NCBI GenBank assembly: GCA_902557215.1
Contig: CACDZM010000001.1
Location: 124,001-188,000, forward strand
Source of the DNA: an uncultured Pelagibacteraceae bacterium
GTDB taxonomy: Bacteria; Pseudomonadota; Alphaproteobacteria; Pelagibacterales; Pelagibacteraceae
Length of the DNA: 64,000 nucleotides
Direction of reading: 5' to 3'
Positions 1 through 64,000 of this stretch are shown here, piece by piece. The notes below the pieces were generated by a model. The model ran no database searches. It saw only the letters and a list, made by a program, of their open reading frames with translations, and had not been told where the DNA came from. Each line of letters begins with the position of its first letter. The first letter of the stretch is position 1. Made by a program: the position numbers and the translations under genes.

Positions 1-146
1 AGAATTACTTTTACGTCTAATGACTCAGAAATTTTTTGAATATCTTCACTAGAAAGATCAATTACTGTAATAGAGTGACCTTGTTCACTTAATAATTTAG
101 CTATGGTGAAGCCAACCCTACCAGCGCCACAAATTATGATGTTCAT
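1..146 (-). CDS. trkA: Trk potassium uptake regulator TrkA (N-terminal 48 residues only)
   Basis: Partial gene cut by the window edge; the ATG lies at 146. The visible start begins MNIIICGAGRVGF and continues to a VIDL segment, which is a Rossmann-type NAD-binding fold (GxGxxG at residues 7-12, acidic residue ending beta-2). That is the N-terminus of TrkA, the cytoplasmic NAD-binding subunit that gates Trk potassium uptake. The gene starts one base after the ntrX stop. ntrY-ntrX-trkA is a conserved alphaproteobacterial order, which supports the call beyond the short sequence. Other RCK-domain proteins cannot be excluded from 48 residues alone. Confidence 0.85.
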   Translation of the reverse strand, partial: MNIIICGAGRVGFTIAKLLSEQGHSITVIDLSSEDIQKISESLDVKVI

Positions 147-147
147 T

Positions 148-1503
148 TTAATTAAATTCTTTAATCCCTAAAACTTTTAATTTTCTATGTAAGGCACTTC
201 TTTCCATTCCAACAAAATTTGCAGTTTTGGATATATTTCCATTAAATTTTTTAAGTTGTATAGTTAAATACTCTTTTTCAAACTTTTCTCTAGCCTCTTT
301 TAATGGCACAGAAAGACTATTTTCTCTAATTTTTTCACTTAAATTATCTGTTTTTATTGATTCTTTAATTATATTTGAAACCTTATCTTTTGTATCAGGT
401 TGAAGTATCGCAATTCTTTCAATCATATTTCTTAATTCTCTAACATTTCCAGGCCAAAGATGATTAAGAAGATAACTATTATTCTGATCAATTTCTAATT
501 CTCTAATATTATAATTTTCAGAAATCTTTTTTGAAAAATATTTAATTAACAAAGGAATGTCTGAAATTCTTTGATTTAAAGGATCAATATTTATCTCAAA
601 AACATTTAACCTGTGGTACAGATCTTCTCTAAAATTTCCAAGATTAATCTCGTTTTTAAGACTCTCACTTGACGAACAAATTAATCTTACATCAACATTA
701 ATATCTGTGTTACCATTAATTCTTTTAAACTTTTGGTCAATTAAAACTCTTAAGATTTTTGATTGTATATCTAAAGGAATTTCAGATACTTGTTCAATAA
801 GTAATGTTCCTTTATTTGCTTTTTCTAAAGCTCCGTATGAAATGACACCATTAGATTTTTCCTCTCCAAACAATTCTTGTTCATACTTTGTAGTATCTAA
901 AAGAGCTCCATTTAATATAATAAAAGGTTTTTTATTTCTTTTAGATTTTTTGTGAATTTTTCTTGCAATAAGTTCTTTACCTGAACCAGAAGGTCCATTA
1001 ATAAAAATTCGGCTTTCAGTTTGAGAAATTTTTTCAATTTTATCTCGTATAGAACTGATATTTTTACTATCTCCAATTAAATCATATGAAGAAAACAATT
1101 TTGTTTCATATTCTTTATTTTGTTTTTTTAAATTAAAATTTTCAACAGCCCTGTTAACAAAATTCATTAATCTTTCTTGATCAAAAGGTTTTTCTATAAA
1201 TTCAAATGCTCCGGATTTTAAAGATTTTACTGCCATTTCAATATTTGCATGACCAGAGATTATTATCACAGGAACATCTTTATTTTTTTTTTTAATATGA
1301 GATAATAATTCTATTCCATCATTATCACCTTTATCTAACTTTACATCTATGATTGCAACATCTGGCAATTTTTTATCGATTTCGTTCAAAGCTTGACTAA
1401 AATTAGCAGCTACTCTTGTTTTAAAACCATGATCTGAAATAAGATCATTTAAGATATTTCTTATATCAGCATTATCATCAACAATTAAAATTTCTGCGTT
1501 CAT
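148..1503 (-). CDS. ntrX: NtrX-type response regulator with degenerate AAA+ core
   Basis: Response regulator of the NtrC superfamily, 451 residues. The receiver domain covers about 1-120, with acidic pocket D9/D10, phospho-acceptor D53 and K105. An AAA+ domain covers about 140-380 with a Walker A (GPSGSGKE, 170-177), and a Fis-type helix-turn-helix lies at about 420-446. Two departures are visible. The GAFTGA loop that contacts sigma-54 is absent: residues 211-225 read LFGEEKSNGV then ISYGA. The Walker B acidic pair is LLIEQ (234-238) instead of the usual LFLDE. Loss of GAFTGA is typical of the NtrX branch and implies sigma-54-independent regulation. It overlaps the ntrY stop by 4 bases, so the kinase and regulator are co-transcribed. 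Confidence 0.93.
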   Translation of the reverse strand: MNAEILIVDDNADIRNILNDLISDHGFKTRVAANFSQALNEIDKKLPDVAIIDVKLDKGDNDGIELLSHIKKKNKDVPVIIISGHANIEMAVKSLKSGAFEFIEKPFDQERLMNFVNRAVENFNLKKQNKEYETKLFSSYDLIGDSKNISSIRDKIEKISQTESRIFINGPSGSGKELIARKIHKKSKRNKKPFIILNGALLDTTKYEQELFGEEKSNGVISYGALEKANKGTLLIEQVSEIPLDIQSKILRVLIDQKFKRINGNTDINVDVRLICSSSESLKNEINLGNFREDLYHRLNVFEINIDPLNQRISDIPLLIKYFSKKISENYNIRELEIDQNNSYLLNHLWPGNVRELRNMIERIAILQPDTKDKVSNIIKESIKTDNLSEKIRENSLSVPLKEAREKFEKEYLTIQLKKFNGNISKTANFVGMERSALHRKLKVLGIKEFN

Positions 1504-3284
1504 TTTTTTGAAAAAATAATTTCTATTCTGGCTCCATCATCAATGTTTAAAAATTTAATATTTCCGTTGTGATCATTAACAATTTTATTTACTATTGATA
1601 AACCTAATCCTGTTCCATTTTTTTTGGTCGTAAAGTACGGATTGAGTATATCCTTTATGTTGTTATCTAAAACTCCAAATCCAATTCCGTTGTCATTTAT
1701 GCTTAGATGTATATGATCATCTAAGTCATTTAATTCAATAGAGATTTTTTTATCAAAATCAGTCTTTTTTTCAACTTTTTGATGAATACTTTCAATTGAA
1801 TTTTTTATTAAATTAAAAAAGACCCTACTTAATTGTTCAGGATCACAATTTAATTCTACATGATTTTTATTATTATTGAATTTGATTACAATTGATTTAT
1901 CTAATTCTTTTAAAAGATTAATCGTGTCATTTAATAAAACTACCAGATTATTTTTTTTCATAATAGGTTTTGGCATCCTTGCAAAATCGGAAAATTCATT
2001 AACAAGTTTTTCTATTTGTTTAATTTGATTATTAATAATTTTTAAATTATTTTTGAATTCATCTTCATCTTTTGAAGAAAGATCTTTTGAGAATTTATTC
2101 TTAATTCTGTCAATTGTTAGTTGTATTGGAGTAAGTGGATTTTTAATCTCATGAGCTAATTTTCTAGCTAAACTTCCCCAAGCTTCATGTCTTTCTGTAA
2201 TAATTAATTTTTCTTGTTGATTTCTTAATCGATTAATCATCGAATTAAAATTTTTGTTTAAAATTTCTAAGTCTTTATCAGTTTTAATTTCTGGCACTTT
2301 AGTATCTAAATTTCCCTCTCCAATTGCTGTTGATGCTAAAATTAAATTATTTATTGATCTAAAAAATCTTGAAGAAAATCTAATAGCTATTGTAATAGAT
2401 AAAAACAATAACAACGTAACAATGATAATATAAATTATTGCAAAAGATATTTTGATACCTGTACTTTTTTCTTCAACCGTATAATAAAAATTAATTGCCT
2501 CTTGAGATTCTGTTAAATATTTTGAAATATCTTTTTCTAAAAACTTTACAACATACAAAAACCTATCATCAAAAGCTTGTAGTCGAATAATAGCTGCAGA
2601 CATATTTTCAGGAGCATTAATTATCTTTAAAGGTCTATCATCCTCTAAAACTAATTTTAATGCCCGGTCTAATGGAGGTATATAGTTATTCTTATTTTCT
2701 AAAGACGAAAAAAGAAGATTCTTATTTTCATCGATTATATGTATTTCATCAACATCTCTAATTAATCTTTGGGTATTTAAAAAACGAAAATATTCATTTT
2801 CATTATTATTTAAAAAATTTGCACCTTTATTTATATCAAAAGCTATTAGAACAATATCCGATTGAATTTTATCACGAACTTCATCAACATAACTTTTAGC
2901 TAATTCATAAGAATTATTCACAACAGTTGATACTTTTTTATCAAAATACTTCTCGAGAGCGAAAGAAAATAAAAATAATGAAAAAATAGAGATAATTATT
3001 GAAGGTATTAACGTAAATAAAGAAAAATAGGTTATATATTTTTTATTTGATGTTAATCCGTCTTTATCTATATCAGTTTTAATAGATCTTTTAATTTCAA
3101 TAAAAATAAATACAAATAATAAAAAAAGTAAAAAAATATTTAAAATTAATAAGTATTGTAAATTCTTTTGATTTAATTCTACAAAACTTCTATCTATAAA
3201 TGTTAAAAACGTTAAAAAACCTGTAAATAGTGTGATACTAGATAGAATAATTATGAAAATATTTTTTTTCAAAAATTCAAACAT
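1500..3284 (-). CDS. ntrY: NtrY-type membrane sensor histidine kinase
   Basis: Sensor kinase of 594 residues, shorter than the roughly 750 usual for NtrY. Hydrophobic segments at about 8-30, 44-63, 82-110 and 279-301 bracket a periplasmic sensing region at about 111-278. A HAMP-like linker follows (about 302-355). The phospho-acceptor is H378 in an AHEIKNPLTPI H-box. A C-terminal HATPase carries N-box (NLIKNSIES) and G-box (GTGLGLSIV) motifs. Partner of the adjacent NtrX; the family is linked to nitrogen, redox and envelope signals. The start is 26 bases from the divergent ispDF start. NtrB and NtrC, which usually precede NtrY in alphaproteobacteria, are not here. Confidence 0.92.
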   Translation of the reverse strand: MFEFLKKNIFIIILSSITLFTGFLTFLTFIDRSFVELNQKNLQYLLILNIFLLFLLFVFIFIEIKRSIKTDIDKDGLTSNKKYITYFSLFTLIPSIIISIFSLFLFSFALEKYFDKKVSTVVNNSYELAKSYVDEVRDKIQSDIVLIAFDINKGANFLNNNENEYFRFLNTQRLIRDVDEIHIIDENKNLLFSSLENKNNYIPPLDRALKLVLEDDRPLKIINAPENMSAAIIRLQAFDDRFLYVVKFLEKDISKYLTESQEAINFYYTVEEKSTGIKISFAIIYIIIVTLLLFLSITIAIRFSSRFFRSINNLILASTAIGEGNLDTKVPEIKTDKDLEILNKNFNSMINRLRNQQEKLIITERHEAWGSLARKLAHEIKNPLTPIQLTIDRIKNKFSKDLSSKDEDEFKNNLKIINNQIKQIEKLVNEFSDFARMPKPIMKKNNLVVLLNDTINLLKELDKSIVIKFNNNKNHVELNCDPEQLSRVFFNLIKNSIESIHQKVEKKTDFDKKISIELNDLDDHIHLSINDNGIGFGVLDNNIKDILNPYFTTKKNGTGLGLSIVNKIVNDHNGNIKFLNIDDGARIEIIFSKK

Positions 3285-3310
3285 AATTTAGAATTATAGT
3301 ATTTAAATAA

Positions 3311-4417
3311 ATGAACAACTATTTTGTAATATTAGCAGCTGGAAAAAGTAGAAGATTTAACAACAAATTAGCTAAACAATACTTTGTTTATAAAAATAAG
3401 GAGATTATTGATCATTCAATTGAAAAGGCCTTAAATTCAAAACTTTTTAAACAGATTATAATTGTTACAAATAATTTAAATCGACACAAAAAAAGAAAGT
3501 ACCTCAAATCAGTTAAAATAATAAAAGGTGGCAAAGAAAGATCAGACTCATCTTTAAAAGCCCTAAAATATCTTAGAAAATATAGGCCAAAAAATGTCTT
3601 TATTCATGATGCCGCGAGACCAAATTTTTCAGTAAATCTATTAAAAAAAATTACAAAAAATTTGAAAAATAATAAAGCTGTAGTTCCGGTAGTTAGTTCA
3701 AAAGACTCAATAAAATACAAAGTTAAAGATCAAATTTTCAATTTACAGAGAGAGAATTCTCTATTAACACAAACCCCTCAAGCTTTTAGATTTAATGAAT
3801 TATATAATCTTGCTGTTAAAGAAAAATCTAACGTTAATGATGAAGCCACATTATTTTTAAACAAAGATTATAAAATAAAATTTATTGCAGGTGAAAATTC
3901 AAATAATAAAATTACTTATTTAAATGATATAAAAACATCTAAAACATTTCATGGATTAGGATTTGATATTCATAGATTAGTCAAAAATAAAAAACTTTAT
4001 CTTGGTGGAGCTAAAATACCTTTTCATTCAGGTTTAAAAGGGCATTCTGATGGTGATGTGGTTTTACATTCAATTACTGATGCTATTTTAGGAGCATTAA
4101 GAAGAAAAGATATTGGTACATATTTTACAAATACTAAAAAATATAAAAATATAAGATCGTCAAAAATGTTAAGGCCAGTTATAAAAAATCTTTATAAGTC
4201 AAATTTTTCTATAAATAATTTAGATATTAATTTAATCTGTGAACAACCGAAAGTATCAATATATAGAACTAGAATAGTCAACTCTATATCTAAAATCACA
4301 AATATAAAAAAAGGTTTGATTAATCTTAAAGGTAAAACTGTAGAGAAATTAGGTTTAATAGGAAAAGAAAAAGCAATTGCTTGTGAAGTAATAATTTCAA
4401 TCACAAAATATGATTAA
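3311..4417 (+). CDS. ispDF: Bifunctional IspD/IspF enzyme of the MEP isoprenoid pathway
   Basis: Fusion of two MEP-pathway enzymes, as in many alphaproteobacteria. Residues 1 to about 210 are IspD (MEP cytidylyltransferase), with the nucleotide-binding AAGKSRRF stretch and AKQYF. Residues about 213-368 are IspF (MEcPP synthase), with metal-binding GFDIH (217-221) and GHSDGD. The IspF loop that usually reads FPPxDxxxKGxDS is here FTNTKKYKNI plus RSS, an unusual divergence. The C-terminal KLGLIGKEKAIACEV fits IspF. The product feeds undecaprenyl and quinone synthesis; dxr and uppS are also in this window. The last 8 bases overlap pgpA. Confidence 0.95.
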   Translation: MNNYFVILAAGKSRRFNNKLAKQYFVYKNKEIIDHSIEKALNSKLFKQIIIVTNNLNRHKKRKYLKSVKIIKGGKERSDSSLKALKYLRKYRPKNVFIHDAARPNFSVNLLKKITKNLKNNKAVVPVVSSKDSIKYKVKDQIFNLQRENSLLTQTPQAFRFNELYNLAVKEKSNVNDEATLFLNKDYKIKFIAGENSNNKITYLNDIKTSKTFHGLGFDIHRLVKNKKLYLGGAKIPFHSGLKGHSDGDVVLHSITDAILGALRRKDIGTYFTNTKKYKNIRSSKMLRPVIKNLYKSNFSINNLDINLICEQPKVSIYRTRIVNSISKITNIKKGLINLKGKTVEKLGLIGKEKAIACEVIISITKYD

Positions 4418-4913
4418 AAAAATTAATACTTTATTTGTAACAATGTTAGGTTTGGGAAGAATCCCGAAAATTCCTGGAACTTTCGGATCATTAGCAACTG
4501 TAATTTTGTTATATATTTTTTTTCATGTATTAGATTTGTCCTTAATTCTAATATTTGTATTTTTAATAGTTATCTTTGTTTTTTCTTTTAAAGCAGTTGC
4601 GTTACATATTAAAGATAATGCAAACAAAGATCCAAAAGAAGTTGTTATTGATGAGTTTATTGGTCAATCGATACCAATATTTATGTATGAGATTTCTCAT
4701 GGTACAGAAAAATCTTTTGATGAAGCAATCATTTTTTATGGTGTTTGTTTTATTTTATTTAGGTTTTTTGACATAGTAAAACCATTTCCAGTAAATTTTT
4801 TTGATAAAAAATTTAAAAATAGTTTTGGTGTAATCATGGATGATATTTGTGCTGGTTTTTATGTTGTTTTATCATTAATTTGTTTTATGGTTTTTAAAAA
4901 TTATTTTATTTAA
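4410..4913 (+). CDS. pgpA: Phosphatidylglycerophosphatase A
   Basis: Integral membrane phosphatase of 167 residues that converts phosphatidylglycerol phosphate to phosphatidylglycerol. The family motifs GRIPKIPGTFGSL near the N-terminus, VIDEFIGQ in the middle and RFFDIVKPFPVNFFD then MDDICAGFY near the C-terminus are all present. Three to four hydrophobic segments surround them. The gene overlaps ispDF by 8 bases, and its final A is shared with the cinA start (TAATG), so the three form one transcription unit. Confidence 0.93.
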   Translation: MIKKINTLFVTMLGLGRIPKIPGTFGSLATVILLYIFFHVLDLSLILIFVFLIVIFVFSFKAVALHIKDNANKDPKEVVIDEFIGQSIPIFMYEISHGTEKSFDEAIIFYGVCFILFRFFDIVKPFPVNFFDKKFKNSFGVIMDDICAGFYVVLSLICFMVFKNYFI

Positions 4914-5374
4914 TGCAAACTTTAGTAAAGTTATTGACCAAAAAAAAACTTAAAATTTCATTTGCAGAATCATGTACAGGAGGTTTATTAGCTAGTGCTA
5001 TTACTTCGATTAGTGGTGCATCAAAAGTTTTTAATTTAGGTCTAGTCACCTACTCTAACGAAGCCAAAATTAAGGTTTTAAAAGTCAATAAGAATATAAT
5101 TAGAAAATATGGTGCTGTAAGTCATGAGTGTTGTTCAGCAATGGTTAAAAATTTATCTAAAATATCTAAAGCAAATATCAACATCTCGATAACTGGCATT
5201 GCAGGACCCAAAGGCGGCACCAAACAAAAGCCAGTTGGCCTAGTTTTCATTGGAGTTAAAAAAGGTAAGAAAATACAAATAAATAGATGTATATTTAAAT
5301 GCAAAAACAGGTCTTCAATACAAAAAGCTACAGTTAGAAAAGCATTAAATTTAGTTCTTAGAGCTGCCAAATAG
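4913..5374 (+). CDS. pncC: Nicotinamide-nucleotide amidohydrolase, stand-alone CinA C-terminal domain
   Basis: A 153-residue protein covering only the CinA C-terminal domain (PncC/YgaD type), which deamidates NMN to nicotinate mononucleotide in pyridine-nucleotide salvage. Typical motifs are FAESCTGGLLASAIT near residue 17, VTYSNEAKI, GAVSHE and ITGIAGPKGGT. The N-terminal CinA/COG1058 domain is absent, as in many proteobacteria. Its 3' end overlaps the convergent coq10-like gene by 24 bases, leaving no room for an intergenic terminator. Confidence 0.92.
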   Translation: MQTLVKLLTKKKLKISFAESCTGGLLASAITSISGASKVFNLGLVTYSNEAKIKVLKVNKNIIRKYGAVSHECCSAMVKNLSKISKANINISITGIAGPKGGTKQKPVGLVFIGVKKGKKIQINRCIFKCKNRSSIQKATVRKALNLVLRAAK

Positions 5375-5809
5375 CTCTTCTGCTCTCTTCTGGAATGCAT
5401 CAGCTATTTTCTCTAATCCAAATTGAAATGAAACTACCATCAATGAATTCAAAAATTTATTTTTAATTTCAAAGTCAATATCAAAAGTAATCTCCGTAAT
5501 TCCTTTTTTTTTATTTGTAAATGTCCAATTATTAGACAAATGATTTAAAGGACCCTCAATATTTTTGACAAATATTGTATCTTTGTTTTTGTCAAAGACC
5601 ACATCACTTTTATAAGTATCTTTAAATGGTCCTTTTCCAATAGTTAAGTCTGCAATTATTTTTGTTAAATCACCTTCATTTTTGTTTTCATAAACTTTAG
5701 CATCAAAACAAAAAGGAACAAACTCTGGATATTTTTCAATATCTAAAACTAATTTAATTAAGTTGTCTTTTTTGCATTCAATTAATCGCTTAACCGAAGC
5801 TTTGGGCAT
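5351..5809 (-). CDS. Coq10/START-domain ubiquinone-binding protein (RatA-like)
   Basis: A 152-residue polyketide-cyclase/START-like protein of the COQ10/RatA family. The N-terminus ([34 protein letters not shown]) has the typical 'vYpefvPfC' signature, followed by an alternating beta-sheet region. Family members bind ubiquinone intermediates and help quinone delivery; some are annotated as ribosome-association toxins. Position directly behind lipA is conserved in alphaproteobacteria and favours the Coq10 role. Its stop lies inside the convergent pncC gene. Confidence 0.85.
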   Translation of the reverse strand: MPKASVKRLIECKKDNLIKLVLDIEKYPEFVPFCFDAKVYENKNEGDLTKIIADLTIGKGPFKDTYKSDVVFDKNKDTIFVKNIEGPLNHLSNNWTFTNKKKGITEITFDIDFEIKNKFLNSLMVVSFQFGLEKIADAFQKRAEELFGSSKN

Positions 5810-6741
5810 TAATGACTATTAATTCTATTTTGTTTAAGTTTAGCGAAATCTTCATCTGCATGATAGGAGGATCTTGTTAAAGGTGATGACGATACTAAAA
5901 GAAAGCCTTTTGATTTTGCAATTTTTTCTAATTCTTTAAATTCATCAGGATGATAATATCTTTCAAGAGGATGATGTTTAACTGATGGCTGTAGATATTG
6001 ACCAATGGTTATAAAGTCAACATTTGCAGATCTCAAGTCATCCATAACTTGAATTATCTCATCAATTTTCTCACCAAGTCCAACCATTATTCCAGATTTA
6101 GTAAAGACCTTTTTATTTTCGTTTTTTACATTTTTAAGCAACTCAAGTGATGCAAAATACCTTGCGCCTGGTCTAACCTTTAAATAAAGTCTTGGTACTG
6201 TTTCTATATTATGATTGAATACATCTAAATCAGCTTCGAGTAACTTTTTATAAGACTCACCTTTTCTTAGAAAATCTGGAGTGAGAACCTCAATTGTAGT
6301 ATCCGGATTCTTTTTTCTTGTAGTGTCAACAACTTTTTTGAAATGATTTGAGCCTCCATCAGGTAAATCATCTCTATCAACTGATGTTATAACTACATGC
6401 CTCAAATCTAGTTTTTTTACTGCATTAGCTATTTTTATATCCTCAAATGGATCTAATTTTTCAGGTTTTCCAGTTTTTACATCACAAAAACCACACGCTC
6501 GAGTGCATGTATCACCCATTATCATGAAAGTAGCATGTCTTTTGCTCCAACATTCTGTAATATTTGGACAATTGGCTTCTTGGCAAACAGTCACGAGGTT
6601 ACTTTTATTAACGACTGTTTTTGTAATAAAAAACTCTTTACTGTTAATTAGCCGCGATCTGATCCAATCTGGTTTCTTTTTGATTGGATTTATAGGATTT
6701 TTTACTTTTTCAGGATGTCTAGGTTTTATAATTTTTTCCAT
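5809..6741 (-). CDS. lipA: Lipoyl synthase
   Basis: Radical-SAM enzyme of 310 residues that inserts two sulfurs into octanoyl groups on 2-oxoacid dehydrogenases and GcvH. Both cluster motifs are intact: the auxiliary CX4CX5C ([12 protein letters not shown]) and the radical-SAM CX3CX2C (CTRACGFC). The C-terminal RSSYHAD supplies the conserved serine ligand. Flanked by the ftsB-like gene upstream (shares one base) and coq10-like downstream. In many alphaproteobacteria the pyruvate dehydrogenase genes sit between ftsB and lipA; they are missing here. Confidence 0.97.
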
Positions 6742-7034
6742 TATCTTTTTAAAATATAAATTTTTTCATTTTTCTTTCCAAATAAGAATCTTTCTCTAAT
6801 AAGAATTTCAACATAATCAAGATCTAGATTGTCACTTAATAACGAATTTCTAAAATCCAAGTCATTAATTTGATTAATTAAAGAAAGTTCCTTATTTTTA
6901 AGATTTTTTAAAGTTTCTTTTTTATCAAAATATGAGATTAGTCCTCTTTGACCAGATAATAAATTAAATAGAAAATATAATAATAAAAATATAAAACCTA
7001 ATAAAAAATAATTATTTTTTATTTTTTTTAACAT
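6741..7034 (-). CDS. ftsB: Septum formation initiator, FtsB/DivIC family
   Basis: A 97-residue bitopic protein. A short basic cytoplasmic start is followed by one transmembrane helix (about 9-27), then a coiled-coil rich in Leu, Lys and Asn (about 37-70), and the family end motif '[23 protein letters not shown]'-like. FtsB bridges FtsL and FtsQ in the divisome. The gene sits directly downstream of eno (shared base), the conserved proteobacterial position of ftsB. FtsL/FtsQ are not in the window. Confidence 0.85.
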
Positions 7035-8290
7035 TAAACAATTTTATTCATTCTAGCATTTTTTCCAAGATGTTCTTCAATACGAATCAGCTGATTATAT
7101 TTTGCCACTCTTTCAGATCTTGCTAAAGATCCAGTTTTGATTTGATTTGAATTGGTTCCAACAGCAAAATCAGCTATAAATGTGTCTTCACTATCGCCTG
7201 ATCTATGAGAAATTATTGTTTTAAAGCCAATGATTTGTGCAAACTTAATCACATCCAGTGTTTCTGAGACAGTCCCTATTTGATTCAATTTTATTAAAAT
7301 TGCATTAGATGATAAATTTAAAAAACCTTTTTTTAATCTTTCTAAATTTGTAACATAAAGATCATCACCAACTATTTGCACATTTTTAATTGATTTCATT
7401 AATTTACTCCAAGAAAACCAATCATTTTCAGCAAAAGGATCTTCTATTGATTTAATTTTATATCTATTAATTAATTTCTTATATTCTTGAATGGATTTAT
7501 TAACTGATAAGTATTTTTTTGAATGTATCGAATATTTATTTTTTTTAAATAATTCATTAGCTGCAACATCTAAACAAATCGAAACATCCTTTCCATTTAC
7601 AAATCCTGATTTTTTTATAGCTAATACAATCAAATCTAAAGCCTGATTATTGCTGCTGATCATTGGTGCAAAACCGCCTTCGTCTCCTACTGATGTAGAT
7701 AAATTTTTATTTTTAATAATCTTACTTAAGTTTTTAATCACTAAGTAACAAATTCTCATTGCCTCAGAAAAATTTTTTGCCTTATCAGGTCTAATCATAA
7801 ATTCTTGTATCCTCAAACCATTATTGGCATGAGCTCCACCATTAATTATATTCATTAATGGGTAAGGTAATTGAAATTTATTTTTAATTAAAAAAGACTT
7901 ATATAAAGGTATCTTTTTTAATTTCGCAGAAAGTTTTTTGACAGCTATAGAAACAGCTAAAATTGAATTAGCTCCTAAATTATTTTTTTGTTTTGTTCCA
8001 TCTAGATTAATCATTAATGAATCAACTCTCTCTTGGTTATGAACATTCTGACCCTTTAATTTTTTAGAAATCTTTGTATTAACTAAATTAATTGCATCTA
8101 AAACACTTTTTCCTAAATATCTTTTGTTATTCTCGTCTCTCTTTTCAAAAGCCTCGAAAGTTCCTGTCGATGCACCAGATGGGCAAATTGCTGAAGCGCT
8201 ATTATTTTTTGTAAATACTTCAGCCTCTATTGTTGGGTTGCCCCTACTATCAAAAACTTGACGTGCTTTTACTTTTAATATTTTACTCAC
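7034..8290 (-). CDS. eno: Enolase
   Basis: Glycolytic 2-phosphoglycerate dehydratase, 418 residues, close to family length. The N-terminal capping motif ARQVFDSRGNPTIEAEV, the catalytic lid region GASTGTFEA, metal-binding SVGDEGGFAP, SIEDPFAENDW and the C-terminal SHRSGDSEDTFIADF are all present. The start overlaps the kdsA stop by one base. The eno-ftsB-kdsA-pyrG-secG-tpiA order is typical for alphaproteobacteria. Confidence 0.97.
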   Translation of the reverse strand: MSKILKVKARQVFDSRGNPTIEAEVFTKNNSASAICPSGASTGTFEAFEKRDENNKRYLGKSVLDAINLVNTKISKKLKGQNVHNQERVDSLMINLDGTKQKNNLGANSILAVSIAVKKLSAKLKKIPLYKSFLIKNKFQLPYPLMNIINGGAHANNGLRIQEFMIRPDKAKNFSEAMRICYLVIKNLSKIIKNKNLSTSVGDEGGFAPMISSNNQALDLIVLAIKKSGFVNGKDVSICLDVAANELFKKNKYSIHSKKYLSVNKSIQEYKKLINRYKIKSIEDPFAENDWFSWSKLMKSIKNVQIVGDDLYVTNLERLKKGFLNLSSNAILIKLNQIGTVSETLDVIKFAQIIGFKTIISHRSGDSEDTFIADFAVGTNSNQIKTGSLARSERVAKYNQLIRIEEHLGKNARMNKIV

Positions 8291-9114
8291 TAATTTTTTA
8301 TGAAATTATCTATATCTGTAAGTTGTTTTAGCAAATTTTCTAATTTATTTAACGGGATCATATTAGGACCATCCGAGGGAGCGTTATCGGGGTCTTGATG
8401 AGTTTCAATAAATACTCCTGCAACACCTACAGCTACAGCTGCTCTTGCTAAATGTTCTACAAATTCTCTTTGACCTCCACTTTCTTCCCCTAATCCTCCT
8501 GGCTGCTGAACAGAGTGAGTAGCATCAAAAATAACTGGGTAACCATTTTTTGCCATTATAGGTAAAGATCTCATATCTGAAACAAGAGTATTATAGCCAA
8601 AACTAACTCCTCTTTCTGTAACCAAAATATTTTTATTTCCAGACTCTGAAATTTTTTTAGTTACATTAACCATATCCCAAGGAGCTAAAAATTGTCCTTT
8701 TTTAACATTAATAATTTTATTTGTTTTTGCTGCAGCAATTAACAAGTCAGTTTGTCTACATAAGAATGCAGGAATTTGGATTACATCTACATGTTCACTG
8801 ATTATAGAACATTGTTCTACGTTATGAATGTCGGTCAATATTGGTAAACTCAATTCTTTCTTAATTTTATCAAATACTGTTAGCGATGCATCGAGACCAA
8901 CTCCACGTTTACTTTTGAGACTTGTTCTGTTTGCTTTATCAAAAGAGGTTTTGTAAATAAATCCAAGCTTAAATTTATTAGTAATTTCTTGTATTTTTCC
9001 AGCCATATCCAATGCATGCTGTTCGCTTTCAAGCTGACAAGGCCCAGCAATAATACAAATTTTACTATTATTTGAAATTTCTATTTTTCCACAATTTACT
9101 TTAATACTACTCAT
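8290..9114 (-). CDS. kdsA: 3-deoxy-D-manno-octulosonate 8-phosphate synthase
   Basis: Condenses phosphoenolpyruvate with arabinose 5-phosphate to give Kdo-8-P for the lipopolysaccharide inner core; 274 residues. Motifs seen are [45 protein letters not shown] and [12 protein letters not shown], all diagnostic of KdsA rather than DAHP synthase. It overlaps pyrG by 4 bases. Together with the lpx genes it shows that the organism builds Kdo-lipid A. Confidence 0.97.
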
Positions 9115-10727
9115 CTATGATTTTTTGATGCCTTGATAAAAGACGAGAATAGAGGATGAGGATACAAAGGTCTAGATTTAAATTCAGGATGAAATTGAAC
9201 ACCAATAAACCAAGGGTGATTTTCAAGCTCTATAATCTCAGGTAATACTCCATCAGGTGATAAACCTGAAAATGTCATACCTTTTTTTTCAAATCTATCC
9301 TTATAATTAATATTTACCTCATACCTATGACGATGTCTTTCTTTAACAAAATTTTTACCATAGATTTTACTAATTAATGATTTTTCTTTTAATTTTGCGT
9401 CATAAGAACCTAGCCTCATAGTGCCGCCTAAATATTTATCAGTCCCTTTAATAATTTTACCGTCTTTTTTCCATTGATTAATTAAACCAACTATTGGCAA
9501 ACCTTTTTTATCAAATTCACTCGATGTAGCATTCCTAATATTTAATTCATTTCTAGCAAATTCAATTATTGCCATCTGCATACCAAAACAAATCCCAAAA
9601 AATGGTATTTTGTTATTTCGTGCGTATTTTATAGCTTCGATTTTTCCATGTGTTCCTCTTTTTCCAAAACCTCCTGGAATTAAAATTCCAGATATATCTT
9701 TTAGTTTTGATTTAATATCTGAAATCTTTAGTTTCTCTGAGTCTATTCTGACTAAATTTACTTTAACATTATTTTTGATACTACCATGTATCAAAGCTTC
9801 ATCCAGAGATTTATAAGCGTCTTTTAATTCAACATACTTACCAATAATAGCGATATTTACTTGTTTTTTTGTATTTAAAATAATTTTAGTAATTTTTTTC
9901 CACGGTTTTAAATTTACTGGTTTTTTTGATCTTAATTTAAAATAATCTAAAACTTGAGTATCTAATTTCTCTTTATGAAAGCTAATTGGTGCCTCATAAA
10001 TTGTTTTTACATCAACAGTTTCAATTACATTTTTTATATCGACATTGCAGAATAATGATATTTTCTTTCGATGCTCAAATGGTATAGATCTTTCTGATCT
10101 ACATATAATTATATCAGGTTGAACACCAATACTTCTTAATTCTTTAACAGAATGTTGCGTAGGTTTTGTTTTTATTTCATCTGAGGACTTTAGGTAAGGT
10201 ACTAATGTTAGATGTATAAATAATGCATTCTTTTTTTTTACATCGTTCGCAAATTGTCTTATTGCTTCAATGAAAGGCAAGCTTTCAATATCACCAACTA
10301 TCCCGCCTATTTCACAAATTACGAAATCCTCTTGTGATGAATCTTTTTTAATAAATTCTTTAATTCGATCAGTTATATGTGGTATTACCTGTACTGTTTT
10401 TCCAAGATATTTTCCTTTTCTCTCTTTTAAAAGTACGTCATTATAAATTTTACCCGTTGTAATATTATCTGAACTTTTTGCAGATACACCTGAGAATCTC
10501 TCATAATGTCCTAAATCTAGATCTGTTTCCGAGCCATCATCTGTTACATAAACTTCGCCATGTTGAAATGGGCTCATTGTACCTGGGTCTATATTTAAGT
10601 AAGGGTCTAGTTTTCTAAGACGAACCTTATAACCTCTTGATTGTAATAAATATGCGAGCGAAGCTGAAGAGAGACCTTTTCCTAAAGATGAAACCACGCC
10701 GCCGGTGACAAATATAAATCGCGCCAT
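9111..10727 (-). CDS. pyrG: CTP synthase
   Basis: Glutamine-dependent amination of UTP to CTP, 538 residues. The N-terminal synthetase domain begins with [20 protein letters not shown] and contains [14 protein letters not shown] and [11 protein letters not shown]. The C-terminal class-I glutamine amidotransferase carries the nucleophile in FFGICFGMQ and the H/E pair in GVQFHPEF. Full family length. 41 bases separate its start from the secG stop. The CTP it makes supplies ispDF, cdsA and Kdo activation. Confidence 0.97.
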
Positions 10728-10767
10728 GGAATTATCTTATAAACCTTAAAAACTAAAAAGAAAAGGA

Positions 10768-11067
10768 TTAATTATTATCAGGAATTGCAGGTGTATCTTC
10801 TGATTTTTCCTCTACAGTGTCTAAAACAGATGTATTGGGAGTTACTTCATCTCTAGAAACAATGGTCAATGCCAAACTACAAATTATAAACAAAGTAGCA
10901 ACAACAGCCGTAGCTTTGGTCATAAAATTTCCCGCTGTTCTGGAAAACATGTAGCTTTCTTGAGAAACACCTATTCCAAGCGCACCCCCCTCTGACTTTT
11001 GCATTAATACGAGTAAAACTAAGATAAATGCAAGCACAATATTTAGCACTAATAAGATATTTTCCAT
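10768..11067 (-). CDS. secG: Preprotein translocase subunit SecG
   Basis: Small membrane subunit of the SecYEG channel, 99 residues. It has two transmembrane helices (about 3-22 and 50-70) separated by the conserved cytoplasmic loop LMQKSEGGALGIG then SRTAGNFMTKATA. The acidic, low-complexity tail from about 75 is variable in the family. Located between tpiA (stop 5 bases upstream) and pyrG, the conserved alphaproteobacterial context. Confidence 0.93.
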   Translation of the reverse strand: MENILLVLNIVLAFILVLLVLMQKSEGGALGIGVSQESYMFSRTAGNFMTKATAVVATLFIICSLALTIVSRDEVTPNTSVLDTVEEKSEDTPAIPDNN

Positions 11068-11072
11068 GACGG

Positions 11073-11810
11073 TTAATTATATGTTTTTTTAATTATATCA
11101 ATAAATTTTTTTGGATCTTGAGATGCACCACCTATTAAATAACCATCTAAATTATATATCAATTTTAATTGATTAATATTTTTTGAGTTTACCGAACCTC
11201 CATAAAGAATTTTGTTATTTTTAAGTTTTTTTTTAAGAAAATTTATTGTTTTTAATAGATCGAGCGGTTTTGGAATTATACCCGTGCCAATCGACCAAAC
11301 TGGTTCATAAGCTATTATGATAGTTTTTTTATTCTTTATTTTATTCAATCCTAATTTGATTTGTTTGCTCAAAACTTTTTTAGTTAATTTTTTTCTTTTT
11401 TGTTGAATGGTTTCACCAATACAAAAAATTACTTTTAGCCCAGATTTTATGGCAGTTTGTATTTTTTTATTTATTAACTCATTTGACTCACCAGATTGTC
11501 TGACCTCAGAGTGCCCTATAATCACATATTTTGCACCAACATTTTTTAACATTGAGCAATTTACTGAACCTGTATATGGGCCATAATCATCTTTCTCATG
11601 ACAATTCTGAGAACCTACTTCTATGTTGGTATTTTTTAATTTTTTAGACACTAAATCAATTAGTGTGTTAGGAGGACAATAAATTATTTTTATTAATCTT
11701 TTTTTTTTAAATAATTTTATAAATTTAATAACTTTATTGAGTGAATTTAAAGAATTTGTGTCACCAAACATTTTCCAATTGGCAATAAAGTACATATATT
11801 TATTTGTCAT
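11073..11810 (-). CDS. tpiA: Triose-phosphate isomerase
   Basis: Interconverts dihydroxyacetone phosphate and glyceraldehyde 3-phosphate; 245 residues, TIM barrel. Visible active-site elements are NWKM (lysine 13 from the chosen start), IGHSEVRQSGES (catalytic His), AYEPVWSIGTG (catalytic Glu) and YGGSVN. The first ATG at 11810 is used; a second in-frame Met five codons later (MYFIANWKM) would also give a good TIM N-terminus. Divergent from the SurA/PpiD-like gene with 55 bases between the starts, which must hold both promoters. Confidence 0.96.
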   Translation of the reverse strand: MTNKYMYFIANWKMFGDTNSLNSLNKVIKFIKLFKKKRLIKIIYCPPNTLIDLVSKKLKNTNIEVGSQNCHEKDDYGPYTGSVNCSMLKNVGAKYVIIGHSEVRQSGESNELINKKIQTAIKSGLKVIFCIGETIQQKRKKLTKKVLSKQIKLGLNKIKNKKTIIIAYEPVWSIGTGIIPKPLDLLKTINFLKKKLKNNKILYGGSVNSKNINQLKLIYNLDGYLIGGASQDPKKFIDIIKKTYN

Positions 11811-11865
11811 ATGCTAAAATTTAATCTATAGCTTTGCTTTTTATAGATCAATAAATTTATAGATA

Positions 11866-13284
11866 ATGATAGGAAGTTTTAGAAATTTTGCAAAAACCAA
11901 ATTTGCTGGTTTATTAGTTTTCATTATGATAATTCCATTCGTTTTTTGGGGTATGGGAGGTATGTTCAGTAGTGGAAATACAAACAATGTTGCTAAGATA
12001 AATAAATTAAATATCTCAACTCAAGACTTAATAGATCATATAAATAGGTCAAATATTCCAGATAAAACAATTAGAGAAAATCTTGATAAGAACATATTAG
12101 AAGAATTATTATCAACTTTGATTTCTTCAACATTATTAGATTTAGAAATGGAGGATTTTAACATAAAAATCACAAAAGAAATTTTATTAAAAAAAATTAA
12201 AGCAGATAAAAATTTTTTAAATGAAAATGATAAGTTCGATAGACTGAAATACGAAAAATTTTTGCTAGAAAATAATCAATCAGCGCCTTCGTTTGAGGCA
12301 GGAATTAAAGGCGTTGCTCTACAAAAAAACTTATTTGATTATATTGGAGCTGGTACTACAATTCCCACATTTTTAGTAAAAAAACTATATGAAGAAGAAA
12401 ATAAAAATATTGATTTGGAATATATAAATTTAGAAAATTTTTATAAAAAAAAAAGTGAATTTACTGAAGCTGAAATCAAAGATTTTTTAAAAAAAAACAA
12501 AGATGAATTAAAGGTTGAATATATTGATTTTGATTATGCGATTTTAAATCCAAAAAATTTAATTGGTATTGATGATTTTAATCAAGCATTCTTTGGTGCA
12601 ATTGACGAAATTGAAGAAAAATTTTTAAATGGTCAAGATTTAAAATCTATTTTATCAAACTTTAATATTAAAACAATTGAAGTTAGAAATTACAGAAATA
12701 CATCTGAAAAAAATATAGTTGAAAAAAAAATATTCGAGTCAAGAAAAATTGATTTCAATATCATAGAAAACGATAGCGATTATATAATTTACAAGATTAA
12801 CAATACCGAAGAAAGATCACCTGATATAAATGATCTAAGTTTAAAAAAAGAAGTTTTAGAACTTATTACTCAAAGAAATAAATTTGATTACAATAGAGCA
12901 TTATTTAAAAAAATAAATGAGAAAAAATTTAACGATAATGATTTTAAAGAAATGGGTAAAGATAAAATCAAAACTTTAACACTAACATCGATTAATGATA
13001 ATGAGAAATTTGAGACAAATACTGTTGAGCTCTTATACTCTTTACCAACTGGATCTTTTACCTTAATAAACGATTATTTAAACGTAGTTTATCTTGCAAA
13101 AATAAGGACCATCACAAATGAAAGTATAGATTTAAATAATGATATGTTTAAAGAATATGCTGAAAAACAAAATACAAATACGAGAAATAATATTCTTAAA
13201 TCATATGATTTACTTTTAAATGATAAGTATAATGTGGTATTAAATCAAAATACAATAGAACGAGTTAAGAATTTCTTTCAATGA
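11866..13284 (+). CDS. Membrane-anchored SurA/PpiD-like periplasmic chaperone, parvulin signature not evident
   Basis: A 472-residue protein with an N-terminal transmembrane anchor (about 13-31, ending FVFWGMGGMF) followed by a SurA-N/PpiD-type helical domain (about 40-200, KINKLNISTQDLIDHIN then helices). In alphaproteobacteria a PpiD-like protein sits immediately before trpE, as here (4-base overlap). Usual relatives are about 620 residues with a parvulin domain. In the 200-330 region I see no conserved parvulin GG-D/F motif, so prolyl isomerase activity is doubtful and a chaperone-only role is likelier. Very rich in Lys, Asn and Ile. Confidence 0.75.
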   Translation: MIGSFRNFAKTKFAGLLVFIMIIPFVFWGMGGMFSSGNTNNVAKINKLNISTQDLIDHINRSNIPDKTIRENLDKNILEELLSTLISSTLLDLEMEDFNIKITKEILLKKIKADKNFLNENDKFDRLKYEKFLLENNQSAPSFEAGIKGVALQKNLFDYIGAGTTIPTFLVKKLYEEENKNIDLEYINLENFYKKKSEFTEAEIKDFLKKNKDELKVEYIDFDYAILNPKNLIGIDDFNQAFFGAIDEIEEKFLNGQDLKSILSNFNIKTIEVRNYRNTSEKNIVEKKIFESRKIDFNIIENDSDYIIYKINNTEERSPDINDLSLKKEVLELITQRNKFDYNRALFKKINEKKFNDNDFKEMGKDKIKTLTLTSINDNEKFETNTVELLYSLPTGSFTLINDYLNVVYLAKIRTITNESIDLNNDMFKEYAEKQNTNTRNNILKSYDLLLNDKYNVVLNQNTIERVKNFFQ

Positions 13285-14741
13285 AAATAAATCGAAGCTT
13301 CAAGGATTTTAAGTTTCGACATAGAAGCAATAAAAATCAAATTTTATATACTTCAAAAAAAATCAAAGATGACGAAGAGATTTTAAATTTGATAGATAAT
13401 TTTTTAAATGAAAAAAATAGCTTTATATTTGAGTCAGTAGAAAAAGGTAAGATCAAAGGGAGATATACAATATTTGGTAAAAATCCTGATAAAATCTGGG
13501 AATTTAATTATAAAAATTCTTATCTAATACAAAATAATAAGAAAATTAAACTTAATGATAAACCTGGAAAATTAATTGAAAAAATTATTGAGGAATTTAA
13601 ATTTGAAACTCCTAAAGGTTTGCCAAAAATTTGTTCTCTAATTTCGGGATATTTCTCTTATGATTCTATAAGATATGTAGAGAAAATTCCAAATAACTGT
13701 AAAGACGATCTAAATATACCTGATGTACGACTTCTGCGACCAAGAACACTTATAATTCACGATAATTTTAAAAAAGAAATATTCTATATCAGAAATATTT
13801 ATAAAGATGAAAAAATCAAAAATTATCAAAAAAAATATGATGAAATAAGATCAGATCTTTTTAAATTACTAATTCAATCATCAATTAAAAATATAAATAC
13901 TAGAACTGAATTAAAATTAAACAATATTAAAGTAAAATCAAATACTTCAAAAAATAAATTTTTACAAATTGTCAATAAAGCAAAAAAATATATAAGATTA
14001 GGAGATATTTTTCAGGTAGTTCTAAGTCAAAGATTTGAAGCTAAGTTAACAAAAAAGCCAATAGATATTTATAAAAAGCTTAGAGTAACTAACCCATCGC
14101 CTTTTATGTTTTTTTTTAATTTCAATGACTTTCAAATCATTGGTGCAAGCCCAGAAATACTGGTGAGATTAAGAGATAAAAAAATTACTGTAAGACCAAT
14201 TGCTGGAACAAGACCAAGAGGTAAAACGTTGAGTAAGGATCGTTTTTATGAACAAGATCTTCTTCAAGATAAAAAAGAGCTTTCAGAGCATCTAATGTTA
14301 TTAGATTTAGGAAGAAATGATGCTGGTAAAGTTTCAAAAATCAATACAGTAAAAGTAACGGAGAGCTTCATTATTGAGAGATATTCTCATGTGATGCACA
14401 TAGTATCAAACGTTATTGGTGAATATAACAACAAATTTTCAAAGTTTAAATCACTTCTAGCTGGTTTTCCAGCAGGCACTGTTTCTGGGGCACCAAAAAT
14501 TAGAGCTATGGAAATAATTGACGAATTAGAAACAACTAAGAGAAAAGTTTATGCTGGTGGTATTGGTTACTTTTCAGCAAATGGCGAATTTGACACTTGT
14601 ATAGCTTTAAGAACAGCTGTTGCTAAAAAAGGCAAATTCTATGTTCAAGCAGGGGCTGGAATAGTTGCTGATAGCAAACCTCTAAAAGAATATGAAGAAA
14701 CTGTAAATAAGGCAAAAGCTTTAATTAATGCTTTAAAATGA
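13281..14741 (+). CDS. trpE: Anthranilate synthase component I
   Basis: Chorismate to anthranilate, first step of tryptophan synthesis; 486 residues. The chorismate-binding domain (about 230-480) shows YIRLGDIFQVVLSQRF, NPSPFMFFF, GASPEILVR, RPIAGTRPRGKT, LLDLGRNDAGKV, YSHVMHIVSNV, FPAGTVSGAPKIRAMEII and AGGIGYFSANGE. The tryptophan-feedback region lies in the N-terminal third. Overlaps the gene before by 4 bases and trpG by 4 bases, leaving no space for a leader-peptide attenuator directly in front of it. Confidence 0.97.
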   Translation: MKINRSFKDFKFRHRSNKNQILYTSKKIKDDEEILNLIDNFLNEKNSFIFESVEKGKIKGRYTIFGKNPDKIWEFNYKNSYLIQNNKKIKLNDKPGKLIEKIIEEFKFETPKGLPKICSLISGYFSYDSIRYVEKIPNNCKDDLNIPDVRLLRPRTLIIHDNFKKEIFYIRNIYKDEKIKNYQKKYDEIRSDLFKLLIQSSIKNINTRTELKLNNIKVKSNTSKNKFLQIVNKAKKYIRLGDIFQVVLSQRFEAKLTKKPIDIYKKLRVTNPSPFMFFFNFNDFQIIGASPEILVRLRDKKITVRPIAGTRPRGKTLSKDRFYEQDLLQDKKELSEHLMLLDLGRNDAGKVSKINTVKVTESFIIERYSHVMHIVSNVIGEYNNKFSKFKSLLAGFPAGTVSGAPKIRAMEIIDELETTKRKVYAGGIGYFSANGEFDTCIALRTAVAKKGKFYVQAGAGIVADSKPLKEYEETVNKAKALINALK

Positions 14742-15307
14742 AAAAAATAATTCTAATAGATAATTACGATAGCTTTACATTTAATCTTTATCATTACTTA
14801 TCTTCATTGAAAGTTAAAGTAGATGTAATTAGAAATGATAAAATTACATCTAATGAAATATTAAAAAGAAAATATAATAAAATTGTAATCTCACCCGGTC
14901 CAGGCAATCCTAATCAATCAGGTAATTGTTTAAAAATAGTAAAAACTTTATACCAAAAAATTCCCATACTTGGAGTTTGTCTTGGTCATCAAATAATAGG
15001 ACAGGTATTTGGTTCTAAAATTGTTCAAGCTAAAAAACTAATGCATGGTAAAACAAGCAAAATAATATCAAAAAAAGTGGGAATTTTGAAAAATCTTCCA
15101 AAGTCATTTAAAGCAACGCGATATCACAGCTTAATCATTGATAAAAAATCATTATCAAAACAACTTGAAATCACAGCTGAGAGCAAAGATGGATTGATTA
15201 TGGGTGTACAACATAAAAAATATGATGTTCATGGAGTGCAATTTCATCCCGAAAGTATTAAAACTAAATTAGGTATTAAAATTTTGAAAAATTTTATAAG
15301 AATTTAA
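14738..15307 (+). CDS. trpG: Anthranilate synthase component II (glutamine amidotransferase)
   Basis: Type-I glutamine amidotransferase of 189 residues that supplies ammonia to TrpE. The nucleophile is C81 (ILGVCLGHQ) and the dyad is H170/E172 (GVQFHPES); SPGPGNP forms the oxyanion region. In some bacteria the same subunit also serves PabB; no pabB is in the window. Follows trpE with a 4-base ATGA overlap, 5 bases before trpD. Confidence 0.96.
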   Translation: MKKIILIDNYDSFTFNLYHYLSSLKVKVDVIRNDKITSNEILKRKYNKIVISPGPGNPNQSGNCLKIVKTLYQKIPILGVCLGHQIIGQVFGSKIVQAKKLMHGKTSKIISKKVGILKNLPKSFKATRYHSLIIDKKSLSKQLEITAESKDGLIMGVQHKKYDVHGVQFHPESIKTKLGIKILKNFIRI

Positions 15308-15312
15308 AAATA

Positions 15313-16305
15313 ATGAGAGAATTTATAGGTAAAATTAAAAATAAAGAAAATTTATCATTCGAGGAGAGTAAGGCTGCTTTTGAATTATTAATGGAGGGAA
15401 AAGCAGAGGATCAAGAAATATTTGATTTTTTGACTCTTTTATCCGCTAAGGGTGAGGCTTCAGATGAAATAGCGGGTGGTGTCTTTGTACTTAGAAATAA
15501 GTCTAAAAGAGTAAATGTAGAAAATTGTGTTGATACATGTGGTACTGGTGGAGATGGAATGAATACACTAAATATATCTACAGCATCTGCACTATTACTT
15601 GCAAGCATGAATGTTAAAGTGGCTAAACATGGGAATAAAGCTGTATCATCTAAGTGTGGATCAGGTGATGTTTTAGAGGCTTTAAATGTTAAAATAAATC
15701 TGGAACCAAGAGAAATCGAAGATCAAATAAATAAAAATAACTTTGGTTTTATGTTTGCTCCTAATTATCATAGTGCTATGAGGTTTGTTGGTCCAACTAG
15801 AAAAAAGATTGGAAAAAGAACGATATTTAATTTGATCGGACCATTAAGCAGCCCTGCTTTAGTAAAAAGACAGGTAGTTGGCGTCTTTGATAAAAAACTT
15901 TTAAAAATATTTGCAAATGCATTAAACAACTTAGATATTAAATTTGCATGGATTGTAAATAGTGAAGATGGCTTAGATGAAATATCACCGTATGCTAAAA
16001 CAAATGTTATTCAATTAAAAGATAATGAGATTTCTGAAATTGTTATTGATCCAAAAGAATTAACGATTAATGCAGATAATTTTGAAAATCTTGTCGGTGA
16101 TGATGCGAAATTCAATGCAGAAAAAATGATTAATATATTTAAAGGTGAGGATAATGATTTTTCTAAAGCAGTATGTCTAAATGCTGCAGCTGGATTAATT
16201 GTTAATGAAACTCATGAAGAGTTTACCGAAGCTTATAAAGATGCAAGAGAACATATTTTGTCAAATAAAGTTATCGAACATTTGGAAACAATTAAAAATG
16301 GCTGA
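15313..16305 (+). CDS. trpD: Anthranilate phosphoribosyltransferase
   Basis: Transfers phosphoribose from PRPP to anthranilate; 330 residues. Diagnostic motifs are VDTCGTGGDGMNTLNISTA, VAKHGNKAVSSKCGSGDVLE, FMFAPNYHSAMRFV and RTIFNLIGPLSSPA. Full length for the family. The last 8 bases overlap the trpC start (ATGGCTGA). Confidence 0.97.
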   Translation: MREFIGKIKNKENLSFEESKAAFELLMEGKAEDQEIFDFLTLLSAKGEASDEIAGGVFVLRNKSKRVNVENCVDTCGTGGDGMNTLNISTASALLLASMNVKVAKHGNKAVSSKCGSGDVLEALNVKINLEPREIEDQINKNNFGFMFAPNYHSAMRFVGPTRKKIGKRTIFNLIGPLSSPALVKRQVVGVFDKKLLKIFANALNNLDIKFAWIVNSEDGLDEISPYAKTNVIQLKDNEISEIVIDPKELTINADNFENLVGDDAKFNAEKMINIFKGEDNDFSKAVCLNAAAGLIVNETHEEFTEAYKDAREHILSNKVIEHLETIKNG

Positions 16306-17089
16306 AAATATTCTCGAAAAAATAATTAAAAAGAAAATAGAAAAAATAGAAAATTCTAAAAAAAGTATTTCAATAAGCTCATTAAACGATTTAATAGAGA
16401 AAAATAAAACTTTTATTAATTTTAAAGAAAATATTGAAAAAAATATTAAAGAAAATAAATTTTCTATTATTGCTGAGATAAAAAAAGCAAGTCCTTCAGC
16501 AGGTGTAATTATAGATGATTATGACCCTGTTAAAATAGCTAATATATATCATGAAAATAAAGCTACTTGTTTATCAGTTTTGACTGAGGAGGATTTTTTT
16601 TTAGGAAATTTAACACACATAAATGAAATTAAACAAAATATTAATTTACCAATTCTTTGTAAGGACTTTTTTGTAGATAAATTTCAAATTCCACTTGCAA
16701 AAAGTAATGGAGCAGATGCTATATTGATTATATTAGCTGGTGTAAGTGAGAGCCTTGCTAATGAGTTATATGAAGAAGCACTTAAATTAAATATGTCTGT
16801 TATAGTTGAAGTGCATACGGTTGAGGAAGCAAAACAAGCTTTAAAATTTAAAGAGGCATTAATTGGTATCAATAATAGAAATTTAAAAACTCTTAAAACT
16901 GATATAAATACAACCTTTGATATTCATGATGTTTTAGTTAATCATGAAGGTCCATTAATTTCTGAAAGCGGAATAAAAACAAAAGATGAACTATTAGAAC
17001 TCTCAAATAAAACCTCTATAAAAACTTTTCTAATTGGTGAATCACTTTTAAAAAATTTAAATAATAATTCTATTTTTTCTGTTCTTTAG
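16298..17089 (+). CDS. trpC: Indole-3-glycerol phosphate synthase
   Basis: Ring-closing step of tryptophan synthesis; 263 residues, TIM barrel. Motifs are FSIIAEIKKASPSAGVI, CLSVLTEEDFFLG, LPILCKDFFVDKFQI, IVEVHTVEEA, LIGINNRNLKTL and LISESGI. The ATG at 16298 is chosen because it yields the family N-terminus MAENILEKII and an 8-base overlap with trpD; in-frame upstream starts would run deep into trpD. Not fused to TrpF. No trpF, trpA or trpB lies in this window. Confidence 0.96.
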   Translation: MAENILEKIIKKKIEKIENSKKSISISSLNDLIEKNKTFINFKENIEKNIKENKFSIIAEIKKASPSAGVIIDDYDPVKIANIYHENKATCLSVLTEEDFFLGNLTHINEIKQNINLPILCKDFFVDKFQIPLAKSNGADAILIILAGVSESLANELYEEALKLNMSVIVEVHTVEEAKQALKFKEALIGINNRNLKTLKTDINTTFDIHDVLVNHEGPLISESGIKTKDELLELSNKTSIKTFLIGESLLKNLNNNSIFSVL

Positions 17090-17139
17090 CCAAATATTTC
17101 CTTATTTTACAGGCTTTTTTTACTATTGTGAATTGAAGA

Positions 17140-17154
17140 GAACTTTTGTAGAAC
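17140..17154. promoter_or_regulatory. Putative LexA (SOS) box 1 upstream of lexA
   Basis: GAAC-N7-GAAC, which is GTTC-N7-GTTC on the other strand, the direct-repeat LexA operator known from alphaproteobacteria. It lies 25-39 bases upstream of the lexA start codon, where it would overlap a promoter and give autorepression. No experimental evidence; inferred from motif and position. Confidence 0.75.
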
Positions 17155-17161
17155 AGATTTT

Positions 17162-17176
17162 GTACGATATTTGTTC
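17162..17176. promoter_or_regulatory. Putative second LexA box overlapping the lexA start region
   Basis: GTAC-N7-GTTC, one mismatch from the alphaproteobacterial SOS repeat, ending two bases before the lexA ATG. It is 22 bases, about two helical turns, downstream of box 1, so two dimers could bind the same DNA face. There is no room for a Shine-Dalgarno sequence between this box and the start codon that does not overlap it. Confidence 0.5.
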
Positions 17177-17178
17177 TT

Positions 17179-17856
17179 ATGCTAACAAAAAAACAAAAAA
17201 ACCTGCTTTTATTTATCAACAAGAAGTTGAGAAGTTCTGGTGTTTCTCCGTCTTATGAGGAAATGAAAGCTTCATTAAACCTTAAATCTAAGTCAGGAAT
17301 TCATAGACTTATAAGTGCATTAGAGGAAAGAGGTTTTATTAAGCGACTTGCTCATAAAGCAAGAGCTTTAGAGGTAATCAAATTACCAGAAACGGCCTCA
17401 GCGAACGATATTTATAATAATTTTTCACCAAGTGTAATAAAAGGTGGTCTAGATAGTGAAAAAAATTTATCCTCTGAAACAGAGGTTCCAGTTTTAGGCA
17501 AAATCGCTGCTGGAACTCCAGTTGAGGCAATTCAAAATGAAGTTTCTAGAATACCTTTGCCAGCCAATTTAGAAAAAAACGGCGATTATTTTGGATTGAA
17601 AGTTCAGGGAGATTCGATGATTGAAGCAGGTATTAACGAGGGTGATACTGTTATTATAAAAAGAACTGACACAGCAGACAATGGAAAAATTGTTGTTGCG
17701 CTTATAGACGACCATGAGGCAATGCTCAAAAGAATTAGAAAAAAGGGTAAAGTAATAGCACTTGAAAGTGCTAATAAAAACTACGAAACTAAAATCTTTG
17801 GCCCTGATAGAATAAAAGTTCAGGGTGTTTTAGTATCTTTATATAGAAACTTCTAA
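17179..17856 (+). CDS. lexA: SOS repressor LexA
   Basis: Self-cleaving SOS repressor, 225 residues. The winged helix-turn-helix lies at about 1-70 (PSYEEMKASLNLKSKSGIHR then RALEVI). The autolysis site is A111-G112 (KIAAGTPVE). The Ser-Lys dyad is S146 (GDSMIEAGI) and K184 (AMLKRI). All elements for RecA-stimulated cleavage are intact. An SOS-like operator lies just upstream. In other alphaproteobacteria moaC and moeA lie between trpC and lexA; here only 89 bases separate them. Confidence 0.97.
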   Translation: MLTKKQKNLLLFINKKLRSSGVSPSYEEMKASLNLKSKSGIHRLISALEERGFIKRLAHKARALEVIKLPETASANDIYNNFSPSVIKGGLDSEKNLSSETEVPVLGKIAAGTPVEAIQNEVSRIPLPANLEKNGDYFGLKVQGDSMIEAGINEGDTVIIKRTDTADNGKIVVALIDDHEAMLKRIRKKGKVIALESANKNYETKIFGPDRIKVQGVLVSLYRNF

Positions 17857-17878
17857 TAAAATAGTCTAAACCATTTTA

Positions 17879-19276
17879 ATGAAAAAAGTAGCAACTAGAT
17901 TTGCTCCCTCACCTACTGGTCCATTACACATTGGTGGTGTTAGAACAGCTTTATTTAATTGGTTATACTCTAAAAATCATAAAGGTAAATTTTATTTAAG
18001 AGTAGAAGATACAGACAAAGAAAGATCTAAGGATGAATATAAGGATCAAATAATACAATCTCTTAGATGGATTGGTATAAATTATGATGGAGAAGAATAT
18101 GTTCAATCAGAGAAAGTAAGCGATCATATAAAAGTTGCAAATGAGCTTCTTAAAAATGGTAATGCATATAAATGTTATTGTTCAGGTGAAGAAATAGAAG
18201 AACAAAAAAAAAGAGCTAGACAAAAAAAGATTCCTTATATTTACGATAGAAAATGGAGAGACAAAAAAGAATCTGATGCTCCAAAAGGTATTAAACCTGT
18301 TATTAGATTTAAAAGTAGCATTAATGGAACATCGGTATTGAAAGATTTAGTTCAAGGTGATGTCGAAATAGAAAATAATACTATTGAAGATTTTATTATT
18401 TTAAGAAATGACGGGACTCCTACATATAATTTGTCAGCATCTGTAGATGATCATCAAATGAATATGACACATATAATTAGGGGTGATGATCATAAAATAA
18501 ATACCTTTAAGCAAATACAAATTTATCAAGCCATGAAATGGGATTTACCCTCATTTGCTCACATACCATTGATACATACAATTGAAGGAAAAAAACTATC
18601 AAAACGAGATCAGGCCTCTACATTAGATGATTATTCTAAAATTGGTATTATGCCAGATGCCCTTCGAAATTACCTTTTAAGACTAGGCTGGTCTTACAAA
18701 GATAAGGAAATATTTACATTAGAGGAAAGTATAAAATTTTTTAATTTAAAAGGTATTGGTAAATCTCCCTCTAAACTTGATATGAGTAGAATTTTATCAA
18801 TGAACGAACATTATATTAAGAATATTAATGAAAATGATTTATTCAATCAATTAATTGAATATTGCAAATTATATAAAAGTGAAATTCAATCAGATAAAAA
18901 AGATAAGATTAAAAAATCTCTTACTTTCTTGAAAAATAAAGCAAAAACTTTAGAGGATATATTTAATAATGTTCAATATATTATAAAAGATAATGTCGAT
19001 TTTAATAAGGATGATCTTAAATTAATTGATGATAAAGCAAGAAAAATAATTTATGACTTTAATGATCAATTTGAAAAAATTGATCTGCCTTCTCGAGAAA
19101 TATTAGAGCCAATAGTAAATGGGCTCATAAAATCTCATGACACAAATTTTAAGGGGGTTGGGCAACCATTAAGAATTGCTTTAACAGGTTCGAAGTTCGG
19201 GCCTGGTATTTATGATATAATTTTATCCTTAGGAAAAGAAGAAGTTCAAAAACGACTAAGAGCTAAGATAGCTTGA
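17879..19276 (+). CDS. gltX: Glutamyl-tRNA synthetase
   Basis: Class-I aminoacyl-tRNA synthetase, 465 residues. It carries the GltX form of the HIGH motif (PTGPLHIGGVRTALF) near the N-terminus, a KLSKRD signature near residue 240 and ILRNDGTPTYNLSASVDDHQM. The anticodon-binding helical domain follows. It could be discriminating or non-discriminating; I see no gatCAB here to decide. 22 bases after lexA. Its 3' end overlaps convergent lpxB by 21 bases. Confidence 0.96.
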   Translation: MKKVATRFAPSPTGPLHIGGVRTALFNWLYSKNHKGKFYLRVEDTDKERSKDEYKDQIIQSLRWIGINYDGEEYVQSEKVSDHIKVANELLKNGNAYKCYCSGEEIEEQKKRARQKKIPYIYDRKWRDKKESDAPKGIKPVIRFKSSINGTSVLKDLVQGDVEIENNTIEDFIILRNDGTPTYNLSASVDDHQMNMTHIIRGDDHKINTFKQIQIYQAMKWDLPSFAHIPLIHTIEGKKLSKRDQASTLDDYSKIGIMPDALRNYLLRLGWSYKDKEIFTLEESIKFFNLKGIGKSPSKLDMSRILSMNEHYIKNINENDLFNQLIEYCKLYKSEIQSDKKDKIKKSLTFLKNKAKTLEDIFNNVQYIIKDNVDFNKDDLKLIDDKARKIIYDFNDQFEKIDLPSREILEPIVNGLIKSHDTNFKGVGQPLRIALTGSKFGPGIYDIILSLGKEEVQKRLRAKIA

Positions 19277-20392
19277 AACTACTGCTGAAGCTTCTGAAGA
19301 TGAAGAAGTTTTTGATTTGATCTCATTTAAAGTATTGTTCACATCTAAGATTTGTTTTTTCATAAGTTCAGGGTTTTTTAAAAAATATGCTACAGATCTA
19401 AAAATTTCTTTTGAATTACATTCTTTTTGAATTAATTCTGGAATTATTTCTTTTTGGTTAATTATATTAATTATATTTGCATATTTCGTCTTTACTAAAA
19501 ACTTTATAATAAAAAAATTTATAAAATTCATTTTATAAATAATTATAGATGGAACTTTTGCATTACAAATTTCAAGAGAAACGGTTCCTGATTTTGCTAC
19601 AGCAAATACAGAATTTAATAATATTTTTGATTTTATGTTATCGTCAGATATGACTTCAACATTATTGTAGTTAATTTTTTTAATCTTATCTTTTATTAAA
19701 TCTTTGTTTTGATCAGTTGCATGAAAAATAAAATTATATTCTTTAAATTTTTCATTCATTAATTTAATAAAGTCTATTAAAATTGGTAAAAGAATATTAG
19801 TTTCAGAAGTCCGGCTTCCAGCGAATAAAGATATAATTTTTTTATTGTTATCAATTATATTTGATAAATTTGATTTAATATTTTCTTTATTTTCAAGTAA
19901 TGGATGACCAACAAAAGTATTTTTAATATTTTCTTTATCAAAGAATTTCTTTTCAAAATTAAATAATAGTAAAACATGGTCTAAAAACTTTTTAAAATTC
20001 TTAACCCTGCCCTCTCTCCATACCCATACCTGAGGCGCAACATAATGAATTGTTTTGATATTTGGATTTATACTTTTAACTTTTTCAGCTACTCTTAAGG
20101 TAAAATCTGGGCTATCAACACTAAATAAAATGTCTGGATTAAATTCAATTATTTTTTTTACAGTTTCATTTATTTTATTTCTTATCTTAAATAAATTTAA
20201 TATTACGCTAGTAAAACCAATATAAGTTATCTCTTTAAGATCATATATTGATTTGACACCAAGTTTGTTTAAATGTGATCCTCCAACACTTAAATATTCT
20301 ATGTCGGAATGATTTTTTTTAAGCTTATTAATCACAGTCGAAGCTAATTTGTCCCCTGAAGGTTCACCGGTTAATACAAAAATTTTTTTCAT
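19256..20392 (-). CDS. lpxB: Lipid-A-disaccharide synthase
   Basis: GT19-family transferase that joins UDP-2,3-diacylglucosamine and lipid X; 378 residues. Motifs seen are FVLTGEPSGDKLAS at the N-terminus, FSVDSPDFTLR, IHYVAPQVWVWREGR, FVGHPLLE, LFAGSRTSE and AKSGTVSLEI. The C-terminus is Ser-rich and overlaps the convergent gltX 3' end. A 4-base overlap links it to lpxI. Last gene of the long minus-strand run. Confidence 0.95.
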   Translation of the reverse strand: MKKIFVLTGEPSGDKLASTVINKLKKNHSDIEYLSVGGSHLNKLGVKSIYDLKEITYIGFTSVILNLFKIRNKINETVKKIIEFNPDILFSVDSPDFTLRVAEKVKSINPNIKTIHYVAPQVWVWREGRVKNFKKFLDHVLLLFNFEKKFFDKENIKNTFVGHPLLENKENIKSNLSNIIDNNKKIISLFAGSRTSETNILLPILIDFIKLMNEKFKEYNFIFHATDQNKDLIKDKIKKINYNNVEVISDDNIKSKILLNSVFAVAKSGTVSLEICNAKVPSIIIYKMNFINFFIIKFLVKTKYANIINIINQKEIIPELIQKECNSKEIFRSVAYFLKNPELMKKQILDVNNTLNEIKSKTSSSSEASAVVSSYLSS

Positions 20393-21183
20393 TTAACAGA
20401 GATAAACATCTTATTTTTATTAGCAAAACTAATACATTTATTTTTATCTAAAAAAACATGTTGTTTACTTTTTACAACAACGCCTTTTAATCCGGCTGTC
20501 TTGCTTTGTTTTAAAGTTTTTAATCCAATGGTTGGTAAATCAACTCTAAAGTCTTGCTTCATTTTTGGAAACTTTACTAAAACGCCATGGTTTCTAAAGT
20601 TTTTACTTTTGCTTTTTTCGAGTAATTTTTTTGTACCGCCTTTTCCCTCTATAGAAACTACTTTTTTATTTCTGACAACTACAGCTTGACTGTGATCATA
20701 TTGCTTTAAATTATTTAAAGTTTGGATAGCCTTTTTAATATCTTTTTGGTCTTTATTATTAGGTTTAATCTTTGAATAATAACCCTTTTTTAAAGTAAGC
20801 TCTGGATTAAATTTAAGCGAATTTTCTGTTTTTATTTTATTTTTAGAAAGAATCTTTATTATCTCTTTTAAAATTGCAGCATCACCAAGCCTTGATGCTT
20901 TAATAATTCTTGGAATATAATAAACTCCTTTAAAATCTAATTTTAACTTAGAAAAATTTGGCTTACTAACTTTACCGGCAAATAAGACTTTTTTACAGTC
21001 GTTCTCTTTAAGAATATTAATAATTTTTCCAAATTGACCAATTGAAACATAGTATGAATTTTTATCTTTTTTAAATTTTTTTGACTTTGATAAATCTATG
21101 ATCAGATATTTAATTTTTTTTTTCTTAATAGTGTTTAGAATTATGTTTGGAAAATCAGTGTCACCGAAAAATAAGCCTATCAT
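20389..21183 (-). CDS. lpxI: UDP-2,3-diacylglucosamine pyrophosphatase LpxI
   Basis: A 264-residue LpxI (formerly DUF1009) protein, the alphaproteobacterial replacement for LpxH, making lipid X from UDP-2,3-diacylglucosamine. Recognisable features are IGLFFGDTDFPNIIL at the start, SIGQFGKIINILK, DGAA-like LGDAAILKEII, VVVRNKKVVSIEGKGGT and the C-terminal DLPTIGLKTLKQSKTAGLKG. Context between lpxA and lpxB is conserved and decisive. Confidence 0.93.
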   Translation of the reverse strand: MIGLFFGDTDFPNIILNTIKKKKIKYLIIDLSKSKKFKKDKNSYYVSIGQFGKIINILKENDCKKVLFAGKVSKPNFSKLKLDFKGVYYIPRIIKASRLGDAAILKEIIKILSKNKIKTENSLKFNPELTLKKGYYSKIKPNNKDQKDIKKAIQTLNNLKQYDHSQAVVVRNKKVVSIEGKGGTKKLLEKSKSKNFRNHGVLVKFPKMKQDFRVDLPTIGLKTLKQSKTAGLKGVVVKSKQHVFLDKNKCISFANKNKMFISVK

Positions 21184-21184
21184 T

Positions 21185-21961
21185 CTACGAAAATGGTGTA
21201 CAAATTGATCTTTTTTTGTCTTTAGTAATAAATTCTAACACCTCTTTCACCAAATGATTTTTTTTAAAAGAGCCATTTAATTTATTTAAATTTTCAGTGA
21301 GATTTTTTGTTTCAAAGATTTTTTTGTAAGCATCATTTAAAATTAGAATATCTTTATTATCAAAGTTAGCTCTTCTTAGCCCTATCAAATTTAATCCTTG
21401 TAAGGAATTTCTATTACCTGTTGATAAACCATAAGGAATTACATCATGCATAACCCCTGTCATACCACCAATCATTGCCATTTTACCTATTCTTGTAAAC
21501 TGTTGAACTGCGGAATTACCACCAATAACTACATTATCATCGATTGTAGCGTGACCGGCAATAGCAACATTATTAGCAATTATGACTTTATTGCCAATCT
21601 GACAATCATGGGCGATATGGGATGAAATCATAAATAAACATTCACTCCCAATAACTGTTTTACGGCCTCCGCCGATTGTTCCAGGATTTATAGTTACATA
21701 TTCTCTAATCTTATTGTTATCTCCAATAATCAAATTTGTTTGTTCTCCATTATATTTTAAATCTTGTGGATCATTTATTGAAACAAAAGGATAAATTTTA
21801 TTTTTCTTACCAATTTTTGTATTTCCAGTAATGCTTACATGTGATTGTATAATTGTATTTTCTCCAATTTCTACATTAGGACCAATTATTGAATATGGCC
21901 CGATATCAACGCTTGAATGAATTTTAGCATTTTTGTTAACTATAGCTGTTTTATCTATCAT
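21185..21961 (-). CDS. lpxA: UDP-N-acetylglucosamine acyltransferase
   Basis: First committed step of lipid A synthesis; 258 residues of left-handed parallel beta-helix hexapeptide repeats. It shows IHSSVDIGPYSIIGP, LIIGDNNKIREYVTINPGT, LFMISSHIAHDCQIGN (catalytic His region), NNVAIAGHATI and GLSTGNRNSLQGLNLIGLRR. The C-terminal helical domain follows from about 190. 4-base overlap with lpxD and one base before lpxI. Confidence 0.96.
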   Translation of the reverse strand: MIDKTAIVNKNAKIHSSVDIGPYSIIGPNVEIGENTIIQSHVSITGNTKIGKKNKIYPFVSINDPQDLKYNGEQTNLIIGDNNKIREYVTINPGTIGGGRKTVIGSECLFMISSHIAHDCQIGNKVIIANNVAIAGHATIDDNVVIGGNSAVQQFTRIGKMAMIGGMTGVMHDVIPYGLSTGNRNSLQGLNLIGLRRANFDNKDILILNDAYKKIFETKNLTENLNKLNGSFKKNHLVKEVLEFITKDKKRSICTPFS

Positions 21962-22935
21962 TTGTTTTCTTTAATAAAACTTTTTAAATCTTTAGCTGGG
22001 TATCCCATAACTTTAGTGTTATCTGGGATATCTTTTAATACACCACTTCCACCACCAATCTGTACATTATTACCAATTTTTAGATGTCCTGAAACTCCTG
22101 CTTGCCCACCAATCATAACATTATTGCCTAAGCTAGAACTTCCGGCAAAACCAACCTGTCCAGCTATAATGCAATTTTCACCTATTTTTACATTGTGAGC
22201 TACATGGATTTGATTATCTAAAAATGTATTTTTACCAATCACAGTGTTAGACAATGAGCCTCTATCTATAGTAGAACAACAACCTATTTCAGCGTTGTCT
22301 TCAATGATAACAAGACCAATTTGTGGATATCTAAAATTTAATATTTTATCTGGAAAAAAACCAAAACCTTTTTTACCTATTACACATCCATCTAAAATAT
22401 GAACATTATTTTTAATCAACGAATTTCTTAAAATAACATTTGAGCCAATTTTACAGTTATCTCCTATAGAAACATTTTTTTCTATAATTGAATTATGACC
22501 TATTAAACAATTTGATCCTATTTTTACATTAGATCCAATTAAAACATTTGTACCAAATTTAACTTTGTCCTTATATTCAGTTTTAATTATATCCTGAACA
22601 CTATTATCAAAATCATCTGTAATAGAGTCAGGATAAAAAATTTTTGTAATTTGAGCAGTATGCAACAAGACTTTATTTGTAATTATAGGTTTACATGTGC
22701 CAGGTAAAATTGACTTTAGATTTTCTGTTGTAAGACAAAAAGAAGCTTTAGTAACTTTAGCTAAATATTCATATTTTTTTGAATGAAAAAAAGTAATTTC
22801 ACCAAATTGAGACGAGTGAAGATCTTTAATATCTTGAACTTTTTCATCTGAGATCTTTTGGTCTATTAAATCAATATTTTTTAATAGATAATTAATATTA
22901 TGTGGTCCTGTATTCTTAAAAAAAGGATTACTCAT
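21958..22935 (-). CDS. lpxD: UDP-3-O-acylglucosamine N-acyltransferase
   Basis: Third lipid A step; 325 residues. An N-terminal uridine-binding domain (about 1-110, FGEITFFHSKKYEYL) precedes hexapeptide beta-helix repeats (about 120-290), with IDRGSLSNTVIG, NQIHVAHNVKIGENCIIAGQ and GFAGSSSLG, then a C-terminal DLKSFIKENK tail. It lies after fabZ rather than before it, the reverse of the common bamA-skp-lpxD-fabZ-lpxA order. The 55 bases upstream hold the inverted arms ATAAGC/GCTTAT but no clear promoter. Confidence 0.95.
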   Translation of the reverse strand: MSNPFFKNTGPHNINYLLKNIDLIDQKISDEKVQDIKDLHSSQFGEITFFHSKKYEYLAKVTKASFCLTTENLKSILPGTCKPIITNKVLLHTAQITKIFYPDSITDDFDNSVQDIIKTEYKDKVKFGTNVLIGSNVKIGSNCLIGHNSIIEKNVSIGDNCKIGSNVILRNSLIKNNVHILDGCVIGKKGFGFFPDKILNFRYPQIGLVIIEDNAEIGCCSTIDRGSLSNTVIGKNTFLDNQIHVAHNVKIGENCIIAGQVGFAGSSSLGNNVMIGGQAGVSGHLKIGNNVQIGGGSGVLKDIPDNTKVMGYPAKDLKSFIKENK

Positions 22936-22990
22936 TAATAAGCTTTAATATCAAAACTTTTTAATAATGCTTATCAATAAATGTTACTGA

Positions 22991-23446
22991 TTATTTTCTG
23001 TCAACTATTGTAGCAGACCATTGAGCATCTGCCATTTTTATCCCTTCAACAAAGGCTTCTCCTTTATATTTCCAAACTCTACCGTGAGACCTGATAGCTT
23101 CAATCTTAAGTTCTAATTTACAATTTGGAATTACAGGATTTCTGAATCTAGCCTTTTCAACACTCATCAAGAAGACTAATTTGTTTTCATATTCTTTTTT
23201 ATCTATTCCTTGAGCTGTTAAAGCTGCTGCTGCTTGCCCAAAAGCCTCAACAATTAAGACTCCTGGCATTACAGGATTTCCAGGAAAATGACCTTGTACG
23301 TAAAAACTATCTTTCTTAACATTGACTATAGCTGTAGCAGAATGAAGTTTTTTAATATCTCTTAACTCATCGATTAATAACATAGGTTCTCTATGAGGTA
23401 ATAAATTGACTATATCATCTTTGCTTAATTTATCTTTTTCACTCAT
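22991..23446 (-). CDS. fabZ: 3-hydroxyacyl-[ACP] dehydratase FabZ
   Basis: Hot-dog-fold dehydratase of type II fatty acid synthesis; 151 residues. Motifs are LLPHREPMLLIDEL, the catalytic His segment VQGHFPGNPVMPGVLIVEAFGQAA (read in pieces), and FLMSVEKARFRNPV. It competes with LpxA/LpxD for hydroxyacyl-ACP, which explains the clustering with the lpx genes. 10 bases downstream of the skp-like gene. Confidence 0.96.
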   Translation of the reverse strand: MSEKDKLSKDDIVNLLPHREPMLLIDELRDIKKLHSATAIVNVKKDSFYVQGHFPGNPVMPGVLIVEAFGQAAAALTAQGIDKKEYENKLVFLMSVEKARFRNPVIPNCKLELKIEAIRSHGRVWKYKGEAFVEGIKMADAQWSATIVDRK

Positions 23447-23456
23447 TGCAAATTTA

Positions 23457-23963
23457 TCATTTGTTCTCTTTATTAAATATTTTCATAATTTCATTAGTTA
23501 TATCTAATCCAGATTTAGCAATAACTATGAATTTTTTTTGAATAACTAATGAAATATCATTTTCATCTGCATATTTAGACAGAATAACATTTAGTGACTG
23601 CACCATCTCATTTGTTTTATCAAGCCGTATTTTATTGAATTTTTCATTAATCAATCTTCTATTTTTCTGAAAATTATTAATTTCTTTTTTCAAATCAAGT
23701 ATCTTAGAATTTAATTCATCTTCTGATAGAACATTTTTTTGTTTTAAAATTTCTTGCTCTTTTAAAACTAAGCTTTTTTCAATTTTTGACAACTTTTCAT
23801 TTTCATTTTTAAAATCATTATCAATTTTTTTATAAGATTTTTTACCAAATTCAGACTCATTTATAATCTTATCAATATCAATAAATGCAATTTTTTTTTC
23901 AGCAATGGATACTTTTATTAAGCTAAAAAAAATTATTAATGAAATGCCTAAAACCTTGGGCAT
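23457..23963 (-). CDS. OmpH/Skp-family periplasmic chaperone
   Basis: A 168-residue protein with an N-terminal signal peptide (hydrophobic stretch at about 5-20 ending SIAEKKIAFID). An OmpH/Skp domain follows: a short beta start, then a long Lys/Glu-rich coiled coil (about 45-115) and a C-terminal ADENDISLVIQKKFIVIAKSGLDIT segment. Skp trimers hold unfolded outer-membrane proteins before BamA insertion. Position right after bamA (stop 2 bases upstream) is the conserved one. Confidence 0.88.
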   Translation of the reverse strand: MPKVLGISLIIFFSLIKVSIAEKKIAFIDIDKIINESEFGKKSYKKIDNDFKNENEKLSKIEKSLVLKEQEILKQKNVLSEDELNSKILDLKKEINNFQKNRRLINEKFNKIRLDKTNEMVQSLNVILSKYADENDISLVIQKKFIVIAKSGLDITNEIMKIFNKENK

Positions 23964-23965
23964 CT

Positions 23966-26203
23966 TTAGAAAGTTGTTCCTAAGTTAAATTGGAAAGATT
24001 CAGTTTTATCATCATCTGCTTTTGATATATCTTGTGCCAAAGAAAAATTTAATGGTCCAATTGGTGTAAACCAATCAACGACAACACCTGTTGATGCTCT
24101 GATAGTATTAGATTGATCTACGCTACTTGAATAATCTACTCCCCATAAATTTGCTGTATCAAAAAAGTATCTTAAGTCAACATTTTGAACATTTGAAAAA
24201 ATCATTGGTAAAGTAGTATCAAAATTAATTGCAGCAGCATAATTTCCACCAACATAATCATTAGCATCTACTGGTCCTATATTTCTAGTTTTAAACCCTT
24301 TCAGTTTATTACGAGGTAACCAGAATCTATTGGTTATCTTTACATCATCTCCACTCAAAGAATTAACAGCTCTTCCATAAATATTGAAGCTTGTAACCAT
24401 ATTATTAGGCAATTTATACCAAGTTTTAAAGTCATACATGTTGCCAAAGGAATACTCTTCTGAAATCAAAGGTATTGTTTGATTAAACTTGCTTCTAAAA
24501 CCATCTGTTGTTTGAAATCTTTGATTTCTCATATCATAATCTAATCCATAAGAGAACTTACTCTCAAAATATGAACCTGATTGTTTTTTTAAATTGTCAC
24601 TTGCTGTAGTTTTTGTAGTTATGTCTTCGTAAAAATTTAATAACTTAGGTGAGAAATAGACATTTTGAAATTGTTCAAAACCTGTACCAAAAGTAAATCC
24701 AGTTTTTGTCGATTTATAACCGCTGTCAGTCAATTTATCTACATTAGTGCTTTCAACTGAAGTAGATAGGGATTTATCTGTATAATTAAAATTAGGATTT
24801 GTTACAGAAAAAAGACCCCTAATACTATCCTCAGTTAAATCTAAACTTGAAGAAAGTTTTATTCCTTTTCCTAAAAAATTGTTCTCAGATATAGAAAAGC
24901 CAAGAGTTCCACCATCTGATCCAGCGCCTGCACCGATCATTATTTCTCCAGTTGGCTTTTCCTCTACAGTTATGTCAATTATTTTAGTATTCAAATCTTG
25001 ACCTTCTTTTACAGATCTGTTGACATTTCTAAACAAATTTGAGGCTTTTAGATTATTAATTGACTTAACACTAAGTAATTCATTGTACGCATCACCTTCA
25101 TCGATTTCAAGTTTACTTCTAATTACTGACTCATGGGTTATATTATTTCCAAATATATTAATTTTTTCAACATAAAATTTTTCACTTTCAGTGACTTCAA
25201 AAACAATATCTAACTTATTCTTTTCTAAAATATTTTCTGTGTAGCTTGCATTAATAAAATCGTATTCTCTTGATAATGTAACTTTATCAATTTCTTCAAC
25301 TACTTTAGAAATTTTACTTATAGAATATGTTTTACCTTGTAATTTTTTTAATTCTTTTTTAACATCTTTAAAATTATTTTCATCGTAATCAATTGGTAAA
25401 ACTAATTTAGTGTTATTTACAGTATATATTTCACCAGCATCTATTTTATAGGTTAATTTAAAAGATTTATTATCAAGAAATTTAACAGTCGCAGACTGCA
25501 CATTAACATCATAAAATCCTTTTGATAAATAATAATTTCTTAGAAGTCTTTTATCTCTCTCGATTATATCCTTGTTTACAAATTTATTATTTGATATAAA
25601 CTTCCAAAATTTAGCTTCTTCGGAAATAATTACGCTTCTTAAACTACGATCTTTAATTTTTTTATCACCAATAAATTCAATTTTCTTTATTTTGGATTTT
25701 TCACCCAGATTAACTTCGAATATTAGGTCGACAGTACCATTGTTATTTTCTGATATTTTAGATTTAACATCTGATAGATAATAACCTACATTATTTAAAG
25801 ATGTTTTCATTCTATTTACATCTATTTTCACTTTCTCGATTAAGAAAGGAGATTTGTCTTTAGAAAAAAGATTTTTTAATATCGCTTCTTTAATTTTAGT
25901 AGATTTAACACCCTCAACTTTTACAGTTTGAATAATCTTGTTTTCTTCAATATCTAAGACCAATATTTGGCCATCTATTGTTATAGATATTCTTTTAAAA
26001 AAATTAGTATCGTATAAATCTTTTATGATTTTATTTAATTCTTTTTGACTATAGTCTTTATTTAGCTTGATATCACCATATGTAATTATTGTTTCTTTTG
26101 AAATTCTCTCGTTATTTTTAACTTTAATATCTGTAACTACAACAGCATGTGATGTGCTTACTAAAAATAGTAAAAAAGTTATTAAAGTAAAAATATATTT
26201 CAT
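23966..26203 (-). CDS. bamA: Outer-membrane assembly factor BamA
   Basis: Core of the beta-barrel assembly machine. From the ATG at 26203 it is 745 residues: signal peptide MKYIFTLITFLLFLVSTSHA, five POTRA domains (about 22-415), then a 16-strand Omp85 barrel ending in the typical aromatic sorting signal (SFQFNLGTTF). I prefer 26203 over an in-frame ATG at 26230 because the latter puts nine extra residues before the signal peptide and overlaps dxr. The site-2 protease gene rseP, usually between dxr and bamA, is missing. Confidence 0.95.
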   Translation of the reverse strand: MKYIFTLITFLLFLVSTSHAVVVTDIKVKNNERISKETIITYGDIKLNKDYSQKELNKIIKDLYDTNFFKRISITIDGQILVLDIEENKIIQTVKVEGVKSTKIKEAILKNLFSKDKSPFLIEKVKIDVNRMKTSLNNVGYYLSDVKSKISENNNGTVDLIFEVNLGEKSKIKKIEFIGDKKIKDRSLRSVIISEEAKFWKFISNNKFVNKDIIERDKRLLRNYYLSKGFYDVNVQSATVKFLDNKSFKLTYKIDAGEIYTVNNTKLVLPIDYDENNFKDVKKELKKLQGKTYSISKISKVVEEIDKVTLSREYDFINASYTENILEKNKLDIVFEVTESEKFYVEKINIFGNNITHESVIRSKLEIDEGDAYNELLSVKSINNLKASNLFRNVNRSVKEGQDLNTKIIDITVEEKPTGEIMIGAGAGSDGGTLGFSISENNFLGKGIKLSSSLDLTEDSIRGLFSVTNPNFNYTDKSLSTSVESTNVDKLTDSGYKSTKTGFTFGTGFEQFQNVYFSPKLLNFYEDITTKTTASDNLKKQSGSYFESKFSYGLDYDMRNQRFQTTDGFRSKFNQTIPLISEEYSFGNMYDFKTWYKLPNNMVTSFNIYGRAVNSLSGDDVKITNRFWLPRNKLKGFKTRNIGPVDANDYVGGNYAAAINFDTTLPMIFSNVQNVDLRYFFDTANLWGVDYSSSVDQSNTIRASTGVVVDWFTPIGPLNFSLAQDISKADDDKTESFQFNLGTTF

Positions 26204-26210
26204 AAAAAAA

Positions 26211-27386
26211 TTAAACCATGGATTGTACACTTAAAGTAAGCGTTTTCAATCTAACATTCTTGGATAATTCATTGATTTGATTAAGATTTTTAGGCTTTAA
26301 ATTCTTATATCGTTTATATTCTTTTAAGTCCAAAATTTGATTCAAAATTTTATAAATATCAAAAAACTTAATTTTATTTTTAAGGAATAATTCAACTAAA
26401 ACATCATTAGAAGTGACTAAAACAGTTTCATATAAACTATCGTTGTTAGTTAGTTTCTTTAATATATCAAAAACAGGAAATTTTTTGTGATCAATTTTTT
26501 GAAAATTTAAATTATTCATTTTATCAATCTCAAAATTTCCTGGTATTTTTGAAATTTTTTTATTAAATAAAAGTGAATTATATATTGGAATTTTCATTGA
26601 AGTTGGATGAGATAAAATTTTACAAATACCGTTGTTAAACAAAACTACACCATGTACATAAGAAGTTGGTTGTATAATGATTTCAAATTTATTGTAATCA
26701 AGATCAAATATTTTCTTAGCTTCAATTAATTCGTATACTTTGTTAATTAAAGTCGAGGAATCTATTGAAATTTTTTTTCCCATTTTCCATGTAGGATGTT
26801 TAATAGCATTTTTTGGAATAAATTTACTTAATTTAGATTTATCAATTTTAAGAAATGGGCCTCCAGATGCTGTGATATAAATTTTTTTTATATTTTCTGA
26901 TTTATCATTTTTTATAAGTTCAAAAATTGAAAAGTGTTCTGAATCAATTGGAATAAATTTTGTTTTATATTTTTTTAATCTTTTCTTAATTAAGTTCCAT
27001 CCACAAATAATTGACTCTTTATTTGCTATTGCTATCCTCTTTGTAGACTGAATTATTTCTAGCGTTGACTCTAAGCCATTAAGTCCAGTGATTGCACACA
27101 TTGAGTAATCGAGTCTTTTTTTATACTTTTTTCTAAAATCTGTAATATTTTGATAAACATTTATTTTTGATTTTTTAAAAAATAATTTATTTTTAGAAAA
27201 AATTTGTTCATCATGAATAACAATATTTTTTACCTTAAAAGTTTTAATTTGTTTTTTTATCTTTTTGATATTTTTATTTGTAGATAGTAATTCTACTTTA
27301 AATGTTTTTTTATTCTTATTTAATATATCTAATGTTGTTAAACCTATTGAACCAGTAGAACCAAGAATTGCAATTTTTTTTTTCAT
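26211..27386 (-). CDS. dxr: 1-deoxy-D-xylulose 5-phosphate reductoisomerase
   Basis: Second MEP-pathway enzyme, 391 residues. It has the NADPH site IAILGSTGSIGLTTLDIL at the N-terminus, IAIANKESIICGW, IPIDSEHFSIFEL, ITASGGPF, HPTWKMGKKISIDSSTLINKVYELIEA and QPTSYVHGVV. 4-base overlap with cdsA, 7 bases before bamA. It feeds the same pathway as ispDF at 3311-4417. Confidence 0.96.
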   Translation of the reverse strand: MKKKIAILGSTGSIGLTTLDILNKNKKTFKVELLSTNKNIKKIKKQIKTFKVKNIVIHDEQIFSKNKLFFKKSKINVYQNITDFRKKYKKRLDYSMCAITGLNGLESTLEIIQSTKRIAIANKESIICGWNLIKKRLKKYKTKFIPIDSEHFSIFELIKNDKSENIKKIYITASGGPFLKIDKSKLSKFIPKNAIKHPTWKMGKKISIDSSTLINKVYELIEAKKIFDLDYNKFEIIIQPTSYVHGVVLFNNGICKILSHPTSMKIPIYNSLLFNKKISKIPGNFEIDKMNNLNFQKIDHKKFPVFDILKKLTNNDSLYETVLVTSNDVLVELFLKNKIKFFDIYKILNQILDLKEYKRYKNLKPKNLNQINELSKNVRLKTLTLSVQSMV

Positions 27387-28039
27387 GAGATAATCAAACC
27401 ATTTATTAAATATAAAAAAAATAATGCTGGAAAGACAAAAATTAAACCATCAATTCTATCCAATAAACCACCATGACCAGGTATAATTTTTCCTGTATCT
27501 TTTAATTTTGCTTTTCTTTTAAAATAAGAAATAATTAAATCACCTATTTGGCTAACTAAAGAAATAAATAATATCACTAGAAGTGCCGGTAAACCCTCCA
27601 TATTCAACTTGGTTGGGTCTTTTCCAAAATGATGAACAAAAATTAAACCTACTATTAAAGATAGTAAAAAACTTCCAACAACTCCTGCATAAGTTTTTTT
27701 TGGACTAATTTTAATTAATTTAGGACCCCTAAATATTTTTCCAAATATGTATCCACCAATATCTGTAGAAATGCAGATTATGATTATAAATAAAAAGATT
27801 TTAAAACTTTCTCCCTCTCTCACTTTATATGCAGTATAGAAAGAAAATAATAAAAAAATTATTCCAAGAATTTTTAAAAAGTTATTCTTTTTACATAATT
27901 TAATCCATTCAAAACTTGTTACTAAAAATAATATACTTAAAAAAAACGTAAAAAACACTGAGCCTTGAATAATAAAGAATATAGTTATTGGAATTAAAAT
28001 AAGTGAACTTAATAATCTTTTTTCAAATTCTTTGATCAT
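27383..28039 (-). CDS. cdsA: Phosphatidate cytidylyltransferase
   Basis: Membrane enzyme making CDP-diacylglycerol from phosphatidate and CTP; 218 residues with about six transmembrane helices. The CdsA signature near the C-terminus is clear: SQIGDLIISYFKRKAKLKDTGKIIPGHGGLLDRIDGL (read in overlapping pieces). Slightly shorter than the E. coli enzyme at the N-terminus, as is common in alphaproteobacteria. Overlaps uppS by one base and dxr by four. Confidence 0.94.
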   Translation of the reverse strand: MIKEFEKRLLSSLILIPITIFFIIQGSVFFTFFLSILFLVTSFEWIKLCKKNNFLKILGIIFLLFSFYTAYKVREGESFKIFLFIIIICISTDIGGYIFGKIFRGPKLIKISPKKTYAGVVGSFLLSLIVGLIFVHHFGKDPTKLNMEGLPALLVILFISLVSQIGDLIISYFKRKAKLKDTGKIIPGHGGLLDRIDGLIFVFPALFFLYLINGLIIS

Positions 28040-28713
28040 TAAATCTTACCAAAATTTCGTTTAATACTTTTATATTCTTTGATAATTCTTTTATAGTCAT
28101 TTTCATTAAAAGCAGGCCATAGTTTTTTTTCGAAGAATATTTCTGAATAAGCAACTTGCCATAACAAAAAATTACTTAATCTTTTTGTATTACCAGTTCT
28201 AATTAATAAGTCAGGGTCTGGTATATTTTTGGTTTGTAGATTTCTACTTAGATTTCTTTCATTTATATTTTCTTTATTTTTTTTTATTTTTTTAAAAGCA
28301 TCTATTAATTCAGATTTAGAGCCATAATTTAATGCTAAATTAATTTGTAATCTGTCATTTTTTAAAGTTTTTTTTTCAGATAAATTAAGTAGTTTATTCA
28401 ATCGTTGTGAAAAACTTTTTTTTCCAATAATTTTAATTCTAATATTTTGGTTGTGTAATTCATTTAATCTATTACTTAAAAAATTTTCTAATAAACTAAA
28501 TAAAAAAGCTATTTCTTTTTGAGGTCTTCTCCAGTTTTCAGTTGAAAATGCATATAATGTTAAAAATTTAATTTTATTTTTAATGGTAGCTTTTATTATT
28601 TTTTCAACTGTTTTAAGACCAGCTTTATGACCAGCATTTCTTGAATTTTTATATTTAAGGCCCCATCTTCCATTACCGTCCATGATAATGGCTACATGAT
28701 TCAAAGGGTTCAT
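28039..28713 (-). CDS. uppS: Undecaprenyl diphosphate synthase (cis-prenyltransferase)
   Basis: Makes the C55 carrier for peptidoglycan and LPS precursors; 224 residues. Motifs are HVAIIMDGNGRWG (catalytic Asp), RNAGHKAGLKTVEKII, LTLYAFSTENWRRP, LALNYGSKSELIDA and DLLIRTGNTKRLSNFLLWQVAYSEIFF. 4-base overlap with frr. Together with ispDF and dxr it connects the MEP pathway to the cell envelope. Confidence 0.96.
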   Translation of the reverse strand: MNPLNHVAIIMDGNGRWGLKYKNSRNAGHKAGLKTVEKIIKATIKNKIKFLTLYAFSTENWRRPQKEIAFLFSLLENFLSNRLNELHNQNIRIKIIGKKSFSQRLNKLLNLSEKKTLKNDRLQINLALNYGSKSELIDAFKKIKKNKENINERNLSRNLQTKNIPDPDLLIRTGNTKRLSNFLLWQVAYSEIFFEKKLWPAFNENDYKRIIKEYKSIKRNFGKI

Positions 28714-29261
28714 ATGGTCATTATTTCTTTTTCTTTAGTGGCAACTTTCTCGTCAACAATAGAAATATGTTTATCTGTAATATTTTGAACATTCTTCTCA
28801 TAAGATTTTTCCTCATCTTCACCTATCTCTTTTGATTTAAGGAGTTTTTTGAGTTCTTCATTTGCATCTCTTCGAATATTTCTAATTGAAATTTTACATT
28901 TTTCTCCCATTGATTTAATCATTTTTTTTAATTCATTTCTTCTCTCTTCATTTAATTCAGGTATTGGTAGTCTAATCAATTGGCCATCTATTTGTGGATT
29001 AAGACCTAATTCTGATTTTTTAATTGATGAGTCTATTAAATTTACGTTGTTTTGATCCCAAACCTGAATATTTATCATTCTAGGTTCAGGTGTCGTAATA
29101 CTACCTAATTGATTAATTGGCATTTGCTGGCCATATACATCAACTTTAATTAAATCTAACATTGCAGCATTTGCTCGACCAGTTCTTAATGATGACAATT
29201 CTTTTGAAAAGACATCAATGGCTTTATTCATCTTGAGGCTATGTGATTTTTCATCAAACAT
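28710..29261 (-). CDS. frr: Ribosome recycling factor
   Basis: Splits post-termination ribosomes with EF-G; 183 residues, full length. Family motifs are ELSSLRTGRANAAMLDLIKVDVYG, PINQLGSITTPEPRMI, GLNPQIDGQLIRLPIPELNEERR and SIRNIRRDANEELKKL. It follows tsf with a one-base stop/start overlap. The usual pyrH gene between tsf and frr is absent. Confidence 0.97.
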   Translation of the reverse strand: MFDEKSHSLKMNKAIDVFSKELSSLRTGRANAAMLDLIKVDVYGQQMPINQLGSITTPEPRMINIQVWDQNNVNLIDSSIKKSELGLNPQIDGQLIRLPIPELNEERRNELKKMIKSMGEKCKISIRNIRRDANEELKKLLKSKEIGEDEEKSYEKNVQNITDKHISIVDEKVATKEKEIMTI

Positions 29262-30112
29262 TATTCGCCTATCTTAATTCTACTGAACTCCTTAATTTTT
29301 AAGTCATTTATAGCAAGTTCTTTTAAAACATCTTTGACTTTTTTTTTTGGCTCCATTACCCAAGCTTGAGTAAGAAGAGCATTTTCCTCTTTAAATTTGT
29401 TCATTTTACCCAAACTTATTTTTTTAGCGATATTTTCTGGTTTTCCCGAATTTTTAAGTTCTTCAGTAACTAACTCTTGCTCTTTATCGATAATCTTTTT
29501 ATCAATTAAATTTGACTCTAATGCTAGGGGGTTTGATGCTGCTATATGCATTGACAATTGTTTTCCAAATGTTTTAACAATATCTGAATTATTTTTTGTC
29601 TCTAACGAGACAATCACTGCTAGTTTTCCTAAGTTGTCTTTTACCACAGTGTGTAGATATTGATAATTAACTGAGGAAGAATTTGATATAGTTCTCGTTT
29701 TACCAATTGTAATTTTCTCCCCTATTTTTGCTATTAATGCCACTAAGTTTTCTTCAACAGAAATATTATTTTGCATTATAGCTTTTTTTAATTTATCAAC
29801 ATCAGAGTTATTTTCATTATTTAGTTCACTGATTTCTTTTACAAAATCAATAAAATCATTATTTTTTGCTACAAAGTCGGTTTCACAATTTACTTCTATG
29901 ACTGATGTTTTTTTTTCATCACCACTAATTGCAACAACACCTTCTTTTGCATCTCTTGACATTTTTTTTGAAGCTTTTGAAATTCCTTTAACTCTTAAAA
30001 TTTCAACTGCTTTATCTAAGTCTCCTGCTGACTCTTTGATAGCTAAATTACAGTCTTTAAAACCTGCACCAGTAGCTTCTCTTAATTTCTTTACTTTCTC
30101 AATATCGCTCAT
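29261..30112 (-). CDS. tsf: Elongation factor Ts
   Basis: Nucleotide-exchange factor for EF-Tu; 283 residues. The N-terminal UBA-like module with [17 protein letters not shown], the [27 protein letters not shown] core signature and the C-terminal [17 protein letters not shown] are present. Starts just after the rpsB stop, so both are governed by the structured rpsB leader. Confidence 0.97.
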
Positions 30113-30113
30113 A

Positions 30114-30929
30114 TTAATTTAATTTGTCTGATTTTTTTTTTGAGAATCTTTTTTCTAGCTTATCTCTGTCGATTTCGGCTACAGTTTTTGTTTTGTCTGA
30201 TTTTTCTTTTTTTTCAGAAGGCTTTTTTGTTTCAATTATTTGTGAAACTTTTTTTGCACTAACAATTGTCTCTTTGATTAAGTTGCAATAAAGATCAATT
30301 GATCTTCTGGCATCGTCGTTTCCAGGTATAGGGAAATCTATGCCATCAGGATTTGAGTTGCTGTCTAATATTGCTATTATTGGTATGCCTAATTTAACTG
30401 ACTCTTGTATAGCTAAAGACTCATAATTAGTGTCAATTATAAATACTAGATCAGGAATTTTTTTCATGTCTGCTATGCCTCCTAATGACCTTTGAAGTTT
30501 ATCTTTTTTAACACTCATTTTTAATAATTCTTTTTTTGTAAAACCTCTATTTTCTGACACTAGGTTCATTTCAAGTTTTTTTAGTTTTTTTATGGAATTT
30601 GATATGGTTCCCCAATTAGTCAACATTCCACCCAACCATCTGTAATTTACAAAATATTGATCTGTTTCCTTTGCTACTTCCGCGATAGCCTCTGAAGCTT
30701 GTTTTTTAGTAGACACAAACAATATTTTTCCATTGTTTGATATAACCTCAAAAACCTTTGCTAAGGCAGTTTTTGTAAGTTCTAATGTCTGTGTAAGATC
30801 TATTATATGAATTGAGTCTCTCTTGCCAAAGATGTATTTTTTCATTTTAGGATTCCATCTTAGAGTTTTGTGTCCTAAATGAACTCCTGCTTCTAAAAGT
30901 TGTTGAATAGTAACGTTAGGTATCTTCAT
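30114..30929 (-). CDS. rpsB: Ribosomal protein uS2
   Basis: Small-subunit protein uS2, 271 residues. Motifs are [80 protein letters not shown] and [15 protein letters not shown]. The last roughly 45 residues form a highly charged Lys/Glu extension beyond the bacterial core. Preceded by a leader that can fold into a pseudoknot covering the ribosome-binding region. Confidence 0.98.
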
Positions 30930-30930
30930 A

Positions 30931-30998
30931 TTTATTCCCGGTTAAGCCACCACAGTAATTTCCAAACGGACCGGAGGTATAAAACCAAATACTGTGTG
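30931..30998 (-). promoter_or_regulatory. rpsB 5' leader with H-type pseudoknot (candidate S2 autoregulatory element)
   Basis: On the minus strand, helix 1 pairs CACAGTA (30996-30990) with TACTGTG (30957-30951), seven perfect pairs. Helix 2 pairs CCGGT (30974-30970) with ACCGG (30942-30938), extendable by a U-G pair. The order a-b-a'-b' makes the helices cross. Helix 2 covers the GGGA that lies 6 bases before the ATG and is the only Shine-Dalgarno candidate. The stretch is conspicuously GC-richer than its surroundings. Leader pseudoknots are known to mediate S2 feedback on rpsB-tsf in gammaproteobacteria; homology here is inferred. Confidence 0.7.
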
Positions 30999-31054
30999 CG
31001 TATTTAATAATTTAAAGTTTACTTACTATATATAATATTTTTGACAAGAAAAAA

Positions 31055-34000
31055 TTATCTTATATGTGAGAATATTTCCTCATTTTTAAGTAAATTTAAA
31101 GATTTATGGTCAACTTTTCTGGGATTTTCTAACTTAAAAAATAATGTACTTGTTTCATTTTGTAATTCTATTGAAATTTTAGTTTCTCCTTTTTTGTTGA
31201 GAATTTTTGACAATTTTTCAATTTGTTTTTTTGATTTAATCTTAAATGTTACCTCAGATATGGGTCTTTCAAATAATTTTTTTAGGGATACTATCTTTTG
31301 AACATTTATTCTAGTAAGTCTATTTTTATCATTAGTAAGTGATTTTGACAAAGTTAATGACAAAGAATTTCCCTCTCTTAAGATTTCTCGATTCATCTGA
31401 AGAGTGTCAGAAAAAATAAATAATTCAAAAACTTTGTTTAAGTCAGTAAGTTTAATAACAGCATATGAATTTCCTTTTGCAGTCTTTCTCTCCTGGATTT
31501 TTAAAAGTGTTCCAGCAATGTTTGCCTCATTGATGTTTAAATTAGAATTAAATTTATTGAAATCTATAATGTTAAAATCTTCGAAAAAATTTTTATATTG
31601 ATTTAGAGGATGATCTGAAACAAAAAAACCAACAGCCTCAAATTCCTTTGAAAGCCTTTCTTCAAATTTCCAGTCCATAATATCTGGTATCAATTCATTT
31701 TTTTGATTCTCTCTTTCTTCAAATAATTCAATTTGATTATTAGATTTATTTTCATAAGCATTTTTTGATTTTGTTATCAAATTTGGAATAGAGTTAAATA
31801 ATGATTGTCTATTTAAATCCAAATCATCAAAAGCACCCGCTTTTACCAATCCTTCAAGTTGTAATTTATTTATATCTTTTGGGTTAACTCGATTTATAAA
31901 ATCACTGATTGAATTAAATTTTCCATTTTTTGATCTTTCTTCGATTATTCTAGAAATCGACTCATAGCCAACAGCCTTAATTCCGCCAAGTGCATAATAA
32001 AATTTTCCATTTTTTGTTTTAAAATCAGCATAACACTCATTTATATTTGGCCTGATAATTTCAATTCCTAGTCTTTTAAGTTCTTCGTAAAATTCACTTA
32101 ATTTATTTTGATTTGAAATATCCATGGTCATTGATGCTGCTATAAACTCTTTTGGATAATATGTTTTTAAAAAAGCTGTTTGATAAGAAATTATAGCATA
32201 CGCAGCTGCGTGGCTTTTATTAAATCCATATTCTGCAAAAGGTTCAATTTTTAAGAAAATTCCAGCTGCAACTTCTTTATTGATACCATTTTTAACAGCA
32301 CCATTTATAAAATTCTGTTTTTGTTTTTCTAATTCAGCTCTTTTTTTTTTACCCATAGCACGCCTTAAGAGATCTGCTTGACCAGCTGTAAAACCTGATA
32401 ATTTTTGCGCTATTTGCATAACTTGTTCCTGGTAGATAATTACCCCATAAGTCGGTTTTAAAATTTCCTCTAGTAAAGGATGCAAATAATCAGGCGTTTG
32501 TTTTCCATTTTTACAATCATTGTACGTTGGGATATTATTCATAGGTCCCGGTCTATATAAAGCAACTAAAGCAATAATATCTTCGATGTGATTTGGCCTC
32601 ATCTGAGTCAAGGCCTCTCTCATACCAGCACTTTCAATTTGAAATAGACCAACCGTGTTACCTGAGGATAAAAGATCAAAAACTTTTTGATCATCATAAT
32701 CTATTTCTTCAATATCAAAATTTTGATTAAATTTTCTGATTAATTTTTGTGTATTATTGATCACTGTTAAAGTTTTAAGACCTAAAAAATCAAACTTTAT
32801 TAGTCCAGCATTTTCTGCAGAATACATATCAAATTGTGTTGATGGTAATAATAAATTTGATGAAGTGTCTTTATATAAAGGAACTGCTTCTGTTAATTTT
32901 TTGTCTGCAATTACAACGCCTGCAGCATGAGTTGCAAAATTTCTATTCAAGCCCTCTAGTTTAAGTGAAAGACTTGTAAGTTTCTTAACTCTAGGATCAT
33001 CCTTAATTAATTTTTGAAGTCTAGGTTCACCAGAAATACATTCGGATAAACTTTGAGGTCTTGATGGATCGAAGGGTATCATTTTTGAGATATTGTCAAC
33101 AAATCCATATGCCAAACCTAAAACTCTACCAACATCTCTTATTACCATTCTAGCTTTCAATTTTCCAAAGGTAACAATATGTGCAACACTATCCTTATAT
33201 TTTTTATTTAGATATTCAAAAACTAGATCCCTTTTTTCCTCACAAAAATCTATATCAAAATCTGGCATCGATATTCGATCAGGATTTAAAAATCTCTCAA
33301 AAATTAAATTAAATTTAATTGGATCGACATCTGTTATAGATAAACACCATGCAACCAGTGATCCAGCCCCAGAACCCCTTCCAGGTCCAACCGGAATGTC
33401 ATTTTTTTTTGCCCATTTGATATAATCAGACACAATTAAAAAATAACTGGCATATTTCATTTCTATAATAATATTCAACTCATGATCTAATCTATCTTTA
33501 TACTTTAAATAATTGCTATTCGATAAAAAATTACTATTTTTAACTTTAAAAACTTTTTCAAATTTATTCTTTAATCCTTCTAATGAATCTCTTTTTAATA
33601 TTTCATCTGCATCACCACCTTTTTCAGAACTAATATTAGGTAAAATTGGTTTTGAAAATATCGGTCTGAAACTACAACGATATGGAAAATTGTAATTATT
33701 TTCTAAAGCTTCAGGTAAATCTGCAAATAATTCTGACATTTCAGAATTATTTTTCAAATAATGCTGGTCACTTAATCTTACTCTATTTTTTTCATTAACA
33801 TATGTTTTATTTTTAATGCAAATTAAAGCATCATGTGCCTCATGCATATTCTTATCAATATAATAAACCTCATTTGTTGCTATTAGAGGTATTTCTAAGG
33901 TTAAAGACTTAGATAAGTTAAATTTTTCAAATCCTTTCTCATTAATATCTCCATGACGTTGTATTTCAATATAAAACCTGTCTTTATATAAAGATTTAAG

Positions 34001-34471
34001 ATCTGAGTATAATTTTTCAATTTCTTTAAATTTTCCTTTTTCAAATAATTGACCAAATAAACCATTTACTGTGCCAGAAAACAATGAAACACCTTCACCT
34101 GGTTTTAATAACTCATTAAAATTTAAATATGGTTCATTTATTTCAATATCATTAAGATACGATAATGATGAAAGTTCAATGACTCTTTTATATCCATTTT
34201 CATTTAAAGCATACAGAGGTATAAGACCTATTGTGTCATTGTACTTAAAATTTATTTGAGTTCCAATTATAGGTTGAACACCAGTTTTAGATATTTTTTC
34301 GGCAAACTCTAGGGCGCCACATAAATTAGATGTGTCGCTTAAACCTAAAGCTCTAATATTTTTATCTTTAAAAAAATCTCTTAAATCGTCTATTTTAACC
34401 GCTCCCTCACAAATCGAATATTGAGAATGTATTTTTAAATGATTGAAACTTTGAATATTAGAATTAGGCAT
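31055..34471 (-). CDS. dnaE: DNA polymerase III alpha subunit
   Basis: Replicative polymerase, 1138 residues, DnaE1 type. The N-terminal PHP domain starts NHLKIHSQYSICEGA and contains LSDTSNLCGALEF. The catalytic palm shows GPGRGSGAGSLVAWCL and PDFDIDFCEEKRD, where the aspartates bind metal. The finger region has LVALYRPGPM and YQEQVMQIAQKLSGF. Beta-clamp and OB-fold regions follow to the C-terminus (NIAGTLLKIQERKTAKGN). It overlaps lolD by 8 bases. Its stop lies 125 bases before rpsB. Confidence 0.97.
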   Translation of the reverse strand: MPNSNIQSFNHLKIHSQYSICEGAVKIDDLRDFFKDKNIRALGLSDTSNLCGALEFAEKISKTGVQPIIGTQINFKYNDTIGLIPLYALNENGYKRVIELSSLSYLNDIEINEPYLNFNELLKPGEGVSLFSGTVNGLFGQLFEKGKFKEIEKLYSDLKSLYKDRFYIEIQRHGDINEKGFEKFNLSKSLTLEIPLIATNEVYYIDKNMHEAHDALICIKNKTYVNEKNRVRLSDQHYLKNNSEMSELFADLPEALENNYNFPYRCSFRPIFSKPILPNISSEKGGDADEILKRDSLEGLKNKFEKVFKVKNSNFLSNSNYLKYKDRLDHELNIIIEMKYASYFLIVSDYIKWAKKNDIPVGPGRGSGAGSLVAWCLSITDVDPIKFNLIFERFLNPDRISMPDFDIDFCEEKRDLVFEYLNKKYKDSVAHIVTFGKLKARMVIRDVGRVLGLAYGFVDNISKMIPFDPSRPQSLSECISGEPRLQKLIKDDPRVKKLTSLSLKLEGLNRNFATHAAGVVIADKKLTEAVPLYKDTSSNLLLPSTQFDMYSAENAGLIKFDFLGLKTLTVINNTQKLIRKFNQNFDIEEIDYDDQKVFDLLSSGNTVGLFQIESAGMREALTQMRPNHIEDIIALVALYRPGPMNNIPTYNDCKNGKQTPDYLHPLLEEILKPTYGVIIYQEQVMQIAQKLSGFTAGQADLLRRAMGKKKRAELEKQKQNFINGAVKNGINKEVAAGIFLKIEPFAEYGFNKSHAAAYAIISYQTAFLKTYYPKEFIAASMTMDISNQNKLSEFYEELKRLGIEIIRPNINECYADFKTKNGKFYYALGGIKAVGYESISRIIEERSKNGKFNSISDFINRVNPKDINKLQLEGLVKAGAFDDLDLNRQSLFNSIPNLITKSKNAYENKSNNQIELFEERENQKNELIPDIMDWKFEERLSKEFEAVGFFVSDHPLNQYKNFFEDFNIIDFNKFNSNLNINEANIAGTLLKIQERKTAKGNSYAVIKLTDLNKVFELFIFSDTLQMNREILREGNSLSLTLSKSLTNDKNRLTRINVQKIVSLKKLFERPISEVTFKIKSKKQIEKLSKILNKKGETKISIELQNETSTLFFKLENPRKVDHKSLNLLKNEEIFSHIR

Positions 34472-35141
34472 TAATGGTATTTATATTACCATTAACTATT
34501 TCCAACAAGTAATCTGACTTATCAGCGAAAAATCTATTATGAGTTGCAAATACAATTAATCTATTAGGGTTTATTTGTTTTTTTAATATTTCAAAAACAC
34601 TTTTTGCAGTATCAAAATCCAAACTTCCAGTTGGTTCGTCAGCTAAAATTATTTGGGGGTTATTAATTAAAGCTCTTGCTATAGAGATTCTTTGTTTTTC
34701 ACCTCCAGACAATTGTGAAGGATAATGATTTGATCTACTAGTAAGGCCAACTTTTCGTAATAAAATCTTAGATTTAGTAATAGCAGATACTTTATTGTTA
34801 CCAGCAGCTAAACTTGCCAAATAAATATTTTCTATTGCTGTAAAATCTGAAAGTAAATTATTTTGTTGATAAATTATACCTATTTTTTTTGCTCTTATTG
34901 AATCATTTTTTTTTGAATTTTCATAATCTATTTGCTTATTTTCTATTGAAATTGAGCCTGAGGTAGGTCGGTCAATTAATGAAAGCAAATTTAAAAGAGT
35001 TGATTTACCTGAACCAGATGGTCCTATAAGAGAGTAAATTTTTCCTTTTTCAAATTTAAAATTAATTTTTCTTAATACATTTACTTTTTTCTGATTAAAA
35101 AAGGTTTTATTTAAATTTGAAAGTTTAATTAAATTATTCAT
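34464..35141 (-). CDS. lolD: Lipoprotein-export ABC ATPase LolD
   Basis: ABC ATPase of 225 residues. Walker A is SLIGPSGSGKSTLL, the Q-loop is IIYQQNNLLSDFTAIEN, the signature is LSGGEKQRISIARAL and Walker B is IILADEPTGSLD, followed by the H-loop (FATHNRFF). Subfamily features (MacB/LolD type) and the adjacent permease make release of lipoproteins from the inner membrane the likely role. Overlaps the permease gene by 8 bases. Confidence 0.92.
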   Translation of the reverse strand: MNNLIKLSNLNKTFFNQKKVNVLRKINFKFEKGKIYSLIGPSGSGKSTLLNLLSLIDRPTSGSISIENKQIDYENSKKNDSIRAKKIGIIYQQNNLLSDFTAIENIYLASLAAGNNKVSAITKSKILLRKVGLTSRSNHYPSQLSGGEKQRISIARALINNPQIILADEPTGSLDFDTAKSVFEILKKQINPNRLIVFATHNRFFADKSDYLLEIVNGNINTINA

Positions 35142-36369
35142 ATTTTAGAGATTGAACAGGATCCAATCTTGCAGCTTTTAAGGCAGGAAAAATTGAAACA
35201 ATTATAGTTGTTAGTATTGAAAAAAAAGAGATTAAAAATATTGAAGATGGATTAATTTCTGATGGCATAGTGCTCAAAAAATAAATCTCTTCTGGAAATA
35301 AACTAATATTGAATACATCGCTCAAAAATTGTCTTAAATTTTCAATGTACATTGAAAAAATTACTCCTAATAAAATTCCAAAAATTGTTGCTGAGGTGCC
35401 AATAATTACACCAACTAAAAAAAATATCTTTACTATAGATTTATTTAAAACACCTATTGACTTTAAAATTGCTATATCACGAGTTTTATTTTTTACTAAA
35501 ATTGTTAAACCTGAAATAATATTGAAGGCTGCAACTATTATGATTAAAGTCAAGATTATGAACATTACATTTCTTTCTACTTTAAGCGCAGAAAATAATG
35601 AGCTATTTGTGTCAGCCCAACTAAAAACAAATTCATCTGGAAATATTTTTTCAACAATAATTTTTTGATTTTCAATATTTTGTGGGTTTTTTAAATAAAT
35701 TTCTAGATTTCTATCTTTATCAGTCAAATTAAAAAACTCATCTAATGTATCTAAATTCACAAAAGCAATATTGTTATCAAAATCAGCAAGACCACTTTCA
35801 AATAGTGAGATGACAGTAAAAATTTTTTTCTTAGGTAAACTGCCTATAACAGTTTCAATTCCTGAGGATGACATTATTGTGACATCATCTCCTATCTTAA
35901 GTCCAAGTGTGAAACTTAATTCTTTACCTATCGATATATAATTTTTTTTTAAATTATTTCTATCTCCTACAAAACCTTCATCATTTATTATATTTAATTT
36001 TGAAAAATCATTTTGACTATATCCTCTTAAAACTATACCCTTTGAAATATTTCTTTGAATTATTATGGCCTCACCTGAATTACTCGACATTAAATTTTTG
36101 CTTATTGAATTTAATTGAACATTGTTAAATCTCGCGGGATTAATATATTTTTTTTCATATGGTTTAACTGTTATATGTGCATTAAAGCCAACTATTTTGT
36201 TAATTAACTCAGTTCTAAAACCATTCATTACTGACATAACAATTATTAGAACTGCCACTCCTAAACCTATGCCTATAAACGAAAAAATTGAAATTATATT
36301 CAAAAAACCATCTTTTTTTCTGGCTTTAAGAAACCTGAATGTAATTTCTTTTTCTAATGTAGAAATCAA
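35134..36369 (-). CDS. Lipoprotein-releasing permease LolC/LolE
   Basis: A 411-residue permease with the LolCE layout: one N-terminal transmembrane helix (about 22-49, ending VMSVMNGFRTELINKIVGF), a large periplasmic MacB-like domain (about 50-270), then three helices (about 270-400). A single LolC/E-type gene paired with lolD, as in other alphaproteobacteria where one permease presumably forms a homodimer. Whether it is closer to LolC or LolE cannot be said from sequence inspection. 4-base overlap with proS. Confidence 0.9.
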   Translation of the reverse strand: MISTLEKEITFRFLKARKKDGFLNIISIFSFIGIGLGVAVLIIVMSVMNGFRTELINKIVGFNAHITVKPYEKKYINPARFNNVQLNSISKNLMSSNSGEAIIIQRNISKGIVLRGYSQNDFSKLNIINDEGFVGDRNNLKKNYISIGKELSFTLGLKIGDDVTIMSSSGIETVIGSLPKKKIFTVISLFESGLADFDNNIAFVNLDTLDEFFNLTDKDRNLEIYLKNPQNIENQKIIVEKIFPDEFVFSWADTNSSLFSALKVERNVMFIILTLIIIVAAFNIISGLTILVKNKTRDIAILKSIGVLNKSIVKIFFLVGVIIGTSATIFGILLGVIFSMYIENLRQFLSDVFNISLFPEEIYFLSTMPSEINPSSIFLISFFSILTTIIVSIFPALKAARLDPVQSLKYE

Positions 36370-37700
36370 TTTTCTTCTTTTTGTTTTTTTACAATCTTAA
36401 TAATTTCACTCAATTTAATTTTTTGAGATATTTCTCCAGCCTCTTTAAATTCAATAAGATCATTTTCAGTTTGTTTACCAATAATTATTTGATATGGAAT
36501 ACCTATTAAATTCATCTTTTTAATTTTAGACGAAAAATTTTCCTCAGTATCATCAATTAAAGTTTCAATATCATTTTTTTCTAATTCTAAGTTAATTTTA
36601 TTAGCTTTTTCTAAAGATGATTTGTCATTTTTATTAATCATTGGAATTATTGAAATATCATATGGAGCAACAGATATTGGCCATTTCATGACCTCTTTTT
36701 TTGCATCATATTTTGCCTCTATTATAGCTCCAACAAGTCTCGAAACACCAATTCCATAAGAGCCCATTTTTACAAAATCTTTTTTCCCTCCTGGTAAATC
36801 AACAGAACCATCCATTGGTTTAGAATATTTGTCTCCAAAATAGAAAATATGACCTACTTCAATACCTTTTGTTATCAAACGATTTTCTTCAATCACTTTT
36901 GTTTCAAATTCCTCTTTATCAAATTTTTCATCAGTTACTGAATAAAATTTTTCAAATTTATTTCTTAAATCTTCGAGTGACTTTTTTTCTAATTTATTTC
37001 CACTACTATCTACTTCAAAAATTCTTTTATCAGTAAAAATTTTACTTTCACCAGTCTCTGCTAAAATTATAAATTCGTGTGAAAGATTTCCACCTATAGG
37101 TCCTGTATCTGCAGCCATGGGAATGGCTTTAAGATCTAGTCTTTTAAAAGTTTTTAAATAGGATAAAAAAAATTTATTATACGAGAACAAAGCCTCTTCA
37201 TCATTAATGTCGAACGAGTAAGCATCTTTCATATAAAATTCCCTGCATCTCATGATTCCAAATCTTGGCCTAATTTCATCTCTAAACTTCCACTGAATGT
37301 GATATAAAAGTTGTGGAAGCGACTTGTAAGACTTTACTGAACCTCTAAATATATCTGTTACAAGCTCTTCATTGGTTGGCCCGTAAAGCATCTCTCTATT
37401 TTGACGATCTTTAATTCTAAGCATTTCCTCACCATAATCCTCATATCGCCCGCTCTCTTTCCATATATCACTAGATTGTATAGTTGGCATTAATATTTCT
37501 TGAGCACCAATTTTATTTTGTTCTTCTCGGACTATTTGCTCAATTTTTTTCATTACTTTTAATCCCAATGGTAACCAAGAATAAATACCTGCAGAAGATT
37601 GTTTTATCATTCCAACCCTTAACATTAATTGGTGTGACTTAATTTTCGCTTCGGAGGGAATATTTTTAAGTATAGGTATAAAAGATTTAGAAATATACAT
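36366..37700 (-). CDS. proS: Prolyl-tRNA synthetase, short alphaproteobacterial type
   Basis: Class-II synthetase of 444 residues. Motif 2 is visible in LLYHIQWKFRDEIRPRFGIMRCREFYMKDAYSF (read in pieces) and motif 3 in GSYGIGVSRLVGAIIE. The editing insertion domain of about 180 residues found in E. coli ProS is missing, which fits the roughly 440-residue alphaproteobacterial form. The C-terminal anticodon-binding domain begins near 345. Confidence 0.95.
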   Translation of the reverse strand: MYISKSFIPILKNIPSEAKIKSHQLMLRVGMIKQSSAGIYSWLPLGLKVMKKIEQIVREEQNKIGAQEILMPTIQSSDIWKESGRYEDYGEEMLRIKDRQNREMLYGPTNEELVTDIFRGSVKSYKSLPQLLYHIQWKFRDEIRPRFGIMRCREFYMKDAYSFDINDEEALFSYNKFFLSYLKTFKRLDLKAIPMAADTGPIGGNLSHEFIILAETGESKIFTDKRIFEVDSSGNKLEKKSLEDLRNKFEKFYSVTDEKFDKEEFETKVIEENRLITKGIEVGHIFYFGDKYSKPMDGSVDLPGGKKDFVKMGSYGIGVSRLVGAIIEAKYDAKKEVMKWPISVAPYDISIIPMINKNDKSSLEKANKINLELEKNDIETLIDDTEENFSSKIKKMNLIGIPYQIIIGKQTENDLIEFKEAGEISQKIKLSEIIKIVKKQKEEN

Positions 37701-37701
37701 G

Positions 37702-37947
37702 TTAAATCAGTATATTTCTTAAATTTAAATATTCAAATTTCATTAACATGTATATAAGTGTGAATAAAACTGTTGTAATTCCAGTGCAATAAATGAATTT
37801 TTTTAACATTTTTGGATTCTCTGGTGATCCAGGGTCTTCCCCATCAATTTTAATTGATTTCTGTCTATCAACATCAATTGGCAAAATCGCAAAAAAAACA
37901 ATCCACCATATAATAATATAGATTATAGCTAGTCCTGTAATACTCAT
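37702..37947 (-). CDS. DUF1467-like small membrane protein
   Basis: An 81-residue protein with two transmembrane helices (about 4-24 and 52-70) joined by a hydrophilic loop containing DVDRQKSIKIDGEDPGSPENPK. This layout and the proline/glycine-rich loop match the DUF1467 family, which sits between rnj and proS in alphaproteobacteria. Function unknown. The start shares one base with the rnj stop. The methylmalonyl-CoA epimerase gene that often lies beside it is absent. Confidence 0.75.
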   Translation of the reverse strand: MSITGLAIIYIIIWWIVFFAILPIDVDRQKSIKIDGEDPGSPENPKMLKKFIYCTGITTVLFTLIYMLMKFEYLNLRNILI

Positions 37948-39605
37948 TAGATATTTACTAAATTAATATTTGTGTACGGTTTTTTTCCTATTTTCTCTTT
38001 AGTAAATTTTCTACATGCGATTTTGAGAGCATCAATGAGATTATGCTCTTGTTTTCTACTACCAATTTTAAATGATTTTGTTATTTTTTCTATTTCACCC
38101 TCTAATTCGTAAGTAAATTCATCTTCTTCATTAATCGGCAAACCTCGAAAAGATAAAATTGGATTATCATGAATGTTGCCTTTTGAATTTATTAAAATTG
38201 TTACTTCTAGATAACCATTAGAACTCAGATTTTTTCTATCTTTTATAGATTGAGACTGTTCATGTACACTTATATTTCCATCAAGATAAAGTCTACCTGT
38301 TGGCGCTTTGTCATAAACTTCGGGTTTGTCCCCAGGAAAAATTTTTACAATATCTCCATTCTCAACTAGAACAGGGTTCGGTACTTGCATCTCTTTTGCA
38401 AAATTTATATGCTCTATTAGATGCCTGTGCTCGCCATGAACAGGTATAATACATTTAGGTTTTATCCAATTATACATATCTTTCATTTCATCTCGATTAG
38501 GATGACCTGATACATGAACAAACTCATTTTCCTCTGATATTACCTCCATCCCATCTTTCACTAATTGATTATGTAATTTATAAAGTTTTTTTTCATTACC
38601 TGGTATTATTTTTGATGAAAAGATAACTGCATCACCTTTTTCTATAAATACATCTGGATGTGTATAATTTGAAATTCTCATCATTGCACCCATCGGTTCA
38701 CCTTGGCTTCCAGTACATAGATAGACAATTTTTTCTCTAGATATATTTTTTGCTTCTCTAGGATCAATTGGATCGATAATATTCTTTAAATATCCACATT
38801 GTCTAGCTGCTTTAAAAATTCTATGCATTGATCTTCCAACTAATGATATTTGTCTGCCTGTTTTTTCTGCACAATAAAAAATAGTCTCCATTCTTGCCAC
38901 GTTAGAAGCAAAAGATGTCATAACTATTCTTTTTTTTAGTCTTTCCATTATCTTTAAAAGGCTTCTTCTTACTGTTTCTTCCGAACCTGACCTTCCAACT
39001 GTAAAAATATTAGTTGAGTCACAAACCATTGCAAGAACACCTTCTTTACCTATTTGTTTCAATCTATTAACATTTATATTTTCACCCACCATTGGATTTT
39101 CATCTATTTTCCAATCTCCTGTATGCAAAACTACTCCAGCAGGAGTTTTAATTCTTAATCCATTAGGCTCAAGAATTGAATGAGTCATTGCAACATATTC
39201 TATTGAAAAAGGATCGAGATCTACAACCCCATTCAGTTCAACAATCTTTAAATAATTACTTATATTAACATGTTTTTCTCTAAATTTTTCTTGTATCAAT
39301 ACTGCCGTGAATGGTGTCGCGTAAATATTACATTTCAACATTGGCCAAAGATGAGCAATTGCTCCGATATGATCTTCATGAGCATGGGTTACCACAATAC
39401 CTAATAAGCTATCTTTTTTATCTACTATAAAACCAGGATCAGGATAAATTAAATCTATCCCTGGAAGAGTATCGTCAGCGAACGTAACACCAATATCAAC
39501 TATAATCCATTTATGTTCTCCTGGATTTCCATATCCGTATAAGTTCATATTTGCACCTATTTCACCAGCGCCGCCTAGCGGACAAAATAATAATTCTTGT
39601 TTCAT
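37947..39605 (-). CDS. rnj: Ribonuclease J
   Basis: Metallo-beta-lactamase/beta-CASP ribonuclease, 552 residues. The metal-binding motif HAHEDHIGA lies near residue 75. Further family elements are GDWKIDENP, VCDSTNIFTVGRSGSE, TSFASNVARM, CTGSQGEPMGAM and VHVSGHPNRDEMKDM, with IPVHGEHRHL. Alphaproteobacterial RNase J acts in rRNA and mRNA maturation as a 5' exonuclease. Starts one base after coaX-side sequence; co-transcribed with the nuo cluster by spacing. Confidence 0.95.
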   Translation of the reverse strand: MKQELLFCPLGGAGEIGANMNLYGYGNPGEHKWIIVDIGVTFADDTLPGIDLIYPDPGFIVDKKDSLLGIVVTHAHEDHIGAIAHLWPMLKCNIYATPFTAVLIQEKFREKHVNISNYLKIVELNGVVDLDPFSIEYVAMTHSILEPNGLRIKTPAGVVLHTGDWKIDENPMVGENINVNRLKQIGKEGVLAMVCDSTNIFTVGRSGSEETVRRSLLKIMERLKKRIVMTSFASNVARMETIFYCAEKTGRQISLVGRSMHRIFKAARQCGYLKNIIDPIDPREAKNISREKIVYLCTGSQGEPMGAMMRISNYTHPDVFIEKGDAVIFSSKIIPGNEKKLYKLHNQLVKDGMEVISEENEFVHVSGHPNRDEMKDMYNWIKPKCIIPVHGEHRHLIEHINFAKEMQVPNPVLVENGDIVKIFPGDKPEVYDKAPTGRLYLDGNISVHEQSQSIKDRKNLSSNGYLEVTILINSKGNIHDNPILSFRGLPINEEDEFTYELEGEIEKITKSFKIGSRKQEHNLIDALKIACRKFTKEKIGKKPYTNINLVNI

Positions 39606-40352
39606 TTAATTTATTAATCTTGCAATTTTAATTAACCCTTTAATTGTGATATCTTTGTTGTGTATTACTTTAATTTTTAAAGATTTTTTAAACAAGTCTG
39701 AGTAACCACCTGTGATTACAAGTTTAAAAGAATTCTTAGTCTCTCTCTTAATCAAATTAATGATATTGTCAATTAGACCTATATAACCCCAAAAAAAACC
39801 AGATTGTACTGCTGATTTGGTATTGTTAGCTATAATATTATTTATCTTTTTTAAATTAATTCGAGGTATCAAAAAGGCTTTATCCGATAATGTATCAAGC
39901 GAAATCTTAATACCAGGGGCAATTATTCCACCTCTATAATCTTTCTTTATAACTACGTCGAATGTTGTAGCAGTTCCAAAGTCTAATATTATAAAATTTT
40001 CTCTATTATTTTGTAAACTAATTGCATTAGCTAAACGATCAGAGCCAACTTGTCTAAAATTCACTTTTATTTTTATCAGTGATTTTAAATTCAGATCTTT
40101 TATTTCATAGCATCGAACTTTTGTTTTTTTAGAAAAATATTTTTTAATTAAACTAAAAAACTTTGGTACAACACTACAAAACAATATCTTTTCGATATCA
40201 TTGATATTTTTAGTTAAAAATTTAATTTTTTTATCTAAATTTCGATAATTAATATTATTGGTTGGTAAATTTATTCTTTTTAGAATTTTTTCTTTTTTAT
40301 TAACTAAAACTAACTTAGTTTCTGAATTACCTATATCGCCAAAAATATACAT
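39606..40352 (-). CDS. coaX: Type III pantothenate kinase
   Basis: First step of coenzyme A synthesis; 248 residues, ASKHA fold. Motifs are FGDIGNSETKLVLV, RQVGSDRLANAISL, FIILDFGTATTFDVV, GGIIAPGI and VITGGYSDLF. It lacks any P-loop, unlike type I CoaA. Zero to one base separates it from birA and rnj; the birA-coaX-rnj order behind nuoN is conserved in alphaproteobacteria. Confidence 0.93.
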   Translation of the reverse strand: MYIFGDIGNSETKLVLVNKKEKILKRINLPTNNINYRNLDKKIKFLTKNINDIEKILFCSVVPKFFSLIKKYFSKKTKVRCYEIKDLNLKSLIKIKVNFRQVGSDRLANAISLQNNRENFIILDFGTATTFDVVIKKDYRGGIIAPGIKISLDTLSDKAFLIPRINLKKINNIIANNTKSAVQSGFFWGYIGLIDNIINLIKRETKNSFKLVITGGYSDLFKKSLKIKVIHNKDITIKGLIKIARLIN

Positions 40353-40901
40353 TTAACTTTTACCAACTCCTATATCTAAAAACTTACTCAAGTTTTTTTC
40401 AAAAATATTCTTTAACTCAATTTCTATTTTTTTTTTTGAGACTTTTTTATTTATTAAATCATTTAAATTTGTAGTTGGATAGTTACTAATTATAGGATTT
40501 TTTACTAAATTTAAGCCAATACCAACTACAAGAAATTTTTTGTTAATTTTATTTATGGTCTCTTGTAAAATTCCACTTATTTTTTTTCCTTCAATCAATA
40601 AATCGTTAGGCCTCTTATACGTAATTTTTTTTTTATAATGCTTAGAAATTATTTTTTTAACTAACATACAATTGAGTTTAGTAATTTGTGATAAAGTTAA
40701 ATTTAAGTTCTCTAAAGTATAAAAAAAACTTACAAATAAATTTCCTTTAAAACAGAACCATCTTCTTCCATATTGGCCACGTCCGTGACTTTGATTTTCA
40801 GCAATTATCATTCCATACTTTAAATTTGAGTTTTGAATTATTCTTATAGCTGTATTATTCGTACTTTTTAATTTTTTAAATCTTAAAATCTTGAATTTCA
40901 T
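40353..40901 (-). CDS. birA: Biotin-[acetyl-CoA-carboxylase] ligase, catalytic domain only
   Basis: A 182-residue biotin-protein ligase. It has FKKLKSTNNTAIRII, the biotinyl-adenylate loop ENQSHGRGQYGRRWF, NLFVSFFY, TYKRPNDLLIEGKKISGIL and VVGIGLNLVKNP. There is no N-terminal helix-turn-helix, so it is a ligase without repressor function, and the usual C-terminal SH3-like domain is very short. Overlaps nuoN by one base. Confidence 0.93.
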   Translation of the reverse strand: MKFKILRFKKLKSTNNTAIRIIQNSNLKYGMIIAENQSHGRGQYGRRWFCFKGNLFVSFFYTLENLNLTLSQITKLNCMLVKKIISKHYKKKITYKRPNDLLIEGKKISGILQETINKINKKFLVVGIGLNLVKNPIISNYPTTNLNDLINKKVSKKKIEIELKNIFEKNLSKFLDIGVGKS

Positions 40902-42319
40902 TAAATAATGTTAATCCTAGAAACTACTTCTATTAGTTGACTTGGGAAAATGAAGTATATCAAAATTAACAATGTGGATGCAGTTAGAGAAAATTTTAAC
41001 CAAAAACCATGGTCTGTATCGTATTTTTCTTTTTCCTTATCAAAATACATGATTTTAATTAATCTTAAGTAATAAAAGGCTGCAACAACTGTTGATAATA
41101 AACCTACAATTGCAAGGAAATACATTGATTGTTCAATGACTGCTTTAAAAACATAAAATTTTGCAAAAAAACCTGCTAGAGGAGGTATCCCAGCTAGTGA
41201 AAATAAAATTATAAGAAATGATATTGCTAGCATTGGATGATTTTTTGATAAACCTGATAGATCATCTATTTTTTCATAATACTGATTATCTCTCTTCAGC
41301 ATTAACAAACATGAAAACAATCCTAAGTTCATAAGTACATATATAGTTATATAAATAATTGAACTTTGAATTCCATCATTAGTACCTGTAGCTACACCAG
41401 CCAGAGAATAACCAACATGACCGATAGAACTATAAGCAACAAGTCTCTTCAGATTTGTTTGTCCTATAGCTGCAATAGCACCAAATAGCATTGATGCTAT
41501 CGATAAAAAAATTAAAATCATTTGCCACTGATCAATTAGATTTAAAAAAGGTACATATAAAAATCTTATAAATACTGTCAGTGCTGCTATTTTAGGAACC
41601 ATTGTAAAAAATAATGTCACAGAAGTTGGTGAACCTTCATAAACGTCTGGGGCCCACATATGAAAAGGAACAGCAGAAATCTTAAAAGCCAGCCCAACTA
41701 AAATAAAAACAATACCAAATGTCAGAGCATACTCATTTGTATTTAATTGATTAGCTATTACATTAAAATTGGTAGAGCCAGTAAACCCATAAATTAAAGA
41801 ACAGCCATAAAGCAACAAACCAGAAGATAACGCGCTTAAAACAAAATATTTAAGTCCCGCCTCAGAAGATTTGATTTGATCTCTATTGAATGTTGCTAAA
41901 ACATATAAGGCCAAAGACTGAAGTTCAAGGCCCATATAAAAAATAATTAAGTCATTAGAATTAATCATAACCATCATTCCTAATACAGAGCTTAAAATTA
42001 ATATTGGATACTCAATCTTAAAAATTTGAAAAGTCTTAAGATAGTTAGAGGAAATGATTAAGACTAAAAAAGCAGCTAACAAAGTGATTATCTTCATCAA
42101 AGAAGATAAATAATCAATGATAATACTATTATTAAATAATTTTGTTTCATTAATACTAATTGTTTCATTGAAAGTAATAACGGCAGTTACAATTAAAACA
42201 GCTAAAGAAAGGCTTTGGACAAGCCTTGAGCTATTTTTTTTAAAGACACCTAATATTAATAAGAACATTATCGACAATGATAGAAATATTTCAGGTAACA
42301 CTAATTGTAAATTTTCCAT
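40901..42319 (-). CDS. nuoN: NADH-quinone oxidoreductase subunit N
   Basis: Antiporter-like proton-pumping subunit of complex I, 472 residues, about 14 transmembrane helices. Family elements include YMGLELQSLALYVLA, SSEAGLKYFVLSALSSGLLLYG, FKISAVPFHMWAPDVYEGSPTSVT (read in pieces) and LVAYSSIGHVGYSLAG. Last nuo gene in the cluster, one base shared with nuoM and one with birA. Confidence 0.96.
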   Translation of the reverse strand: MENLQLVLPEIFLSLSIMFLLILGVFKKNSSRLVQSLSLAVLIVTAVITFNETISINETKLFNNSIIIDYLSSLMKIITLLAAFLVLIISSNYLKTFQIFKIEYPILILSSVLGMMVMINSNDLIIFYMGLELQSLALYVLATFNRDQIKSSEAGLKYFVLSALSSGLLLYGCSLIYGFTGSTNFNVIANQLNTNEYALTFGIVFILVGLAFKISAVPFHMWAPDVYEGSPTSVTLFFTMVPKIAALTVFIRFLYVPFLNLIDQWQMILIFLSIASMLFGAIAAIGQTNLKRLVAYSSIGHVGYSLAGVATGTNDGIQSSIIYITIYVLMNLGLFSCLLMLKRDNQYYEKIDDLSGLSKNHPMLAISFLIILFSLAGIPPLAGFFAKFYVFKAVIEQSMYFLAIVGLLSTVVAAFYYLRLIKIMYFDKEKEKYDTDHGFWLKFSLTASTLLILIYFIFPSQLIEVVSRINII

Positions 42320-43803
42320 TATGTTTTACTTGCTAATTTAAAATTATATTGATCAATTAAATCTGAGATAGATACCTCAATTGTATTAATTAGAGGATCT
42401 GGATAAAATCCAAAAAATAAAGTTGGCACAGCTAAACAAGATAAAATAAATAACTCGGATCTATTTAAATCAAGCATCTGTTTTAAATCTGTATTTATTA
42501 ATTTTCCAAAAACTACTCTTTTGTATAACCAAAGCATATATGCAGCACCAATAATTACCCCTAGGCTGGCAATTACAGCCACTAAAAAATTATCCTTAAA
42601 TGCACCCATCAAAATTAAAAACTCTCCAACAAATCCACTTGTTCCAGGTAGGCCTAAAGCTGCCAAAGTAAATAACATAAATAAAATAGAATATTTTGGA
42701 ATAATACTAACGATACCACCATAAGTATTTATAAGTCTTGAATGCATTCTGTCATAAACAACACCAACGCATAAAAAAAGTGCTGCAGAAACCAGTCCAT
42801 GGCTGATCATTTGAATAATACTTCCTTCAATACCTTGTTGTTGAATTGTAAATATTCCCAACGTAACGTAACCCATATGTGCAACTGATGAATAAGCAAT
42901 TAGTTTTTTCATATCTTCCTGCATTAAGGCTATGAAAGAAGTAAAAATAATTGCAATTACACTTAATGTATAAATTAATGGAGTGAATATCTCTGATGCT
43001 GAAGGAAATAATCCAAGAGAAAATCTGATAAACCCATACCCTGCCATTTTTAATAGTATAGCTGCTAATAAAACAGATCCTGCTGTTGGTGCCTCGACAT
43101 GAGCATCTGGTAACCATGTATGAACTGGCCACATAGGAGTTTTAACTGCAAAAGAGCTAAAAAAAGCTAACCATAAAAGATTTTGATACTTTATATCAAT
43201 TCCAGAATTATAAAGTTTAACTACATCTGTAGTTCCATTCAACCAATATATTGTAATTATGGCCACCAACATTAGGACTGAACCAAGTAGGGTGTACAAA
43301 AAAAATTTAAATGCAGAATAAACTCTTCTAGAACCACCCCAGATACCAATAATCAAAAACATTGGAATTAAACCTGCTTCAAAAAATAGATAAAAAATAA
43401 CAAGGTCTAACGAGCAAAATACACCAATCATAAAAGACTCCATGATAAGTACGGCTATTAAAAATTCACTTAGTCTTTCTTTAATTGAATTATTTACAGA
43501 TAATATACAAAGAGGTGTAATAAACGTCGTGAGTAAAATAAACAAAATGGAAATACCATCAACACCTACTTTGTAATTTATAAAATCTTTAATCCAAATT
43601 CTTTCTTCAACAAATTGAAACTCTGAAGTTGATGAGTCAAATAATATCCATAAATAAATTGATAAAAAAAAGTTTACTGCTGATGTGAATAAAGCCACAT
43701 ATTTTATAGTAAAATTATTTTTTTTATTACTTTTGGTAAAAAATAGAAATAAAGCTCCAATTGATGGTAATAAGATTAAAGATGAAAGAATAGGGAAGTT
43801 CAT
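42319..43803 (-). CDS. nuoM: NADH-quinone oxidoreductase subunit M
   Basis: Antiporter-like proton-pumping subunit of complex I, 494 residues with about 14 transmembrane helices. Markers are VGVDGISILFILLTTF, FYLFFEAGLIPMFLIIGIWGG, FAVKTPMWPVHTWLPDAHVEAPTAGSVLLA (read in pieces) and LIAYSSVAHMGYVTLG. Shares one base with nuoL and with nuoN. Confidence 0.97.
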   Translation of the reverse strand: MNFPILSSLILLPSIGALFLFFTKSNKKNNFTIKYVALFTSAVNFFLSIYLWILFDSSTSEFQFVEERIWIKDFINYKVGVDGISILFILLTTFITPLCILSVNNSIKERLSEFLIAVLIMESFMIGVFCSLDLVIFYLFFEAGLIPMFLIIGIWGGSRRVYSAFKFFLYTLLGSVLMLVAIITIYWLNGTTDVVKLYNSGIDIKYQNLLWLAFFSSFAVKTPMWPVHTWLPDAHVEAPTAGSVLLAAILLKMAGYGFIRFSLGLFPSASEIFTPLIYTLSVIAIIFTSFIALMQEDMKKLIAYSSVAHMGYVTLGIFTIQQQGIEGSIIQMISHGLVSAALFLCVGVVYDRMHSRLINTYGGIVSIIPKYSILFMLFTLAALGLPGTSGFVGEFLILMGAFKDNFLVAVIASLGVIIGAAYMLWLYKRVVFGKLINTDLKQMLDLNRSELFILSCLAVPTLFFGFYPDPLINTIEVSISDLIDQYNFKLASKT

Positions 43804-45716
43804 TATTTTACAACTAGGAATGTTAATAATGCAGAAAAACCAAGTAGCATTACAAAAGCATATTGGTATATGTATCCACTTTGAAATTTGTTAGCTTTTA
43901 ATGAGAACTTTTTAATCATCGAGGAAATGCCATCAGGTCCAAACCCGTCAATAATTTTTAAATCAAAGAACTTCCATAAAAATAAACCTAGTTTTTTTGA
44001 GGATTTAACAAATAAAACATCATAAAGTTCATCAAAATACCACTTATTTATTAAAAACTGATAAAGTGGTTTATTAATATTAGCAATTTGCTCGGGTAAA
44101 TTTTTATTTTTAATAAATAAATAATACGCTAATGGAATAGATAATATTACTAAAGTTGGAGTAATTAATAAAAACCATAATGGAGGATGATCAGTGCTTA
44201 ATGGCTTTAAAAAAAATATTGAGTCATTCCAAAAATTATTTAGGCCCTCATAACCGATAAATAATTCTTTAAATGTAAAACCAGCAAATATTGCACCAAT
44301 TGATAATAAAACTAATGGTATCAACATCACAATAGGAGATTCATGCGTTTCATCTATTTTTATCTTTTTATTATTATAGTCACCATGAAAAGTTTTAAAA
44401 ATTAATCTCCAAGAATAAATTGACGTAAGAAAAGCTGTAAAAATACCTATGCCAGCAGCATAATAACCCGTTGTATTTTCTCTTAAATAAGCAAATTCAA
44501 TTATTGCATCTTTGGAATAAAAACCTGATAAAAATGGAAACCCAGTTAAAGCTAAGGTTCCTATTATCATTAGCGAATAAGTGTACGGAAGTTTTTTCCA
44601 AACTCCGCCCATATTATTTATATTTTGTTCATCTTTAAAAGCATGAATGACTGAACCAGATCCTAAAAATAATAAGGCTTTAAAAAACGCATGAGTGAAT
44701 AAATGAAACATTGCTACATTGTATGCTCCTACCCCTGTGGCAAAAAACATATAACCTAATTGACTACAAGTAGAATAGGCAATTATTTTTTTAATATCAT
44801 TTTGTACTAGGGCCACAGTTGCAGCAAAGAATGCGGTACTCATACCAATGACTGTAATAATATTAAGAGCTAATTCAGAGTATTCATAAATCGGCGAACA
44901 CCTTACAACTAAGAAAACTCCTGCTGTGACCATTGTAGCAGCATGAATTAAGGCAGAAACAGGTGTTGGTCCTTCCATGGCGTCTGGTAACCACGTATGA
45001 AGTAGGATTTGGGCCGATTTACCCATTGCACCAATGAATAAAAGTAAGCAAATCAAATCTATTGCATTAAATGATATACCTAAAAATATTAAGTTTTTAT
45101 CGGTGATGTTTGAAATTTGGTCAAAAACTTCAGAATAATTTACTGTTCCAAATAAATAAAAAATTAAGAATATTCCTAGAGCAAACCCAAAATCGCCAAC
45201 TCTATTAACTACAAATGCTTTGATTGCAGCCTTATTAGCTGACTCTTTTTTAAACCAAAATCCTATTAAAAAATATGAACATAAACCAACACCTTCCCAA
45301 CCAAAAAATAATTGAATAAAATTATCTGCAGTAACTAACATCAGCATTGCAAAAGTAAATAAAGATAAATAAGCCATAAATCTTGGTTTATGTGGATCAT
45401 GGGACATATATCCAATTGAATAGATGTGAACTAATGCAGAAACTGAAGTAACCACGACTAACATGATAGAAGATAACGAGTCTATTTTCATAGACCAATT
45501 TACCTCAAGAGATCCAGAGCTTATCCAAGTCGCAATAATTATATTTTCTTCATATTGATTCACAATGACCTCATACAAGACTAGAGATGAAAATATAGCT
45601 GATATTGAAACAAGTAAACTTGTGGTAATTTCTGAATTTCTGTCTCCAATAAATTTGCCAAAAAATCCAGAAATAATTGAGGCTAACAATGGTAATGCTA
45701 TAATTGAAATTTCCAT
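43803..45716 (-). CDS. nuoL: NADH-quinone oxidoreductase subunit L
   Basis: Distal antiporter-like subunit of complex I, 637 residues. Motifs include MKIDSLSSIMLVVV, LFFGWEGVGLCSYFLIGFW, VNRVGDFGFALG, LLHTWLPDAMEGPTPVSALIHAATMVTAGVF (read in pieces) and KIIAYSTCSQLGYMFFA. The C-terminal part holds the long lateral amphipathic helix region (about 540-600). One base after nuoK. Confidence 0.97.
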   Translation of the reverse strand: MEISIIALPLLASIISGFFGKFIGDRNSEITTSLLVSISAIFSSLVLYEVIVNQYEENIIIATWISSGSLEVNWSMKIDSLSSIMLVVVTSVSALVHIYSIGYMSHDPHKPRFMAYLSLFTFAMLMLVTADNFIQLFFGWEGVGLCSYFLIGFWFKKESANKAAIKAFVVNRVGDFGFALGIFLIFYLFGTVNYSEVFDQISNITDKNLIFLGISFNAIDLICLLLFIGAMGKSAQILLHTWLPDAMEGPTPVSALIHAATMVTAGVFLVVRCSPIYEYSELALNIITVIGMSTAFFAATVALVQNDIKKIIAYSTCSQLGYMFFATGVGAYNVAMFHLFTHAFFKALLFLGSGSVIHAFKDEQNINNMGGVWKKLPYTYSLMIIGTLALTGFPFLSGFYSKDAIIEFAYLRENTTGYYAAGIGIFTAFLTSIYSWRLIFKTFHGDYNNKKIKIDETHESPIVMLIPLVLLSIGAIFAGFTFKELFIGYEGLNNFWNDSIFFLKPLSTDHPPLWFLLITPTLVILSIPLAYYLFIKNKNLPEQIANINKPLYQFLINKWYFDELYDVLFVKSSKKLGLFLWKFFDLKIIDGFGPDGISSMIKKFSLKANKFQSGYIYQYAFVMLLGFSALLTFLVVK

Positions 45717-45717
45717 T

Positions 45718-46029
45718 TTATCCTTTTAATTTATCTATTTCCTCTACTCGAATAGTTCCAGAATTTCTAAAATAAACTACTATAATAGCTAAACCAATTG
45801 CAGCCTCAGCTGCAGCAACAGTTAATATAAACAACGTGAATACCTGGCCAGATAAATCTCCTAAATATATAGAGAAAGATACTAAATTTATATTAACAGC
45901 TAATAATATAAGTTCTATACTCATCAATATTACAATAATATTTTTTCTATTTAAAAAAATTCCAATTATTCCAATACTAAAAATAACTGCCCCTAGAGTT
46001 AAATAATGTCCTAATCCTATTTCAATCAT
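45718..46029 (-). CDS. nuoK: NADH-quinone oxidoreductase subunit K
   Basis: Small membrane subunit of complex I. From the ATG at 46029 it has 103 residues and three transmembrane helices, with the conserved glutamates in [16 protein letters not shown] and the end EEIDKLKG. I chose 46029 because [14 protein letters not shown] matches the family N-terminus and overlaps the nuoJ stop by 8 bases, the spacing used elsewhere in this window. An in-frame ATG at 46071 would add 14 charged residues. Confidence 0.95.
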
Positions 46030-46654
46030 CAATTTTAACTCCTTTATTTGAAGCAACTTCAAGAACCTCAACCCCTTCTGTTCTTTCTCTTGAAATTTGT
46101 TTCAAATAACTTTGTTTCTTTACACCTTCTCTTTGTCGGAAAGTGAGAACTATGGCCCCAATCATAGCTATTAAAAGAATCATTCCACTTATTTGAAAAA
46201 CATGAATATAGTCTGTATAAAGTACTTGTCCCAAAGAATGAGTGTTAGTTAACTCTTTTGTAATTGATAAATTTGTTGGATTAAATAATTCAGGTTTATG
46301 TTTCCATCCACCAATAACAATTATTAATTCAAAAAATATAATTACACTTATTACTAACCCCACAGGTATATGACCAGAGCTCTCTTTTGATATAAACCAT
46401 TGATTTTTTTGCTGGGCAACATTTAACATCATCACCACAAATAAGAATAATACCGCTACTGCACCAACATAAACGATTAGCATTATCATTCCTAAAAATT
46501 CTGCACCTATCATTATGAAAAGACAAGAGATACTTATAAAATCAAGAATTAAAAAAAAAACTGAATGCACAGTATTTTTTGAAACTGTTACCATTATGGC
46601 TGAAATAACTGCAATTACAGAAAAAAAATAAAAAAATATTGCATGTGCAATCAT
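46022..46654 (-). CDS. nuoJ: NADH-quinone oxidoreductase subunit J
   Basis: Membrane subunit of complex I, 210 residues with five transmembrane helices. Typical features are [29 protein letters not shown] (read in pieces), [20 protein letters not shown] and the helix before [15 protein letters not shown]. The hydrophilic C-terminal tail is longer than in E. coli, as in other alphaproteobacteria. 3 bases after nuoI. Confidence 0.95.
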
Positions 46655-46657
46655 AAA

Positions 46658-47143
46658 TTATCTGTATGGGTTGTCTGATTTAATATTTGCAGCTAAAATA
46701 TTTTCCCATCGATCTCCATTGTCTAGGAGTTTTTCTTTTGTATAATAAAGCTCTTCACGAGTTTCCGTAGAAAATTCAAAGTTTGGTCCTTGAACTATTG
46801 CATCTACAGGGCAAGACTCTTCGCATAAGCCACAATATATACATTTCATCATATCAATATCATAACGAGTAGTTTTTCTACTTCCATCTGATCTTTGCGA
46901 GGACTCAATTGTAATTGCTTGAGCAGGACAAACAGCTTCACATAGTTTGCAAGCTATACATCTTTCCTCACCATTAGGGTATCTTCTTAATGCGTGTTCA
47001 CCTCTAAATCTAGGACTAATTTTTCCTTTTTCGAATGGGTAATTAATAGTTTTTTTAGATCTAAAAAGCTCTTTAAGTGCTATAAATAATCCACTGATAA
47101 AATCAGTCATTAATAACGTTTTAAAAAATCTAGAAATTTTCAT
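46658..47143 (-). CDS. nuoI: NADH-quinone oxidoreductase subunit I (2x[4Fe-4S])
   Basis: Peripheral-arm subunit carrying clusters N6a and N6b, 161 residues. The two CX2CX2CX3CP motifs are complete: C62/C65/C68/C72 and C101/C104/C107/C111. [17 protein letters not shown] precedes the first. The stop-start junction with nuoH is direct. Confidence 0.98.
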
Positions 47144-48142
47144 TTAAATTGTTGGTAAAAGATTGAAATAAAAAAGAAAACTTGCTGTTAATACAACGTA
47201 AGTAAGAGATAACGGCAAAAATATTTTCCAACCCAATCTCATAAGCTGATCATATCTATATCTTGGTACAATAGCTTTTACTAGTGCGAAAAGTATAAAT
47301 AAAAACAAAATTTTAAAAATTAACCAAATAGCACCTGGTATTAGGTTAAATGGATAAAGAGCAATCGGGGATAACCATCCACCTAAAAATAAAATTGAAC
47401 CTAATGCACACATCAATAATATATTAGCATATTCACCTAACCAAAACATAGCATACATCATACCCGAGTATTCTGTTTGATAACCTGCAACTAATTCAGC
47501 TTCTGCTTCAGGTAAATCAAAAGGAGGTCGATTTGTTTCTGCTAACGCAGAAATAAAAAAAATTACAAACATTGGGAATAATGGAATGATAAACCACATA
47601 CTTTGTTGCGCTAAAACAATATCATTCAAATTTAATGAACCAACACACAGTAAAACATTTATTATAATTATGCCAATGGATACCTCGTAGGATACCATTT
47701 GTGCAGCAGATCTTATTGCCCCTAAAAAAGGATATTTAGAATTTGATGCCCAACCTCCCATTATAATTCCATATACACCTAAAGATGAAACTGCAAAAAT
47801 ATATAGAATACCGACATTAATGTTTGCCAAAACATTACTCTCACTAAATGGAATAACAGCCCAAGCCGTTAAAGCGAGTGTCATTGTGATAATTGGTGCA
47901 AGAATAAATATGACTTTATTAGAACTAGCTGGAATGATTATTTCTTTAAAAATATATTTAAGAGCATCAGCTAAGGATTGAAGTAAGCCAAAGGGACCTA
48001 CAACGTTTGGCCCTCGTCTTTTTTGAACAAAAGCCCACACTCTTCTATCTAGCCACACGATCATTGCAACAGAGACTAAAACAGGTAATAATAAAAATAA
48101 AATTTTATAAGTTTCTTGAAAAACAATATTTAAATATTCCAT
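47144..48142 (-). CDS. nuoH: NADH-quinone oxidoreductase subunit H
   Basis: Quinone-channel membrane subunit of complex I, 332 residues, about eight transmembrane helices. Signatures are [23 protein letters not shown] (read in pieces), [31 protein letters not shown] (read in pieces) and [18 protein letters not shown]. 3 bases after nuoG. Confidence 0.97.
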
Positions 48143-48145
48143 AAA

Positions 48146-50179
48146 TTAACCTTCTGTACCAGTTTTCTTAAAATCTAGTTTTGAATTTTTACATTCAAGC
48201 ATTGTTTTTGATGATCGTGCAATAACATTTGAAAAATAATAATCTTTAAAATCAACCTTTAATGTTTCATTAACAAAAGAATCTTCATTTTTTTTATAAT
48301 TAAGATTTGAGGTTGGTTGCTCTTGTTTTATCTTAAGATAATTAAACATACTGCTCTTAAGTTCATCTTTATCATTAAAAAGCTTTCTGTTATTTATGGC
48401 TTCTGCAAGATCATTGATAATTTGCCAATCTTCTTTTGCATCACCTGGAGGATATGAAGCTTTATAAGCTTTTTGAATTTTACCCTCTAAATTAGTAAAA
48501 TGACCTGATTGTTCTGTAAAAGCTGCACCTGGTAAAATTAGGTCTGCGATTTCGGCACCTCTATCTCCATGACTACCCTGATAAATTATAAACTCATCTT
48601 TTTTTTTAAAATTTAAATTATCTTGACCAACTAAGAAAATAATTTCAAACTTATTTTTATTAAGATCATCTAAAATTGTGTTACTATTGTCAATTACATC
48701 TAAATCTAAATTACCAACTGTTGATGCGTCTACTGAAAGCAAATTTAAAGAGTTCCAATCTTTTGTAAATTTATTATTCTCAGACAAAAATTCTTTTAAA
48801 GAATTAAATAAATATTCCGCTGATTTTAATCTTAGAAAAGACTCTCCCAAAATAATCAATGGATTTTTAGAGTTAACAATTTCTTTAGATATTTTATGAT
48901 TATTTTCAATGATATCTTTAATAGTTTGAGCTCTACCATCTAGACTCTGATAATCATAAGTCAATTCACCAACATTATTTAATGAAACGATATTTGTTTT
49001 ATTATTGACAAAAGCTTTTCGTATTCTTGCATTAAGCATTGTTGCTTCATATCTCGGATTTGTTCCAATTAACAAAATCAAGTCTGCTTTCTCGACACCG
49101 TTAATTTTAGAGTTAAATAAATAATTTTCTCTTTTTGAGTTATCTATAAATCTTTTGTTTGGTCTAAAATCATATTTTTTAGTGTTAATTGTTCTTTCTA
49201 AAAATTCTTTAAAAATAAAACTTGTCTCCATATTTGTGAGATCTCCAACAAAACCACAAATTTTTTCTTTATCACTATTTTCTAATTTAGATTTGATAAT
49301 ATTATAAACCTCATTCCAAGAAGCTTTTTCAAATTTGTTATTATATTTTATATAAGGAGTATCTAATCTTTGATTAAGCAATCCATCACATGCATATCTC
49401 GTCTTATCTGAAATCCATTCTTCGTTGATATCTTCATTAATAATTGGCAAAACTCTTTTAACTTCCCAATCATATGTATCAACTCTGATATTTGAACCAA
49501 CAGCATCCATCACATCAATTGTTTCAGTTTTTTTTAATTCCCATGGTCTTGCCTCGAATACATAAGGCTTAGATGTAAGAGCTCCCACTGGGCAAAGATC
49601 TATTACATTTCCAGATAATTCTGATTGAACTGATTGCTCTAAGTAGGTCGTTATTTGCATATCCTCACCTCTTCCAATAGCTCCTAATTCTGGTACTCCA
49701 GCTACTTCAGTTGCAAACCTTACACAACGTGTGCAATGAATACATCTAGTCATTTGAGTTTTAATTAATGGACCCATATTCTTGTCAGGTACTGCTCTCT
49801 TATTTTCTTTAAATCTTGATTTATCTATTCCATAAAACATTGATTGATCTTGAAGATCACATTCTCCTCCTTGATCACAAACAGGACAGTCGAGAGGATG
49901 GTTTGCCAATAAAAACTCCATAACACCTTTTCTTGATTTCTCAATTTTTAAGGTATTTGTTTTTATTACCATCCCATCAGCTGCTGGCATTGCACAAGAC
50001 GCTATTGGTTTTGGGGAATTTTCCATTTCAACTAAACACATTCTGCAATTACCTGCGATTGATAATTTTTCATGATAACAAAATCTTGGAATTTCTGCTC
50101 CAGCTTTTTCACAAGCTTGAAGAACAGTTAAGCCTTCTTCAACTTCAACTTCAATATCATTAACTTTTAACTTAAGCAT
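48146..50179 (-). CDS. nuoG: NADH-quinone oxidoreductase subunit G
   Basis: Largest peripheral-arm subunit, 677 residues. The N-terminal [2Fe-2S] site reads [21 protein letters not shown] with a later SCAMP cysteine. A His-containing [4Fe-4S] motif follows ([18 protein letters not shown]), then [11 protein letters not shown] and LCPVGAL. The molybdopterin-oxidoreductase-like C-terminal region (about 220-620) holds no cofactor in this family. Overlaps nuoF by 8 bases. Confidence 0.97.
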
Positions 50180-51500
50180 TTTTATCTAATAAGTGTTGAT
50201 CTACTAAGTAAGGAATATTTTTATTTTCTTTTATAATTGGATCAAATTTATTCCGTTTTTTTATCTCATCTTTAAAATGTCTCAATAAACCTTGAACAGG
50301 CCATGAGGATCCCTCACCAAATGCACAAATTGTATGACCTTCAATTTGCTTTGTTACATCACCTAGCATTTCAATTTCATCTTTTGATGCTTCTCCTTTA
50401 GCCATTCTCTCAAGCATTCTCCACATCCAACCCGAACCCTCTCTGCACGGAGTGCACTGTCCACAGCTTTCATGTTTGTAAAATCTAGCAATTCTAGCCA
50501 TACATTTTATTATGTCTTGATCTTTGTTGATAACAACTACACCTGCTGTACCTAATCCGCTTTTTTCTGCTACTAATGAGTCAAAATCCATTGTCAGTGT
50601 TTCGCATTTTTCTTTTGGTATTAAAGGCATTGATGATCCTCCTGGAATAACAGCTTGTAAGTTATCCCAACCACCAATAACACCACCAGCATGAACCTCT
50701 ATTAACTCTTTTAAAGGAATATTCATTTCCTCCTCAACATTACAAGGATTGTTAACATTACCAGAAATACAAAAGATTTTTGTGCCTGTGTTTTTTTCTC
50801 TTCCTAAAGATGCAAACCATTTCCCACCTCTTCTAAGTATCGTAGGAACTACCGCTATTGTTTCAACATTATTAATTATTGTTGGACAGCCATAAAGACC
50901 AATTAATGCTGGGAAAGGGGGTTTTAATCTTGGTTGGCCTTTTTTTCCCTCTATACTTTCAAGCAATGCAGTTTCCTCTCCACAAATATAAGCACCTGCA
51001 CCATAATGAATGTAAATGTCTAAATCCCATCCAGTACCAGCTGCATTTTTACCTAATAATTTTTTTTTGTACGCTTCATTAATTGCTGCTTGTAATTTTT
51101 GTCCATCTATAAAATATTCACCTCTTATATAAATATAACAAACATGAGCTTGAACTGCGAAAGAAGCTATAAGACAACCTTCGATAAGTTTGTGAGGTTC
51201 AAATCTTAAAATATCTCTATCTTTACAAGTTCCTGGCTCTGACTCATCACCATTTATTACTAAGTAATGAGGTCTAGAGCCAACTTCTTTAGGTGCAAAT
51301 GACCATTTAAGACCTGTAGGAAAACCAGCCCCACCTCTTCCTCTGAGTTGAGACTCTTTAATTTCATTTATGATCCAATCCCTACCTTTAGAAGTTATTT
51401 CTTTAGTATTGACCCAATCACCTCTCTTTTGCGATGAATTTAAGTCTGGACCTAAATCATTATACAAATTTTGAAAAATTCTATCCTGATCTTTAAGCAT
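50172..51500 (-). CDS. nuoF: NADH-quinone oxidoreductase subunit F
   Basis: NADH- and FMN-binding subunit with cluster N3, 442 residues. Motifs are [49 protein letters not shown], the N3 ligands in [15 protein letters not shown] and the distal Cys in [16 protein letters not shown]. Overlaps nuoE by 8 bases. Confidence 0.98.
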
Positions 51501-52101
51501 TTTTTAAATCCATTAATGTTTTTCTATTATTTTCTGGTTCATTATTTACTCTACCTCTATATGAGCCAGGCATCGGTTTTTCTCCATTTAGTATTTTATC
51601 TAAAATTTCTAAAGTTTTTTCCTTATCAAGATCTTCGAAATAATCATCATTAATTTGCATCATAGGAGCATTAACACATGCCCCTAAACACTCGACTTCC
51701 ATCCATGAACAGCTTTTATCATTTGATAGTTCGGACTCATTCTCAGAAATTTTTTCTTTACATGCCTCAACTAGTTTATTCGCTCCTCTTATCATACATG
51801 GGGTAGTAGTACACACCTGAACAAAATATTTACCTACTGGCGATAAATTATACATACTGTAAAAAGTAGCAACCTCATAAACTTTTATGTACGGCATTTC
51901 TAAAAATTTTGCGATATATTTCATTGCTGCTAAAGGTATCCAATTATCATTTTGTTTTTGAGCTATATATAATAATGCCATTACCGCACTTTGTTGTTTC
52001 CCGGTTGGATATTTAGCAATAATGTTTTTTGCTTCCTCTAATGAAGAGGGATTAAACTCAAAATTATCAGGTTGATTTTTTGCTGGTTTTCTTAAACTCA
52101 T
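51493..52101 (-). CDS. nuoE: NADH-quinone oxidoreductase subunit E
   Basis: Thioredoxin-like [2Fe-2S] subunit (cluster N1a), 202 residues. The four ligands are in [11 protein letters not shown] and [13 protein letters not shown]. The N-terminal half has the family helices ([26 protein letters not shown]). The C-terminal extension ([19 protein letters not shown]) is characteristic of alphaproteobacterial and mitochondrial homologues. 4-base overlap with nuoD. Confidence 0.97.
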
Positions 52102-53273
52102 CTATCAACCTCACCAAAAACTATATCAAGCGAACCAAGTACAGCAGGGACATCTGCAAGCATATGACCTTTAATTAAGTAGTCCATTGACTGTAAATGC
52201 GAAAATCCTGGGGCTCTAATTTTACATTTATAAGGTTTACTTGATCCGTCAGAGATTAAATATACTCCAAATTCGCCCTTTGGTGCTTCAACAGCGGTAT
52301 AAATTTCATCTTTGGGCACACGATACCCCTCTGTAAATAATTTAAAGTGATGTATTAAAGCCTCCATTGATTGTTTAATTTCTGCTTTTGATGGAGGAGA
52401 TATTTTGCCATCAAAAGTTTTAATAGGGCCTTTTTCCATTTTTAATAAACATTGTTTAATAATTGAAACACTTTCTTTCATTTCCTCTATCCTACATAAA
52501 TATCTGTCATAACAATCACCATTTTTACCCACAGGTATTTTAAATTTTAGTTGGTCATAGCAATCATATGGTTGTGATTTTCTAAGATCCCATGGGATAC
52601 CTGAGCCTCTAATCATGACACCGCTGAAAGAATAATCAAGTGCATCCTCTTTTGAAACTATACCAATGTCGACATTTCTTTGCTTAAATATTCTATTATC
52701 AGTTAAAAGATTTTCTAAATCATCAATTATTTTTGGGAAAGAATCACAGAATTTTGCAATATCATTTTCTAAGCCAGCTGGTAAATCTTGGTGGACTCCC
52801 CCTGCTCTAAAATAATTTGCATGCAATCTTGATCCAGAAGCACGTTCATAAAAAGTCATTAATGTCTCCCTTTCTTCAAATCCCCATAAAGAGGGAGTTA
52901 AAGCGCCCACATCTAAAGCTTGAGTAGTAACATTCAATATATGGCTTAATATTCTACCAATTTCACAAAACATTACTCTAATATATTGGGCTCTTATTGG
53001 TACATCGATTTCTAAGATTTTTTCGATGGCCAGCGCAAATGCGTGTTCTTGATTCATAGGAGCAACATAGTCAAGCCGATCAAAATATGGCACTGCCTGC
53101 ATATATGTTTTGTTCTCTATCAATTTTTCAGTTCCTCGGTGCAACAATCCAATATGTGGGTCAGCTTTTTCTACAACCTCACCATCAAGTTCTAATATTA
53201 ATCTAAGTACACCGTGAGCTGCTGGGTGTTGTGGACCAAAATTTAAATTTAAATTTTTAATTTTTTTTGTCAT
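52098..53273 (-). CDS. nuoD: NADH-quinone oxidoreductase subunit D
   Basis: 49-kDa subunit forming the quinone-binding pocket with NuoB and NuoH, 391 residues. Signatures are [22 protein letters not shown] (read in pieces), [51 protein letters not shown] and the C-terminal DIVFGEVDR. Separate from nuoC, not fused as in E. coli; overlaps nuoC by 17 bases. Confidence 0.98.
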
Positions 53274-53862
53274 TAACTTCTTTTATTTCTTTGATGTATT
53301 TTGTGCCCTCCCAAGGGCTTTCGTAGTCAAAATTTCTATAATTTTGTTCCAGTTTTACTGGTTCGTTAATAACTTTTTTTTTCTCCTCACTGTATCTAAC
53401 TTCTAAATGACCAGTCAAAGGAAAATCTTTTCTTAGTGGATGTCCTTCAAAACCATAATCCGTAAGAATTCTTCTTAAGTCTGGATGGTCTTTAAAATTT
53501 ACACCATACATATCAAACATTTCTCTTTCCATCCAATTAGCTGAAGGAAAAACTGAAGTTATTGAAGAGATAACTTCATTTTCATTAATAAAATAACTTA
53601 AAATCATTCGTTGATTAAATTCATGACTTAAAAACAAATATACAACTTTAAATCTCTGTGCTTCTTCTGGATAATCGACTACTGTAATATCAATAAGTTG
53701 TCTGAATTTGATATCTTGATTTGTTTTCATAAACAGAACAACATCAATTAAATCATCTTTATCAATTTCAACATAAATTTGATTGTGTTTAATTAATGTC
53801 TTATTTATCTTAGTGGTAAGTTCTGAATTTATTTTTTTTTCTAAATCAATTAAATTATTCAT
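53257..53862 (-). CDS. nuoC: NADH-quinone oxidoreductase subunit C
   Basis: 30-kDa subunit, 201 residues. The conserved core is [41 protein letters not shown] (read in pieces), preceded by [16 protein letters not shown]. 5 bases after nuoB. The C-terminus (about 175-201) is Lys/Glu-rich and extends over the nuoD start. Confidence 0.97.
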
Positions 53863-53867
53863 TTTTT

Positions 53868-54383
53868 TTATCTTTTAAATGAACCTTTGTTTCTAATTTT
53901 TTTTTGTAATTGCATTATTCCATATAACAAGGCTTCAGCTGAAGGTGGACAGCCTGGTACGTAAACATCAACTGGTACAATACGATCACAACCTCTTACG
54001 ACAGAGTAGGAGTAATGATAATACCCCCCACCATTTGCACAGCTTCCCATTGATATTACATATCTTGGTTCTGGCATTTGATCGTAAACTTTTCTTAAAG
54101 CAGGTGCCATTTTATTTGTCAAAGTACCTGCAACTATCATAACATCAGATTGTCTTGGTGACCCCCTAGGAGCAGCACCAAATCTTTCGAGATCATATCT
54201 TGGCATCGCAGTCTGCATCATTTCTACTGCACAACATGCAAGTCCAAAAGTCATCCAATGTAAAGAGCCAGATCTTGACCAATTAACTAAGTTCTCTAGA
54301 GAAGTAGTAATAAACCCATTTTTACCAAAATCCTCAGCTAGTTTTTTAAACTCTTCAGGTACTTGATCTATCTTATTATTCAT
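53868..54383 (-). CDS. nuoB: NADH-quinone oxidoreductase subunit B
   Basis: Carries cluster N2 next to the quinone site; 171 residues. Ligands appear in [37 protein letters not shown] (read in pieces) and the [16 protein letters not shown] motif. 10 bases after nuoA. The N-terminus is short, as in most bacteria. Confidence 0.98.
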
Positions 54384-54393
54384 TTAAAAAAAC

Positions 54394-54762
54394 TTATTCC
54401 CAGTCTAATGCACCTTTTTTCCACTCATATATAAACCCAATTGTTAGTATGAATAAAAAAATCATCATTGATGTAAATCCTAAGATGCCAATATTTCCTA
54501 ATGAAATAGCCCACGGAAATAAAAAAGCAATTTCAAGATCGAAAATAATAAATAGTATTGCAACTAAATAAAATCTTACATCAAACTCCATTCTCGAATC
54601 CTGAAAAGGTTCAAAACCACATTCATAAGCTGATAATTTTTCAGGATCTGGATTTTTTGGTGATAAAATAAAATTTATAACTATGAAAGCACAGCTTAAA
54701 CCTAATGCTATAATTAGGAATAGAATTATAGGTAAATAATCTTTTAAAAATTCCGCAGTCAT
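54394..54762 (-). CDS. nuoA: NADH-quinone oxidoreductase subunit A
   Basis: Small membrane subunit, 122 residues, three transmembrane helices. Conserved [39 protein letters not shown] (read in pieces) and the C-terminal [14 protein letters not shown] identify it. First gene of the nuo cluster, with 105 bases between it and tRNA-Asp upstream; this gap contains a short perfect palindrome near the tRNA end but no obvious strong promoter. Confidence 0.96.
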
Positions 54763-54846
54763 GAGCGAATATATATCATTTTTTAAAGCTAGATGAAGTG
54801 GTGTTAGGTCACATTATTAAAAATATAAGGCTTAATTAACTACTAT

Positions 54847-54861
54847 TATTAACTGTTAATA
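54847..54861. repeat. Perfect 15-base palindrome between tRNA-Asp and nuoA
   Basis: TATTAAC-T-GTTAATA, seven-base arms around one base, starting 6 bases beyond the encoded CCA end of tRNA-Asp and 85 bases upstream of nuoA. As RNA it gives a six-pair hairpin with a three-base loop but no following U-run, so it is not a standard terminator. It could be an operator for the nuo cluster or a processing signal. Low complexity makes chance occurrence possible. Confidence 0.4.
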
Positions 54862-54867
54862 GGAAAG

Positions 54868-54944
54868 TGGCGGGAGTGAAGGGACTCGAACCCTCGACCT
54901 ATCGCGTGACAGGCGATCGCTCTAACCAACTGAGCTACACCCCC
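54868..54944 (-). tRNA. tRNA-Asp (anticodon GTC)
   Basis: 77 bases including an encoded CCA. Acceptor GGGGGTG pairs with CACTCCC (one G-U), discriminator G. The D arm starts TAGCTCAGTTGG, the anticodon loop is CTGTCAC with GTC, and the T loop is TTCGAGT closed by GAGGG/CCCTT. Reads the aspartate codons. Co-oriented with tRNA-Val, which ends 14 bases upstream, so both probably mature from one precursor. Confidence 0.97.
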
Positions 54945-54958
54945 ACTTTTGATTCTTT

Positions 54959-55034
54959 TGGTGGGCAGTAAAGGACTCGAACCTTTGACCCCCTCGGTGT
55001 AAACGAGATGCTCTACCAACTGAGCTAACCGCCC
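54959..55034 (-). tRNA. tRNA-Val (anticodon TAC)
   Basis: 76 bases including encoded CCA. Acceptor GGGCGGT pairs perfectly with ACTGCCC, discriminator A. The anticodon loop is TTTACAC with TAC; the T loop TTCGAGT is closed by AAAGG/CCTTT. A TTGACG/TATAAA promoter lies immediately upstream. Confidence 0.97.
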
Positions 55035-55052
55035 TTGACCAAAAAATATTGT

Positions 55053-55080
55053 TTTATATCTATTAGCACAACAACGTCAA
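55053..55080 (-). promoter_or_regulatory. Putative sigma-70 promoter for tRNA-Val/tRNA-Asp (and possibly nuo)
   Basis: On the minus strand, -35 TTGACG (55080-55075), a 16-base spacer and -10 TATAAA (55058-55053). The expected start site falls about 10 bases before the mature tRNA-Val 5' end at 55034. The remaining bases up to the lon stop at 55237 are AT-rich with nothing else recognisable. If transcription continues past the tRNAs it would enter nuoA. Confidence 0.65.
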
Positions 55081-55236
55081 GTTCAATTAATTATTAAAAA
55101 TGGCTTAAAAATTATTTTTTAACAATAAAATTAAAATCACTATATTGTTTTAGATTTCTTTTCATAAATCTAGATAATAACATAATTAATTTATAAAGTT
55201 TTATAAAAAAATATCTATTCTACGAAACAAATGCTG

Positions 55237-57615
55237 CTATTGAATACTAGCCTGAGATTTATCGTCTTTCTTAGTTAAGTCGACTTCTACCCACTCTGTC
55301 TTTTTAAGCTCTTTGGTTAAAGCTATTTTTAATACCTCGTCTGCATACTCGACTGGTGTAATCTTAATCTCATCGGTAATTTTTTTTGGCATATCAACTA
55401 AATCTTTTTCGTTTTCTTTAGGAATTAAAACTTCCTTGATACCCGCTCTATGAGCTGCCAATAATTTTTCTTTTAATCCACCAATTTGAAGCACTTGACC
55501 AGTAATTGTAACCTCTCCAGTCATTGCAATATCTTTTCTTACTGGAATATTTGTCAGAGACGATACAATAGAAGTGACCATGCCAATTCCAGCTGATGGC
55601 CCATCTTTTGGTGTAGCCCCCTCTGGTACATGGATATGGAAATCTTTTTTTTCAAATAAAGGAGGAATTATCCCATATTCTAAACATTTTGATCTAACGA
55701 AAGATTTTGCTGCCTTAACAGACTCTTGCATAACATCACCAAGTTTTCCAGTAATTTGCATTCTTCCTTTACCTGGCATTGTTACAGTTTCAATTTTTAA
55801 AATTTCACCGCCGTATTCTGTCCATGCTAAACCAGTTACTATACCAATCTTATTTTCACTCTCTAATTCACCAGACTTAAATTTAGCAACTCCAAGAAAA
55901 TCTTGGAGATTTTTTTTATCAACGACTACTTCTTTTTTTTCACCAGAAACAACTTTTTTTACAACTTTACGTGCAACTTTTGAGATTTCTCTCTCTAAAT
56001 TTCTAACTCCAGACTCTTTCGTATAATATCTAATAATATCTTTAATTATATCATCACCAAGTTTCATTTCTTGCTCTTTAACACCGTTATCTTTTATTTG
56101 CTTGGGTAATAAATATTTATTTGCAATATTAAGTTTTTCATCTTCTGTGTATCCAGCCAATCTTATGACTTCCATTCTATCTAATAAAGGGGGTAAAATG
56201 TTTAAAGTGTTTGCTGTAGTAACAAACATTACGTCTGACAAATCGTAGTCTACTTCTAGATAATGATCATTAAAGTTTGTATTTTGCTCTGGATCTAATG
56301 CTTCAAGAAGAGCAGATGAAGGATCACCTCTATAATCATTTCCAATTTTATCTATTTCATCTAAAAGAATAAGTGGATTTTTTGTTCCAGCTTTTTTCAT
56401 CATCTGAATAATTTTACCTGGTAAAGAACCGATATAAGTTCTTCTATGTCCTCTAATTTCAGCTTCATCTCTCATCCCTCCAACAGACATTCTTACAAAT
56501 TCTCTATTTGTAGCTTTAGCTATTGATTTTCCTAGTGAAGTTTTGCCGACTCCAGGTGGTCCAACTAAACATAGAATGGGACCTTTAATTTTACCCATTC
56601 TTTTTTGAACTGCCAAAAATTCTATAATTCTTTCTTTGATTTTTTCTAATCCGTAGTGGTCCTTATCTAAAATATTCAAAGCTTTGTTTAAATCTATATC
56701 GACCTCACTTTTTTTAAACCATGGCAAGTCAATCATCCAATCAAGATAATTTCTTACTACTGTAGCTTCCGCTGACATGGGGCTCATATTTTTTAGTTTT
56801 TTTAATTCTTGAAGACATTTCTTTTCAACATCTTTTGGCATTTTAGCCTTTAAAATTGACTTATTTAAATTTGTACTTTCGTCTTTGCCATCCTCAATTT
56901 CACCCAATTCTTTTTGTATAGCTTTAAGTTGCTCATTTAAATAGTATTCTCTCTGAGTTTTTTCCATTTGAGTTTTTACTCTGCCCCTTATTCTTTTCTC
57001 AACACCTATGATACTTGTTTCATTTTCCATTATTTTAATTATTGAGTTTAATCTTTTCTTAACGTCTAAAGTTTCAAAAATTTGTTGCTTTTCTGAGATA
57101 GATGCTGACAAATGTGAAGCTATGTTATCACCGATCTGTGATGGATCTTTTAATTGCTTAATACTATTTATAGTTTCGCTGGAAATTTTTTTATTTATTG
57201 ATGTTAATTTTTCTAATCGTCTTAATGCTGTGACAGCTAAAGGATAAAGATCCTCATTTTTTTCATTTTCATCTTTAGCATGAGTGTAATCACATGTAAT
57301 AAATTTTTGATTATCAACAAACTCAAAGATTTTTACTCTTCTAATGCCTTCAACTAAAACTTTCACTGTCCCATCTGGAAGTTTCAAAAGTTGCAATATA
57401 TTACCTTCACAACCATTTAAAAAGATATCCGTTTTCTTAGGATCGTCTATTTCTGAATTTTTTTGTGTTACAAGAATAATTTTTTTCTCTTTTTTCATCA
57501 CCTCATTTAAAGCAGAGATTGATTTATCTCTCCCTACAAATAAAGGTATGACCATGCTTGGAAATACTACAATATCTCTTAATGGCAATAACGGTAATGT
57601 AAATTTAACATCCAT
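55237..57615 (-). CDS. lon: ATP-dependent protease Lon
   Basis: Cytoplasmic AAA+ serine protease, 792 residues. The N-terminal substrate-recognition domain (LPLLPLRDIVVFPSMVIPLFVGR, read in pieces) is followed by a coiled region, Walker A LVGPPGVGKTSLGKSIA, Walker B LILLDEIDKI and the Ser-Lys catalytic site (PKDGPSAGIGM, Ser near residue 675; Lys in GGLKEKLLAAHRAG). Starts 60 bases after the clpX stop. The hupB gene that often follows lon is replaced here by two tRNAs. Confidence 0.97.
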   Translation of the reverse strand: MDVKFTLPLLPLRDIVVFPSMVIPLFVGRDKSISALNEVMKKEKKIILVTQKNSEIDDPKKTDIFLNGCEGNILQLLKLPDGTVKVLVEGIRRVKIFEFVDNQKFITCDYTHAKDENEKNEDLYPLAVTALRRLEKLTSINKKISSETINSIKQLKDPSQIGDNIASHLSASISEKQQIFETLDVKKRLNSIIKIMENETSIIGVEKRIRGRVKTQMEKTQREYYLNEQLKAIQKELGEIEDGKDESTNLNKSILKAKMPKDVEKKCLQELKKLKNMSPMSAEATVVRNYLDWMIDLPWFKKSEVDIDLNKALNILDKDHYGLEKIKERIIEFLAVQKRMGKIKGPILCLVGPPGVGKTSLGKSIAKATNREFVRMSVGGMRDEAEIRGHRRTYIGSLPGKIIQMMKKAGTKNPLILLDEIDKIGNDYRGDPSSALLEALDPEQNTNFNDHYLEVDYDLSDVMFVTTANTLNILPPLLDRMEVIRLAGYTEDEKLNIANKYLLPKQIKDNGVKEQEMKLGDDIIKDIIRYYTKESGVRNLEREISKVARKVVKKVVSGEKKEVVVDKKNLQDFLGVAKFKSGELESENKIGIVTGLAWTEYGGEILKIETVTMPGKGRMQITGKLGDVMQESVKAAKSFVRSKCLEYGIIPPLFEKKDFHIHVPEGATPKDGPSAGIGMVTSIVSSLTNIPVRKDIAMTGEVTITGQVLQIGGLKEKLLAAHRAGIKEVLIPKENEKDLVDMPKKITDEIKITPVEYADEVLKIALTKELKKTEWVEVDLTKKDDKSQASIQ

Positions 57616-57675
57616 GACTTAAATATGGATATTAAATAAAATATTGCAATAGATTTTTATGACTTATTAAGGATA

Positions 57676-58947
57676 TTAAGCCGCTGTGGTTTTATTGGAT
57701 TTTATTGTGCTCGAATCACCTTTAGAATGAATTAATATCGGCTCTGAAAGTCCTTTTGCAGAATTAGCATCAACTATTACTTCTTGAATATTTTCCATAC
57801 CAGGTAAATCATACATCGTTTTCAATAAAATATTCTCCATTATTGCTCTAAGCCCTCTTGCTCCAGTTTTCTTCTTAATTGCTTTTTGAGCAATTTCTTT
57901 CAAAGCATTTTCTTTAAAAGTTAGTTTTGCACCATCTAATTTAAATAATTCCTGATATTGCTTTGTTAAAGAGTTTTTAGGTTCTTGTATAATTTTTATT
58001 AAAGATTTAACATCTAAGTCTTCTAGAGTTGCAATCATAGGAAGTCTTCCAACAAATTCTGGGATTAATCCATATTTTAACAAGTCCTCAGGCTCTAAAC
58101 CTTTCATCCATTCCCCAGTTTTTTTATCCTGAGTATTTTTAACATCTGCTCCAAATCCAATAGAAGTTCCTTTGTCTCTTTGTGAAATTATTTTATCTAA
58201 ACCAGCAAAGGCTCCACCACAAATAAATAGAATATTAGTAGTATCAACCTGCAAAAACTCTTGCTGAGGATGTTTTCGTCCACCTTGAGGTGGAACACTT
58301 GCAATTGTACCCTCCATAATTTTTAACAAAGCTTGTTGAACACCCTCTCCTGAAACATCTCTTGTAATAGATGGATTTTCAGACTTTCTACTTATCTTAT
58401 CTACTTCATCTATGTAGACTATTCCCCTTTGGGCTTTTTCTACATTATAATCAGCTGCCTGCAAAAGTTTTAAAATTATATTTTCAACATCTTCTCCAAC
58501 ATAACCAGCTTCTGTCAAAGTTGTTGCGTCAGCCATTGTAAAAGGTACATCGAGTATTCTAGCTAAAGTTTGGGCTAATAAAGTTTTTCCACAGCCTGTC
58601 GGTCCTACAAGAAGAATATTAGATTTTGATAGCTCAACATTTTTACTAGTTTTATTTTCATAGTTTAATCTTTTGTAATGATTGTGCACAGCAACTGAAA
58701 GAACTTTTTTTGCATGTCCTTGGCCAATTACATAATCATCTAAAACCGCACAAATTTCTTTTGGTGACGGTAATCCGTCCTGGTGTTTTACAAAGGTATC
58801 TTTGTTTTCCTCTTTAATAATATCCATACAAAGCTCAACACACTCATCACATATAAATACAGTAGGTCCAGCAATAAGTTTTCTGACTTCATGTTGGCTC
58901 TTTCCACAAAAGGAACAATAGAGAATATTTTTATTATTTGTACTCAT
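57676..58947 (-). CDS. clpX: ClpX ATPase subunit of ClpXP
   Basis: Unfoldase partner of ClpP, 423 residues. The N-terminal zinc-binding domain has C11/C14 and C33/C36. Walker A is [18 protein letters not shown], Walker B is [14 protein letters not shown], and the ClpP-docking loop region and sensor-2 [15 protein letters not shown] follow. Starts 89 bases after clpP, with a perfect TATAAT in that gap. Confidence 0.97.
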
Positions 58948-58978
58948 AATTTTAAAAACGAATCAATGGTATTACTTT

Positions 58979-58984
58979 ATTATA
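58979..58984 (-). promoter_or_regulatory. Candidate -10 element upstream of clpX
   Basis: A perfect TATAAT on the minus strand, 32 bases before the clpX ATG. The matching -35 is weak: GAACTT with a 17-base spacer, or a TTGATA that is too close (13 bases). It may allow clpX to be expressed separately from clpP. In so AT-rich a genome a chance match is plausible. Confidence 0.35.
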
Positions 58985-59036
58985 AAGGAGTTTATGTTAT
59001 CAAGTTCTATTATTAGTTGTTACAATATGTTGTGTT

Positions 59037-59648
59037 TTAAGATCTTTTCTCAACAACTTCATCTACCAGTCCAAAATCTTTAGCAACATTAGCGGTCATA
59101 AAGTTATCTCTTTCAAGAGCAGATTTTATTTCTTCTACTGATTTACCTGTGTGTTTTGAGTAAATTTCATTCAATCTATTTTTTAAATCTAAAACTTCTT
59201 TTGCATGAATTTCAATATCTGTGGCCTGCCCTTGAAAACCAGCTGAAGGCTGATGAACCATAATTCTAGAATTTGGTAATGAAAATCTTTTACCTTTACT
59301 GCCTGCAGCTAATAAAAAGGAACCCATTGATGCAGCTTGACCAATACATAATGTTGAAATTTCTGGCTTGATATATTGCATTGTATCATAAATACCTAAA
59401 CCAGCTGTAACTAACCCACCTGGACTATTTATGTAAAAATAAATTTCTTTTTTAGGATCCTCAGCTTCTAAAAATAAAAGTTGTGCAGTTACTAAAGAAG
59501 CAACGGTATCATTAATTTGACCAGTTAAAAAAATTATTCTTTCTTTTAAAAGTCTAGAATATATATCATAGGCTCTTTCTCCCTTATTAGATTGTTCAAC
59601 AACCATAGGGACAAGAGTATTCATGTGTTCAGCAATTTTTATTGTCAT
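59037..59648 (-). CDS. clpP: ClpP protease subunit
   Basis: Serine peptidase, 203 residues. The catalytic triad is S107 ([11 protein letters not shown]), H132 ([11 protein letters not shown]) and D181. [19 protein letters not shown] is the family strand. The short N-terminal propeptide-like segment (about 1-12) is typical. Lies 32 bases after tig; tig-clpP-clpX-lon is a widely conserved protein quality-control cluster. Confidence 0.97.
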
Positions 59649-59680
59649 AAGTTGATTCGTTTTACTTATACAACTTGTGC

Positions 59681-61105
59681 TTACTTTTTGCTAACTTTTT
59701 TTGTTTTAGGTTTTGATTTAGCTGATTTTACTGAAGATTTTTTAGGAGTAGATTTTTTTGCTTCTACTTTTTTATCTTTTAATTCTTTTTTCACATTTGA
59801 GACACCATCTTCTGTTTTTTGTGAATCCTTCAAAATTTTTTCAGCTTCATCTTTTGTAACTTCTTTAAGTATCCCTTTTGCTTTTTCTTTAATGGCAGAT
59901 ATAATTTTTTCCTCATAAACAGTGCCCCTTAAACTTGCCAAAGCTGATTTGTTTTTTTGATAAAAATCCATTACCATTTTTTCTTGTCCAGGCATCATTC
60001 TTATTTGTTTTTGAACTTCTGCTTGTAATTCTTGTTCTGTAACGCTAATTTTATTTTGTTCACCGAACTCATTGAGTATTAAACCGACTTTAATTCTTTT
60101 TTTAGCAACGTCCTCAAAATTCTTTTTACTTTTTTTTGCATCTTCTTCTTTCATACCCTGCGAAAGTATCTTTACTTCTTCCTCAATTAAATTTTCTGGG
60201 ATCTCATTTACTTTAAATTTTTCTATTTCCTTTAAAATTTGATTTTTTGACAGTCTATCTAATGAATTTTTATACTCATCGTTTATTTGTTTAGATATTA
60301 GCGACTTTAGATCTTTTAAGTCTTTTGCTCCTAAATTTTTTGCAAATTCATCATCTATAACTACTTTTTCAGGATGTTTAATTAAAGTAATTTTACAATT
60401 AAACTTTGCCTTTTTATTTACTAAATCTTTTTCTGGAAAGTTTTCTGGTAAAATAGCCTCAATTAGTTTTTCGTCACCTTTTTTTACACCAATTAATTGT
60501 TTATCAAAACCTTTTAAAAATAAATCTTTGCCTAATGTCAATTGTGTATTCTTGCCTTCATCTCCTTTAAATGGTTTGTCATTAACTGTTGCCTTGTAGT
60601 CAAATATTACTAAGTCTCCCTCTTTGGCTTTACTATCTTGGGGAGACTCTTTGAAATTAGGTTGGTTTTTTGCAATTTGATTTATTCTTTTATCGGTTTC
60701 TTTTTCATCAATTTTAACTATGTATTCATTAAATTTGATGTTCTCTATAGATTTAGTTTCAACTTTAGGAAGCTCTGTTACAGAAATTATATATTCAAGT
60801 TCTTTGTCTTCCCCGTAGGTTTTAAGATCTAATTTTGGTTGGCCAGCAGGTTTAATTTTATTTTCCTCTAATGCCTTAGTTGAAGTTTCTTTAATAACCT
60901 TATCTAAAACTTCACCAAAAACAGCCTTACCAAATTGTCTTTTTAGAATTTCTTTAGGAACTTTACCTGGTCTAAAACCTTTTAAATTAACAGTTCCTTT
61001 TATTTCCTCATACTTCTCGTCCATATAAGTACTCATAGTTTTCTTATCTACGAATACTTTAAGATCTTTGTTTAAACCTTTTTTATTTTCTACTGTTACT
61101 TTCAT
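59681..61105 (-). CDS. tig: Trigger factor with basic C-terminal tail
   Basis: Ribosome-bound chaperone and prolyl isomerase, 474 residues. The ribosome-binding motif is [17 protein letters not shown] near residue 41. The FKBP-type PPIase domain lies at about 150-235 ([20 protein letters not shown]) and the helical SurA-like domain at about 250-420. The last 35 or so residues are almost only Lys, Ser, Ala and Pro, resembling histone H1-like tails and unusual for Tig. The ATG is only 13 bases after the tRNA-Leu CCA end, with no Shine-Dalgarno in that gap. Confidence 0.95.
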
Positions 61106-61118
61106 AAATTTTATTAAG

Positions 61119-61203
61119 TGGTAGGGCGAAAAGGACTCGAACCTTCACAGATTGCTCTATTGGTTCCTAAGACCAACGCGTCTACCAATTCCGCCATCGC
61201 CCC
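61119..61203 (-). tRNA. tRNA-Leu (anticodon TAG)
   Basis: 85 bases including encoded CCA, class II with a long variable arm. Acceptor GGGGCGA pairs with TCGCCCT (terminal G-U), discriminator A. The anticodon stem TTGGT/ACCAA encloses CTTAGGA with TAG; the T loop TTCGAGT is closed by GAAGG/CCTTT. Reads CUN leucine codons. Sits directly in front of tig on the same strand. Confidence 0.97.
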
Positions 61204-61217
61204 ACAAATTTAGTGGT

Positions 61218-61246
61218 TTTATATAGTATTGAAACTATTTGTCCAA
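61218..61246 (-). promoter_or_regulatory. Putative sigma-70 promoter for tRNA-Leu and tig
   Basis: On the minus strand, -35 TTGGAC (61246-61241), a 17-base spacer and -10 TATAAA (61223-61218). The mature tRNA 5' end is 15 bases further on, so the primary transcript would begin only a few bases before the tRNA. No other promoter is visible in the 13 bases between tRNA-Leu and tig, so tig probably depends on this one. Confidence 0.65.
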
Positions 61247-61291
61247 CGAGAATTATTGTAAATTATAATAAATTTACTCTATAATATTAAT

Positions 61292-61543
61292 ATGATTGTC
61301 TCTCCATGTATAAGTATTTGTAAAACAGATCCAAAATCAGGATATTGTTATGGTTGTGGAAGAACTAATGAGGAAAAAAAAATTTGGAAACTTGAAGAAA
61401 CATCAGATCAATGGAAAAAAGATAACTTAGATATTATTAAAAAAAGACTATCGGGGTGGCAATTAAAAAGTTTTGAAGAATCCTATACATATAAAATTGA
61501 AAATGGTATTTCTTTATTCAATAAAAATTTAAAAAATGAGTAA
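61292..61543 (+). CDS. DUF1289 small cysteine-cluster protein
   Basis: An 83-residue protein with the DUF1289 pattern at its N-terminus: C6 and C10 (SPCISICK), then C19 and C22 (YCYGCGRTNEE), followed by IWKL and a helical Trp-containing stretch. The four cysteines could bind zinc or an iron-sulfur cluster; the function is unknown. Divergent from tRNA-Leu. Its last 8 bases overlap the 57-residue membrane ORF. Confidence 0.85.
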   Translation: MIVSPCISICKTDPKSGYCYGCGRTNEEKKIWKLEETSDQWKKDNLDIIKKRLSGWQLKSFEESYTYKIENGISLFNKNLKNE

Positions 61544-61709
61544 AACTTCAATAGTAATAATCATATACATTGTAGGACTTATCTTTGGAGCATTGTTTCT
61601 TAAAATTTGGAGCGCAGATACAAGTGTTTTTAAAGGACTTTTAGGTCTCGGTTGGACGGCCTTACTTCTAATAGGCTTATTTTTTGCTGAGAAACATGAA
61701 AAAAATTAA
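61536..61709 (+). CDS. Small two-helix membrane protein (57 residues)
   Basis: Starts MSKTSIVIII and ends HEKN; two hydrophobic segments (about 4-22 and 33-50) are separated by a short KIWSADTSVFKG loop. I do not recognise a family. The ATG overlaps the DUF1289 stop by 8 bases and its own 3' end overlaps the next ATG by 14 bases, the compact spacing of real genes here. That context, the lack of in-frame stops and the plausible topology support it as a genuine gene. Confidence 0.65.
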   Translation: MSKTSIVIIIYIVGLIFGALFLKIWSADTSVFKGLLGLGWTALLLIGLFFAEKHEKN

Positions 61710-62118
61710 TTTTCTAATATTTTTTTTCATTATTTCTTTCCCAATACAACAACTAAAATCAGAAATAATCATAATGAGTAAGTGTGATGATAAACAAGAT
61801 GAATTTTTAAAAAATGAGTATGTAATTAATCTTGATGAATTAACAATGACAAGAAATTACGTTTACAAAGAACAAACTTTTAAAAAACATAAAAAAACAG
61901 ATTTAAGTGTAAAAAAAGCTAATACCTATATTACAAATATATATGAAGAAGATGGGAAAATATTAACTCTCAAACATGGTTACCCACAATTTTACACTCA
62001 AATTTTAATTGAAAAAGGTAAACCAGAAATTTTTATGAAGTCAGTTTTAAATAATGAGGAGGGCTTGTCAAAAATTTCTACGTGTAAAAAAATAGAAAAA
62101 TTTGAAAAAGAAAGTTAA
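61696..62118 (+). CDS. Secreted or lipid-free periplasmic hypothetical protein
   Basis: 140 residues from the ATG at 61696. A signal peptide is clear (MKKINFLIFFFIISF then a QLKSE cleavage region at about 20-24). The mature part has two cysteines (near 31 and 133) that could form a disulfide, and a Lys-rich charged middle. I do not recognise a family. An upstream in-frame TTG at 61684 is less likely because it would precede the Lys-Lys signal-peptide start. Likely in one operon with the two genes before it. It converges on the 41-residue basic ORF, overlapping by 4 bases. Confidence 0.7.
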   Translation: MKKINFLIFFFIISFPIQQLKSEIIIMSKCDDKQDEFLKNEYVINLDELTMTRNYVYKEQTFKKHKKTDLSVKKANTYITNIYEEDGKILTLKHGYPQFYTQILIEKGKPEIFMKSVLNNEEGLSKISTCKKIEKFEKES

Positions 62119-62240
62119 TTTTTTTTTTTATTCTTATTAATGTTTCTTTTTCTTGAATTAAAATGATTATTTGTAATATTGCTTCTATGTTTAGCATAGG
62201 CTTGCTTTTGGGCCTGTTTCTTTGCTCGTTTAGATGACAT
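62115..62240 (-). CDS. Small highly basic protein (41 residues)
   Basis: Begins MSSKRAKKQAQKQAYAKHRS and continues with Asn, Arg and Lys to the end; there are no acidic residues. I do not recognise a family. The reading frame fills nearly the whole space between the convergent secreted-protein gene and the histidine phosphatase, starting 7 bases after the phosphatase stop. Composition suggests nucleic-acid or ribosome binding. The Lys/Asn part could also be spurious translation of poly-T sequence, so confidence is moderate; the first 20 codons look non-random. Confidence 0.5.
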   Translation of the reverse strand: MSSKRAKKQAQKQAYAKHRSNITNNHFNSRKRNINKNKKKN

Positions 62241-62246
62241 AATATT

Positions 62247-62804
62247 TTAATAATTTGTTTTTACAGTACCTATTATATTAAATTTTTTATCCGAAATAAC
62301 AATTTCTCCAGATGATGGTGCATAATTCAAAGCCTCAGAAATTACAACATAATGAGTAACTAACACTAAATTTTTTTTGCTTTTAAAGTTTTTAATATAA
62401 TTCCTCAAATCTAACATTTGGGATTTTTTGTTTTTAGCAAACTTTGAACTATAAAATGAATTCAAGAAATTTTTAGTCTCAAAACTTCCAAAAGCTAAGT
62501 TAGAGGTATCTTTGCACCTACACCATTCACTTGAAATTACTTTATTTATTTTGATTTTATTCTTTTTAAAAAATTTCCCAATATTTTTAGCTTGAATTTT
62601 ACCCTCACTACTTAAATTTCTTTGAGTTGAACAATCGTTTAAATTGAAATTATTTGGATCACCACCTCCAGGTGCATATGCGTGTCTTATAAATATTAAT
62701 TTTCCGCCATCTTCAAGTTCACTAACTAAATTTTTATCTAAATCTGCTTTAACAGAATTAGTTAAGGATATAAATATAAATATAAAAATTTTTATAAATT
62801 TCAT
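62247..62804 (-). CDS. Secreted histidine phosphatase superfamily protein
   Basis: A 185-residue protein with a signal peptide (hydrophobic at about 5-19, ending SVKA) and the phosphoglycerate-mutase-like core. The catalytic pair is R40-H41 (LIFIRHAYAPGGGDP), then LSSEGKIQAKNIGKFF, VISSEWCRCKDT and a second histidine in LVLVTHYVVISEAL. It is probably a periplasmic phosphatase; the substrate is unknown. Related proteins are often annotated as SixA-like or 'phosphohistidine phosphatase'. Its ATG is 3 bases from the divergent glycosylase ATG. Confidence 0.85.
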   Translation of the reverse strand: MKFIKIFIFIFISLTNSVKADLDKNLVSELEDGGKLIFIRHAYAPGGGDPNNFNLNDCSTQRNLSSEGKIQAKNIGKFFKKNKIKINKVISSEWCRCKDTSNLAFGSFETKNFLNSFYSSKFAKNKKSQMLDLRNYIKNFKSKKNLVLVTHYVVISEALNYAPSSGEIVISDKKFNIIGTVKTNY

Positions 62805-62807
62805 TTT

Positions 62808-63488
62808 ATGGATATTAAATTAAGCAATTTAAATAAAACAATAATTAATTGTAAGAAATGTCCAAGATTAGTAAAATTTGTAAATAAAGTAAGTAATGAT
62901 AAAAGAAAACAAAATAGAGATGAAATTTATTGGGGAAAACCTGTGCCAGGTTTTGGAAATATAAATTCAAAATTAGCAATCATAGGTTTAGCACCAGCAG
63001 CTCATGGCGGTACAAGAACTGGTAGAGCTTTCACAGGGGATAAATCTGGTGATTTTTTATTTAAATGTTTATTTCAAGCAGGAATTTCTAATTTACCATT
63101 CTCAAAACATTTAAATGATAACTTAAATTTAAAATCTACCTATATTACCAATATTCTTAAATGTGTTCCACCTCAAGATAAACCATTGAGCAAAGAGATA
63201 ACAAACTGTTCTAATTTCTTTGATCAAGAAATTTTATCCTTAAAAAAACTTAAAGTGATAGTCACCTTAGGTAAAGTAGCTTTTGACAATTGTACAAAAT
63301 TATATAAACAAAAATTTAACATTAAAGAAAAATTCATTTTTAAACACGGCAAAAAACAACTTTTACCAAATGGATTAATAATATTATCGAGTTACCATCC
63401 AAGCCCAAGAAATGTTAACACAAAATTAATTTCAACCACAATGATGGTAAATTTATTCGTAAAGGCAAAAAAACTTGCTAACTTTTAA
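62808..63488 (+). CDS. Family 5 (UDGb-type) uracil-DNA glycosylase
   Basis: DNA repair enzyme removing uracil, and in this family also hypoxanthine or ethenocytosine; 226 residues. Motif A is GLAPAAHGGTRTGRAFTGD (60-78), which has Ala where other families have a catalytic Asp or Asn, typical of family 5. Motif B is SSYHPSPRN. Four cysteines (C15, C18, C119, C134) fit the [4Fe-4S] cluster of families 4 and 5. No later Met could replace the start. Its 3' end overlaps the convergent thioesterase gene by 11 bases. Confidence 0.92.
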   Translation: MDIKLSNLNKTIINCKKCPRLVKFVNKVSNDKRKQNRDEIYWGKPVPGFGNINSKLAIIGLAPAAHGGTRTGRAFTGDKSGDFLFKCLFQAGISNLPFSKHLNDNLNLKSTYITNILKCVPPQDKPLSKEITNCSNFFDQEILSLKKLKVIVTLGKVAFDNCTKLYKQKFNIKEKFIFKHGKKQLLPNGLIILSSYHPSPRNVNTKLISTTMMVNLFVKAKKLANF

Positions 63489-63900
63489 TTGTATCACAAA
63501 AATATGGTTTAAATTTTGAATAGATTTCCTCTGGTATTTTTTTTGGTTTGCCTTTTGTATCTACAAATACCAGTTGAATATGCGCATCTACAATTTTATC
63601 ATCACCTCTTGTAATAATTTGATTCATTGAAAAAGATGTTTTGCTAATAGATTTTACAAAAGATCTAATTGTTAACTCATCTTCCAGATAAGCAGACTTT
63701 TTGTATTCTATGTTACAAGATTTAACAATAATTAATGACTCAAAATCCCCTTTTACTTTTTTATTACTATAACCAATTGAATACAAAGCCTCTGTCCTTG
63801 CTCGCTCTAGAAACTTTAAATAATTTGCGTAATAAACTACTCCTCCTGAATCTGTATCTTCATAGTATACTTTTAATTTGTGAAAGAAATTGTCGTGCAT
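63478..63900 (-). CDS. ybgC: YbgC/FadM-type acyl-CoA thioesterase
   Basis: Hot-dog thioesterase of 140 residues. The YbgC active-site stretch is present near the N-terminus: VYYEDTDSGGVVYYANYLKFLERARTEAL (read in pieces), with the catalytic Asp in EDTDSGG. In many proteobacteria ybgC heads the tol-pal operon; here nothing follows it on this strand except the convergent glycosylase gene, so it is detached from tol in that direction. Confidence 0.9.
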   Translation of the reverse strand: MHDNFFHKLKVYYEDTDSGGVVYYANYLKFLERARTEALYSIGYSNKKVKGDFESLIIVKSCNIEYKKSAYLEDELTIRSFVKSISKTSFSMNQIITRGDDKIVDAHIQLVFVDTKGKPKKIPEEIYSKFKPYFCDTIKS

Positions 63901-63957
63901 TATTGGATTATATCAAAAAATTTTATATTTCATACAATCTAAGGTATAAAATTTAAC

Positions 63958-64000
63958 ATGAATATTTTTGTGATTTGGTTAGTAATGATAGTAGCGTGGA
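63958..64000 (+). CDS. Start of a membrane protein gene (14 residues visible)
   Basis: An open frame beginning MNIFVIWLVMIVAW runs off the window. The hydrophobic start suggests a transmembrane or signal segment. It is divergent from ybgC with 57 bases between starts. Too short to identify. Confidence 0.4.
   Translation, partial: MNIFVIWLVMIVAW

Follow-up and report, generated by a model that had tools for sequence, protein, structure and literature searches.

Between dnaE and rpsB, in a 64,000-nt stretch of DNA from an uncultured Pelagibacteraceae bacterium (contig CACDZM010000001.1; the whole stretch is referred to here as the window), lies a gap of 125 nt on the minus strand, and the question here is whether the rpsB mRNA begins with a structured leader that controls its translation. 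Profile models identify the genes on either side as dnaE upstream (31055..34471, minus strand; NF004226 (PRK05673), 1307.9 bits, cut-off 1002) and, directly downstream of the leader, rpsB, which encodes ribosomal protein S2 (30114..30929, minus strand; TIGR01011, 317.6 bits, cut-off 76.3), followed by tsf, which encodes elongation factor Ts and presumably belongs to the same operon (29261..30112, minus strand; TIGR00116, 244.9 bits, cut-off 104.05). In 'Cand. P. ubique', too, the upstream neighbour is dnaE, as tabulated by Meyer et al. 2009 (PMC2704228).

We note that tsf adjoins frr in the window (28710-30112), with no pyrH (UMP kinase) gene between them. The pyrH model TIGR02075 exceeds its cut-off in none of 23 genomes of the genus (the window's own included) and in none of five genomes from other genera of the family; it does so in all four sister-family genomes and all three other-order genomes searched, in each of these seven at most 1.5 kb downstream from the rpsB match. 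UMP kinase is usually essential; its gene may have been lost from the family, or the enzyme replaced.

The dnaE-rpsB gap ends in a pseudoknotted element

At the rpsB-side end of the gap, cmscan with Rfam family RF01815 and a covariance model, R1, that we built from 80 Pelagibacteraceae leaders delimit an element of 71 nt (31000-30930, minus strand); the RF01815 match, obtained by searching the leader alone at a loose threshold, spans 30920-31000. The earlier note had read two helices from the minus strand, and both are found where it placed them, interleaved in the order a-b-a'-b'. The first is the inner part of a stem, P1, in which CACAGTA (30990..30996) pairs with TACTGTG (30951..30957), the second a pseudoknot between CCGGT (30970..30974) and ACCGG (30938..30942), to which T30975 may add a wobble pair. 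On the outer side of P1, beyond a bulged A30997, the RF01815 alignment pairs CGC (30998..31000) with GTG (30948-30950); the middle one of these three pairs, a G-U in the window, is poorly supported and unpaired in 7 of the 60 distinct rows of our family alignment, and the other two are invariant. Within P1, the covariation alignment places a P2 of three pairs (GGT at 30984..30986 with ACC at 30976-30978) and a P3 of two (CC at 30968..30969 with GG at 30962-30963), which can form as described for 'Cand. P. ubique'; the account of that motif gives P1, a 3-bp P2, a 2-bp P3 and a J2-3 pseudoknot, and its discussion states that there is no P3 (PMC2704228).

The rpsB ATG starts at 30929, so that the 3' arm of the pseudoknot ends 8 nt before it, which bears out the proposal of a pseudoknotted leader over the rpsB landing site. 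A Shine-Dalgarno (SD)-like word, GGGA (30936..30939), overlaps this arm, with its first two G within the pseudoknot helix and its third able to form a G-U pair with T30975; the 16S rRNA of the same genome ends in GGATTACCTCCTTTC. The alignment of leaders reveals a second G-rich word, a conserved GGNGG (here GGTGG, 30947..30951), which shares its first G with the end of the inner P1 arm, and because it lies 18-22 nt before the ATG it is too far away to be an ordinary SD candidate. In the sister family this word reads GGATG in 16 of the 18 leaders shown (L245-L261 and L264), and that part of the motif is therefore changeable there.

Compensatory changes support the helices

When the 125-nt gap was shuffled 2000 times with its dinucleotides preserved, a 7-bp helix interleaved with a 5-bp helix of at least four G/C turned up in 21 shuffles, and in 513 once the G/C demand was dropped; taken from the sequence alone, the signal of the two helices is moderate, suggestive rather than decisive. 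What raises the helices beyond chance is their conservation, seen in compensatory changes among relatives and in a single genome hit of the covariance model.

We aligned the window with 79 related loci (one further locus, L068, was omitted because its contig begins inside rpsB), which gave 80 leaders and 60 distinct rows. As these are the best 80 of 569 relatives, the set leans towards near kin; among named relatives, the nearest are uncultured Pelagibacteraceae (SAR11), and the S2 of the first one listed is 92% identical over residues 1-256. Two leaders, L095 and L098, seem to be one base off at the pseudoknot in the 80-row alignment and were counted as unpaired. Over the 60 rows, 96.1% of cells are paired, as compared to 93.2% in shuffles, and six pairs are changed on both sides as compared to 2.8 (1 of 500 shuffles reaches six). 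These changes involve 40 cells as compared to 11.6 (reached in 0 of 500), and further pair types number 16 as compared to 13.7 (reached in 14 of 500). When partners were slid against each other as a control, at most 54.7% of cells were paired, and changes on both sides reached no more than 4 pairs and 7 cells.

The compensatory changes expected in both helices were thus found, strongly so in P1, where five of ten pairs have changed on both sides (in 1, 6, 20, 4 and 7 cells). Within the family the pseudoknot hardly varies, and one of its pairs is compensated, from G-C to U-A, in 2 of 60 rows (L048 and L067), so that support at the family level rests on two sequences, to which changes in other orders are added below. 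P2 and P3 show no change on both sides in the 60 rows and have no covariation of their own. The earlier note had named variation of the arms without compensation as the outcome that would speak against the fold; no such variation appears in the core pairs, but the pair at the inner end of P1 (A30990-T30957 here) fails to form in 24 of 60 rows, and the additional T-G pair of the pseudoknot in 6.

With model R1 the leader scores 92.1 bits and is the sole hit in its own genome at E <= 1, a score that is not independent because the window is among the training leaders. Matches to R1 occur in 44 of 46 genomes of the genus, its own included (the exceptions are G208 and G217), a tally that likewise is not independent because some of these genomes supplied training leaders (G184 and L064 have identical coordinates). 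The hits compared in three genomes (G191, G012 and G178) end at the base preceding rpsB. Among 58 loci, R1 recovered 11 of 11 from other Pelagibacterales at E <= 5.1e-5 and, from other orders, 14 of 46 at E <= 0.01 and 32 of 46 at E <= 1; the leader of E. coli (L213) was not recovered in this search.

The element is the rpsB motif

The earlier note had suggested a comparison with the Rfam family of S2 leaders (t44). The best Rfam match of the leader is RF01815, rpsB (29.9 bits, E 1.8e-4), followed at the same place and strand by RF00127, t44 (23.4 bits, E 0.0059), both of them below the gathering scores of 40 and 44, respectively; at gathering scores the whole window yields three tRNAs only. 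A gathering score is a detection threshold and not an anatomical feature, and in anatomy the window has what was described for the rpsB motif (PMC2704228), namely the same gene, the dnaE-rpsB gap, a P1 that ends in short P2 and P3 helices, and a J2-3 pseudoknot with a stretch 3' of P1. It was in 'Cand. Pelagibacter ubique' that this motif was discovered, pseudoknot included, likewise between dnaE and rpsB, and it was reported from the majority of both Alpha- and Gammaproteobacteria (Meyer et al. 2009, PMC2704228). The caveat of the earlier note, that conservation of an alphaproteobacterial version was only inferred, is accordingly out of date. Taken together, these comparisons confirm that the leader in the window is the rpsB motif (RF01815), real and conserved; the element has been known since 2009 and is ordinary apart from the fact that its knot sits directly on the ribosome landing site.

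The gathering score of RF01815 was passed in none of 61 genomes (the window's own and its relatives), and at E <= 0.001 with stricter filters 21 of the 61 match, the window's own genome not among them. Among 14 control genomes the sole match, below the cut-off, is in Caulobacter vibrioides. Of 20 leaders from the order (3 from other genera of the family and 17 from the sister family), 4 match at E <= 0.01; of 19 leaders from other orders of the class, 4 reach the gathering score. At that score, RF01815 misses the element in the lineage in which the motif was discovered, and also in 15 of the 19 leaders from other orders.

Rfam types RF01815 as an sRNA gene. Since t44 is typed in the same way and the annotation of E. 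coli MG1655 has a gene, tff, at this place, one might suppose that the element acts as a free small RNA. The element, however, extends into the rpsB landing site, and a consensus scan of 30900-31200 gave no terminator-like site, and we regard a free small RNA as highly improbable. A terminator or attenuator was rejected on the same consensus scan. No sigma-70-like site was found in 30900-31200 (shuffles give 1.8), so that the promoter was not located.

The pseudoknot is retained in most alphaproteobacterial leaders read

S2 is present in 113 of 114 genomes of the class, from which we read 109 leaders (L103-L211; L103 is from the window's own family and 108 are from other orders), three genomes (G171, G098 and G145) having been left out of the set. 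An ACCGG near the ATG occurs in 87 of the 109, and in 86 of these 87 a CCGGT lies upstream (the exception is L176). A further 18 leaders have a variant arm, and 14 of them contain a strict upstream complement of their own of at least 5 bp (in L178 partly outside the arm); the other four (L146, L148, L154 and L201) have fewer than five strict pairs, and L146, L148 and L201 gain pairs via G-U. Four leaders (L124, L188, L198 and L203) had no anchor in this analysis.

The complement of a variant arm averages 5.78 in its own leader, as compared to 5.11 when leaders are swapped among the variants (2 of 1000 swaps reach 5.78) and 4.48 against consensus leaders (0 of 1000 reach it). Because swapped leaders also average 5.11, it is the difference between own and swapped leaders that counts, and single variant leaders prove little.

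The CCTCC of the leader arises where two helix arms meet

The earlier note had also pointed out that the upstream pseudoknot arm lies in a stretch containing ACCTCC, as found at the 3' end of 16S rRNA, and had suggested that the leader may mimic this end; on such a reading the leader would act as an anti-SD decoy. The 16S 3' end in the window's genome does keep CCTCC, a CCTCC precedes GGT or TGT in 75 of the 80 named Pelagibacteraceae leaders, and CCTCCGGT is present in 25 of 25 genomes of the genus. Outside the genus the resemblance does not hold: CCTCCGGT is absent from all 7 leaders of other genera in the family and from all 20 of the sister family, although every one of these keeps CCGGT and ACCGG, and any CCTCC between -110 and -25 is found in 6 of 108 leaders from other orders. 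The CCTCC of the window is a junction, in which one T separates the CC that ends the P2 3' arm from the CC that starts the pseudoknot arm. As ACCTCC is not kept beyond the needs of the helices in other genera, the sister family or other orders, we reject mimicry of the anti-SD, which we consider hardly credible.

The pseudoknot lies close to the start codon in Pelagibacterales

We measured the distance from the pseudoknot 3' arm to the ATG and searched for SD words by a coarse rule, taking AGGA, GGAG, GAGG and AAGG as separate words within the gap and replacing AAGG by GGGA for words that overlap the arm. In the named set the distance is 8 nt in 74 of 80 leaders and 7-10 nt in all 80, and a separate SD word is present in two (L094 and L098) and absent in 78. 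In 25 genomes of the genus the distance is 7-9 nt, with no separate SD word and 24 overlapping SD-like words; in seven genomes from other genera of the family it is 7-10 nt, with two separate and two overlapping words; and in 20 sister-family genomes it is 7-10 nt, with no separate and 20 overlapping words. These 52 genomes of the order (52 of 52 at 7-10 nt) overlap with the named set of 80.

The class as a whole is arranged differently. Across its 87 leaders with ACCGG (L103 included) the median gap is 16 nt (8-23) and 75 have a separate SD word. Among the 86 without L103 an overlapping SD word is present in 24, 14 of which also have a separate one, and two have neither; the SAR11-like state, an overlapping word only, is thus found in 10 of 86 leaders of other orders. 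The E. coli rpsB leader (t44, RF00127; 83.5 bits against that model), which is an S2 operator, precedes rpsB as in the window and has a P1 of the CACACA / GTGG type. Read by eye, its pseudoknot is GGGGT/ACCCC, with the ACCCC arm 24 nt before the ATG and a separate GAGG between the two, whereas the distance in the window is 8 nt. The distance to the start codon is not discussed in the portion of Meyer et al. 2009 (PMC2704228) drawn on here, and the compact geometry was not found in the published literature searched, which left out most subscription papers; it is the sole part of our finding for which no published description was found.

In the window at large, a crude test gave no excess of SD words before genes (8 of 55, as compared to 6 of 55 inside genes, with starts not curated), and the mean SD duplex energy is no better upstream (-0.65) than inside genes (-0.99). 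Given this result and the weakness of GGGA as an SD, the fold may act more by blocking the landing site than by hiding an SD. A weak SD, unaccompanied by a separate SD word in all but two of the 80 leaders, would also be in keeping with a structured landing site, an element that promotes translation or stabilises the mRNA and takes no part in feedback by S2. Yet the leader of E. coli responds to S2 in trans (PMC2704228, PMC10931766), and we think it improbable that the element serves merely as such a landing aid or stability element.

Discussion

In E. coli, rpsB-tsf is repressed by S2 through the leader (Meyer et al. 2009, PMC2704228), and S1 assists S2 in this repression (PMC10931766). We infer that S2 is the ligand in SAR11 as well, and that the element in the window is probably (with a probability of roughly 0.8) a cis-acting operator of rpsB-tsf for autogenous repression by S2. 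Excess S2 (in E. coli together with S1) would bind and stabilise the fold made up of P1, P2, P3 and the pseudoknot, the folded leader would block landing of the 30S subunit on rpsB and, through coupling, the output of EF-Ts would be lowered as well.

How S2 represses is a separate matter. In E. coli the ribosome-binding site is outside the S2 operator, and the mechanism was called unclear in a 2024 review (PMC10931766). The SAR11 fold sits on the landing site, and direct occlusion, or else entrapment, is therefore likely; because the stretch 9-13 nt before the ATG is taken up by the 3' arm of the pseudoknot, folding would be expected to block 30S landing. On balance we lean slightly towards repression by occlusion of the landing site. 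In entrapment, a mechanism known for S15 and S4, the 30S subunit would bind a leader whose pseudoknot is intact, and S2 would hold the stalled complex, so that only the last step differs from occlusion. The position of the pseudoknot inside the usual initiation footprint, together with the report that the uS2 mechanism is unclear (PMC10931766), is compatible with entrapment, which we nevertheless rate as unlikely, if less so than the other alternatives above.

We tentatively raise the possibility, to which we give somewhat less than even odds, that Pelagibacterales converted a distant S2 operator into a landing-site switch of about 70 nt that acts directly. On this suggestion the separate SD would have been lost, the pseudoknot 3' arm with its GGGA or GGAG would have replaced it, and S2 and the ribosome would compete for the same bases. 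Such a switch need not be unique to Pelagibacterales, as 10 of 86 leaders from other orders have an overlapping SD word only.

The compensatory changes in many single-cell genomes confirm a motif first seen in this lineage, one that the present RF01815 model of Rfam misses in Pelagibacterales at its curated cut-off. The compact geometry provides a small system in which to test autogenous repression by S2, the mechanism of which is called unclear in the review cited above (PMC10931766). If Pelagibacterales do use a landing-site switch, it would represent a streamlined form of S2 feedback, with a mechanism unlike the gammaproteobacterial one.
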